This document shows, in pieces, positions 1-64,000 of a stretch of DNA of 64,000 nt. The notes under the pieces are model-generated. The model did no database searches and had not been told where the DNA came from. It worked only from the letters and a program-made list of their open reading frames with translations. The translations under genes and the position numbers were made by a program. The stretch covers positions 1,240,001 through 1,304,000 of the forward strand of contig JAMYGW020000005.1 in assembly GCA_025617375.2 (NCBI GenBank), in the 5' to 3' direction. The DNA comes from Acarospora socialis (taxonomy: Eukaryota > Ascomycota > Lecanoromycetes > Acarosporales > Acarosporaceae). Position 1 is the first letter of the stretch, and the number at the start of each line of letters is the position of its first letter.

Positions 1-1
1 G

Positions 2-1132
2 CTTACGCCAGCCTCCACCGAACCATCCGAACCTGCATCTCCAGCTCCAGAGACCACGGACCCCAACTACTTAGACCCTAAAGCGAACGGCAACGCCCCA
101 CCGAGCCGGACGCGGTCCATCCTGAACCTCACATCCTCCACGCTCTGGGGCATATACTCTCAAACGCCCCATGACACCTCGCGGAACGAAGCATCCACAC
201 CATGGGGGACGGGAGCCCAAACACCAATCCACCGGCCCAGCATCGATGAGTCTAGGCCGTTAGTCGGGGATGGAGTGGAGCGGCCTCAACTGAAGAGACT
301 GTCGCCACAGGCTCATCCGGGATATCCAAACATTGTTCTGGCATTGGCGTTGCGGACTATACTATTGTTTGTTTCTGGAGTGGCGTATGGAGTTATCATA
401 ACACATCTGCATGATAATCAGAGGCTGGCACCGGTGCAAGTGACGGGCATCAAGCGCGATTCATGGGCATATCTTATTTTCTGGGGGATTGCTGGCGTGG
501 GACTGGGAAGTTTATTGCCCTGGGTAGATGTTTTATGGGAAGAGACACTGGGTACAGCAGGCGGGGTCAGAACAACCGAATCTATGAACGGGGTTTCCAT
601 CTCCAGCGGTACGGGTAGGGAGAAGGACGAGAGATCAGCTTCCCGGAACGGTTACGGGATGGGAGCGGATTGGACTCCTGTAGTTCGTAGCATAGGCGCT
701 TTTGTGGGGATTGCTTTCGCCATCGTGAGTCTATATCATCCCCTTCATGACGGTTTAGCCGACATCTAATGCGTTGCTCTGTAGCGGAGACTGCCTTGGC
801 AATCCACTCTCCAGGTCTCTCTCACGCTCGCACTGGCCAATCCGGTGTTGTGGTACCTCATTGATCGCTCCAAACCCGGCTTTGTCCTCTCGACTTTTGT
901 CGGCCTTGCCGGTACCGCGGTATTGCTCGGTGTCAATCCAGGAATGGTGCCCTCTCCCGCGACGCCTTCGCCGAGAGCAAACGCAGCAAACACGTCAAAT
1001 GGACTTGGATTCGATGGCATGATTACGAATGAGAGCATAGGTGTTGCAACATGGATTGCAAGCGTGATATTTTGTAGCTGTGTTTGCTTTGGGAACATTG
1101 GGCGAAGGTTGGCGCTGAGCGGTAGTAGTTAA
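2..1132 (+). CDS. INSIG domain protein (5' partial)
   Basis: Insulin-induced-gene family membrane protein. INSIGs sit in the ER and bind sterol-sensing-domain proteins such as HMG-CoA reductase or SCAP. Two exons are seen, 2-724 and 785-1132. The 60-nt intron (GTGAGT...CTGTAG) has a stop in frame, so it must be spliced. The gene starts upstream of the window; 355 residues are visible. The first ~90 residues are a Ser/Pro/Thr-rich cytosolic tail, followed by about six hydrophobic segments, starting at NIVLALALRTILLF and ending at GVATWIASVIFC. The RRLPWQSTLQ block that joins the exons is typical of INSIG. The neighbouring eL36 gene lies 305 nt downstream on the same strand. Family assignment is from recalled motif similarity; sterol regulation in this fungus is inferred. 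Confidence 0.85.
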
Positions 1133-1437
1133 TCGAAACTTTTCGCATCGCTAGATAAGGTACCTTAGTCAAGGAGAGAGACAATACTCTCCTAAATCAG
1201 CTCAAGTCTTCTGAAAATACTGTTATGCCGTAAACCTCACCTGATCTACAACATTTGCAAACACAAACCGCCAAACCTCGTTCCGCCTACCTAGGGTTCC
1301 ACCCCGCACCAAACCCTACCGCCCCTCGCTTCCACACTCGCTTACCTAATCCCACTCCAGCCGCAACATCTGCACCTCCTCACCCACGACCACCACACAC
1401 GCCCAGCGACCGATCAACAACGACAAAAACCCACACC
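1133..1437 (+). promoter_or_regulatory. Promoter/5' leader of the eL36 gene
   Basis: Intergenic stretch between the INSIG stop and the eL36 start. It becomes strongly C-rich and G-poor near the start codon, as is usual for core promoters and leaders of highly expressed ascomycete genes. It carries CTAGGGTT at about 1291 and AAACCCTA at about 1312, telomere-repeat-like boxes of a kind reported in ribosomal-protein promoters. A role for these boxes is inference. Confidence 0.4.
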
Positions 1438-2236
1438 ATGGCGAAAGAACGTTCCGGTCTCGCGATCGGTCTCAACCGTGGCCACGTATGTCCTCCCTGT
1501 CATCCGCTCTCCCCTCGAAGGCTGGCAAGGAGAAAAGTGACTGACGAACGGGCGGGCAGAAAACCGAACGCCGCGACGTGAAACCACGCATTTCGAGGAC
1601 CAAGGGCCACTTAAGCAAGCGGACGGCTTTCGTGCGCGAGATTGTCAAGGAAGTTTCCGGGTACGTTGTTTTCTCTCCCGACCGTTTCTTGCGCCGGGCT
1701 TCTTTCTTTTCTACCGGGCTACGAGGGGGAGGAGATCGTGCGTGTGCGGAATGGAGAGAGAAAGACCAACGTTCACGCCGCTGCCTCCCAAAAGGCCAGC
1801 CAGATTAAACTCTCGTTGTCATGTGTTCACAATCTGGCCCGTTGTCTATTGTTCTTGAGCCTTTAGTCGTCGACTCTTACGGCGTTCGTTGAAACCATAC
1901 CGGCGCTGACTTCTTTTCCCTCATCGCACCAGTCTCGCACCCTACGAGCGCCGCGTTATTGAACTTCTGCGCAACAGCAAGGATAAGCGTGCCCGCAAGC
2001 TGGCTAAGAAGCGGGTATGTTTTGCCTTACACCTGTTCCTCTCCTCCTTCCCCATTTGTTCCTGGCCCTGTCTCGCATCTCCAAGTTGGCGAGGAGGTCA
2101 GCTCTTGATGGGAACAAGGCGGTTGTGGCTAACGAGTGGATTCGTGGGTCTGTAGCTTGGGACGTTCGGGCGCGCGAAGAGGAAGGTCGATGAGTTGCAG
2201 AGGGTCATTGCGGAGTCGCGGAGGGCGGGTCACTAG
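1438..2236 (+). CDS. RPL36: 60S ribosomal protein eL36
   Basis: Large-subunit ribosomal protein eL36, 103 aa, the usual family length. Four exons: 1438-1485, 1560-1660, 1933-2014, 2156-2236. Exons join in frame and rebuild the family pattern: an N-terminal [17 protein letters not shown] start, the [13 protein letters not shown] core, the [11 protein letters not shown] helix, [19 protein letters not shown], and the basic tail ending RRAGH. The second intron is long for this window (272 nt); long early introns are common in fungal ribosomal-protein genes. The start is the only ATG that gives the conserved N-terminus. It is too finely split to appear as one open frame. The next gene is convergent. 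Confidence 0.97.
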
Positions 2237-2646
2237 ATGATGGGTGTGGATGCGGAAGGGGACAGAGAGGGAGGTTGTGTAGTGAGGTGAGGGGTGAAGT
2301 AGGGAGATAAGAATCGCTACGGGGAGCCCGTGAGAAGGTTCGAGCTGCGTGGATGATGATTACCTCTCGGGCACTGGTATCGACGGCTAGAAAATCTTAA
2401 CGAGCTTCGTCCCTGTCGTTATGGTGTTTACGTATATGTCATGATGTGAATGATCTGTGAAATGATAATGCCATCACAAAAAGGTAGGACGAATCCACGG
2501 ATGAGATTCGATTAGCTATGAGCTCTGCAACGCTTCACTATCCGCTCCCCAAACGTAATGTAACCCATTTACATTACCACGCAATCTAATCATCCCATCA
2601 TCAAGCGTCACCTCTACATCCATTCGCCCACACTACAGCAACAATC
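2237..2646. other. Convergent 3' flanks of eL36 and the UBX gene
   Basis: About 410 nt between two converging stops. I see only AT-richer 3'-UTR-like sequence and no coding signal, RNA gene or repeat. Confidence 0.5.
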
Positions 2647-4414
2647 TCACTTCTTCCCCGGCAACTTCAACCACTTCGGCACACCCCCCTTCCTCCCACT
2701 CCCACCCCCCTTCCCACCCGCCTCCTTCTCCACCCCCACGCCACCGCCGCCATCAGTAGACCCCTCACCCACCTCCACCCCGCCATCCCCAGCCCCAACT
2801 TCCTCAACCACCATCTCCCTCGCCCTCTCCCTAACCTCCCTCTTCAACACCGGCCCCCCACTCCTCCCACCACCATCCACCCCCGCCTCCCACGCAAAAG
2901 TAACCAACACCCTCCCCCGCATCCCTAAATCCGCAATCAACCTCTCCGTCCCCCCCACCGGCACAACCCTCAACCTGCCCCTCCCTTCCTCCAAAAACCT
3001 CAACTCAAACCCCCCGCCTGCACCCTCCTCGTCATCTTCCAACAGCCCCCGCACAAACGCATACAATCCCCCGGCCGTATCCTGTGCCCCAAACGACGCC
3101 ACGACGGTCGTCTGGTCCGGGAAGCGGACCTTGATCTCGACGGCGGCGACGGCGGCGAGTTTTTCGGCCTGCGCTTGGCGCGCGGCCGCGAGCTCGGTGT
3201 CGGAGGGGAGGCGTCGGTTGCGGGCGGTGGTCGAGAGGCGGGATTGGTGCTGGCGGGCGTGGTCGAGGGTGGGCTCGTAGTCGGTGGGGTTGTGTGGGCG
3301 CTGGGCGGCGGCGGGGGTGGTGGTTGTGGGGGGGAGGTAGATTGTTATGGGACGGTGGGAGGGGTCTGTGATGAGGGATTCGGAAGGTTCCGGGGCGCGC
3401 GGCGGGGGTCGTTGCTGTGGTTGTGCTGGCGGTGGGGGTGACGGTGGAGTGGCAGGCGAGGTGGCTTTGCGCTTTTCGCCGTTCGATGAGTCGGGTGTGG
3501 GTTCGATGGTGGTGTTGGTGGTCGGGTCAGTACTGCTGCTGGCTTCCGTGGGCTCGGGCGGTGTTTTCAGACCTGCAGTGTCTTCTAGAAGGGCCGTCTC
3601 CTCCGTCTCGGGTCTGGATTCAAATGCTCCTACGCTTCCAGCATGCGCTCCAGCCGAGTTCTCGTCGCTCTCGATCGCCTTGAAATATTGGTCGATCTCC
3701 GTCATAGCCTCTTCGAGCGGTCGTTGCGTCGCCCTGAAGCTGAGCCGTAACAGTATGCTTCCGCTTTTAAAGCCCAACTGCCCCAACGTCTTCTGCAGAT
3801 CCGTGAAGGAAGAAAGCTCCCGGCCCATGGCTTGCAAGACTGGTGTCTCGTAGTACAATCTCCCGGCACCGGACTGGCCGTCGTTCGTTTGAGCTATCCC
3901 TCTCGCGGTGAAGTTCCTCGCGTGTGCTCCGCCGCCGTTGCCGCCTGACTCGAACTTCCGAAGTATGAGCCATAATGTCGTTGTGCTGGGGAATTTGTCC
4001 GTCAATCGGCCGTTGGGGATGTCTTTAGCCTCTGATTCGGGGAGTTGTAGGGCTACGGAGACTACGGAGGGTGAGCGGGAGAGGAGGACGAGCTCGAGTT
4101 TGGCGCCTGATGTGAGGCCCGAGAGGCGGTATGTTCGGGAGAGGTCGACGGGTTTGTTGTTGTTCCTACCGGAGACATGGTCAGCATATCACACATCGTT
4201 TGAGACACGCTGTAGTCGTATTGTTTATGTAGCAGCTGCATAACCCTAATCGGACGGTGGAAGGCTTGACGACCTACTTGAGTCCATAGCTACTGGCATC
4301 TAGCCCTAGCTTCGTACATGCTTCTTGTAGCACGTCACTGAGAGCCTTGCTCGGAGTGACCTTTATGACGGCTCGCCGAGCTCTGGAATCTATCACCACG
4401 AGTTGTGAAGACAT
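2647..4414 (-). CDS. TUG/ASPSCR1-like UBX-domain protein (p97/Cdc48 cofactor)
   Basis: Adaptor of the TUG/ASPSCR1 group (Ubx4 in budding yeast) that binds the AAA ATPase Cdc48/p97. Two exons on the minus strand: 4414-4278 and 4165-2647; 551 aa. Residues 1-85 form the TUG ubiquitin-like domain (MSSQLVVIDSRARRAVIKVT at the N-terminus, then NNNKPVDLSRTYRLSGL). A second conserved block around LTDKFPSTTTLWLILRKFES follows. Residues ~180-380 are a Pro/Thr/Ser-rich linker. The UBX domain lies at ~385-470 (VEIKVRFPDQTTVVASFGA, LYAFVRGLLEDD). The C-terminal tail is Gly-rich and basic. The intron (GTAGGT...TAG) restores LKNNNKPV. It diverges from the proteasome beta3 gene across 370 bp. Confidence 0.88.
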
Positions 4415-4784
4415 AAGGAAAGGTGGGTTGCCGGTGAGGCTTCTGGGGATGCCGGCGGAGGAATGGCCAATCGACTGTCGGTTTAGATTAAAGCAGTCAG
4501 GAATTTATCCGCTTCTTGGTGCCTTTTGATGAGAGATCGAAAGACTGTTTACATGTTTGCTCGGCCTCACGTGTGTTATAGCAGTGACAAATCGTCATAC
4601 CGTAGAGCTGTCTAGCGGAAAATGCCGAGCCTTGTGCATTTGTGAAGCTCTACAAGGGTACAACGCGTAGACCCATCTTAGAGCTCCAAACAGCACCCAT
4701 CTCTCACAAAGATCTCCTCCGAGTTCCGACTTCCTCATTTTCCTCTTCAAAAACCAGCTCCGTCTCAGAATACGATATCAGAAA
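4415..4784. promoter_or_regulatory. Divergent promoter, UBX protein / proteasome beta3
   Basis: 370-bp spacer between two start codons pointing away from each other, so it should hold both promoters. A CACGTG E-box-like palindrome lies at 4568-4573. Sharing a promoter would couple a Cdc48 cofactor with a proteasome subunit; co-regulation is inference. Confidence 0.45.
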
Positions 4785-5591
4785 ATGGTAACCTCACCCC
4801 TCGTAACAACAAGCTACAGCTACTAACAACCACGACAGAGCTCCCCATTCGCCATAAGTCCGCACCCTCCCCCCTCCCCCTCCCCCCCCCATCTCTCACA
4901 ACTAACCCCTCTGCCCCACAGACGGCGGCGCCTGCGTCGCCATGGTCGGCAAAGACTGCGTCGCCATCGCCTGCGACCTCCGGCTCGGCCTGCAATCCCT
5001 CACCGTATCCAACAACTTCCCGAAAATCTTCTCCTACGGCGACGTCTACCTGGGCCTCACCGGTCTGGCGACCGACGTGTCCACCGTCTCCGACCTCTTC
5101 CGCTACAAAGTGAACATGTACCGACTGCGCGAGGAGCGGTCCATCTCGCCGCAGACCATGGCCAACCTGGTCTCGAGCAGCCTGTACGAGAAGCGCTTCG
5201 GGCCGTATTTCGTGTCCCCCGTGATTGCGGGCATCAACCATACGACGGGCAAGCCGTTCATTTGCGGCTTCGACAGTATCGGGTGTATAGATTTCGCAAA
5301 GGACTTTATTGTTAGTGGGACGGCGAGCGATCAGTTGTTTGGGACGTGTGAGGGGTTGTGGGAGCCGGATTTGGTGGGTTTGCGTGCTTGCGGGTTGGGG
5401 ATTTGGTGCTGCTTTACGACGAGTGGGCTGATGAGGTGATGTTTTAGGAGCCAGAGGACCTCTTCGAGACGATATCGCAAGCGCTGCTGAACGCCGTGGA
5501 TCGGGATGCGCTGTCCGGTTGGGGCGCGCATGTCTACATCATACAGAAGGATAAGGTCACGAAGCGGTTACTGAAAGGAAGACAGGATTAG
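4785..5591 (+). CDS. PUP3: 20S proteasome subunit beta type-3
   Basis: Non-catalytic beta3 subunit of the 20S proteasome core, 205 aa, the same length as yeast Pup3. Four exons: 4785-4787, 4839-4857, 4922-5373, 5448-5591. The first coding exon is only the ATG and the second is 19 nt; together they give MSSPFAI before [19 protein letters not shown]. Both first introns carry an ACTAAC branch point. Conserved blocks include [51 protein letters not shown] and, after the last intron, [20 protein letters not shown], ending LLKGRQD. No propeptide or catalytic N-terminal Thr is expected or seen for this subunit. A later in-frame ATG at 4942 would lose the conserved N-terminus, so the split start is preferred. 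Confidence 0.96.
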
Positions 5592-5852
5592 TTGTTCGGG
5601 GTGTTATGGCGGGGGAAAACCGTGTTAGCGGGTCACTTTCGGAGCTTTCATCATAGACTCTTTGCGCTGGCATTTAGAGAAATTCTAGTCTGGCGTCTAT
5701 TCGCTATCCACGCGATGTCTAATTCGTGAATGGTCTAATCTAGAGGTGTCTGGGAAAGCGATACAAATACATGCGAACGTATAAGTTGATACCTGCAAGG
5801 CCGCCGTCAAATTGTACACACCGACCTTTCGGATATCAATCGAGGTTCCCAG

Positions 5853-8800
5853 CTATTGTTCTTTCTTCGGTCGTATCTCTAGAGGCTTTGGGAGGTAAAG
5901 ACTCCTCTCAAAGAACTTCAGAACCTCGTCGATGAATCTGGAGCATCGCATTAGTCGAGTCCAACCAGTCTTTGAAGATACTGTCACTTACATTACAGGC
6001 GCGCTGATCAATAGCACTGCCCTCCATTCATTCCAATTCAGCGGCACGATTGAAAACAGCCCCTGAAGGAAGGGCGTGTATAGCAGGGCGAAGTGTAGCA
6101 CCATCGAGAGGGTTATGGCGTACACAAGGACCATGTTGTCCCATAGAGGAAGTGTCAAAAGGGATTCGCTCGAGGAAAGGGCATTCATAGCATTCAGCAT
6201 CTCGATGACGACCAAGCTGCGATTCAGGTTAACTATGGGACAAGCGAGTGAGGAGATTGTTCACCACATACATTGAGAGCGACATGGTTGAAGCGGACTT
6301 TGCCATATCATTGGAGAACATCTGACAACCGATTTCAGGAAATTGCGAAGAGCACCGGTGGAAGTGTGCCTGTGTGAGTCTTGTCAGCGAACTCTATCTC
6401 CACGACTCTTGAATACAGACGTACCAGTTGCCAAAATGTGATTTGGGGTCCTTCAGAATTGTACATAAACCACCACGCGTACCCGAACACAGTAGCAGCT
6501 CCGACGTAGATACCAATGACCATGTACCTGAAAAACAGCCATCCTCCAACGAGAGCTTCATCTCGTTTGCGCGGTGGTCTTCGCATCACATCGTGATCCG
6601 GCGGGTTGAAAGATAGCGCGGTGGCGGGTAGGCCATCAGTCACCAGGTTGACCCATAACAGCTGAACTGGGATCAGTGCCTCTGGCATGCCCACCGCTGC
6701 GGTCAGGAAAATAGAGACGACTTCTCCGATATTTGAGGAGATAAGGTATCTGATGAATTGCTGTGTATTATTGTAGATCGAGCGGCCTTCCTCGACAGCA
6801 ACCTCAATCGTTGCGAAGTTGTTATCGGCGAGAATCATGTCGGCAGCCAGCTTCGCAACATCGGTGCCCGAGCCCATAGCTACACCAATGTCCGACTTTT
6901 TCAAAGCTGGAGCATCATTGACCCCGTCACCAGTCATTGCAACTACCTCACCGGCGGACTGGAGAAGATCCACGAGCTTGGACTTATGTGACGGTTCGGT
7001 CCTTGAAAAGAGAGAGGCTCTTTTCGCAGCGTCTAATTTCTCGCTCTCGCTCAGGCTATCGAATTCTCGCCCAGTGTAGCTTTTACCCGTCACGTCTTCG
7101 TGTTCACCAAAGACTCCGATCTGACGACAGATCGTCTCCGCGGTATTCTGATTGTCGCCGGTGATGACGATAACGCGGATACCAGCTTCCCGACACTTTC
7201 TTATGGACTCCGCAACCTCTGGACGCGGTGGGTCTAACATACCAACCAAACCAATCAGGGTCATGTTTTGCTCCAGCTGCGTGTACTCTTTCGTTGTCTT
7301 GGCTGAATGCAACAATGGGTTCGAGGCGACGTTGTCGACGTAGGCCAAAGCGATAACTCGTAAACCGCGATTCCCATACTCCACAACCTCTCCGGAGAGT
7401 AAACCAGCGAGTGATCTACTGAGAGGCACCCTTCTTCCCTTCGCCCCAACCAAGGCATGTGAGCACCGGTCAATGACAGACTCAGGTGCCCCTTTGACCA
7501 GCAAGCGCGGCTCTCTCCCTCCGCCAACAAGTACGGACATGCTTTTCCTGTCGCGCGAGAACTCATATGTAGCGAGACGGGGCGACTTCGTCTCATAATA
7601 CTTGTTGGCATGGTGTATCCGGGCTCGGTTTGGCAAGCCCTTCTTCTGTAGATTGAACGCAGGGTCGCCAGTGCCAATCTTTTCCACAAGTGCTCGAAGG
7701 GCGCCTTCCGTAGGCTCTCCGATGCTACTAAAACTACCTGTTTTGAGATCGAAGGCCAGTTGAGCTTCGTTACACAGTGCCGAGACTTCGGCCATCTGAT
7801 GTACGGTTTCGGATCTTGCTGCGAGATTGTCGACGGCTTTCCCATTGATCGACAGGCTACCTTCGGGTTCAAATGTAGTCCCCTCAACGTCAATCTCCTC
7901 TAGACCGGTCCCAGCCTCGTTAAGGTACACGAGTTTGTTGACGCTCATTTGGTTGGTTGTCAGAGTTCCGGTCTTGTCAGAACAAATAACGCTGCAACTT
8001 CCAAGAGTCTCGACCGAGGGCAGACTGCGCACAACGGCATTCTTCGCTGCCATTTTTCGAGTCCCGAGCGCCAGGCAGGTTGTAATGACCACCGCGAGAC
8101 CTTCCGGAATTGCAGCCACACCGAGAGATACGGCGATCTACATTCAAAAGTTAGCACGTGATATCAGAGGAGAGGTACGTTTCTGCTTACCTTGAGATAG
8201 TATATGGCTCCCTTGGTCCAGCTCCCATGCGATGGGTCGTTGAAATGCTGGATGTTGATGAGCCAAACTAGGATGCATATGATGGTGATAACTTTCGCGA
8301 GCATGTCTCCAAAGTCATTGAGCTTCTGCTTGAGCGGCGTCGGATCCGATATCTGTGAGGTGATGCTTTCATGGATATCCCCAATAGCAGTCGATCCACC
8401 AGTTAAAACCACCAGAGCCGTCGCATGTCCATTCACAACCGTCGTTCCGGAAAATAGCATATTCACTTGGTCCTGCTTCACCGCACCGACATCATTGATC
8501 GCTTTTGTATCCTTCGCAACGCTCTCACTCTCGCCGGTCAAGATGGCCTGGTCAACGCTGAAACTGTTGCTTTGGATCGACAGAAGCCTGCAATCCGCAG
8601 GTATGCGGTCTCCGATTGCGACGATGATGATGTCGCCCGGGACTAAGTCCTCCGCTCGTACGCGTTTGACAGTCCCATTTCGGAGCACTGTCGCTTCGTT
8701 GGCCGAGTACTCCTGGAGCGCGGCGATGGCTTTTTCTGCGCTGCTCTCCTGCGATACACCGACGACAGCATTAAGAATCAGGATGGTCAGAATCTATGAC

Positions 8801-9189
8801 GAGAGAACTCCGATTAGCATGGGCACATGCTCAGGCTCTATGAAGAGCGCAAGCTTACCACCATGGGATCCACGAAAGCTGTCCAGTCATCACCCTCTTC
8901 GAATAAGGCCAAAACGAACGAAACAGCCGCCGAGCCTAGCAGTATGATAACGAGCTGGTCTTTGAACTGCTCGAGTATGAGCTGCCACATGGGCGTCGGA
9001 GGGTCTTCGGGTAGAGCTGTTGACGGTCAGTCACCATCTTGCGCGCAAGAAAACCATCTAGGAGTTCATACCATTGCTGCCATATCTTTCTCGCAAAGTA
9101 ACGACTTGAGCATCCGAGAGTCCAGTATCTTCCGACACTTCAAAGTACTTGAGTGCTTCCTCTACTGACAAGATATACGAATTCTCCAT
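5853..9189 (-). CDS. SERCA-type P-type Ca2+-transporting ATPase
   Basis: Endoplasmic-reticulum calcium pump, P2A family; moves Ca2+ from cytosol to ER lumen using ATP. 999 aa in seven minus-strand exons: 9189-9072, 9016-8859, 8793-8191, 8137-6425, 6369-6272, 6216-5992, 5937-5853; lengths sum to exactly 1000 codons. Seen: N-terminal cation-ATPase segment, TGES actuator loop, PEGL in M4 (~304-307), DKTGT phosphorylation site with the Asp at ~347, [23 protein letters not shown] hinge, and ten predicted membrane segments including ISSNIGEV and [13 protein letters not shown]. The C-terminus is KKEQ, a KKXX-type dilysine ER retrieval signal. The start chosen ([13 protein letters not shown]) matches fungal SERCAs; the frame stays open upstream for ~70 codons but has no ATG. 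It diverges from the 14-3-3 gene. Confidence 0.96.
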
Positions 9190-10678
9190 GTTGCGCCTCT
9201 TATGCGCAAAGTAAAGTAGGGGCTGTTCAGAAATAAGCCGAGATACATAGACTCCAGGCTTGACAGGCCGCGTTAGACCAAAAGGCGCAACTGCGACACA
9301 GTCGAGTTTGGCGTTTGGTGAAAAGGTAGTAAGTAGGATGTTAAGGAATGTGGAGGTTGCAAAAGAGAGTCCGTCGTTGCCCCGCGCATTATTCCCTTCC
9401 AAAAGTTATACGTGTCCTGAAAGAAAGTGAAGGAACATTTAAACCTGAGGCTCTTCTGAGTAAGACCAGAACCGGACGCTTGGTCATCGGGCAGCGGTAC
9501 TGTAACGTTACCTAAGGTAGTGCGCTAACAGAAACCTTAGCTTATGGGGCCATGTGCATGTGAACCCCCTGATATGATACCTTAGGTAAGGTAAGATAGA
9601 CCTTCACGCCCTATACGGAGTGCCTCCAAGGTATTAGACGCAGAGTTACAGCCTCACTTTCTGGCTTTCGATATATGGTGAGCGGAATCAAGACGGAATT
9701 ACAGTCAATACGTTGATTGTACAGGGTAGCAAACAGCTCCACCATAACTTATAATCATAGTGACAAAGTTCCTTGATCGGATTGTAGGGCAAATCAAAAC
9801 AAGTGACGGTTGGTCCGTACGGAGTCAGCTCGTTATCCAGTGTATAGACTTTGAGAGGGCTTCTTCCTAAAGGTGTCCATATTTCAGAGGATGACGTTGG
9901 GTATGCTCCGTGGCATATCTTCTGTTCCTTGCACAAAGAGGTATTTGTACTTATAGTACATTCAAGGCATATTCAGCCAATAGGGCTTTGCCAGGCAGCA
10001 TCTGACAAGGCTCCCTCCAAGGCTCCAGCAATGGAATCACGTGAGGCGGACGGTTACGATAAGGGAACAGAGCCTTCCTTGTTGTCGTCGAGGTGCACGC
10101 TGCTGTGCTCAACAACAAGGGCCCCATAGTGTAACAACAATATCAACAACAGAAAAACATCTCAACAGATCTCATTGGCGTAATTTGACGCCTGTCGTGA
10201 TGGGCATCCACTCCCAGCGTCATACCATCATATCGTGACAAGTCCTCGTATTGGTAGGCGAGTAGTGATTCAGTATGTAAGGCATACATCTGTGGATGCG
10301 CAATATGTGCTATTATTTCTGGACAACAAGAACGTAGAGATTGATATGCAACTGCTGTTTATTATTGTCTTCTGATGTAAAGCCCCCAAATTCCGTCATA
10401 CGTCGTTGGACTTTACCCGCCGTTTGTTGTTGCATGCATACAGAGGACAGAGGACAGTGCCGCCCAAGTCAAATCTCGCTTAAGTTAGGACGTTTGGCGG
10501 CCGATCACTGTCGAAGAGAGAAAGTGACAAGACTCCAGTTACTCAACCACTCACTACTGTGAACCCCCAACCTTCGCTCTCTGGACAACGACTTCAACTT
10601 ATCGGAAATACGCGATATCTCCACTCCACTACACCTTTCCCTTTGATTGACAGCCTTTCATCTGTCGCTGTATTCGAG
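9190..10678. promoter_or_regulatory. Divergent promoter region, SERCA / 14-3-3
   Basis: 1.49 kb between two divergent start codons. No credible coding exon is seen. It contains two copies of the short dispersed motif CCTAAGGTA/TACCTTAGG (about 9508-9518 and 9578-9594) and a CT-richer stretch just before the 14-3-3 start. It should contain both promoters and leaders; individual sites cannot be assigned. Confidence 0.5.
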
Positions 10679-12046
10679 ATGGCAAGTGAGGTGAGTGTGC
10701 GCAAGTCGCTACGTCCACATGTCAAGTTGCGGTCCCAAAGCGCTCGCTTGATGCAATTTGATAAACAAATAGAGATGCTGACTTCGAACTTCTCTGCCGT
10801 AGCGTGAGAGGTATGATTGATAGGGACAATGTTGGAGTCATCGGCGAGGACACTGACACCACTGCAGCAAGACTTTCCTTGCGAGGCTCTGTGAGCAGGC
10901 CGAGCGTTACGATGGTGAGTCCATGGTATCAAAGGGCCTCGATATCACAGAGTACTGATTCAAACTCTGCAGAAATGGTTACATACATGAAAGTCAGTGA
11001 TGCTGAGTTGCGACTACGTTCTCCTTGTTGTTAATTTCTAACCTTGAGTATAGGAAGTTGCCAAGGTATGATATAGCCTGAAACTCCTCGACTTGGACCG
11101 TCGGATGCCGAGGGCGTCAATTATCATGGCAAGCACCTGACAATCTGGTCTAGATCGGCGGAGAGTTGACTGTGGATGAACGTAACCTTCTATCTGTGGC
11201 CTACAAGAACGTGGTTGGCACTCGACGTGCGTCTTGGCGCATAATCTCGTCCATCGAGCAGAAGGAGGAGTCCAAGGGCTCTGACAAGCACGTTGGGACA
11301 ATTCGCGACTATCGTCAGAAGATTGAGACCGAGCTCGAGCGAGTCTGTCAGGATGTCCTGGACGTCTTGGACGAGTCTTTGATTCCCAAGGCCGAATCCG
11401 GCGAATCCAAAGTCTTCTACCATAAGATGTAGGTGGATTCATCTGCACTTCAAAAGAGAATGTCGAACGCGCAGTCTGTATCGAAATTGACGCTGATGAA
11501 TTTGGTTGTGCAGGAAGGGAGATTATCATCGCTATCTCGCGGAGTTTGCGTCAGGAGAGAAGCGCAAAACCGCTGCAACTGCGGCTCATGAGGCATACAA
11601 GGTCTGTAACTGACCATGGTATCGGAATTCCGAAGGGAGATACTAATGACTACCATCAGAACGCAACGGACGTTGCTCAGACCGAGCTCACTCCCACTCA
11701 CCCCATCCGTCTCGGTCTCGCCCTCAACTTCTCCGTTTTCTACTACGAGATCTTGAACTCGCCAGACCGGGCTTGCCATCTCGCCAAGCAGGCTTTCGAT
11801 GACGCCATCGCCGAGCTTGACTCCCTGTCGGAGGAGTCTTACCGCGACAGCACTCTCATCATGCAGCTCCTCCGGGACAACTTGACCCTCTGGACCTCTT
11901 CCGACGGCGGAGAGGCGGAAGGTGCGCCATCGGGCGAGGCGGCAAAGGATACGGAGAAGTCTAGTGGGGCTGCAGAAAGCAAGACCGACGCTCCCGCCGC
12001 CACCGAGGGCACAAGTTCGGAGGCGCCGCCAGCCACCGAGACCTAG
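10679..12046 (+). CDS. 14-3-3 family phosphoserine-binding protein
   Basis: 14-3-3 adaptor (Bmh1/ArtA type), 282 aa; dimeric cytosolic protein that binds phosphorylated Ser/Thr clients in signalling, cell cycle and metabolism. Eight coding exons: 10679-10690, 10803-10810, 10868-10914, 10973-10992, 11054-11065, 11154-11428, 11514-11601, 11660-12046. Joined, the first six give [53 protein letters not shown]. Exon 2 is an 8-nt microexon (CGTGAGAG) supplying RES; exons 4 and 5 are 20 and 12 nt. The two family signatures are [11 protein letters not shown] and [20 protein letters not shown]. The groove residues in TRRASWR and the [18 protein letters not shown] helix are present. The tail after ~240 is Glu/Ala/Ser-rich and presumably disordered. 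Splicing was chosen for frame and family fit. Confidence 0.95.
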
Positions 12047-15000
12047 ACTTGTCTTTTTCTGGCCCTGCCGTTTCGTTTCCCTTGTCGGTTGTCACGCGGT
12101 CAGTCAACCTGGGGCCATGCTGGGTTATATCTAGCTAGCCATGTCGTCTGAGTAAAGGGTGGAAACGGTAGTGTCAGCGTGCGTAGCCGGCAACGGAGGA
12201 GGCAGGAGCTGGAGGAGTTTTGAAACGCGATAACAAAGTATGCCAGTACACAGCACAGCACCAGTCGTGGACCTCGTCGGACGTGAGCGCGAATGGCAAA
12301 TGAACCGTGATGTTCTCCTTTGATCCCCCAGACTTGTTTTCCCAGAGTTTCTCAATGTCTCCGTGAATTCGAAATGTTGTTGCCCCCTTTCGGGGCAATC
12401 TCGTTGACATGAGATAGATTCAGTCAGCTGTTTCCGTAGCTTTCTAGCCCTCTTTGCAATCCTTTCACCGATTTCCGTAGGTCGTCGCACGCGTCAAATG
12501 TCTCAGCACGTCGTCTAACAGGAATCCGTTCTCGGGACTTGTGCTCTGGCATCGCGCAACCCTCTAAAGACTCGTTCCTCTGTTTCCACCCTCCCTCAAC
12601 GAACAGCAACTTATCCTCACCATCCACCCGTTCTACCCTCCCATTCCATCCCCTCCCTTCTTCCCATCCCACAACACATCACAGCACACCCCAGCTCAGC
12701 AACGCACCCCACACGCCCTCTACCCTCCCCAACTACCGTCTCGCCACACCGCACACCAAATCCCATACATCAGCACAGAGCGACCCTCACAACGCCCAAC
12801 AGGCATCCGCATAACCGTGATCTGAGCCACGTAGGGGCGGAATGGAATGGATAGCATGGTGTAGCATAGCGTAGGGGGGCTCCCTAGACTGGGCGGACTG
12901 AGGTCGATGAGCAGAGAGGGTGGAGCATAAGGTTCTGTAGCATTCATACTTGGTGTTTTTTCTTGCTCGGAGGCATAAAGGTCGAAGGGGAACCCCTTTC
13001 CAGAATCTATCCTCCCCACTACGAGGCGATCGATACGAAATGGCATCCTCCTGAGCTGCTCAGGAAGCGAAACGTGCGGTTATGCGCACTGTTGGGGATT
13101 GTAGAGCCACATACGTACGAAGGCTATCTGCAAGATTCTCCGCCATCCTTAGACTTCCCCCAACCTTCTGGGAGACCTTCCGCATCAGTTATTTTTTCAG
13201 AGCACAAGTCACTCCTGAGATCTGGAAAACTGGTGCTGAAGATATAGGTAATAGATTGGAACATCGGTGGGCCCAATTGTCAGAGTTTGTATGATATCGT
13301 CACTGTATCTCCTCCAGGAGCAGGGTCTGGGGGTGGTGGAGATTTTTGCAGATAGCCTGCGTACAGGTATAGTATAAACCCTATGGCAGATAATGTGATA
13401 TGCTGTAAGAGACAAGTGGAAAGAGGGGAAAGGAAGGAGCGTAGTCGATGTCTTCTCCCCTATTATCCTCGTCGTGCCTTTCTCTCTCGTTGCATTTCGG
13501 AGTATCTGAATTCCCTAGTCCTGAAGAGACCCATGTGTCTTTTGTTCTTTCCCTGTCCCTTCTTCTCTGCTGATTACCGTAATGTCGTCTGTTCTCCTCA
13601 CATCTAAAGTAGAATCGCACGCTCAAAAGCAGTATCCCGGCCAAGTCTGGCAACTTACTCATACGATCCACAGCTATACTCATTCTATCCGCAGAGAAGC
13701 TAATGAATCAGAATCATGTCCATGTAGTAAGTAGATGGACAGACAAGCATTAAGTAAGAGAGGAAACCCGACGTGAATCGTCATAACAAAGCAAGAACGG
13801 ACGACGCATAAGATTGAACGCACTTCAGGGCAGTGAGCATGAAGTGGATATACTAGGTCAGGAGAAGAGTGAGTTTCTGGTAGTGAGTGTGTTCTGGGTC
13901 CAGGAAGCTAACGCAACGAAGCAATCAGTGGGAGGCGGGGACCTCCACTTATCCAGGTAGACGAGACACGGAGAGACCGATCGACACGTTTGCCCATGCA
14001 GCACACTGAAGAAGCGTATGAAGTGCAAGGAGGGTGTCGGCCAGAAAGGGCAAACGCGTGGACATCAAGGTTGCCGAGCGGGAATTGCTTTCGGTACCGA
14101 GTAGGTTGTTGAGGTTTGCCAAGGTAGAGTTTGAATTTGCGACATGTCATGGTAGAAGAAGATATTTGAGGGAACGTGAGACGGTTTGATGGACACCCCC
14201 CTCTCAGGCCGTGCACGGAGCCATGCGATAGATCTCCATCCAAAGCGTGCGGGAGAGCACGAGGGTAGCCCGAGTACAACATGGATGCCACATCTCCATG
14301 AACTCGGTCTGTTCCTTGCTTACTTCTACGTTGTGGGTTGTACCATCGTAGGAGAGGTGAGGGTGCCTGCATGATTGTCCCTCAAGCCAGGTAACGCCAA
14401 AGACAGATCGTCTATAACCCGAAGGGATCGAGACGATCTAATGCAGCCCTGCTCGAGTGGCCTCGCGTTTCCGCCTCGTGGCCTTCCGCGTCGGAGGCCG
14501 TGCTCAAGTCATGTGCCGGAGGACGCCGGCGATGGTTGCCTGACACAGTGCTAGAGTGGTCTCAGCGATGCAAAGACATTCAAATTGCCACGCGCAGTTA
14601 TTGGAAGACACGTGCTTGATGGTAGCAATGGCAATCCACCGTCTGAGTGGGAAGCGCTGAGACAACCGTGACACGGTCGACGAACCAGCCATGTGTTCTG
14701 GGTCCCGGTCTTCGAAAAAGCATACTGCTGCAGCCTTCCGGTCACTATCGAATGCAACACATATCTTTAGAGTATGGGTGGCACGAAGAGTATGTCGGGC
14801 TAATGTGAGACCTGGTCCATAAAGTGCCGGGTGCTCCACGAGGCCTGTGTCTATCTCCACCATAACAGTTGGGCTATTGTTGACATTCGGTCGTATGTGA
14901 TTGGTACCTTGGATGGACCTGTTCAAATGTTGTCCAAATAGATGTTCGGAACAGCGGCTGTGTAGGACAAGCAGGCCGAGACCTCAGGCGGGCAATCGGC

Positions 15001-17198
15001 AAATGAATAAAATAACCATAAAAATGTGGCGTCCCTTTGGAGCCAAGATTGAGAAAAGAGACCAAGGGGGGACGGGTGGCTAGTGAGAAAGGATGTATGT
15101 CTCGAGAAGGAGACGCCAACGCAACACGCGACACAGACCATGTGGAGAATGAAGCTATCATCATAAAGCACCTATTTTACGAACAGGAAGAGCTGTTTGA
15201 ACGCATGGTCGGTCAATGGTTGGAACGGAACCATCCTCCATTTCCTTTCCCTTTTGCATAGTGAACTCTGGAACACCAAGCCACACATCGGTGAGGTGTT
15301 GGCGAGATACTGTGCAGGATGCAAGATCTGTATATCATAAGCCACCGATGTTATGTCCTCATAATGCCTTTGTAGCGATGGACGGAGATTGTTGCAGTGA
15401 TTGTGTAAGCACGATAAAGCACGGGTAATAAATAATGGACGGTCTGGATTGATGATTGTTGCCTTCGGTAGGGACGGCATATGGTCAAAAGTGAAAACGG
15501 CCATGGACTCATCTAGGCCATGGATCAAATGGACGAGACTCATCCTGTACGAGTCAGACGGTGCAGGTGGTCTCTAATCTGCGGACGGAGAAGAACCTTA
15601 CTTACTTACCTTAGCTACCACTATACCGGCCTATTGAAACGCGGGCAGTCAGCGTCATGCTTACTCGAGCAACCTTTACCTCATCATAGACCGATGGAAT
15701 CAATCTGACTTGAGGTAGGTAAGGTAAGGTAAAGCTGATCCAGTTCGAGAGATACATGAAGCCGCAAGTTGAACTCGACCCTACCTACCTTATCAAAAGA
15801 CAATCCAGACAAATTTCTGACTCAATTACGATAATAAGTTATACAGCTTCATTATCGTTGCGGTGATTTTGGATCGAGTCGACTTACCTTATTCATCTCG
15901 GCCCCACCGGTTTTGGCAAAGGGGCCGGGCCAAAGTGGACGGGAAAAAGTTGGGGTGACTGTTACTCCGTCGATCATACACAACACACATACGCCTCCCA
16001 TGCCCTGCTTAGCGCCATCGCCTTTTCCCGGACTGTTCTGGACCCGGACCGCCCTCCACACATCCCTGTCACTAGATCTTACGTTTAGAGTACCATGTCC
16101 ATCTTTCCTGCAGTTAAAACTGCTCTGCTCTCCGTTCACCATGCCATGCAGAGGGGTCCGCGGGGTAGGATGGGTATATTTGAGGTAGGGATGAGTTATA
16201 ATAAGTATGAGGGGCCTAGTATGAATCGGACTCCTTAATCGAGCGTTCACTACCTATACATCGATGTACCAATGGTGATGTCTGGTGCTGACTTCAATAA
16301 TGCTTCCAGGCCCGGAACATGAGGGTAGCATTTCAAAAGGTAGACGTGTCTTAATAAACAAAAAGTCGAAGCCAAGACTTTGCCAAGTACTCATACCCGA
16401 GTACCAAGCTGTCGTTAGGACCGCGACGAGGACATGGTTTGATGCCTAACATCATCTTAAACGACCTTTGGCCCAAATCTACACGTAATTCATGCCGGTA
16501 ATTCCACACTAACGAGAGGTGACTTTTTATGTGACGGTGTATGTAAAACGTGTCTGCCGCCTCCCAAACGTCGTGCGACGGAAGATCCAACCCATCCAAA
16601 ACGTCCCTTCCCTTGCACTGCCATCTTCGGAGCGAACTCGACAGCCCACACACTCCCATTATTCCCTTCCCTGCCGCTCCTGATGGATGTCTTTGCCCCT
16701 GTTCATCCCTCAGAGTCCTAATCTTTCGTTGGTTGAACTGACGAGGTGAATGGTTGGTCGGTGAAGATTTCTGAGCAAGCGTCGCTCCTCCACGCCATGC
16801 CCTCTCGGCATGCGCAATTGTCACTATCCACGTGCAAGCGGACACCTTTTTGGAACCCTTACCTTCCACGTCCTCCGTGTGACATAAGGTCAGACATGCT
16901 ATAGGGAAGGAGGACCGAATTGGGAAGAATCCTAGACAAGCACATAAGACTTGGGAATTTGGGTTGGTGTTGTATCAGGACATCCGGTTGCATCTCAGGA
17001 AATACTTTGGGTATATCAAGGACCGCACACCGGGGAAAGTGTGGCGACGTTAAGAAGGTGCACTCCTACCAAACCGCGGTCATCAAGCTGCGCTGCAAAA
17101 CACCTTGTTGGAACAAATCCGTCGGCGGGGCAAGATCCAAGGGTAGCTGTACAGGGCGGATACCTTGGCCCAGGCCACGTGCCGGAGGGTGAGGGGTG
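12047..17198. other. 5.15-kb gene-free stretch upstream of the histidine kinase
   Basis: No recognisable gene on either strand. Open frames here are short and look non-coding; the most protein-like is minus-strand 12410-12174 (78 codons, ATG start), which I do not recognise. A long CT-rich, G-poor tract at about 12,560-12,780 resembles a promoter/leader for plus-strand transcription, and smaller pyrimidine tracts lie near 15,970-16,120 and 16,600-16,740. GATCGTCT...AGACGATC forms a short perfect hairpin near 14,410-14,440. TACCTTA/TAAGGTA motifs cluster at 15,599-15,611, 15,713-15,733 and 15,780-15,791. It may be a long kinase leader, a non-coding RNA locus or both. Confidence 0.4.
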
Positions 17199-20136
17199 AT
17201 GGCGTCGACAGAGACGAAGGGAAAGCTGGTAGAAAGGGAGCTCATTGAGAGAAAGTCGCTGTGTTTACCGAGCACACGACCAGGAATAGCCGCACATCAT
17301 GGACACGATGGCTTTCGGGAAAGCATCAGTCGATATTTTGATATGGCGGAAAGCAATGCGGCCGAACAGCTCGTGGAGCTCAAGGCCAAGCTACAGACCG
17401 CGGAGACGGAGGAGTTCTGGACGATATTAATGGAAGGCATGACCACCATCGCAGGGGCGCAATACGGTTTTGTTGCCAAGCGGATATTGGTCGACGATGA
17501 GGATAGCGCGATCGAGATGCCGTTGATTGGAGAGCCGGGTTCTTGTCTGTTGGGAGTGGCGTTCTACTACAATGATGGCCACAAGATCAAAAACCTCCAC
17601 CGAGATTACAAATACCTCGCCTTTGGGGCACCTTGCGCGCATATGAGACACGACAAAGTCTTCCTGATCCCTAACAAACTCAACGAGTTCATCACCAACA
17701 ACCCGAATGCCTTTCCTTTCCCCACCGAAGCTTACCTCGGCGTTCCACTCTTTTCCGAAGGGAAGTGTTTCGCACACTTTGGAATGATGTGGAATGATGA
17801 AGGTCTCAGCAAGCTCTCTCTCGGCTGGGGTTATTTGGAGATGCTCCTACATACCTTAGAGGACATGATCCTAAAACGTGTGCTCGAAAGACAAGGTTTC
17901 GCAAAGCCCACCGACACGACGCCTTCCAAAGTCATCCCTCAAGAAGCCGTCACAGCCTCACAGTCTCTAAAACCGTATGCGCGCAGCTTGTCACATGAGC
18001 TTCGAACGCCCATGCAAGGCGTCGTCGGTATGCTGGATGTGATGCACGCGACGGTTCAAGAGTCACTGGAAGGTCAGACAAACCCTAAGATCCGGGAAAT
18101 CTTTCAAGTCCTCCGAGACAACATTGAGGTTGTACAAGGTACGAATCATACGATACCAAGATGTTTGATATCCTCTGACTGAATCACAGACAGCTCCATG
18201 AGGGCAGTTGAAGCAGCGGACAACGTGGTCCATGCCTACGACCTTAACATGCAGGTTCCCGATACACCGGACCCACCGGTAGATGAAGAGACCGCAGAGG
18301 TTCAGTCGGCCACATCAACCCTCGAAAGACGACCGAACATTCTAATCGGAGGAAACAACACACCTTTCAACCCGAACAAGAGACGGAGGAGTGCTTCCTT
18401 TGAATGGACTTATGTGCCCGCAGCGAAGCATCGAGCTCTGGAATCAACAATGTCCACGCCTGGTAGAGAAGTATCGCCTCGGACTGAAGCTCTGCCATTT
18501 ATTCCTCTTGAGACTAGAGAGGTGACGAGCACGTTACCACGAAGTCATCCTACCAGTGTGGCTGCAGGTAGTGCAACGGATCGTAATCCTTCCGTTTTGG
18601 ACGTGGATGACGCTCCTGTTCCTGGTGATTCAGAACATATTCCAACACCTGGTCTTCGACATACCAAGCTTCGAGAACTCCTTCACCAGCTTGTTAATGA
18701 GTCTTTACGGGTTGGAGGAAGACCGGAGTCTGCCATAGCCGAAGACACTGAGCGAGGTGAACTCATCGAGGTGAGATCAAGAAGCTCAAAAGGCGACGCG
18801 TCGACCAAAATGATCGAATGGTCCGTAGACTCTTCAGTACCAGAGATCATCTCGGGTGAGCTTCATTACATCGTCTAATCAAGCACTTCTAATTGCATTT
18901 ACAGTCGACGAACGCGATCTCACCAAACTCATCTCATGCGTCTTCCTAAATGCCATCAAGTTCACCGAGCGGGGAAATATCAACGTGACGGCCACTCTAA
19001 GTCCAAAGTCCCGTTTTCTTGTCATCAACGTCAAAGACACGGGCCCAGGCATACCTCAAGACTTCCTACCGAACCTCTTCAAACCCTTCTCCCGCGAAGA
19101 CGACTCACTCACCCGACAGAAGGAAGGTCTAGGTCTTGGTCTACTTGTCGCCAAAGGTCTGGTACGCAAGATGGGTGGTGACCTCGTCTGCGTGCGGTCA
19201 GATATAACAGGGCCTCATCGCGGATCGGAATTCGAGCTCCGCGTCCCCATCTCCGCCCAAGAACAACCGACCAGCAGCAGACCAGGCACACCTACCGGTA
19301 CACGAACCCCGACGCCATCTGCCTCAAACATACACCTTCCATTCGACATGCCACCACTATCAAGTCCACGCCATCGACGACCCTCTACCAGCGCTCCAAC
19401 CCCTCTCGACCGCCGACGCACCCTCCGTGGCGACGCCGGCGCAGGAGGCAGCTCCAAATCGCCCGACCCACAACTCCCACCCCGCACCAAAGCCTCCTCC
19501 CCACTGCACCCGTCGTCGCCCTCCCGCCGCAACAGCATCGCTCCCGCTCCCTCTCCCTCTCTCGCCCGTATCTCTACCTCGACCAAAAAACCCGAATTCG
19601 ACCGACATCTCGCCCTCAAACACCCACTGACCTTCCTCGTCGTCGAGGACAACCGTATCAACCGCACCCTCCTCGTCCACATGCTCATGAAGCTCGGCTA
19701 CCAGCAACATCAGATCCTCGAAGCATTCGACGGCGCCGAGGCCGTCCGACAGATGCAACTCGACCACGTCCCGCCCGTCGATGTCGTGCTGATGGATCTG
19801 TGGATGCCCGGTATGGATGGGTACGAGGCGACGGAGAAGATTCTCGCCATGCCGAAATATCAGCATCCAGCCTCGACCTCGACCCGTACCTCGACAACGG
19901 ATCCGAACCAGCGTCCCGACGACGACGAAGAGGGAGAGGGACACGAGGACGACGGCGAGAAGAAAGGCAAGCACAGCACCAAAAGCAAAGTCACCGTCCT
20001 CGCCGTGAGCGCCGACGTCACGGACGAAGCGCTCGAGCGCGCGGCCGGCGTCGGCATGGCCGGCTTCATGACCAAACCGTACAAGTTGCTGGATCTGGAG
20101 CGCTTGATTGTCGAGTACTGTGCGCGGAAGGACTGA
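17199..20136 (+). CDS. GAF-containing hybrid histidine kinase
   Basis: Two-component hybrid sensor kinase, 945 aa in three exons: 17199-18138, 18190-18855, 18905-20136. A GAF-like sensor spans ~70-230 (TTIAGAQYGFVAKRI to the LEDMILKRVLE helix). HisKA carries the H-box SHELRTPMQGVVGM with the phospho-acceptor at ~His266. A poorly conserved Ser/Thr/Pro linker (~320-530) precedes the ATPase domain: N-box FLNAIKF (~549), G1 DTGPGIP (~580), F-box LFKPFSR and G2 GLGLGL (~610). After a Ser/Pro linker comes a receiver domain: VVEDN (~781), phosphorylated Asp in VVLMDLWMPGMDG (~833), and the conserved Lys in MTKPYK (~926). The receiver has an acidic low-complexity insert after the Asp-containing strand. 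No membrane segment is seen, so it is probably cytosolic. An in-frame ATG at 17343 (MAESNAAEQL) is a plausible alternative start. Confidence 0.9.
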
Positions 20137-22041
20137 GGGGACGAAATTTCGAACTTGGCTTACGAGTGCAGGTGGGAGAGGGAGTGGATTGAATAGATAG
20201 ATAGATAGACGAACAGATCACCCCTCACTCCTCGTCCCCACCCCGCCCACTTCTCGCCAGCGTGGAGCTTTTGGGGTTCCACTCGCCTAAAGGAGGATGA
20301 GGTAGACTTTATATAGATCAAAAGAATCGAAGTTGCGTCGTCCGACCGAAAACTTCCACAACATCATCCCACCATACATACCACACCGCGCCCGCCCTCT
20401 ACTGCCCCCCGCCTTGCATATCCATGTTGCCGTGCTCCGTTCGTTCGAGCATAGGCATCAAACCTCAACACTTGCTTACTTTCCTAGCAAAACACCACTC
20501 ACCCTTTACTTTACAGAAGCCCGATGCGTCTCCACTTTGTACTCCCTTGTCCACTGGGATACCCTTCTCGCACTACCGTCCACAGACTTCCTCACCTTCC
20601 TTACCTTCAGATATAGTCGAAATCGCCTCTCGAGCGCCGAGCACATGCCCATGCCCATGCCCTATCGCGCCGAGTCCATCAATCTACGCAGCTCCAGAAA
20701 AAGAAAAACCCTCCCACGCACAGGTCGTCCTTTTGCGCTTGCGCTTGCGCTTGTGAACATGACATCGCGGAGCGCATCCATTCATTTTCATTCATTCGTG
20801 AACAGTCCCGTAGGCCTGCATAAGCGGTACCTTGTCCCCTACCTACCTACCCCATACCCAATCGATCTCTCATCTACATCTACATCCAGGGTTGCAACTA
20901 CCAGGAGTCGTCGTGACGAAGCTGTGTCACCCACCGACATGATCCTTTCCTAGTCGTGCGTGTTTCGACCGATACATAACGCGTGTGTGTCCCTCGCTCA
21001 AGACAGGACAGGACAGGACAGGATAGGTTAGGAGAGGTGGGGGTTAGTGGATGTGTTTCATTTCGCCTTTCTCTCAATCAATCCGTCAGTCATTTCTCGG
21101 CTTTCTTGGTTGGTTGGCGAAAGCCCGATCTGGGCTGGTTCGGGCTATCTATCAACTTGGGTTCGTGTGATTGTTTGGTCTGCGAGTGCGTGCTTGTGCG
21201 CGCTGTGCGTATTGGGGACGTCCCGGTTCGGTTCTTGGCTGGTTGCCTCCGCCTCCGCTTTGGTTGGGGTGAGAGCGGAGGAGAGGGGAGGTGACGTGAC
21301 GTGAGGAGAGGAGAGGAGAGGAGAGGGTTGGGTGGTCGCGGACGGGGAGGGGAGGGGAGGGGATAGTGTGGGCTTTCGTGGTCGGTTTGGTTAGGGGGGA
21401 GATTGGGGCCAGAGATAGGGTAGGGTGAAGTGAAGGAGTGTTGGTGTGGCTGTTGGTGCGGGTGTGGGTGTGAGTTCGTGTTGATGCGGGGATTGTGGGA
21501 TTGTGGGATTGTGGGATTGGGAGTTGAAGTTTGGAGTGGAAGAGGAGAGCCCTGGAGAGCGAGGAGAGGGAGATGGAGATTGATGCGGCTGCTGTAGAGG
21601 TCTGTTGAGCGAGAGTGAGTGGCCTGTTGTTTTGTTCTGTGTTGTGGTATGTTCTGTCATGCATGAATGTGCATGGTTGAAATGTGTGAAAATTTACACC
21701 GATGTACTCTTACAAAAAGCTGCAATCATGGACTTGCCCTTCATTTGGATGCTAGATATAGAGGTTGTATCTCTCTTACTTTAGAAGACTACCAGTACAG
21801 GCGACGACGGCCAATCCAGCAACAGTAACATGAGTTATGTACACTACAGTGTATCTATTCCTGCCCTCAATCTACTCGGCAAGTTTCCAGAAGAAAGAGT
21901 GGAAGGAGCCACGACGAGTGGAATTATCCAAACCTCTCCCAAACAAGACTCAACAGACCAAGAAATTCACACAAGGAGTGTGTACGCAGGATACAACGCA
22001 CGCAACGCAACACAGGAAGTCCGTCCAGTGCCAAACTCCAA
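20137..22041. other. Convergent spacer with purine/pyrimidine-skewed simple repeats
   Basis: 1.9 kb between the kinase stop and the permease stop. It contains a GATA run (~20,193-20,207), a CT-rich plus-strand tract (~20,330-20,720), AGGAC repeats (~21,003-21,022), GGAGA repeats (~21,303-21,326), GGGGA repeats (~21,346-21,362) and GATTGTGG repeats (~21,490-21,520). From ~21,250 to 21,620 the plus strand is GT/GA-rich and nearly C-free. The open frames through these tracts are compositional artefacts. No coding gene is supported. Confidence 0.5.
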
Positions 22042-23919
22042 CTAGCACAAGAACTTATAGGCCTTCTTCCACTTCGGCCACGACGCCCTCTCGGCCCTCT
22101 CCTCCGCGATCAACTCCGCAATATTCAATTCTCTGATGCCAGTGTGGAGGTCCATCATGTGGGACCGGATGAACGGCGTCTTGAACCAGAATTTGTAAAC
22201 GACGTAGAAGAGGATGACGATGGGAGCGGCGAGGTAGGCGCTGAAAAAGTTCTGGACGAGTTCGCTGGCCGACATGGATGCGTAGCCGACCGGCGCAAAA
22301 CCGGTCCAGAATTGGGCGATGAGAACGAGCACGTTGAAGATGAAGCCGATCCAGGAACCGATCACGCCCGGCTGCGAGCGGAAGGCGAGTTCGTCGAGGG
22401 TGTGGCCTTGCACGCGCCAGCCTTTGCGGAAACGGATATGTGCAAGGCAGATGGATCCCCAGGTGAAGATCGACGACAGACCGGAAAGGGCAAGCATCCA
22501 GTTGAAAGCCTCATTTGACTTGTTCGAGGCACCCACGAAGGCGAGCAGTCCGATGGCGGAGGCAATGCAAATGGACACGAGAGGACGACCTTTACGGTCA
22601 ATGTAAGCGAGAATCCTCGGGGCCTGATTCTGTTCGGCGAGCGCTGCAAGAGTGCGGGAAGAACCGTAGATCGATGAGTTGCCGACAGACAACACAGCTA
22701 TCATGATGACAACATTCATCACACTGTCTAACCCGCTGATACCAGCGTCATTGATGGCGATGACAAACGGAGAAGCCTTTGCATCGGACGAGGCCGTACC
22801 GTTGAGCAGACGCTTGTCGGTGTACTTGACCAGGAGCCCGACAAGGGTGAGAGAAACAATATAGAAAAGGGTGATACGCCAAAAAACTTGCTTGACGGCC
22901 GTCGGGAGGGATTTGCGGGGGTTGGCCGTCTCGGCGGCGGCAAGCCCCACGAGTTCGGTTCCAGCAAAGGCGAAAGCGGCCGTAACGAAAACGGAGCAAA
23001 GACCTTTGAAGCCATTGTGGAAAGCGCCTGGGTCGTGCCAGTAACGCCCACCGATGTAACCACCACGTGGTCCACCACCGCAGTTGAGGATTATCCCAAG
23101 GATGCTGGTCACAGTTAGTTGATACTGGAGGATGGTTCGCACCCAATAGAGTCCTTACATGAAACCAATGACGGCAATAACTTTGATAATGGAGAACACA
23201 AATTCAGCCTCGCCATAGCCCTTCACACCGAAGAAGTTGATCGCTACGATGACGACCAAGAAGATGGCAATCCAGGCGGCGTTGGATATCGGTGAGTTCC
23301 AATAGTCCACCGTGATAGATGCGGCAACAATCTCCAGAGGCAGCACGACCAGCCATTGCAAAGCGTAGTTCCATCCCATGGCGAAACCCCAAGCAGGGTC
23401 CAAGAAGCGGGTCGAGTATGCAGAAAAGGAACCGGCGACGGGAAACAAGACGGCCATTTCACCCAGAGCATGGACGGTGCAGTACAGCATCACACCGATG
23501 AGCATGAATGCGATGAGTAGGGAGGCTGGTCCACCGGCCGCCAGGGCTTTGCCAGAACCCACGAACAGACCGGTACCTTGATTGCGTGTTAGCACTCCTC
23601 AGTTGAAAGACACCATCCATCCGCCAGGTTCTCACGTACCGATGGAGCCACCGATTGCGATCATCTGCAAATGTCGCCCCTTCAACTTGCGCGACAATGG
23701 CGAGTCCGCCGTCGCCCGAGCGGCGCCTTCGAGATCGTATACCTTGCCATCGGCGCCAACGGTGCCTTTCGGTGTCGCATGCGCATTGGGATCCCGTTTG
23801 AAGCTGTCCAGAACACGACGAGGGATGCTGCCTCGAGTGCGCTCCGACTCTCCATACATCGGTGGAGGAGGAGAGATGGACTCGGCGGTGTAGCCGTTTC
23901 CGGCATAATCCTTCTCCAT
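22042..23919 (-). CDS. Amino-acid permease (YAT/AAT family)
   Basis: Plasma-membrane amino-acid/proton symporter of the fungal YAT family (Gap1/Dip5-like), 586 aa. Three exons: 23919-23640, 23576-23159, 23104-22042. The first ~80 residues are a cytosolic tail rich in Ser, Pro and charged residues. Then about twelve transmembrane segments begin at the family signature LKGRHLQMIAIGGSIGTGLF, which the first intron interrupts at Gly. Further family blocks are GEMAVLFPVAGSFSAYSTRF, WNYALQWLVVLPLEIVAAS, GTELVGLAAAETANPRKSLP and YGSSRTLAALAEQNQAPR. The C-terminal tail ends WPKWKKAYKFLC; a terminal Cys within such a tail is often lipid-modified in yeast permeases, which is only suggestive here. Substrate range cannot be told from sequence. 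The 3' end faces the histidine kinase gene. Confidence 0.93.
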
Positions 23920-24838
23920 CTTTGCTGGATTTTGCTACGAAGCAGAGCGGGGTCGTTGCTTGTGGCAAAAGACTGAGGCTACTGTCGATCCAAGATAGGT
24001 AATGGCGAAGTAAGAATGCGAAAAGCTATTCCTACCAGTTATGATATTGATGGTAGAAGAATACCTATCGAGGACCGAGTGAGCTTCTGGGTGGATGAGA
24101 GTGGAAGGAGTGGTGGGAGAGTTGGTTGTAAAGTGGACGGGGGATATACCTGTTCGATGATATAGTTGATCTCGATGAAGGCTGGTCAGCACTGGCATGT
24201 GTTGGTGGGGAAAGAAAGATGATAAGCTGCCCGCCCACCTCCGAAACGGAAGCGAATGCAAACGCCTCCCCTCGGCTTAAAGCGGGCCCACCGAGGTTAG
24301 TGATTTTCTTTTCGATTTTCCTTAGGGCAGGCACAATCAAATCAATCCCGTGTCCGTGGATATGACAATCTAGCAGTGCGCTTTTCGAACTGCAGCAGGC
24401 GGGCACCCTCCAACAATAATGTAATGGCAGTGGGATGGGACTACGCACTTGGGATCTCAGCTGAAATAAGAATCATCAGTGAGATAAGCACAAAGCATAA
24501 GCGTAATCTGATGATAACGGCGTTGAGGCTCAATTTCAAGTCGATACCATCTCCGATGAAAGTGAATACTACTCTGATGCTCGACATCTTCGAATCTTCT
24601 GGAACTTACACAGTATAGGTATGCTGCTGCCATTCTGATCTCCTCGAGGTACGAGTACCTTAGGTACTCAAGATAGTCAAGGTTCATGCCAAGCGGCCCA
24701 TTTAAATTAACTAACTATCTATCCAGTTTGAACTGAACTTCCCGATCTACATTGGTGGCTTGTAGTTGTACAACCTGAAGTTAGGTATGATAAGAGAGAG
24801 AGCACGGAGTAGCTCTGGAGAAGCCGCTTGCGCATACC
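23920..24838. other. Upstream region of the permease gene
   Basis: Non-coding by eye; presumably the permease promoter and leader on the minus strand. It contains the 17-nt near-palindrome GAGTACCTTAGGTACTC at 24,653-24,669, the clearest copy of a short motif dispersed through the window's intergenic DNA. Confidence 0.4.
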
Positions 24839-25005
24839 TACAGGATATGGACACAGCGGGTGGATAGCTGCATATGGGAAATCCTCTAAATTAGCCCTGT
24901 AAAAACTCCGCTCTCATACAAAATCTGTCAGTGTCATCCTGGACTTGATCTAAACTGGTGGTAATCATTTATGCAGCTATCCACCCGCTGTGTCCATATC
25001 CTGTA
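24839..25005. repeat. MITE-like element with 36-bp perfect inverted arms
   Basis: Two perfectly complementary 36-nt arms, 24839-24874 and 24970-25005, flank a 95-nt single-copy loop. The outer ends read TACAGGATATGG... and ...CCATATCCTGTA. If the terminal TA pair is a target duplication, the element is about 163 bp with inverted repeats starting CAGGATATGG, as expected for a Tc1/mariner-type miniature element. There is no coding capacity. A further 10-bp inverted pair (TATGATAAGA at 24786, TCTTATCATA at 25025) lies just outside and may be chance. No second copy was seen in this window, so mobility is unproven. Confidence 0.6.
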
Positions 25006-26058
25006 TATCTTTGGCATTCAGAAGTCTTATCATAGGGAAAGATAGATCTCCAAGTTGAGCTCATTTGCTCCACATGGAAGGAGAAGCTATGTGTACTCAA
25101 TAATAATTAGAATGCGAATGTTACAGTACCTTAGTATACCCACCTCTGGATCTCAACCCAATCGGCAACCTGTTCCACTTCAAGATTGTTTCCCCCGCCA
25201 TGAGAATGCCACTAAATTATGGCCTAAATTACGTATCGCATGACCTAATAATGCCATTCGTCCAGTCTCCTTGGCGGAAGCACGTCGGACATGGCAGCGG
25301 CAAGCCTGCAGGTCTGTATGTAACATCGATCCTTCTGGTGGCTGAACACATCGAATACGAATGAGACGAGACACGGAGGTGACGGTGAACTTACAGCGGC
25401 CGCCTGCCTCAAATGGAATAAACCGAACTGTCTTCGCGAAAGTCGTTCGAAGGCGGAGTAGCCGTCTTCCCCACTGAAAACGTCGCACCTGTTGAGGCTA
25501 AGGGTCCCGGAAACGGACCCCGGCGTCCCCTGTCTGCTTCGTGATCAGCGTGCTTCGCGGCCAGCCTTGCAGTGCTTCATCTGAATGCACATCCTGCGTG
25601 GCACTCGCACTTGATGCATGCCTTGCTGCGGTCGGGATATCTTCCCGCGGTCAGAGTACATTCGAATGTACAAGGTACTCGTACGCTTTGCAGTCATGCT
25701 CTCGGCTGCATATAACGGCTTGAAAAGTAATGCTAGACGATGCACACAACCAGACATGCTTATTGCTTATTCGTAGCCCAGGAGTCCGCGTGAGACTACA
25801 AGTACGGGTAAGCACTTGCAGTTTACCTCCCGATTGTACATTGCATCTGACCTGCATGGGCTGTGCCGCAATATAAGGGAGACGCAAGGTCGAGACCTGA
25901 CCTCCAACCCATCGTTGACCGGGATAGTTCCACACGACTAATTCATAATTGAGGGACTGCTTTACTTTAACTCAGGCTCCTGGATACTCTGATATTGTAT
26001 TTTGCAGAGACTGAAAAGGAAGCCTCCTTCATGATCATGAGGCCGTGTTTCAGACTCC
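25006..26058. other. Gene-free spacer
   Basis: About 1.05 kb with no credible exon on either strand, no RNA gene and no repeat beyond one more TACCTTAG motif near 25,130. Confidence 0.4.
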
Positions 26059-27056
26059 TCGAGACGTTGGACGGCAAAAGTGCTGTAATTTCATACCTTT
26101 GTCGAACGTCTTTAGGGCTTGTATGTTTTTGGAGAGGTCTGGATAGCCTATCCTTAATTCCTGGAGCTCTGCATAGTTTTGGAGAGGGCGAAATAAGGCA
26201 AGGAGACGTACTTACATATAATCATTGTTTTTCGGGCTATGAGATTAACCGTACGTTGATCGTTTGTTTGCTTTGTATACTCTGAGTCCTCCCAGACCGT
26301 TCCTGTGGCAGGGCATTGGTGAGAGACGAAGAGAAGTTGAACCCCATTTTCGTCGAACGTCTACAGAATTCGGAGCCTGGAGTACTCCCAGCTCTTTTGT
26401 TTCCTCATTTTCATTACTTCTTCGTCGAACGTCTCAAGACTTATTACTCTTGAGGAGCACTCCAGATCTCGATCTTTACTCACTTCTTATTTATGGGATT
26501 CTGCATCACCGTCAAGAGGTGATGACAGTTTAGCTATGCCTTCGTCGAACGTCTCTGCAAATCCGAAACATCCAGGAGGCCCCCACTTCTCTGGCAGCTT
26601 ATCTGAGGGTTCTTCGCACAGCACCTCCCCTTGGCGGTCAAGACAGTTTATCGCACATGTTCATCGAACGTCTCCGGCAATCTGAAACATCAGGGAGACC
26701 CCCAATGCAATGTCAAGAGAGCGCAGGGTCAAGTCCACCTAGGGTATGGCACCTTTCTCGTCGAACGTCTCTGGGTTTGAAGACCTTGAGGAGCCTCTCT
26801 GCTCTTCGAGGCTATGAAGAGCTTCTTTCTACTTTAGGTACCTTATGTCCCAGAGCCCTCCAAATCCTCATCACCACGACGAGAAAGTTCCGAGACGTTC
26901 GACAACTAGGTGTCGAAAACTCTGACATCACCTATCATCTGACAATCCATGTCTACTTCAACCCGTTAATGAATGTCAAGAAAGACCTGAGATGTTCAAC
27001 AACCGTCTCAACGCTCAAGGAGAGCTGTCTGTGCAAATGAACTGAGATGTTTGACA
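26059..27056. repeat. Array of dispersed GTCGAACGTCTC cores that changes orientation
   Basis: A 12-13 nt core, close to TCGTCGAACGTCT(C), recurs in one orientation at 26101, 26350, 26421, 26541, 26661 and 26758, with spacing of about 70-250 nt. It then recurs inverted as GAGACGTTCGACA at about 26891, and in decayed form as GAGATGTTCAACA (26990) and GAGATGTTTGACA (27044); a partial inverted copy lies at 26060. Similarity extends past the core: the units at 26541 and 26661 share a CTGAAACATC/CCGAAACATCC-like stretch and a following run of C; those at 26421 and 26758 share CTTGAGGAGC. So these are degenerate repeats of roughly 100 nt, not bare sites. No gene model fits; short frames give a recurring RRTS-x3-L peptide only because the DNA repeats. 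The family is not one I recognise. Confidence 0.6.
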
Positions 27057-27495
27057 GGAGATGTTGGAAACCCTAACGTTAGCTAGCGTCATGACTATTT
27101 CCACCGCTTTACCAGATTGGGGTTGTGTGATTGTTGTTGAACATCTACGCTTGTCTTGGCATTAATGCTGGGGGAGAGGAGCTTGGTTTGGGGGTCGTCT
27201 GCTGTTTTGGGAGGAGGAAGGTGGTGATTTGAGAAGGGAGGATGAGGGTATACTGTATGCTGCGGAGTGGGATGTCGTCTGTCGAGGCGTTTGGCTGTCA
27301 GGTGGCATGCCTCTGCACTTATGGGATGTCAACCATGTTAAGACACTTGCAGTCCGCAACCGATTGTGCACAGGATCCTGCTCAAACAGAACGTTATATA
27401 CACTGAGTGTCTATGATATCTACGATCTACATAATGCCCAAGACAAAGTATATACATCCCATAGGCTTAGGCAGGGCTCTAAGAAAACGAAACGC
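27057..27495. other. 3' flank of the thioesterase gene
   Basis: About 440 nt between the repeat array and the thioesterase stop; no coding signal, RNA gene or clear repeat seen. Confidence 0.4.
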
Positions 27496-28542
27496 CTACA
27501 TCTTACTACCACCACTCCCACGCCCCGGCCTTCTCTCCGCCATATTCCGCTCCACCCCCAGAATCATCGTGACATGATGACTCAACGCCACCACCTCCCC
27601 ACCCGCATCCATAATCACACACTCGAGATCCATCCTTCCGTTCCGAATCCGCTTCGGCCTGACCCTTGCAAAAAGCCACTCGACGCCCTCGGCCGGCAAC
27701 AGCTTCTTGATTTCCAAGTTCAGCAGCAGCGTCGGATACCAGTACCGCGCGAGTGCATCGGCCTTTTTGCCTTTGCTCTCCGAGCCCACATCCGTCGATC
27801 CGCCCTGTGCCCTGTCGACGTGATACGGGTCCTTCTCGGCGCGGTACGCCTCGACGACCTGCGGCCACATGTCGCTGACGTAGCCCAGGCTCTCGTTCGT
27901 GAAGCGCTCGCCGCTCGCGAAACAGAGCCATTCGTCGGCGATGGATCGGTCGAGCTGGCCGCGGCGCGGGAAGTGGAATCGCACGTTCTGCGAGGCTTTG
28001 CGGAAGGGAGCGAAGGGCATGTTGGTCTGCAGGGCCCAGTTGGGGTCGGCGTCCTGTTTCAGCCGGGTGAGATCGACGCCGTATGGGGCTGGGTGGAGGG
28101 ACCAGTTCGTCGGGAGGGTGAGGCCCGTTTCGGTTTGCATGTTGGAGTTGGTGATGTAGCCGACTACTTCGGTGCGGTCGTGCTGGCGGAGGGCGACGTG
28201 CACGGTGGAGGTTTGCCGGCCGAGTTTGGTGTCGTGCACGGTGAAGTGGGCGGGGCCGGCGGAGGTGCGGCGAAGGAATTCGAGGTGCAAGGTTATGGTG
28301 TGCGGTTGGTTTTGCTGGGAGAGGGTGGTGGAGAAGTGGGTGCGGACAACGTTGAGGAAGACGGAGGTCACGAAGCCGCCATGGGGCACTGTGTATTCAA
28401 TTGTTAGTCGCCGGATCTCGAGCGGGGAGAGTAATTGTTGAAAGATCTCACCGGTTCCGATACACCACTGCTCTGAGAAATGGGCCGAGTAGGAGTGGGA
28501 GTCCAAAGCCTTGACGGCTATGGCGTCCGCGAAGGAGCCCAT
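27496..28542 (-). CDS. Thioesterase-family (hot-dog fold) protein
   Basis: Fungal acyl-CoA thioesterase-like protein with a predicted double hot-dog fold, 327 aa. Two exons: 28542-28452 and 28388-27496. The 63-nt intron (GTGAGA...ACACAG) is in frame without a stop, so a read-through product looks possible, but removing it restores WCIGTVPHGGF, the conserved start of the first hot-dog helix. Other family blocks are NQPHTITLHLEFLRRT, TKLGRQTSTVHVALRQ and, in the C-terminal half, ARYWYPTLLLNLEIKKLLP followed by EWLFARVRPKRIRNGRMDLE. No signal peptide is visible; the C-terminus ends GGSKM with no clear peroxisomal signal. The substrate is unknown. The start at 28542 (MGSFADAIAVKALD) is the only in-frame ATG that fits. 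Confidence 0.82.
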   Translation of the reverse strand: MGSFADAIAVKALDSHSYSAHFSEQWCIGTGEIFQQLLSPLEIRRLTIEYTVPHGGFVTSVFLNVVRTHFSTTLSQQNQPHTITLHLEFLRRTSAGPAHFTVHDTKLGRQTSTVHVALRQHDRTEVVGYITNSNMQTETGLTLPTNWSLHPAPYGVDLTRLKQDADPNWALQTNMPFAPFRKASQNVRFHFPRRGQLDRSIADEWLCFASGERFTNESLGYVSDMWPQVVEAYRAEKDPYHVDRAQGGSTDVGSESKGKKADALARYWYPTLLLNLEIKKLLPAEGVEWLFARVRPKRIRNGRMDLECVIMDAGGEVVALSHHVTMILGVERNMAERRPGRGSGGSKM

Positions 28543-29488
28543 GGTATTCAAGGGCTTCCCGTAAATTTCATCACTGAAGATGAATTAATTGTTGTAAATG
28601 GAGTAGAGCAACGGTCCCCCCCCACAAAGTGTCATGCCTCGGCTGAACGAACGAATGGTCCGGCTCAGGCCACAGGGGTGCCAATCCGAACTTCGTAGGC
28701 TGTATTACCTAGTTCAAGCACAATATGTGCACGTCTCCTGCTACTCAATCAGTTGGCCTGACTGATGATCGCCTGAATCCAGTGTTTTCTTTAGTATCGG
28801 CTTATGAGGGATAATTAGAGCTCAGCCGGGCACCCAGGCCAGATGCTAAGCATCAGCAGACCCTGGTCAGGCCCAATAAGTCTGCCAGGTAAACGCCTCT
28901 TCTGCTTGGTATACGGCATGGTATAGTACTCTGATCCGTCAAGGACGGTGTTCTGCTAACATCGTAGTAAACACTGATTCAGAAGAAGGGATTCATCTTT
29001 GTTATCCAGAGAAAGTGGAAGTGACAAAGCTCACCCTCAACTTCCTCGCCAAGAGTAGACGTCTAAATATAGCCGCCTATATCACGCGCCGGCCCGTAGT
29101 AAATAGTATCTTCACGTTCATGTTTCGATATACAACATATCTTCGAAAAGACATTCATACAGTATATTTCAAGTGAGAGCACTTAGGAAGTCAATCTTAG
29201 CTTGGGATACAGCACTATCGACCCCGGACAATACAGCAATCCATCTCGCGCAGTCAGTTACAGCGCCCCCAAGCGGAGTGACATGCCAGCATGGTCAGAT
29301 TGAAGCCTGGTTTTGAGGCCTCTGCGGCCGCATCATTCTGACTTGTCCATACTCCTTGGATATACCATTCTTAGTCTTTGTTAAAGAAACAGCCATACTC
29401 CTCCGTCAAGACCCCAATCACTCCAGGATATCGGACGGCCGAGTCAGCCCTCCTCGGTGTTCAATAGCCCCGGATAGTCTAGGCAGAT
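28543..29488. promoter_or_regulatory. Divergent promoter region, thioesterase / ArfGAP
   Basis: 946 nt between two divergent start codons with no coding signal; should carry both promoters and leaders. I see no individual site I can assign. Confidence 0.4.
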
Positions 29489-32400
29489 ATGGGAATTGTC
29501 AGCAGCAGACCAGATGATGGTGCAGCAGTTTATCTGAGAGACCAAAGTCGACGTACGTGGACAAGAGCGATACCTGGCTGCCAGAGGTGCATGATTGACA
29601 ATAACTTCTTTCAGTGACCATCACCTCCTTAACCATTACCAATTCACGGCGCAAGGTCTTGCTGAATATCTTACCCAACGCCTTCCCTGCAACAAGAGTT
29701 TCTGCCAAGAGAGACCTCGGCGATGACAGAATTGTGGAATACGTACAGGTCAGCAACTACCGGACGTGTCTCTGCCGCTCAATGCTTATAGTTCTACAAT
29801 CTGCAGGATCCAGACCCTGGCCAGTCGTCATCGTCACCTACATTCATACTCCGACTGAATTCCGAAGACGAACTGAACTTCAACTTTACCTTCGTCGTCC
29901 GCCAAGGGCAAAATGGTAGTCCAACGAGTAATGGCGCTCTTCCCTCGTCAAATCCTCCCACTGAGACGGTTATCAATGGCCTCACCTACGTCTTTGCGTC
30001 GAACTCCAGAGAACTGGACAACCTCGTCACAAGAGAATTCCACGCCGATCCCAACCTTCACAAAAACTCCAATGTGCAATTAGTGGGGGATTACTCAACC
30101 GATGGTAGTCCCTCAGTACAGTTCTACTGGTCATGGAAATGGAGGCCGCCGAAGATGATGGAGGATAAAGGAGGAGGCTGGCGGAATAGCTGTAGCTTTG
30201 TCGAATACGATCAGCGAGCGCATCGATTAAACACCCTGGCAACCTTCTCATTTTGGGTTCAAAATACACAAAGACAACTCCACAGCCCGACCTTATTGTC
30301 ACCAGGTTTCGAAATGGTCGTACCGCCAAGACTCCGGGTACCGTCTTCTCAGTCTGTAACGTCTGGCGTGAGTGACTCCGAAGGGTACTACGACACTAGA
30401 GATCCTCCATCACCAGTCGAGACGGCTGTGGAGAATGGTCCCTGGCTGGCCCAGACTGTGACCAACAACACGACTAAGGTAGATGTTTCCTGTCAAAGGC
30501 CAGGCGAGGACATGAGCGCCGTTGAAGACGGGCCATTGTTCCGGGCTACCATGAAGGCATTAGAACAGAAGACGGGCAATATGCGGATAAAGATGAAGAA
30601 AGTACTTAGAAAGGCTGAAGCGGCTCAGGCGGCCCAGGTTGAGTGCAATGATGCATTTGCAGGATTCATAGAGGCACTCAGGGATGCGTCAGCGTCCAAC
30701 GCGAACGCGGTCCAGCCGGCTTTGGAACATTATTTTGAGAAGATTGCAAGGCAGATCCTCCTTTACGAAAAGCAGAACACGGTGCATCTACAGAAGCTTA
30801 TCATTGACCCTCTCTCAAAATTGTACAACATCGACATCAAACAAGCAGACTCAAAGAAGAAGGATTTCGAAGACGAAAGTAGAGATTATTACGCATATGT
30901 CAGTCGGTACCTCGGACAGCGTCACGACTCCCTGAAGGATAAAAAGCGCGCCGAGAGTGACTCCAAATATCAAAGTAAGCGGCGGACCTTCGAACTGAAA
31001 CGGTTCGATTACTCGTCATATATGCAAGACCTGCATGGAGGCAGGAAAGAGCAAGAGGTGTTGTCCCATCTCACAAAATACGCGGACACCCAAACCAAAA
31101 GCTACCTATCGACCGCAAAGAGGATTGAGGAAATGGTACCGCAGCTGGAGGCTCTGATCCATGAAGTCAAAGAAGCCGACAAGGAATTCCAGTTCCAGCG
31201 TACAGAAAGGGAGGAGAAGCGACGGACATTAGAGAAGAGCACCAAGACCTACATAGAGCCAGAGGCTGTTGCGGCATCATTAGCACCACCTTCAACACCC
31301 GCGAATAACGCCAATGGAGGCTATACGACAGATACCGACTTGAGTCGTACTGATAGTGACGCTTCAACCTTGAGACACGTATCGAACGGACTGTCAACGT
31401 CGCTTTCCCCAAACAATGTGGCAGTGGTAACTCACAGTGCGGTGAATGGCCTGTCAGCTTCACCTGCAGGACGACCTCTAAGCGGCGCGTTATCCACATC
31501 TCAAGGTCAGGATAGATTCAAAGGTATACGCGATTTAGAGGAGAAGGACCATGGCCTTGCGGCAGAGAAGTTGGCCGGTCAATTTCGCAAAGAAGGCTTG
31601 TTGTGGGCTCTGAGTCGACCAGGCTCACACCTGGATCCAAAAGGCCTGAACAAGCAGGCATGGCATAAGTGGGTTGTTGGATCCTTGACACCAATGTACC
31701 TGAGCTAACTTCGAGCAGGTTCTGGATCGTACTGGACCAAGGCAAGCTCACAGAGTATAGTAACTGGAAACAAAGGCTCGACCTCCATATGGAACCTATC
31801 GACTTGCGGTTGGCCTCAGTCCGGGAAGCTCGCAACTCCGAGCGACGGTTCTGCTTTGAAGTTATTACTCCTACCTATAAGCGAGTATACCAAGCGACAT
31901 CAGAAGAGGACATGAATAACTGGATTACCGCGATCAACAATGCGCTACAAAGCGCTGTTGAAGGTAGAGGGATACCGCAGGCTTTTACCCCTTCACCCTC
32001 GGGGGACAGGTCAATCAGTCGTGACATCGGTTCTGTCCTAACTGGAAAGAGCTCATCGTATTCCGGCCACCACTACTCACCATCTGGCTCAAACACGACC
32101 ACTCCTGCTACTAGCGTATATCGAAGAACAACAGTGGGTGCTAGACCCACCTATGGCCGGACCGACAGCAACAGCTTCGAGGAAGATCCTTCAAAGCTCC
32201 TTCAGATTGTCCGAGAGACGGATCAAGGCAACTGTTGGTGCGCCGACTGTGGCTCAGGTATCAAGACCGAGTGGGTGTCCATCAATCTCGGCATCGTCCT
32301 CTGCATTGAATGCAGCGGCATCCATCGATCACTCGGCACCCATATATCCAAAGTGCGCTCCCTAACCCTCGACACCACCTCCTTCACAACCGACATTGTC

Positions 32401-33039
32401 GAAGTCCTCCTGCAAATCGGCAACCGCGTCAGCAACATGGTCTGGGAAGCCAAACTCGACCCCTCACAGAAGCCCAACCCCCAATCCCTCCGCGAGCACC
32501 GACTCCGTTTCATCACCTCCAAATACGTCGACAAAGCCTACGTAACCCCCATATCCTCCACCCTATCCCACTACTCCACCCCGGACGAGACCCTCCTAGC
32601 CAGCGTCAAGAAAAACGACATTCAAGGCGTCCTGTACGCCCTCGCACTAGGCGCCAACCCCAACGCCACCGACCGCTCCCGCAACACCCACGCCGTCTTC
32701 CTCGCCCTCGCCGCCGCCGATCCCGCCTCGCCCGCCTCCACCTCGCCAGCCACTTCGCCGCGCTCTCACCCTCCCGGCAAAGTAACCGCTTTCCCGGTCG
32801 CGGAACTGCTGGTCCAAAACGGCGCCCAGATCCCGAGCCAGCTGCCGGCCTTCCCACTCTCGCAATCGGCTCAGACGTATATTGAGCAGAAATCTGGGCG
32901 TGGAAGTGGAGGCGATACGTTGGGCGCGCTGCCCAATATCAGACATTCGGGCTCGCCGGCGGAGAAGGAAGCGAAGTTGCAGAAGCGGGTTAGTGCTGGT
33001 GGGCGGTTGGCGGGGAGGCCGTTGGCAATGGATCGGTAA
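29489..33039 (+). CDS. csx2: BAR-PH-ArfGAP protein, Csx2-type
   Basis: ARF GTPase-activating protein of the fungal Csx2/ACAP-like group, 1126 aa; stimulates GTP hydrolysis by ARF at curved membranes in vesicle traffic. Four exons: 29489-29552, 29615-29748, 29807-31668, 31719-33039. The N-terminal module is conserved in fungi (TNSRRKVLLNILPNAFPATR, VTREFHADPNLHKN). A coiled BAR region spans ~305-520. A PH domain spans ~660-770 (HKFWIVLDQGKLTEYSNWK); the third intron sits inside it and its GTGGGT donor restores HKFW. The ArfGAP zinc finger at ~845-965 has CWCADC, then CIEC, with the arginine finger in GIHRSLGTH. Ankyrin-like repeats follow (LLASVKKNDIQGVLYALALG). Domain order matches ACAP proteins. 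The start is the first ATG in frame. Confidence 0.92.
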
Positions 33040-33982
33040 GCGTTGGAGGAGACTCTAAATCTCCTCTCGGTCTGATGGTATTGGTTAGCTCCGATACGGG
33101 GAATCGCCTTCTTTTTGTCAATGTAATCAGATTCATCAGTGGCGTTTTCATCGGTTTTGTTTCGTTAGATAGACGATGCGTCGACGTAGTCAAGGGGCGT
33201 CGAGCTGGGTTGGTAGCATGATAATCTTGGGGTCCGAGTGCAGGGGATTGGGCGGGGCGACTGCGTTGGTGGTTGTAATAGAGTAATGAGATACCATTGT
33301 TGGATAAATCGCTCTCCATCTCCGTTCGTTCACGGAGAAGAGGTTGGGTTTGCGAGGTGCCAGTACCATGGTAGGTTGTCAACGAGCGAGTAGGGCTTGA
33401 GAAGGGGAGACGGAGAGGTCTGCCTGCGTATGGTTTTCCTCCGGGTTGAGGTCGAACCAAGTAGAGTCAAACGTATCTCGATCCTGTGGGATGCTTTCCG
33501 TGAAGCCCTACAGCCGTAGTGCGACTGGGCACAACTAGGGCACGTCTATCAAGCCCTCACTTCCTCACAGGGGCCAAGGAAGAAACCCCGTGTCTCACCT
33601 TGTTCCTTCAGCTGATTGAACGGAATCCAGACACTTGCATATGTCATTCTACTGCAGACCATTTCCCTGCCCACTATAGGCCGCAGTTTAAAGTCCTAGT
33701 GGCCGTGATGCTCATGTTTGACGTTTCTCATGGTATATATGTACTTGTTTCTAAGTACGCTACCTCACCTTGTACCAGGTCCGGAGCGAAACGCTACAAT
33801 TGAAAGGAACAGTAGAGATGACGGACGCTATGCGGTTGACTTTTAGGGAAAGGATGCAGGTTTGTGTGTGAAGGCTTGGATGCATTGAACGCCGGGAGGA
33901 TAGAGGTCCGCATCTGACATGAAGACCGAAGACCGAAGACCGAAAGGGAAAGGAAGAGAAAAGATAACGAAACGGAGCTCGT
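33040..33982. other. Convergent spacer, ArfGAP / eIF3j
   Basis: About 940 nt between two converging stops. Contains AAGACCGAAGACCGAAGACCGAA, a short tandem of an ~8-nt unit, at about 33,921-33,943. No exon or RNA gene recognised. Confidence 0.4.
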
Positions 33983-35080
33983 TCACATGAAGTCGTCACC
34001 GCTGCGGGAAGAGACTCGTTAGCTCTTTGCTACAAGAACTTCGAACAGGGAGTCGAGAGACAGCATACTCATCCAGCCCATCATCATAACTCGTCGTATC
34101 CGCCCTCAACCCCGTATCCCGTCCGGCCACCAACGTCGCCTTAGTCTTCGCCGCCTTCGTCTTCTTTCCCCCCTTCTCCGCCGCCTTTTCCTCCTTCATC
34201 TTCTCATTCGACAGCGTCGTCAGCCCGCTGGCGATCTTCTTGATCTGCTCGCTCGGCAGATCGCGCACGACCTGCTTCGTGAACTCCTGCATGAAGAGCG
34301 TATATTGCGCCTTCTTGGCGTTCGCCGCCAGGATCGGGACGAGCGTCTCGCGGAGCTTGGCGAACTGCTCTTTGGTGTTGGGGTTGAAGAGGGGCAGGGA
34401 AGAGAGGTCGACGGAGGAGGTGGGGTCGGACGGGTCGGCGGCGACGACCACTTTGGGCGCGGAGCGGTTCTTGCTGATGCCGATGTCGCCGAACAGGTCC
34501 TCGGCGTGCTTGAGGTCGGCGTCTTGTTCCGTCCGTCGTAACCTCTCCCGCTTCGCCGCCATGTCCTCGTCCTCGCTGCTGCTGTCGTCCTCTTCTTCCT
34601 GCTGTTTGCGCCGCATCGTCTCCAGCCGCTTCTCTTCTATTCGCTGCGATTTCGACTTCTTGTTCGCGAGCGCGTCCGCGTCCGCTTTGGCTTTGGCCTC
34701 GGCGGCTTTCTTGGCTTTTTCCCGCTCCACCTCGGAGTCTTCGGCGGCGTCCCATGAGTCCAGGACCTATGGGTCGTTAGACATGAAGTTCTTGTCGCCC
34801 TTCGGAGACGGGGAATGAGCGCACATCGCTGTCATCCTCCTCGTCGTCGAACTTCGATCGCCGTGGTATGGCGGTGGCCGCGGGTGGAGAGGAAGGGGGA
34901 GTGCTGTCTTCTTCGTCATCTGATCAGACGAGAATCCGGAGAAGCGGTCAGCAAGATCTGGTCTGAAAGAGTTATGATGTGCAGGCAATCTAGTGCCGTG
35001 CGCTTGCAGTAGTGGACATGGATTCTTTCAGTATGTAACTCGACAAAGGGCTTCAACATACCCCACTTAGTTGGACTCAT
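33983..35080 (-). CDS. HCR1: Translation initiation factor eIF3 subunit j
   Basis: Loosely bound eIF3 subunit (eIF3j/Hcr1) that acts at the 40S decoding site in initiation and ribosome recycling; 276 aa. Four exons: 35080-35062, 34919-34825, 34766-34069, 34001-33983. The first exon encodes only MSPTKW plus one base; the spliced N-terminus reads MSPTKWDDEEDSTPP, the usual Trp-plus-acidic start of eIF3j. An acidic patch (KFDDEEDDSDVLDSWD) follows, then a long Lys/Ala/Glu coiled region and the conserved C-terminal half (HAEDLFGDIGI, YTLFMQEFTKQVVRDLPSEQ). The last exon supplies only the acidic tail DGDDFM. Small first and last exons make the gene easy to truncate in automatic annotation. Confidence 0.93.
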
Positions 35081-35596
35081 CTTTGCGTGCGTGAGTCCGC
35101 TTTTGGACCAAACCGACTCGGTGATATGGGTATGGTCTCTATGGTAAACAGTAAAAAGAATGCGCGTTGAGGTGAAAGATGGTTGTGGGCTGAAAGACAC
35201 AATGAAATGGCAGTGACAATTTCTTATTGGGTGCGCATGTGAATTTGGCTGCATCACTAGCGCCCCGTCTCGTCGTATTCCTACTTCGCCAATGAAAGAA
35301 CAATACTAGGCAGGAAGAAGCCCTACAAAGCACCCACCTACTTGACAATACCGAAAGTAACGTCGCCACTGAAGCATGCTCTTTACGGCCGGGTGTTTAC
35401 AATGCTTGCATGTTCACTAAGCTTCAGCTCTCGCACGGTATCATCAACGTGTTATAGAAGCTGTGCACAGCATATCTCTTCCATTGAATGTACGCTAACA
35501 TTTACTCGGACTGTGCGTGCCTGGCCTCCTACCTGAGCAACATATCAGCAAGATGGCTTTCCTTTGCCAACCGCCGCTTATGTGCTTGCTGTCGCT
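35081..35596. promoter_or_regulatory. eIF3j promoter and enolase 3' flank
   Basis: 516 nt between the eIF3j start and the enolase stop, both on the minus strand. No coding signal. Should include the eIF3j promoter and the enolase 3' UTR. Confidence 0.4.
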
Positions 35597-37939
<2,343 letters not shown>

Positions 37940-39311
37940 ATGAACGGCGCAAACGATCCAGACCGGGACCATGCCCTGGAACAATACAAAAACAAGCTGC
38001 TAGAGTCAAGAGAATGGGAGGCAAAGCTGAAGGCGCTGAGGCTGGACATCAAGGGTCTACAGAAGGACTTCGACACGACAGAGGAGAATATCAAAGCATT
38101 ACAGAGTGTTGGACAGATAATAGGGGAGGTGTTGAAACAGCTAGATGAAGAACGATGTAAGTCAGAGCAGCTGGATGGGTCCCGTGTCACTCGAGGACAT
38201 GGGCAAAGATACAGTGCTAACATCCTTTACCTCAGTTATCGTTAAAGCTTCATCAGGCCCTCGATATGTTGTGGGATGCCGGTCAAAAGTCGACAAAGCC
38301 AAGCTGAAGCAAGGGACACGGGTGGCGTTAGATATGACTACTCTCACGATCATGCGAATGCTACCCCGAGAGGTTGACCCATTGGTGTACAACATGTCCT
38401 TAGAAGACCCAGGTCAGATCAGCTTTGGTGGAATAGGCGGTTTGAATGATCAAATCCGTGAACTGCGGGAGGTCATCGAACTGCCCTTGAAGAACCCAGA
38501 GCTATTCTTGCGGGTTGGAATCAAGCCGCCGAAAGGGGTGTTACTCTACGGTCCGCCCGGCACTGGCAAAACGCTACTAGCAAGAGCTGTGGCAAGTGGT
38601 CTGGAGACAAACTTCTTGAAAGGTCAGTGATATGGCAAACACTCCTGATGAGCAGGTGTTGGCTAACACAGATGTCTCAGTGGTGTCTTCCGCCATCGTC
38701 GACAAGTATATTGGTGAGTCAGCCCGACTCATCCGTGAGATGTTCGGGTATGCCAAGGAACACGAGCCGTGTATCATCTTCATGGATGAGATTGATGCAA
38801 TCGGTGGTCGACGATTCTCAGAGGGTACATCCGCCGATCGAGAGATTCAGCGAACATTAATGGAGCTGCTAAACCAGCTGGACGGGTTCGACTATCTGGG
38901 GAAAACGAAGATCATCATGGCGACAAACCGGCCGGATACCTTGGACCCCGCACTGCTCAGAGCTGGACGATTAGACAGGAAGATAGAAATCCCACTACCC
39001 AACGAGGTTGGTAGATTAGAGATCCTCAAGATTCACGCCAGTGGTGTTGCGATGGAGGGTGAAATCGACTTCGAGAGCGTCGTCAAGATGAGTGACCAGT
39101 TGAATGGCGCCGATCTGCGGAACGTTGTCACTGAAGCGTGAGTACATGCTCCTCTATGATTAAGCACCACAATCTAACGTCTCGCTGTAGGGGTCTGTTT
39201 GCAATCAAAGATTACCGAGATGCAGTTAATCAGGACGACTTCAACAAAGCAGTTAGAAAGGTTGCGGAATCAAAGAAGCTGGAGGGCAAGCTGGAATATC
39301 AGAAACTGTAA
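37940..39311 (+). CDS. RPT4: 26S proteasome regulatory ATPase subunit Rpt4
   Basis: AAA ATPase of the 19S base (Rpt4/S10b), 393 aa; part of the hexameric unfoldase that feeds the 20S core. Four exons: 37940-38156, 38236-38622, 38681-39137, 39191-39311. An N-terminal coiled coil (~10-70) precedes the OB-fold region ([20 protein letters not shown]). The AAA domain has Walker A GPPGTGKT (~178), the pore-loop region near [14 protein letters not shown], Walker B FMDEID (~235), sensor and arginine-finger regions [20 protein letters not shown]. The tail ends EGKLEYQKL, without an HbYX motif, as expected for Rpt4. The second intron ends GTCTCAG and restores [13 protein letters not shown]. Pairs functionally with the beta3 gene at 4.8 kb, though not adjacent. 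Confidence 0.96.
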
Positions 39312-39824
39312 TATCATCTCATGGATAAGGACCGCTTATTAGCGGTCATGTTCATCTCTATGCGAGCTTTATCCATTGTACGGAATAGAACTGGCGATCA
39401 GCGCGCCCTGTGATAGTATATGACATAGAATCATACCAACATGTGAGCCAGTACCTCGCACTGGGTATCTTTATTGTACACGGAATGTCATGTGTCTATC
39501 AACCGCCTTACGTTGAAACCAACTGTGCCTCCCAAGTATGCCCCCCTATCGGCAGAATCCAACTCATAATAACACTCAGCATCATTTCCCAGACCCGTTC
39601 AATGGTCAATCATTATGAATGCGTTTTCTTCATAGCTTATTAAACCGTTGCATATCCTTACCTAGCCAGCACAAGTACGAATTCGCGGTCCAGCAACTTT
39701 TTGGTTGTCAAGCCCAACTACATACATCGCGTCCCGAACAACATCCAACTCGCTAACCGCCTGGGTAGCACAGAGGCTTTCAGGCCTAAGAGGCAGATCC
39801 AGTGGTTCCCATTGTAGCAACGGC
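39312..39824. promoter_or_regulatory. Rpt4 3' flank and mannosidase promoter
   Basis: 513 nt between tandem genes. The frame is open upstream of the mannosidase ATG back to about 39,705 but has no ATG, so this is treated as leader. No other element seen. Confidence 0.4.
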
Positions 39825-42069
<2,245 letters not shown>

Positions 42070-42897
42070 AGAAGTTGATTGGATTGTACTGTATTGTATT
42101 ATACTTTGTTATGCGGGTCTGATTTTTCTTCCCTTTGAGAGCAGCGCTCCATATGCATCATTGGTGTCCGATACAAAACCAATATTACTTTAGTCAGTCA
42201 GTGAGCTGGTTTTGTACAATATATGCGAATGTTTACTACCGGCAGCGGTGTCTCGAGTACGGAAATTTCCCCGCACTCCGCAAGCGGGGAGCTTCGAAGC
42301 TCAACAATGCTTCATTTCGGTATCTAATTCCCATCGCCACGTAAAGGTGACCACCGTAACGGCGAAGAAAATGTTGGCTTGAACAAGAAATGAGGCATCT
42401 GGGCGTTGCCAAGAAATGAAGGTTTAACTGTGTTCTGCATCTGGCTTACATAAGCTGATCTCTGATCGAACCAATCATCATCCCCATCACTGGGCCATTC
42501 ACTGCTCGACAATACAGCAAGTGCAAGGCTCTGCTCATGGAATTTTCAGCAAATCAACAGTTGGGCATCGTCAATGATTCAACCACACAAGCAACCATAA
42601 CATAGCATCCCTTCGTGCAGCCACAACCCTACCAAACTGCTCATTGACTGCGGCTCCAGGATTCCTGAGACATTTTTGACCCAACATTGACAATAGCAAG
42701 GCGTCCAAAGTTCTTCGCAGTTACTTTAGCAAGGTGTTGAGGGGCGGCTTGTTTAGCGTTCTCAAAGGTGATCCCCAAGTTATCTAGAGCCGCACTGGCA
42801 TGTTGACGTATTGGACAGAACACATTACAGCTCAAGAAATGTTGAGAGCTAATTAGTATTCATCCTCATTGCCTGACAACTTCACTTTCTGCTCATC
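42070..42897. other. Spacer between the conserved arm and the accessory island
   Basis: 828 nt. Minus strand 42835-42641 is an open frame of about 64 codons with coding-like composition (ALDNLGITFENAKQAAPQHL) but no ATG at its head; I do not recognise it. It may be a fragment of an unannotated or dead gene. Nothing else seen. Confidence 0.3.
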
Positions 42898-45800
42898 ATG
42901 GCATCACAATCTTGGCCAGTATTCACTTCTACTACCAGTAATCAACGACCTCCGCTTTTGTCATCCACCGCGAGTGATTTTTTGGTGGCTATTATCACTG
43001 CTGGCATAAGCATATATAAACCTCCGGATCTCCGAGTGCACAAGCCAAGATATCCTTTGCTTGGGATCGGTGGCTTTGCTACAGTAAAGCAGGGGAAAAC
43101 TTTCAAAGGAGAGATTGTTGCTGTCAAACAATGCCGGCTTTGGAGCCAACCTAGTGGTCAACAAGACATTCAACCTTTAGACAAAGAGCTTCATCAAATC
43201 TGTCTCGAGCTACGCATACTTAGCCACGGCTACCTCCGCGAACATCCAAACATCATTAATATCCTTGGTATTTGCCTCGATGAAGCCAGCCGGCAACCGG
43301 ACATCTCCCTTGTTCTCGAGTATTCTTCCCACGGGACACTAAAATCCTTTCTTGTCGAGCATCATGACATCTTTCCGGACGAAACTCTTGTCAATTTCGC
43401 ACTTCAAGTTTCGCGTGGCATCGCAGCCTTGCATCACCTCAGGATATGTCATGGAGATATCAAAACCCAAAATGCTTTGGTATTCTTCGAAGATGACGCT
43501 TGGGTGGTGAAAGTCTCAGATTTCGGGCAATCTGTTGTTGGAGCAGTAGCTGATTCATCCACAACCACCACTTGCAATATCGGAACACGCCTAATGAACG
43601 CTCCAGAGATACGAAGTGGTGCCGCATCTGCGGACCCTCTATACAATATCGAAGCTGCCATGTCAACTGATACCTTTTCGTTTGGCCTACTGACATGGGA
43701 GGTTATGAAAAAAGGTCAATGTTACTTCGAAAAGTCCTGGATGGCAGGAAGTAGCGGCCCTATCGATACAGACTTGATGGAAGATTACCTCAACGCCAGT
43801 TCACACAACGAAGTATTGAATAAAGGCATCCAGTATCTCGAAAATAGAGATATGGATTCTTGCACCAGAACTCGCATAATGAAATTGTTATGCGGTTCTC
43901 TACAAGACTTTCCGTGTGAGAGAGAATCAATGTTACAGCTTGTTGAGATCCTGGACACTGAGGCACCAACAGATAGGTAATCAGCAATGGCTCTGAATAT
44001 CCTTGAGAAGCTAACGCAATGTACCAAGTGATGGTTCAGCTTTCATGGAGCGATGGCATAAATTCGAAAATCTCCCTCTGTGTGCTTGGACTCCTCAAGA
44101 TAGCTTGACTGAGGTATCTCCAGACCTGCCTAATGGTTTGGTGCCTGCTAATCAAAATTGCTTGATTCAGTTATATTCCGCCGGGAAATACAAATTTCTT
44201 CAGTTATTCTTGGATGGATATAGCAGCATACTCGGCATTGATGACATACCGTTCTCTCTCCAGAAGCTCATCTTTTCTCAGTTAAAATCATTCGCCACTT
44301 CCAGTACTGTATCGCCGCAAACTCGCGAGAGTGCTTCAATTTGCGTTTCTGAGTGCTACGTCTTCGGCTTCGGTGTCGATATCAGCGTTACGGATGCAGT
44401 TTTTTGGCTACACCATGCTGCTCAGCTAGAATCACCACGAGCCATTGCGTGGTACGGTCGAGTTTGCTTTGCCAATAAGGTCAATCCGGTCATTGATGAA
44501 CATACCATTCGGAGCCAACGAATCGAGGAGCAGCTGTCAAGATTGCCTCCAGAACTGTATCTAACAGCTCGTATCAGGTCCCAGGTCCACCGTGTCAATC
44601 AAGAAGCTCAGGCATCTTCTGAGCTCAGCGGGGCAAACCACTATCTAAGCCATTCCTCTGATTATTATATCAGGGTTGCGATCTTCAACAATTGGGAGTA
44701 TGATGAATTAACCTCCCTTCATCTTGCAGCCTTAATCGGCGATAATACACTACTTACCACTCTTCTCCAAGATTCTACTATCGAAAGATTATCCAAACAA
44801 GGACTAAGTGCTGTACATTATGCATGTATCGGCGGTCATCTTTCTACGTTGGAGATATTGGTCCAATCTGGAGCTCAGTTAGATATAGCTGGATCTCATG
44901 GCATCACACCCTTGCATCTGTGCATTTTCTTTACCCCTGGAGAAACGGAATCAGCCATAAGATTGCTCTTGGAAAAAGGAAAAGGGTCGGACACAGAGAC
45001 AACGACAGTAGTCAATTGGGAATACCACGATATCGCCCTCTACGGTACCGCAATAGATTGGGGCACATTAACGCGCAATAGACCTCTTGTACGTGCGCTT
45101 CTTCCGCATTCACGATTAGAGAGTTGCTTGAAAATTGCAATTCACAGCTTTTTTTGGGATGTTGCGGACGATATCCTACAACAACTACGAAAGAAGGGAG
45201 AAATTCCAACAGATCCGTATTTGGTAGCTACAGTTAGCCGCCCGATCGCGCACTGGATCGCTCATGGTGAAGATCACACCAAAGCCATTAAGCGCACAGT
45301 TCAAATATGCCACGATTATGGTATCTTTGATTCTAACAACACACCATTGATGAACCTGATCTCACAGGTTAAAGTTGAGGACGACTTTGCTCTGGTCAAT
45401 AGTTGTCTATCCTTGTCATCTGCCGCATCCTTGAAAAGAAAAGATGAAGATGGTGAGTTTTTGTTATGGCACGCTATTATGAGCGCGAAAAATCAAAATC
45501 TATGGCGGAAGACGTTGTCGATGATAGTGGAATATTTCACGGTGAAAGAATTGCAAGAAGATATTCATGGCTTTAGCTCTTACTTAGCTGTTGCCGTCTT
45601 CATAGACTCAGTGGTTAGCGCCCGTGTGCTTCTAGAACGAGGGATTGACGTCAACAGGCGTACATATTATGCGCGTGGGTTGCCACCGATGTGTCGATCT
45701 TCCGATATGTATTTGCTATTGAAAGATTTCAAAGCAGACAAGATGTTTTATTTCTTCCCAGACCTGACTCGGTCCCCTCGCGGTCATACGGAAATTGACT

Positions 45801-46786
45801 GGTCTGAATCCACTCTCACAGGCCAAACCAAGGAAGACTACTTAGGAGATTTGCTACATTCACGTCTCAAAAGTCTGCTCTTCGCTAAAGTAGAAAACCG
45901 TCAGAGTGGCCTTCAAAACTTCCAGGTTCTATTGCGCTTAGACAATACTGCAGAGTGCATAAACTATGTCGATGAGGCTGGAGCTACTCTAACTCATCGA
46001 GCTACGCAATCCCTGGACTCAGACATAGTGACTTGGCTGCTGGAGTCTGGAGCTGATGCAAGCATTGCCTTCACTTCTGGGGGTACTTCACTTCTCCCAT
46101 TACAGATTGCTTGTCTAGTGGGAAGAAAGATCTGGGCATATCTAACGGTCAGAGGTCTTCCAGAAGGACAGAATATCAGAGCAAAGGCTTTGATAATTGC
46201 CTCAGAGCTTCTTCGATGGCACCATGCTAGAGGTGATTCCCTGTTTGAAGGAGTGACCATACTTCACCTTGCCTCGTTCCTGATGATGTCCGAGGAGGTA
46301 GAAAGACTCATAGCTGTTGGCTATAACCGCATGGCGAAAGGTCGTTGGCCAGGCACCAATCATGATGTCACACCACAAGAGCTACTGAGTGCGAGCCTCA
46401 ATGATGGAGCCAGCATAATGGGCACACTTGCTCAATCTTATCGACCTGTTGGAGATTCACCATCTTTGGATGATGACTTTTATGATCTATTGCGTCTGGA
46501 TTATGACTTTTCAGATTCAGATGACTCGGACACTGACTTTTCTGGTTCACTAGATTTGGACCCTGAAACTTTGGAGCTGGCAGCAAGAGATTGGGACTCT
46601 GATTTCACAACATCACGGGACTTTGTTGGGAATTATAACTGGGACTATGCATTGGAGAGGGACATTCGTTGGCAGAAGCTTGGGAGGTTGCCATCTTCAT
46701 TCTGGGATATACCAAACTTACAACACTTTCTTATTCTAGAAGTCAAACAGCACGTATGTAGTCTTCTCTTAGATCATGATCAATAG
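42898..46786 (+). CDS. Protein kinase - Sel1 - ankyrin repeat protein
   Basis: Large multidomain protein, 1278 aa, two exons: 42898-43976 and 44029-46786. The intron (GTAATC, branch GCTAAC, ending ACCAAG) joins the two long frames. Residues 45-340 are a protein kinase: glycine loop GIGGFATV (~56), AVKQ with the ATP-binding Lys77, HGDIKTQN with catalytic Asp187, DFG at 208-210 and APEI, so it looks catalytically competent. A Sel1-like segment lies at ~470-515 (VFGFGVDISVTDAVFWLHHA). Ankyrin repeats lie at ~595-690 (LTSLHLAALIGDNTLLTTLL, GLSAVHYACIGGHLSTLEIL) and again at ~1000-1060. The C-terminal ~100 residues are very acidic with DSD/DFS repeats. It heads the accessory island. Substrate and partners are unknown; a role in recognition or stress signalling is inference. 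Confidence 0.85.
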
Positions 46787-47082
46787 TTGGTCTTTTGGTG
46801 TATATGACGCCGATCAAATATAAGAACTATTGAACCTATTGAAAGGTAAAAAGAATACTCGTGCTATGCTGCTGGCTAACTGCCTATCTAGTGAAATGTA
46901 CACCGTCAACTTGACCATGGTCAACATGAGTTGTAGAGGTTAGTCTTCCGCATAGTCTGATATGCAGACTATGTGACTGATGAGCAACCCCTGACACTAG
47001 TCCCAACTAAGACTATGGAAGCAGCTAGAACACCGCACTTCTCAACAAGAATTAGAGTATTGTGACATGAAAGTACTTTGCA

Positions 47083-47497
47083 TCAAGAGCTTGCGCCATA
47101 TGGTTCCCGTTTTAGGTACTTCCCCTCCACTAATTCATTGTATGGAGAATTATTGATCTTCCATTTGAGTTCAAATATGTCATTGGGATGTGCTGCAGTA
47201 ATAATGAACTCGCCAAGTGGTGCCCGGAACTCTGCTTTAACAATATAGACTGTGTCATTAATTTCAAAGGGGAACTGAATAGTAGCTATCAGCGAAAGAT
47301 TATTTAAAGATTGCACTCAACTCCTTTATGGAATCAAATACTGACAGAAGTGGTATTTGGGTACTGGCCCACGTAAGCTCTTTGGTCGCGTTCATCTTCA
47401 ACCAACTTGCACATAACTTAGTTAAATAGCTTATACCTCAATAATGATACACACTTACCTGGCTCCTATCGCTTTTACCATCTAAGTGATTGCTCAT
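47083..47497 (-). CDS. Small orphan protein, 101 aa (three-exon model)
   Basis: Tentative model on the minus strand: exons 47497-47459, 47405-47342, 47285-47083. Joined, it reads from MSNHLDGKSDRSQLVEDERD through TTIQFPFEINDTVYIVKAEF to a stop after REPYGASS. The first intron has a good GTAAGT donor and a TAACTAAG branch; the second has a weak GTATTT donor and CTGATAG acceptor, so the middle join is uncertain. Composition and residue pattern look like a folded beta-rich protein, but I recognise no family. It lies in the accessory island between the kinase-ankyrin gene and the DUF6594 gene. Alternatives are a longer gene with missed exons, or a decaying one. Confidence 0.4.
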
Positions 47498-48147
47498 ATC
47501 GGCTGTCTCCAATAGAAGTGTTACCAAATTTTCACCGGTGCTTTTGTCTTATGGCAAGAGAAATGAGTTTTAGAGCCTCATGGATAGGTCTGCTAACAGT
47601 ATGTTGGAATTAGGAGGCTCTTTAGGAGTTCAACCCTATCTGGCCTGGTGTCGGGATCTTCCGTGTCACGTGATATCGCTTAGTCATCACGCACAAAAGT
47701 TATCCTTTGTATATTCTAGTCTTCTAGATAATTAAAACACCTAATATCAAGCAATAGAAATGTTCCAATTCCAACACAGTATCTTGGACACAAGATATAT
47801 TGAATACATGTTGAGACTACAACAGTAAGAATATGAGGCTTAGTTGTAATAATATTGAGGAGCTGAAAGAGAAGAGAGGACTTAAATCGTTAGATTAGGA
47901 AGGAAATGTGTCAGGCCTGCCCGCCTGCCTGCCAAGACTGCTGCCTGCCTGCCAAGCTTGCCAAGCCTGTATCTTATATATGGCCCTCTGTCAGCTGTGA
48001 GAACTCTGTTTGGCAGCTTACAGCTTTATGTCTTTAGAGCACCCTGCGACTAGCTGCCATAACACGTACGACAACCTTCTATTCTATCTTTGTGTCGGCT
48101 ATCACCTCCTCCTGAGCTGTTGTAAGGTTCTTCTCTGTGACACTTTG
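47498..48147. other. Spacer with GCCTGCCT simple repeat
   Basis: 650 nt with no coding signal. A GCCTGCCTGCC-rich microsatellite with GCCAAG interruptions spans about 47,912-47,970. A TCACGTGA palindrome lies near 47,665-47,672. Confidence 0.4.
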
Positions 48148-49283
48148 ATGAATATGTCTCCAAAAGCCAACAGTAAGTCTTTTGAGCTCTTATAAAATGT
48201 CAAAGTCATTGAGATGATTAGTTGAGCATTATAGACAAGGCTATCCGAGATTAGCAGCATTTCTCAATCTAGACAAAAACTTCACTATCGTCAAACGTTT
48301 TAACAACTTACATATGCGTGTTCTGCTTGAGCAACAAGACAAACTTGCGGAGCTTGAAGAACAGCTGGACCTTTGTGACGATCAGGAGACCATACAACTT
48401 AATCTCAGCAGTCGACGCCAGAACAATAGCCAACGGCGTCAAGATTTGATTAATCAGATAAAGCATGAGCTGCGAGAATATGGTAAGAGAAAGTTCTGAT
48501 CATAAGCATCACAGGGTAGATTCATCTCACTTCATACTTTTTAGATAGAACAGTCTTAGATTTCCAGAAAATGTCCGCACTTCCTCAGACGCTAGTCAAG
48601 CACAGACAAAGTGTTAAGCATTGGATCGATGGGAATAAGCCTTTGGTGAGATCCGAGAGCGGTTGGATCCTGGAAAGCCTTTGTGATGAGGACTACATCG
48701 CTATAAGGGCTGATGATTCTGACAGCGGTGGACTGGAGACTCTGTTTGATATAATAGTGAAGGCATATCCGCGTTTGGCAGAATTCGTAAGTATAAACTA
48801 CCTAATTTCCAAATTGATGTTGAAAAACTAACACTTGGCTATATATTTCTTCCAATGAAGTAAGTAACGCGGAAGATTACGCATCCTTGCGTCTATGCTG
48901 ATGAATTGAACATGGAAAAACAAATGACCAGCACATCCATCTCTTTCCGAGGCAGTCGATCCGAAACATGGTCAAGGCAATTGTAGCACTCATCGTCCCT
49001 TTATGGCTCATTTGCCCCGCAATTCTACTGGATACAGTCTCGGAGCACCATAACCGTACCATAATTTATGCTATCTTTACTCTCGGAGCTTCTTTCACCA
49101 TACATTTTGTCACAAATACAACCAAATATAATTTACTTTTGGCTGTGGTGACGTAAGTATATCTGACTTTGCCTTCCAGGTCCCTGGCTGATACAATTAA
49201 AGCTATGGTGCAGTGCTATCAGCGTTCCTCTCAGGTTCTTGAATGTTACAAGGGCGGTCGATGGCCCAGCAGAAAAGCCTTGA
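48148..49283 (+). CDS. DUF6594 family membrane protein
   Basis: Protein of the fungal DUF6594 family, 272 aa. Five exons: 48148-48172, 48222-48482, 48545-48786, 48932-49152, 49214-49283. The N-terminal half is the soluble DUF6594 part: HYRQGYPRLAAFLNLDKNF, then RVLLEQQDKLAELEEQLDLC (coiled coil), RRQDLINQIKHELREYD and ALPQTLVKHRQSVKHWIDGN. The C-terminal half has two or three membrane segments (MVKAIVALIVPLWLICPAIL, IIYAIFTLGASFTIHFV). The fourth intron is ~145 nt and its CCAG acceptor restores HIHLFPRQSIRNMV, typical of the segment before the first membrane helix. Family function is unknown. A second ATG at 48154 is equally usable. It converges on the caspase-pseudokinase gene. Confidence 0.75.
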
Positions 49284-49953
49284 CATGCACGAACAAGAAG
49301 CGCTCAGGATGGTCAGCTCCCTTGGTAGGCTAAGTGTCCTGAAGGCGTCTAGAGATGGACAGGTAGTGAAAGGCTTGGAGATTTCTGAACGCCAGGCAGA
49401 GAATGTCTATATAGAAGTGGATCGAGCTCGGCTACAGAGGGCCGGGCGGTGCTCGACTCAATTCATTGCGTCTTGCATACAGTGGTAGCTACTTCCATAG
49501 CTACAGTTACGAATCCTTTATCCTGTCCATACCCTTCATTGTATCTGTCCAACATTCTTTGGGATACACCTTACTGCGTTACCCATTCGTGACATCAAAG
49601 TGGACACTCACAGCTGGAAAAAAGCATAGAGAATACCCTCGTTGTCATGAAGTCTATCAAGATAGAGATAACAGGTAGGACTCTCGTGCTATCAGCCAAT
49701 CGATCTCGTGCTGGACAGAATGGTGCCTAATCTAACACGCAAGCGGGAAGAAGAAAGCGGAAAACAGGAGCAAACCGCCGAAATATATATTTGAGTGCCA
49801 AGCCCTTCGGATCAACTCCGGCCCGAGTCCGCTACCCAATCATGTGGGAAACCCATCAGGTATCACCTCACTGACACTCGTGTATAATACGTTCCACACC
49901 ATGAGGTATTTCGATAGTCATCTGTCTCCAGAGCATTCCTGTCATTCATATGT
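49284..49953. other. Convergent spacer, DUF6594 / caspase-pseudokinase
   Basis: 670 nt between two converging stops. A frame of ~80 codons (49243-49488, plus) overlaps the end of the DUF6594 gene and continues here; it matches nothing I recognise and has no splice support. Otherwise nothing seen. Confidence 0.35.
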
Positions 49954-52297
49954 TCAGGGCCCTTCGCAAAGAGGCTGCCATACTTGCTGCCGAATGACCC
50001 TTTGAAACTGCCAATCCTCGTAATCCCTCCAATTCCTTGGGTGCAGGCAAGTTTCAACGGCGCTAGCAAATTTGGATCCAGCTGCATGCGCCAGCTTTGG
50101 ACATGCGGTTTTGAGATAGAAATCAAGTAATCTCTGCGGAGCTATCCAGCTAAAGTTTTTCTTCTTGCTGTCTAGGGTAGAAAGCCGTCTCCACAAACCA
50201 ATTTCAAGGAGGAGAGTACCCTAATACGACATTAGAATGGACAAATCCTGGAGACTGTCTTTATGATTCCAAACTTACTAAGGCATAGATGTCGTGATGC
50301 CTTTCATAGCGAAGAGGTTTTCCCCACCGATCTGGATGCATGTAAATGTTATTTTCGGCGTTGAAGTTAGCTGTGGACCATGTCTCAGCGTCGGATGGGC
50401 GAGAACAATCGAAACCAATCAGGTACGGGCGCTTAACATCGTATGCCTCGTGAGATATTCCGTCAGCATGCGGCGGATTTTCCCGGCTTAGAAGAATGAT
50501 GTTATCGGACTTAATGCCTTTGTGGAACCATCCGATGGAATGAAGATGTTGGATGGCTTCACAGAGACAACTTGCTAGACGGTAGCGAAGCTCCAAGGGA
50601 ACAATTTTTACCTCCTCCATAAACTTGGATAGGATGATAACACTTTGATCTCCTGTATCATGGGGTAATTGATAAATGAGGCCAAAGCGCCGTCCGTGAA
50701 GCGTCTCGTGTAGGTAACCCTTTCCGGGCAAGATTCGGAAAGCCTCGGTTTTCGATTCTCCTAGAAGAGCAGCTATCTTTGCTACCTGACTACCAATCCG
50801 CGTAAAGTCCTGCTGGGAGACGAATTCATAGTGCCAATATTCGACAAGAACAGGGGCTCCAGCTTGTTTTCCAAATCGTAAATGCTGCCCTGCTTGTGCT
50901 CTGTCGTTAAAGTCAACTCCGGTCATGTCTTGGCGCACTTCTTCTTGAAGCAAACTTAGGCGCATAGCGATTCGACTTGCCAGATCTTTGATACCATATG
51001 CGTCTCCAACACCGAAGCTTTTGAGTGATTGTGGCTCTAGGGATGATAAGGAGTCGGTCAGAAATGTGATAAGCTCTTCGGATTTTTGATTGATATCATT
51101 GATAATTTCCGTCGTATCGATTTCCGAAAATTGGGAGGATTCTGGCATGTACAACGCATCCTTCAGAGCATCCAATAGCTTCATTGCTTCTTGTCGCCCT
51201 TGGCTGGAAAGCAAAGGAAGAGTACCAGATGAGATATCCTCATGAGGGCTCATGACTGCCTGACCGAGGCTCTTGACCGCCTCCGCTTGAGAGACTGCTT
51301 CCTCAATGACCTGGATATCTTGAATACTAGATGGGGAATCCCGAGTCATCCATCTCGTCAATGATTGCCTACCGCTGGCATCTAGCGGGCCAAATAAGGA
51401 GAGTCGCAGAAACAAAGATGCAGCATGCTCCGCTGTAGGGCGATGAGATGGCGTGACTGTGCATTGTAATGGAAGCGTAAGATTTTTCCACCTAGTGAGC
51501 CGAATTCTCCCAGCGGAATGATCCTCAGAAAGCACAGCGTAGAAGGGTTGTTTGATGAGCCCAAGGTCTGCTCTAAGCATACGGTTATGAAGACCTGGAA
51601 TAGTCACGGCATCATCCTTTTCCAATATCTTCACCAATTGATTGGACAAAACTTTGGTGAAGGAAGGTCGACCAGGGTAATTGCCAGTCGGAGTAAACTG
51701 ATCTTTGTCCGTCGCTGCTAGAAACTCGATATTATGTGCTGAACGGGATCGGATAGCCTGTCCAGCATAACAGCAGTCAAGGAATATGACTACATCACAA
51801 TTGGCGTTGAGAAAAAGAGGTTGGACGATGGACCAATCTAAAGTTGGGCCACCTATAATTTTCCTGGATATGAGAAGAGTAATCAGTTCGAATTGTCCAT
51901 AATAACTACTTGAAGAAAGGAGCATTCCTTACGCAGACCAGATGCACTCTGTTCCCTTTGCTGGCCCTCCGTGTCCGCCATAATACACCAGAATTAGATT
52001 GTCATCATTGCGACCAAAACTATCAATAAACTGGGCGACACGCAAGACCAACTGTGTCTGTGAGTTTTCTGAAGGAATATGATAATGCCAGACAAAATAA
52101 GCAAAGCATTCCCGAAAAACTTGTTTTAACTGATTAACCTCATCCGCGATTTCTAGATCGGTATCTTTCCATGTCAATAGAAGTACGTTAATCGCTGCGT
52201 AGCGTTGAGTACGGCGTAGACGGAATTGTGATAGTTCGGAAGAAAGGACAGCGACATGCTCTTTTGGGCCTATGACAGAGTTGGGAAGTTGTGACAT
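49954..52297 (-). CDS. Caspase-like protease fused to a C-terminal pseudokinase
   Basis: 738-aa fusion in three exons: 52297-51933, 51863-50279, 50220-49954. Residues ~30-270 are a peptidase C14-like domain: NVLLLTWKDTDLEIADEVNQ, the His motif YYGGHGG (His109) and the Cys motif FLDCCYAG (Cys153), so the catalytic dyad is intact. Residues ~320-470 are helical (LLDALKDALYMPE, IKDLASRIAMRLSLLQEE). Residues ~470-735 form a kinase-like fold of the kind found C-terminally in fungal prion-inhibition/HeLo proteins: WFHKGIKSDNIILL replaces the HRD loop and lacks its Asp; PYLIGFDCSRP stands where DFG would be. It is therefore read as a pseudokinase. The first intron is in frame without a stop and its removal restores IWSAKIIGG. 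Such domains occur in fungal cell-death and non-self recognition proteins; that role here is inference. Confidence 0.85.
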
Positions 52298-53169
52298 ATT
52301 CCTCAAAAATCATCGATGGTTTTTGGGAAAGTGTTTCTCTATAATATGCTCTTGCGTATGTAGGCTCGTAGGTTTGTTGAAGATTATCGATATTGCTGCT
52401 ATTCAAATGCGAAGGATGGTGTAAGGCTGGGTTCGCAGATACAATGATCAGTAGTGGTATCTCTACCGGAAGTGCCTAGTCGCTCCGTACTCGTAGCCCT
52501 GGTGTTCCGCCGGAGGGCTTGGGTATGCCTAAGCACCTTCTCGAGTGAGCCTTGTGCTGTAGGATGAGGATACGTTCCTGTATAGCTACCCTGACGTAAT
52601 CCTAATGTATGCCCTTCTTGTCCCTTCAATATCCCCTTGTAGATCTGGAAACGCTATTCCAATCCCCAATGAGAGATTGGATGCCGATGAGTGCGGGGAA
52701 GGTACTCTCGTCGTGGCCCTGTCGGGCTTCAGTAGTACCCTGGCCTGACGGTCCCGGCTTCAATACTACTGTTCTCTTGGTGTTCCCTGGGGTTGCTGAA
52801 TGACAGCTGACTCCTTGAGAGCATCTGATCAGGGCGCCATTGAGGGTCCTGCTTGATCTCTGCTGACAGTGTTTGACAGAATGTCTGGCAGCTACTAGGC
52901 AAGCAGGAGGACTGATTTCAGTAGGATAGGAGATGATCCTTTGCGTTATGATAGCGTATACTCATTGTGTATCAACTACGCCTATTTTCTTTAGGTGGTT
53001 GATTGCTACAGAACTACTTGTGGGAATGCCTTCTACTATACAGGGGCTGCGCTCGGACAGCGGCGCTATCGCCTAGGTCACGACATCGGAGCGATGGGAT
53101 TCCGTCCCGGAATCCTTCCATACCTCATATCAGGGCCGCACTTACGGTGGACGATAACGAGGTTACCGA
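52298..53169. other. Spacer at the edge of the AT-rich block
   Basis: About 870 nt of normal base composition with no recognised gene. Open frames at 52629-52399 (minus) and 52609-52803 (plus) overlap and look non-coding. It should include the promoter of the caspase-pseudokinase gene. CpG and GpG are common right up to about 53,169. Confidence 0.4.
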
Positions 53170-54699
53170 CACATCAAATTTTTTTTGAATTTTCACAAAC
53201 ACATAAACATAGATTGTAGTAGAGAAATGATGATCTGTAAGTAAGTAATCAACATCATCATCATTGTACAAACAAATCAATCATCTACAAAAATGTCCAC
53301 TTCTATTTCAGTAATCAATGATATAGTGTAAACACAGAACAACAAAATAAATACTTTTTAATATAAAGACTGATTTGAGAAACTAATTGTACAAAAATAT
53401 ATGACAGTGAATTTTAATTTGACATCACTCAGACACAAATTCTGAAGAAGTGAAAAGATAAAAAAAGAATAAAACTGTGATCAGAAAAGAATCAGATGAT
53501 GATTTTAATACTGCAGCAGACTTTCTATATTGAAGTTGTTATTATATAATTCTAATTTGTACAATCTATAACAATATACTACATTATACATCACTGACAT
53601 CTTTCTAATGAGAAAGAGAACAAGAAAAAATGTAATTCTTTAAATTATAATAAATTGTTGAATTAATTCATAGATTCTACAAGCTGTACAGTTTTATTAA
53701 ATGAATAATAATGAAGTTCTTTGTACAACTGATGCTCTGCTTTTTATTTAATTTTATTTTTATTTTTACTTTCAGATTTATTACTATCACAGTTTTGATC
53801 ACAATCATCATATAAGTATACAGAAATAGTTTTAATACATTGATGTTAACAGATTGTATGATGTAGAACTCTTATTATATACAATGCAATCATTACTGTT
53901 GCTGCTGTTCAGCAGAATTCTGTTTTCTTAGTAGAACAGTAACAACTCATTTTCTTTGTTCATAATTCACAAAGTAAAAGACTTCTGATTCTTTTTGAAC
54001 AATTTGTGAAGTTCATATGAAATGTAATTACTTCACAGCAGATTTCAACACATCATTCTTTGTACATCAATGACATTCTCATTCAGTTTTGTAAAAAAAA
54101 TCAAATAAATATGCACACAGTGTATATCAGTTTTAAGATTTTTTTCAGAATGTTGTTGCATTGCAGAACATTTTGATGAAACATGTGAAAACTGTAAATG
54201 ATGTGATCATGTAGTTTGCTGCTTTGTATAAAATGACAATGAAAATGCTGTTGATGAAAACAATAATGATATTGTAATAGTTAAAGAGTATCACTTAAGT
54301 TTAAATTCTGAATCTGTTGAACATAAAGATGAATTATCATTGAAGAATGCTATTGTATTGTGATAAATACATACAAATTTTTTTTAATTTTCTTGTTGAT
54401 TTTTGTTCTTTACTTCTCATCTAATCATATAAGTTGTTATGATATCTGAGTAAGACTTGTACTTCTTTGCAGTGCTTAGAATTAATAGTCATATCAATAA
54501 TAAAGTTAAGCAAGTCAGTAAATTAGATTTATAATCAATATAATTGTATTCAATTTGTACAATACTGTAGTTCATTGATATTATAGAAAGAAAATCAATT
54601 TTCTTGCTTATGTAATAATATACACAGTCACAATTACACAAATTTTAATTTTTAAATCATACAAATAAAATTCATTATTCACAATGTCAGCACAAGCTG

Positions 54700-56200
54700 T
54701 AAATCTTGACTTCTGCAAAGACTATGTCATATAGCTGTTTTAAGAAAATCACTTCAGTCAAGATATTAACAGAAAACTTCAAGATGAGTTAAACATTATC
54801 TGCAGTTATTGTATAATTGAGTGAAGATTGTAAGAATAATAAATTTTAAAGAGAATCAAAATCATTGACACTTCTGAACTACAAATTAAGATTGTTACTT
54901 TGTTTTATAAAACATGTCTCAATAATGTTCAAATACTACATATATTGCAGAAGAAAGAACATGAAATTGAATTACATGAAATTGTACAATTACAAAAAAA
55001 GATGAGAATGATTCATCAACATTCTCTGTTTAACATTGAAGAAATAAAAGAAGAGATGACACAGTTTGTGTTGAAAGAGTTGAATATTGATGTTATTGAT
55101 GAATATGAATGAGAATTGCTTTATACTCACTTTTATACAAAAAAATTCAATATCTATCAATATATCATTCTAATTCTATTTCTGATCACTTTCTGACATG
55201 CTGTATTAAAGATTATTTGTTTAATATGATTAAACATTTAAATTCTCAAGATCACATTTGTCATACAAAAAATCTTCAATGTCAGTGTGAAGAATATATT
55301 GTGCTGAGATTCAATTATTTATGATCTATCAATGATCATAACAAACTGTCTTGTTAAGACATCAAGATTTATGCTGAAATTGATGTTTATTTTAAATACT
55401 TATCATAAATTTATATTGATATATTAAATTATACAACAATCAGTGTGCTCTGTCAGTATCTAAATGTTGTTTACAATCTGAAAGTACATTCTTAAATTTT
55501 GTGCTCTGATTGAGACAAAAAAACATTATTATGTGTGAAAGTTCATTATGTACTGAATTATACAACTGCAAATGAACATACACAACTATCAGAGATTTAT
55601 TTCTTTGATATTAACACTGTAAATCAATAAATTGAAGCTTGATGAAGTCAATTGATCAAAAATTAACTGTTTTGATGACAGATAAGTTATTTTTATGTTG
55701 ATATTACTTTATACAATTTATTAAGTAACTTGTACAGACATTTTTCAGAGATCTTATGCAGCAAGATCTTTAAAATAATATTAGTTTTGCAGACTGCATC
55801 ACATTAATGACACTGTATATGTTCATCATTTGATGAGAAGTTTATGATTATATGAAATTATAAAATGTTCATCTTATATAAAAGCAAGCAAATCAATCAA
55901 ATTCAGTAGTGAGTAGTTCATAAATGTTATATCATTGTTCAGAAATTATCAACACTGAGAATTATGTGTTAAGAGTGAATGAAGAAGTAATGATAATTAT
56001 GTAAGCATCATATAATAACTGAGATAAGTCTTCATCACAACTAATTGTACAATAAATACTGACTAAAAAGATGTTGATGAATATCTTTCTGCAGCAACTC
56101 TTAAGTGATATACATTACAATTACAAGCATTGAACATAGTTCTGAAAAATGTAAAAGTGAAAAATGTTCTTGTTGATGATTCATGATGTTATATTGAGAT
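54700..56200 (+). mobile_element. Possible DDE/rve-type recombinase fossil
   Basis: Plus-strand fragments in this part resemble an integrase-core (rve-like) recombinase, the clearest being near 55,330-55,660, where spaced pieces recall the conserved core and an N-Q-x-I-E-A-like block of such enzymes. The copy is heavily broken, with many breaks. Ends, terminal repeats and exact superfamily cannot be told; the bounds are rough. It could be a DNA transposon or a capsid-bearing element relic. Confidence 0.3.
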
Positions 56201-56939
56201 ATACAAGTAATTATGTATTATTGTATAATCATATATTGTCTTTAAAATACATTTAATTCTGACAGAATCTGCTAAATCTCATAAAAGTTATGCATATTAA
56301 AATAAAGAACTGATTGAATGTAATGAACATCATAAGTTAAGTGAGAATTTTGTATGAAATGATGATGAAGCAAGTTTTGTTGAGAATGAGACACTCATTA
56401 ATGTTAACTCAAAAGATATGTTGAATGTCTATCTTCAGAAATTGTGATTCTTTTGTTTGTAAATCTTTGTTTTTTTTAAATAATTCAGATCATATAAAAT
56501 GATTTCTTTATCATTATGAAATTCATGTTGCATTCTTAAAGATGTTGTGCATTTTACTGAATATCTCTTTGCTCAATACAAATGTGAAACTGATCTTGAC
56601 AGTTACATAATAATGAACTTTAAGAGTTGAAATGCATAGATAGAATTGTCACTAGTCTTTGCAAAAGAAAAAGTGTGTGCTTTTATTTCTTTGTGAAGAC
56701 TGACTTACTAAACATACTAGCTATGTGAGATCTTACAAAAGAATTCTAGTTCTTCACAAATCAGAGTGAACTTACAGTTATTTTTTTTCTTATGTGCTGC
56801 ATTCTCATGACACTTATCTTCAGCTGACTCTCTGTTGAAAAAACTTCTTGATGAAAAGAAAAACAGTGAGTAAAACTTCTTCAATATTCAAAATTCTGTA
56901 GAAAAAAGAAGTACTGAAATAGTTCTTCAGCTCATTTTA

Positions 56940-57670
56940 ACTTAATTAATATTTTGTGATTTAGTCTCAGTATTCTGTGAACTTATGTCAATGCTTTATG
57001 AATTTATCTCAATACTTCATGAACATTCTTCAGTGTCTTATGAACACTATGTTTCATGAATCTTCTTTGATCTTTTGTGAACAGCTCTCAATGTCTTACA
57101 ATCATCTACAATGTCTTGCAGATCTTTCTTGATACTCTGTGAACTTACTTCAGTGTTTTATAATTATTTACAATATTTCATGAATCTTCTTCAGTGTCTT
57201 GTGATCATTTCTAATATTTTACAGATTTTCTTCAGACTGTTGTGAATATTTCTGATGTCTTGTGAACTTATTTAACTGCTGTGAATGTTTCTGATGTCTT
57301 GTAAACTTACTTAGTTGCTGTGAATGTTTCTGATATCTTGCAAGTTTACTTAGTTGTTGTGAACATCTTTAATGTCTTGTAAGCTTATCTAACTGTTATA
57401 AACATCTCTAACATCTTATAATCTTATTTAACTGCTGCAGACATTTCTAATGTCTTGTGATCTTATTTGACTGTCACAGACATTTTTAATGTCTTATGAG
57501 CTTATCTGATTGTCACAAACATCTTTAACATCTTACAAACTTACTTAACTGTCACAAACATTTCTAATGTCTCACAAACTTATCTGACTACTGTAAATGT
57601 CTTTAATGTTTTACAAACTTATCTGACTGTTGTGAATGTTTTTGATGTCTTGTGAACTTACTTAACTGTG
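56940..57670 (+). repeat. Degenerate minisatellite, ~19/39-nt units
   Basis: From about 57,236 to 57,665 a ~39-nt unit recurs about eleven times, close to GCTGTGAATGTTTCTGATGT followed by CTTGTAAACTTACTTAGTT. From about 56,950 to 57,236 a related, shorter ~19-20 nt period (TCAATGTCTTGTGAAC-like) recurs. Copies differ mainly by C/T and G/A, as expected if an originally GC-richer tandem repeat was mutated along with the rest of the block. Non-coding. Confidence 0.75.
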
Positions 57671-59599
57671 TCAGACAAGTAAATAATTTAACTGCAATGA
57701 AATGTCAAGACTTTCTGTTCACAACTGAGTAACTTTATCATTATAATTATAATGAAATCTTTGTCAAGTCTTTCTGCTCATGACTGAGTAAGAATTTCTG
57801 AGTGAAATGTGAAAATGTATTAAAAGTGAATGATTTCAATTTTTTTGCATACAAAATGTATGTCTTTCTAAACTTTTTTCTGTACTGCAATATTTGTACA
57901 TGCAAAATCAGATCAAATATAGTCAGTGAATAGTTATGAAGAAACTCTTCTTTGATTTATGCTTAAGATGTCATCACTGAGTATGTGTAAGTGATTTGTT
58001 TTGAACTTTAAATCATAAGCATGTTGACTAACACTGTGAGTGTTAAATAACTAAATAATGACTCTTTACTTTGTGAATATTCAGCAGTTCTTGAATTTAG
58101 TTGCTGATTTAAGTTTCTTTGATCATATACTGACTGATCACAAGACTGCTCTCAGTGTGCAGTCTTTGTGAGTACAGACTTTGAAAAATGAATATGCATT
58201 GAGAAATTAATCTTAACAGTGTCAGTACTGAATCACTGATGCTTTGTTATGTCTTGCACACTGCAAGCATTATAGACAGATTGTTTTAATTGTTGAGATG
58301 AATGTTATTTGCATTTTGAGATGTGTTGTGTGCACTTTCAACAGTAAAAAAAAGAAGATATTTGCAGAATACTACAGCAATGTCTCAAACTATATTCAGA
58401 AGTGTGCAGATTGTCTTTGAACTGATTGTTTTTGTGTTTCTGATGTTGTACTGTCTCTGTTTGTTTTTATGTTGTTATTTTTATCTGTTTTTATATCATC
58501 ATCATCATCATCTGCTCTGTCTGTTCTCACATTATTCTCTACAAATAACACAAAAGAAAAAAGTATTTCTTCAGAATCTGATTTGTTTTTTTATCTGACA
58601 GTGATTATGTACATTAACTTTAATAGTGTTGCTGTTTCTTTTTCTCAAATTGTTATCTCTGAGTTCAGTGTTGTCATCTTTGCTCTTTACATTGTTGCTA
58701 TTTGTTTCTGCAAAGCTGCATACATTGCAGACATTAAACTATCTTATAACAGTTTGTGATCAGAAAGAAACTTCATAAATGATGAAGAATATAAAAACAC
58801 TTCAATAAATCATGATTAAAAGAACAGAGATGTCTCTCATCACTATGATAATTTATTTTCTCTCTTTCTTCTGTAAGTTTCTTTCATACTGATATAATTT
58901 AGAGTATTAATCTGAACAGCATCATTGATCAAAGAAAATAAATCAGCTCTATCTTCTTCAACAAAAGAAAATATATTGATCTTTTCTTTCTTCTGTAGAT
59001 ACTCTTTAATAAATATAATTCAGAGTACTGATCTAAATAACATCATTTGTAATTAAAGAGAATAAATCTTCTTCTTGCTTCTCAGTCAGATATGTGCTGA
59101 CTTCTTTATCTGATGACATTATCTTCAAATTATTCTTCTTGATTTTTTGTGAATTTTCTGAGAAGTGCAAACAGTGAGAGTACATTTGTCAATACTGCTA
59201 AATTCTCATCACAGATCTATTCTGTTAAGCTTTGCTGAGTTTTTTTGATCAGTATCTTGACTTTTTGAAAATCTTACAGTGTCAATACTCTGAGTAAAGA
59301 ACACTTGCAAGAGTTTGCACTTCTATGCAGTATGAGTGACAGTAATCTTTGTGAGTGAGTACAAGAGTGAAATCAAGTCAGACTTTAGTTCTTTTGAGCT
59401 TTGTGAGTGTTGACTTAAACTTGTTGAGATTTTTCTTGTGAAATTTGTTAATTAATCTTTAAGCATTTTTCACATTAACTTCTGATTTTCAGATTAGATC
59501 TGTGTACTTTTTTCATGCAATTTGATATTACAATGTTGACTGTTCATCAGAAGTTATTATGATTTGCAAGTTCAGAATAGTGATGATTTCATACTCATA

Positions 59600-62500
59600 A
59601 AAATCTGAATTTATCACTAAATGTAAAGATTTAAGTTCTAAAGATTTGTCATCTTTGCAGAATCTATAAGCTCAAAGTAGACTGATATGAAAGACATCAT
59701 GAATATTAAGAATCTTTAACAGCTTTAACTTATAAATCTGATTTTTTATCTGATCAATAATTCTATAAAACTTATAATATAGTCAATTCAGCTTCTGCAA
59801 GAGTCTTTTTATGAATATGTTTTTAATATGTAGTTAGATCTTTTGTTCAAGTTTAAATGTGATGTTTCATCATTTCTTATCATAGTACTTCTTCTGATAC
59901 TCTTAAACTTTTATGAGAAATCTTTGAGTCTCTTTGTAACTGATGCAAAGTTAATCTGCAAGAGTTTCAGTTTCTACAGAGTTATTTTTCTTTACTGTAT
60001 ATTTAATCATCTTGTTTACAGACAACAGATTGAATCTTGAATGATATTCATAAATTATCTCAAAAGATGTCTTTTGAATTGCAGAATGTCTGCTTGTGTT
60101 GTATGTGAACTTCATCAAGAACAATAGCACTACTCAGTTATTTTACTCATAATTAACATAACTTCACAAATATTGTTCAAGAACACTATTCTGATGCTTT
60201 GTCTGCTCATCAGTTTGTGAATAAAAGACAGTGTTTAGTTGCTGCTTAATCTTTAAAGTATACATCACATTAATTCAGAACTGCAAAATAAACAGTGATT
60301 CTTAATTTGACATTATGACAGTTAGAACTCTGTGTAAATGAACTATTTTCTGTACAAAGATCTCTGTGAGATCTTTTGTGATTATGTTCTTTTGACATGA
60401 AATATAGTGATACATCTTTAAGAATTTGTCAATCACATTCAGAATTACATCATAAATATCTTTATAGACTCTGCTTTCTGACAAATCTATAATGAAGTTT
60501 ATTGTGATTATGTTTTAGAATCATGTAAAGTATTTTAAAAGCTGTAACTATTCTGCAGACTTCTCATGAATTATTTGTGTCTTTAAACATACAAGACAGA
60601 ATAAACAATAGTTCTCAATCTGTTTTTTCATCTCTGATCATCAGTACTTCTTGTGAACTTATACATAGATTTAATCTGTGATTAAATGTTCTATGAGAAA
60701 ATCATTGTGATGTTTTCACAATATCTCATTATACAAAGCTTTCACATGCAGAATATACACTGCATTATTGACATAGAGAAGATCTCTCATCTGTATTCAG
60801 TTAAGATATTGACTTTTTTTTTTTGATGTCTCAACAGTCTTCAGACTCTGAGTCATCTTATTTGTGAAAAAATTTATTTGAAAATACTTTGATAGACTTT
60901 TTAGAAGAATCTTGCTCACATTTTCATATGTGACTTTCTCTGCAGCAACTTTGCAAACTTACTGTCTATGATCTTTATTCTTTTGACTCATGCAATCTGC
61001 ACTTAATAGCTGTCTAACTTACATACAAATCTGAATGTGCACTTTATAACTTACACTTACATTCTGTTCATTCTCTGCAGTAGTCATTGCTGTTGAGAAC
61101 AGAATCTCTTTTAATGTTGAGTGATACTTCATGATAGTATTTTCTGCTTCAATCTTTTGTTAATAATTGACTTTCTGAGATGATCTGTTCACAAAATTTA
61201 TAATTTTTTTGCAGTACATCATACAAAAGTTGTATGCTGATAGTTGCAGAACTCATTTTACATGTTTTTACAACAACTTATGAAATAATTTCACTATCTG
61301 ATGCAGATTATCATGATTTGTAAGAATCTTAACTGTGTGTTTTGTCTCTTTGAGATAATGTTGTCAGTGATGAACACTCTCAACTATAGCAAGCAGCTTT
61401 TCATCATCAGTTTTATAGTTTCTCTTCACAAATATCATCTTTTATGAGTAGTACACAACTGATTTTTAGTCATCATGTCTTTGCATTAAAATGTCAAATA
61501 TAATAAATTCTGAGACATCTGTCTTTACTTGAATCTCTTTTTCTGAGTCAAAGTATCTCAGAAAAGATGCTGTTGTAAAGATCTTGATTAGTTTGTGAAA
61601 AAAATGTGCAGTCTTTGAGATCAGAAATTCTGATATTTGTGAAATCAGTTTTTTCTTTGAAATGTCTTCACTGTCTTTCAGCATGCTCATAAACTTCACA
61701 ACAATACAGAAAAATTCATTTATAAATCTTCTATAGAAGTTCATGAAGTCTATAAAGCTTTAAATTTTGAAAATACTTTTCAGCTCTGATCAGTTGAGAA
61801 TTGTGACAATGCAATCTTTTTTCATTTTCACTTTTTTGTCTGTGATGATAAATTTCACAAAAAATACTCTTTTCACAGAGAACTGACACTTACTGAGCTT
61901 TACATACAGTTCTGCTTTTAAGAGTGCTTCTAAAATGATGTGAATATGTTATTTATATTTATTTTCATTTTTAAAATAAATCAGAATGTTGTTCAGAAAT
62001 ATTATTACAAAGATATTTAGATACTTGTGAAGTATCTCATGAATGTATGACTGAAAGATTGTTGATGCATTGATTAACTTAAAGAGTATCATTAAGTACT
62101 TATACAGTTCATATTAAGTATAAAAGACTGTCTTTCATTTGTTATCTTTGCAGATGCAAATTCAGTAGTAAACATTCTTTATATCAATCTTTGTGAAGAT
62201 CTTGATTTCATTTACTCAATTCATGATTTTCTCAATTAAGAGTAAAAAATAACAATTCTTCACAGTAACTGCATTGAGTTTGCAGTAATCAACACATAGT
62301 TGCAGCTTATCATCAAACTTAAGTGCAAATAGCACTGATGTTCTCACAGAAGACTGTGAGAACTGAATAAAATCATTTTTTAAATTTTCATTCAGATATC
62401 TTCAAAACTCTGTGAACTTCTTTTCTGAGAGATTATAGATAGAATTGAAGAGTAAAGTTCATTCATTAATTAAGTTAATAACATAATTCTGCTCACAGTG

Positions 62501-64000
62501 CAGAGACAAGTTATTAACTTTGTTTTTTAAAAACATTTCTGCAAGATCACAGTACAGTTTTGAAATTTTTATTTGAGTTATATCACTCTGATTTTTCACA
62601 TACTCTATGCAGACTTGATATATCTGACTTAAATCTTCAAACTTTAACTTCTTTCTGAAAACTTTGAGATCTAATTCATCATTATTCTCTGACTTTACAG
62701 AGTCTTTTATATTTTCTTTTCAAATGAAAATTCACTGAAAATAACTTATTACTGAATTTCTTCAGATCAGTCAGATCACTTTAAGTATTATATTAGATTT
62801 TATCTCTGCAGTGATAAGAGATTTGTGATGTTTACAAGTCTTCTTATTATTATTGTGAATGAAGATCTGTTCATGATACATATTATATGTAATCATCAAT
62901 TATTGATTAATATCAACAGCATCTCTTGCAGAAAACAGAAATACTAAATTTAAAATTATAACTATATTTAGATGCAGAAAGTTGATATCATTTTTGCTGT
63001 TCATTATTGTTCATAGTTTCTGCTTCACAAGATATATTATAATTTATAGAGCTTTCTTCTTGAAAAGATTCAACTGAGAGAATTCATACATCTTATATAT
63101 GATTTCTTTCTTAAAAGACTCTGTCTTCACAGACTTTTTCTTTGTCTTTTCAATGATATTATTCTTCTTTGAGAATTATATACTCTGTGAAAGCTTCACA
63201 AGCTTTTTTTGTTTACAGCATCTATAAAAATCTTATTTTTCTTGATGCTTCAGCAATCTTTTGTGAGATGATCAATCTTGTTACAATTGAAGCACTTAAT
63301 AGATTGATTTCTATTATTCTGAGAAGCTTTTTTCTCAAATCTTGTTGTAGACTTATTGTTAATCTTTTAAAAAGACTTGAACTTCTTTTGATAGAATGAT
63401 GCTCTTTTTTGCTTACAAAAAAATAAATTGAACTGTAATTTCTTCACAAGAACTATCATGTTCTTTTTGATATTAGACAGTTCTGATTATTCACAAATTT
63501 TTTTGTGCATGAGTTTGTTCAGATCACAATAAAAGAGTATGATTTGAATTTTGTTCATCTTGTTTACTTTGCTTTTTATCTGAAATTGAAGTTCATTATA
63601 ACAATGAAGATATTTCTCATCTGACTTTTTATCTCTTTTACTTGCTCACAATCACTTTATTCAGATATTATGAGTTTGATTTGTTTTATCTTTTAACAAG
63701 TTCTTCAAGAATTTTTTCAAGAATTTTCATTCTTCTGTGAGCTCTTTCTCTTCATAATATGTCTTTTATTGATTCATAATGAAGTAGTGTAGATAATAAA
63801 TCATCTCTGAATACTGAGTCTTCTTTAATATGTTCTCTGTATCAATATTTATCTGATGACAAAAATTACAATAATAACTGTAAATACTGTTCTTATAGAG
63901 ATCTGCATCTGAGAATATCTTTATGAATTAAGTTCATATAACTTCACAATTTATCTCTAGATCTGCAGATTCAGAGTAATTATATTTAATTTGTGTGCAG
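59600..64000 (-). mobile_element. Ty3/gypsy LTR retrotransposon fossil (partial, runs off the window)
   Basis: Minus-strand fossil in normal gypsy order. A gag zinc-knuckle of CCHC type is visible at about 63,255-63,300. Reverse-transcriptase blocks lie at about 61,900-62,450, followed by the segment joining RT to RNase H (about 61,470-61,745). Integrase core pieces lie at about 60,050-60,500, and chromodomain-like remains may reach 59,600. The 5' end lies beyond 64,000. No LTR could be recognised. The copy is clearly broken, with dozens of breaks, and shows the CpG/CpC-depleted signature of the whole block. It was probably mutated quickly rather than slowly, since motif spacing is well kept; age cannot be fixed. 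Confidence 0.8.

Follow-up and report, generated by a model that had tools for sequence, protein, structure and literature searches.

Loss of CpG and CpC from repeated DNA of a lecanoromycete-like fungus points to RIP-type mutation with a CpS preference

Repeated DNA in a lecanoromycete-like fungus is probably subject to a RIP-type defence, in which C is changed to T with an 8- to 20-fold preference for CpS (S = C or G) over CpA and CpT. Direct support comes from near-pure C:G/T:A differences, from the CpS preference and from the mutation of either strand at each CpG. Old copies are complete and young ones partial, and the mutated zone stops at the repeat boundary, tapering inside it.

The window, a stretch of 64,000 nucleotides, ends in a CpS-null region at 53173..64000 (unstranded), delimited by dinucleotide counts and shuffles. 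Over 53170-64000, CpG is absent (202 expected), GpG is absent (198 expected) and CpC occurs once (205 expected), at 53,297; an earlier note's report of no CpG and a single CpC in about 10.8 kb is thus borne out. GpC is unaffected (199 against 202 expected), and CpA, TpG and TpA stand at 1.49, 1.57 and 0.67 times expectation. A shuffled control, also proposed in that note, agrees: the lowest counts over 300 mononucleotide shuffles of 53173-64000 were 174 for CpG, 168 for CpC and 158 for GpG. The remainder of the window (1-53169) is ordinary, with CpG at 0.90, CpC at 0.98 and GpG at 0.97 times expectation. TE sequence in this fungus has 25-31% GC. The RIP indices of the block are 0.73 for TpA/ApT and 1.50 for (CpA+TpG)/(ApC+GpT). 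Against the limits of 0.89 and 1.03 quoted in a section of PMC3828140, the block is scored as not RIPed, and index-based surveys would therefore miss CpS mutation.

The block lies in the left part (53143..64000, unstranded) of a 25.7-kb element with terminal inverted repeats of ~490 bp. The right end is at C5:1,318,804, 14.8 kb beyond the window, which thus truncates the block. The left terminal inverted repeat (53143..53633, plus strand) was located by blastn against the joined block; its 491 bp match C5:1318804-1318288, inverted, at 76.9% over 519 columns, with 70 transitions and 24 transversions. Comparison of ten ends places the outermost 30 bp (53143..53172, plus strand) within the element; they are unmutated in the window copy, where CpG, CpC and GpG are retained, and partly mutated in other copies. 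The outer 30-35 bp are matched at 97-100% in seven further places, four of which directly adjoin listed copies, and further copies of 53300-56300 are 86-88% alike across long stretches. The KDZ transposase profile PF18758 gave no match to the inverted-repeat element, but it gave none in the control genomes either. Nested in the element is a mutated, apparently Gypsy-type LTR retrotransposon (56574..64000, minus strand), delimited by self-comparison through ~200-bp direct repeats at 56574-56774 and, just outside the window, C5:1304505-1304702. These two repeats are separated by 22 transitions and no transversion. At 61469..61744 (minus strand), a fragmentary RNase H region of Gypsy type matches PF17919 (RT_RNaseH_2; E 6e-7, 29.9 bits against a cut-off of 29.8), and 60000-63000 in the Gypsy-type part has 19 more matches longer than 1 kb. 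The block also holds a 39-bp tandem repeat of 11 units (57236..57664, plus strand), in which six column pairs vary solely as C/T then A/G, that is, by TG/CA resolution.

The same depletion is found across the repeats of the genome. In 152,569 unique bases from the block and 28 of 30 repeat loci (L026 and L031 having been dropped once their 15 and 6 CpGs were seen, and L036 contributing its first 4,750 bases only), there are no CpG against 2,867 expected, 34 CpC and 47 GpG, the latter two remaining at 1.2-1.6% of expectation. CpA and TpG are at 1.47 and 1.48 times expectation and TpA at 0.64. The matching stretches of L026 and L031 contain no CpG, CpC or GpG in 761 and 401 bases, and their CpGs sit in the flanks. 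Among 60 sampled 1-kb tiles, placed by hand every ~0.3-0.8 Mb with small contigs thinly covered and the known repeat region near 2.7 Mb of contig C1 skipped, 4 were CpS-null and 56 normal. Repetition was checked for the block and for one of the four null tiles, which had 50 matches, mostly to its bases ~369-1000. The C:G-to-T:A changes are confined to repeated DNA, as in RIP in the broad sense. CpG loss without CpC/GpG loss is also seen, at 46001-48000 of the window; similarly, the right flank of the element has 4 CpG but 38 CpC/GpG in 600 bp. Such CpG-only loss in some DNA suggests that a second, CpG-only process may contribute.

Sixteen aligned copies of the Gypsy-type part differ, over all pairs, by 52,733 transitions and 1,738 transversions. 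Column pairs of CpG type, defined by C/T variation together with A/G variation and by no more than four gaps, number 178 and miss CpGs uniformly resolved in all copies; their 2706 cells read TG in 1152, CA in 1130, TA in 424 and CG in none. The near equality of TG and CA indicates that either strand was hit equally often at an ancestral CpG. Long strand runs are absent from the 16 copies, in which neighbouring CpGs agree at 0.534 against 0.511 when shuffled (z 2.5). The excess in strand agreement is at most 0.03 at all distances, and a weak copy-wide strand skew reaches p < 0.05 in 5 of the 16. Processive action in strand runs was considered and rejected, as nothing was found beyond this small excess and skew. 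CpA and CpT are also hit: where the next base is the same in every copy, CpA cells read T in 28% of cases and CpT cells in 35%, and hits per site are 0.33 and 0.43. The claim that CpA survives is corrected accordingly, since CpA and CpT survive in part only. Completeness at CpS needs no special device, because a ten- to twentyfold preference all but empties CpS by the time CpT and CpA have received that many hits.

The contexts were tabulated by 3' neighbour, as the earlier note had suggested, in a LINE family with young copies. With three intact copies as the reference for polarity, and with many changes common to copies by descent, mutated sites amount to 424/1646 for CpC, 29/140 for CpG, 150/4466 for CpT and 147/5812 for CpA, the least mutated context. 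Changes private to one copy number 12/98 at CpC, 31/4141 at CpT and 33/5721 at CpA, with no countable CpG sites; private T-to-C changes number 22/21499 over all contexts. Together with the 152,569-base count, this spectrum supports C-to-T change with a CpS preference in repeats, completed in old copies. The preference is strong but not exclusive, since the CpT and CpA changes identify these contexts as targets affected 8-20 times less often. Mutation of CpS alone, with CpA and CpT wholly spared, is contradicted; old copies differ singly mostly at CpT and CpA.

The edges of the mutated zone were compared at ten element ends. The flank just outside retains CpG at eight of them and CpC/GpG only at the other two. 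Inside, mutation fades over the last ~50 bp, where it is incomplete. The outer 30 bp, taken over the ten ends, are mutated in part, and the interior is null. Terminal CpGs are kept in 12/12 cases at ends L116-L118 and 7/20 at ends L119-L123, neither set being unbiased, since the former were picked as previously found unmutated and the latter as ends not so found. End L117 was read from the alignment of ends, its sequence not fitting the search pattern. In the window element itself, 4/4 terminal CpGs are kept at one end and 0/4 at the other. The taper of mutation is consistent with homology targeting. A point against the RIP-type reading is that the outer AGG is intact in all ten ends, although terminal CpGs are often mutated.

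The edges also bear on passive loss, in which repeat cytosines are methylated de novo by DIM-2, maintained by DNMT5 and deaminated spontaneously with no active mutator. Genes of both types are present, strand choice at each CpG is almost independent and some DNA has lost CpG alone, as passive loss would have it. We nevertheless consider it unlikely. In the Gypsy-type part, the transversion distance among the 16 copies is just 0.0053 per pair, which puts the loss of CpG per lineage at 2,564 times the rate of transversion or more, and an excess of at least ~2,500-fold speaks against passive deamination. In the LINE family, CpC change exceeds transversion 289-507 times in five copies and 19-134 times in the other nine (n=14). 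Furthermore, CpC is affected as much as CpG, unlike the outcome of CpG maintenance, and mutation stops with the element, within ~50 bp.

Far less probable is an AID/APOBEC-like cytidine deaminase acting on repeat DNA or retroelement cDNA. In its favour, C-to-T is found on both strands, and LTR and LINE retroelements are among the affected. APOBEC specificity is set by the 5' neighbour, but here the 3' neighbour decides and the 5' effect is weak (A 0.19, G 0.28, C 0.28, T 0.31), and the inverted-terminal-repeat element is equally affected. Classical CpA-directed RIP masked by later events can draw on the RID- and DIM-2-like genes and the mutated CpA cells, but it is contradicted by low TpA, raised CpA/TpG, CpA as the least mutated context and stops that are mainly TGA, which arises from CGA and from TGG, rather than TAA/TAG (418 of 499 stops within 150 listed reverse-transcriptase matches); we give it virtually no credence. 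That the block stems from faulty assembly or base calling, or belongs to a foreign contig, is just as implausible: the zero counts look artificial, but normal DNA flanks the block on a 2.39-Mb contig, copies differ individually (most long matches of block copies are 82-86% alike, with TG or CA differing copy by copy at one site) and intact LINE copies of the same assembly retain CpC and GpG.

In the favoured RIP-type defence, pairing of homologous copies would trigger mutation, a cytosine methyltransferase with a preference for a strong 3' base would perform the C-to-T change, and the rounds would be repeated and probably premeiotic. Several observations weigh against this reading. Single Neurospora RIP events are strand-biased, and the lack of long strand runs here, seen also in the LINE copies (strand clustering in 0/14, p 0.115-1.0), obliges it to assume either many rounds or an enzyme that is not processive. 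The CpG-only loss in some DNA, the residue of CpC and GpG where CpG is zero, the reliance of LINE polarity on three intact copies and the lower CpC excess in nine LINE copies count against it as well. The genome encodes RID/Masc1-like, DIM-2-like and DNMT5-like genes without evident break, so the homologue search urged by the earlier note found both types that it named. The nearest named homologues are from Pleopsidium flavum, a lichen fungus of the Lecanoromycetes (Acarosporales), at 62% for DIM-2 and 51% for RID; a RID piece of Blastenia crenularia is 62% alike across 25% of the query. The note's suggestion of a DIM-2-like or Masc-type activity rather than a RID-like one is unsupported as worded, because all three gene types are present and Masc1 and RID form one class, according to part of PMC4352252. 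On balance, the RID/Masc1-like protein is the most likely agent. DIM-2 is a rather unlikely one, and joint action of methyltransferases may be an alternative.

The intact LINE hints at how a transposon can persist under CpS defence. It lacks nearly all CpS removable by synonymous change. Third-position C after a middle C occurs in 21/84 cases against 135/258 (p = 1.5e-5), and the same test in ten host ORFs gives 203/309 against 554/894 (p = 0.25). Among the missing CpC targets are some whose loss is hardly to be expected from the LINE's own spectrum of mutations. Tentatively, and with rather less than even confidence, we suggest an arms race in which a homology-guided mutator switched its preference from C before a weak base to CpS, and the live LINE was recoded in a counter-defence, through selection that favoured losing the targets.

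Compared with RIP in Neurospora crassa and most Pezizomycotina, C:G-to-T:A change in repeats, sparing of genes and RID-/DIM-2-like genes are shared. Neurospora-type RIP prefers CpA, whereas here CpG and CpC are preferred, CpA is lowest and TpA is not raised; there is also little spread into flanks, and strand choice is nearly independent between sites. CpG loss has a precedent in Coccidioides. CpG is a main target, as here, in the CpG-biased ascomycetes, described in the sections of the papers cited: CpG and then CpA are mutated in the Aspergillus nidulans MATE element (PMC2621366), RIP-like mutation at CG is predicted (PMC4165359) and an increase of CA and TG reported (PMC7862722) in Uncinocarpus reesii, and CpG then CpA is given for Tuber melanosporum (PMC4352252), whereas part of PMC4165359 reports no RIP there. 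Unlike in these fungi, CpC is equally targeted here and CpG is driven to zero. In the literature examined, a CpS bias is most nearly approached by the hypermutation of Rhizoctonia solani AG8, for which an excerpt of PMC4014442 gives one C/T change per 214 bp at CpC, 370 at CpG, 422 at CpA and 491 at CpT, not normalised. Its authors interpret the pattern as CpG bias; unlike here, the host is a basidiomycete and the changes are heterozygous SNPs that affect genes as well as repeats, far from completion. The TpCpG mutation of Microbotryum, in the portions of PMC5381629 and PMC4352252 available, is likewise CpG-based and in repeats, with live elements alongside. Here, in contrast, there is no TpC requirement (every CpG is lost, a 5' T being marginally highest), CpC is affected too, and the host, an ascomycete, carries a RID-like gene. 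In Zymoseptoria tritici, Dim2-dependent mitotic C-to-T change links a methyltransferase to repeat mutation, but more than 98% is at CpA, not CpG (section of PMC8016269). The lichen fungus Cladonia rangiformis, in an extract of PMC12542154, has strong RIP, RID and DIM-2, and sharp gene/TE borders like those here, with TE sequence mostly at 10-20% GC, below the values here; the terms CpG and dinucleotide are absent from that text. Methylation without mutation, as in MIP of Ascobolus, differs in that the repeats here are mutated.

According to parts of PMC8016269 and PMC13297926, it is not known what makes RIP favour one dinucleotide over another, nor has RID been shown to be active in vitro. An opposite preference in a fungus with RID-, DIM-2- and DNMT5-like genes amounts to a natural swap experiment, and near-saturated repeats (0 CpG in 152 kb) alongside young copies in progress make per-context rates measurable.

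A variant of RIP-type mutation that prefers C followed by G or C (CpS) probably acts on repeats of Acarospora socialis (31.1-Mb assembly, 38 contigs), whose genes and their homologues mark it as a filamentous ascomycete. In the window (C5:1240001-1304000), dinucleotide counts from 53,173 to the end give no CpG, no GpG and a single CpC, with GpC at expectation and CpA and TpG raised. The lowest count of CpG, CpC or GpG in any of 300 shuffles was 158. This null composition continues for 14.8 kb beyond the window, up to C5:1318804 (contig coordinate). The loss of CpG and CpC/GpG claimed in an earlier note is thus real and more extensive than it had stated. We read the block and its continuation as a single 25.66-kb element, starting at 53,143, between terminal inverted repeats of ~490 bp each that are 76.9% alike. 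A Gypsy-type LTR element containing an RNase H fragment (PF17919 match) appears to be nested within it, beginning at 56,574 and ending slightly beyond the window, and its flanking ~200-bp direct repeats are 22 transitions and 0 transversions apart. Two 3-kb probes from the block have at least 43 matches each, the block counted in; among the matches listed, many span most of the probe length and are 79-88% alike. The mutated element is adjoined at 50,261-52,306 by a putative metacaspase/kinase-type gene (ORFs judged by eye), which is open and near normal in CpG.

The block and 28 of the 30 loci from the first probe, with overlaps removed, form a set of 152,569 bases. CpG is absent from this set (2,867 expected), and CpC and GpG are reduced to 34 and 47 (2,834 and 2,902 expected). 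GpC stands at 3,073 (2,867 expected), and CpA, TpG and TpA at 1.47, 1.48 and 0.64 times expectation. The two omitted loci carry 21 CpG, every one outside their matching stretches. Sixty hand-placed 1-kb tiles of the genome split into two classes, 56 normal and four null (CpG 0, GpG 0 and CpC 1 in 4 kb together), and therefore null DNA makes up very roughly 7% of the genome, with a wide error. C19:95136-98536 has 24% GC, and beyond the stretch that matches the repeat it keeps 6 CpG and 19 CpC/GpG; is it an older or different AT-rich class? A tile on C16 (181,804 bp), a contig that also has reverse-transcriptase matches, has 37% GC and 28 CpG.

The sequence context of mutation was resolved in an old and a young repeat family. 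All pairs among 16 aligned copies of the Gypsy part differ by 52,733 transitions and 1,738 transversions. At 178 CpG-type column pairs (n = 2706 cells), TG occurs 1152 times, CA 1130, TA 424 and CG 0; the similar TG and CA counts indicate that an ancestral CpG was about equally likely to be mutated on one strand as on the other. Most differences, however, are single C/T changes with T or A as the next base, and 28% of cells at CpA and 35% at CpT are mutated. In the old copies CpS is therefore saturated and CpW (C followed by A or T) is half-way. In the young LINE family, comparison of three intact copies with 14 others gave changes at 424/1646 CpC (0.258), 29/140 CpG (0.207), 150/4466 CpT (0.034) and 147/5812 CpA (0.025). 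Because common descent accounts for many of these, changes seen in a single copy were tallied separately: 12/98 at CpC, 31/4141 at CpT and 33/5721 at CpA, with no CpG sites countable, and 22/21499 for T-to-C in all contexts. Tabulated in this way by 3' neighbour, the changes amount to an 8- to 20-fold preference for CpS. CpC is hit no less readily than CpG, the CpG figure coming from few sites. The effect of the 5' neighbour is small (0.19-0.31 across the four bases). The earlier note was right to propose CpS-preferring C-to-T mutation of repeats; its view that CpA and TpG survive agrees with their raised frequencies, but CpA and CpT are also mutated. At 46,001-48,000 CpG is down to 0.39-0.46x, and C5:1318805-1319400 has 4 CpG in 600 bp; CpC/GpG is not lost in either. 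Does a separate CpG-only process act there alongside the CpS one?

In the Gypsy copies, neighbouring CpGs were mutated on the same strand at 0.534 vs. 0.511 in shuffles, with an excess of at most 0.03 at every distance tried. The TG:CA ratio is skewed at p < 0.05 in five of the 16 copies, and strand clustering was seen in none of 14 LINE copies. Long one-strand runs are therefore absent, and only a weak copy-wide skew is present.

The 30 bp bordering the null stretch carry four CpGs. They are not ordinary flank, since 30-35 bp of this terminus recur at seven other places (97-100%), four directly adjoining listed element copies (C1, C12, C5, C10:406654) and three at the expected far end of one. 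Among ten element ends, three of them picked for retaining all four terminal CpGs, four are kept in four ends (the picked three included), three in two, one in one and none in three. An additional CpG 30-55 bp inward is still there in the picked ends; no CpG lies further inward within the ~160-bp stretches of the ten, and CpC is kept deeper in two. Flanks directly outside keep CpG in eight ends and CpC/GpG in the other two. Mutation therefore tracks the element: it fades within the terminal ~50 bp and scarcely extends into the flank. Spreading chromatin should instead carry it across the boundary. A process requiring homology on both sides would produce such tapered edges, and CpS mutation is probably homology-guided. 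In none of the ten ends (53,143-53,172 and the element ends L116-L123 among them) is the terminal AGG mutated, while the terminal CpG often is; the edge sensitivity of CpG and CpC may differ.

Passive decay of 5-methylcytosine, instead of a mutator, is not generally expected to give loss ratios as high as these. A pair of Gypsy copies differs by 0.0053 transversions per site, and the empty CG class implies at least 6.8 hits per site (95% bound), so that CpG loss per lineage outpaces transversion at least 2,564-fold. For CpC in the LINE the corresponding ratio is 289 to >384 in the four copies that carry the fewest transversions (L042, L043, L051, L052), 507 in L050 and 19-134 in the nine remaining, as might be expected if these had also aged without being mutated. 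The human CpG deficit is five-fold (review PMC13297926).

The LINE encodes endonuclease, reverse transcriptase and RNase H. Sixteen matches, the probe counted in, are 99-100% alike over 2.5 kb; the copy L039 is open across all 1,251 codons, a stop-free state that not all sixteen share. Such copies, most without stops in reverse transcriptase, are grouped in few regions (C1:2653837-2800452, C14:10709-86139, C10:186223-200943), possibly centromeres or other preferred sites. Synonymous sites show the same CpS loss. At NNY codons of L039, C is used in 107/211 before A, 49/131 before T, 2/123 before G and 9/106 before C; NCG is 0/167 of NCR and NGG 5/68 of NGR. The same fractions are all 0.47-0.68 in ten window ORFs. 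NNC stands at 11/229 before S vs. 156/342 before W (p = 8.6e-30), a bias that is present but slight in host ORFs (797/1500 vs. 757/1203, p = 3.5e-7). Residual targets are largely required by the amino acid: Pro codons hold 49 CpC, Gly codons hold 44 GpG, and Trp codons account for 30 of the 35 GpG at positions 2-3. Also retained are 23 CpC at positions 2-3 and 30 GpG that span codon boundaries. Third-position C after a middle C, itself not a target, is rare (21/84 vs. 135/258, p = 1.5e-5; host ORFs 203/309 vs. 554/894, p = 0.25), and third-position G is likewise scarce when another G follows (14/83 vs. 89/270, p = 0.005; 196/385 vs. 436/756 in host ORFs, p = 0.03). These give a hint, from one element, of selection for target loss on top of mutational scouring.

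Homologues of RID and DIM-2, which the earlier note had wanted sought, were found among three loci in a PF00145 profile search of the genome. The DIM-2-like gene has the methylase domain, DUF7893 and a BAH match just below cut-off; its protein best matches PDB 9bap (E 1.3e-191), and its named homologues are 'DNA methyltransferase Dim-2'. The second gene carries an SPPCQ motif and probably a single intron; from its layout we take it to be of the RID/Masc1 class, no homologue being so named. Downstream of the third there are matches to SNF2 and, below threshold, to RING, a layout suggesting a DNMT5-like gene; its methyltransferase and SNF2 parts lie at C8:612909-621500, and it coexists in this fungus with the RID- and DIM-2-like genes. 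None of the three predicted genes has evident breaks when read as unspliced genomic sequence. The RID-like gene is put first as candidate for the acting enzyme because the mutation pattern follows repeat ends.

In the openly accessible portions of the literature on CpC with RIP or methyltransferases, Onygenales, lichens and target-depleted elements, we found no report of CpC as a main repeat-mutation target or of zero CpG at this scale. CpG-biased RIP-like mutation is reported for A. nidulans MATE, U. reesii, Tuber (disputed) and basidiomycetes, and CpA or CpT bias for other fungi (PMC2621366, PMC4352252, PMC4165359, PMC5381629, PMC8016269). CpC-to-TpC is a formal class in RIPCAL, and S. nodorum repeats show CpC depletion alongside CpA dominance (PMC2621366). 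CpC and CpG are the commonest C/T SNP contexts in R. solani AG8 (PMC4014442). The LINE appears to be a transposon adapted to CpS mutation, and the shedding of RIP targets by elements has been raised as a possibility (PMC5381629).
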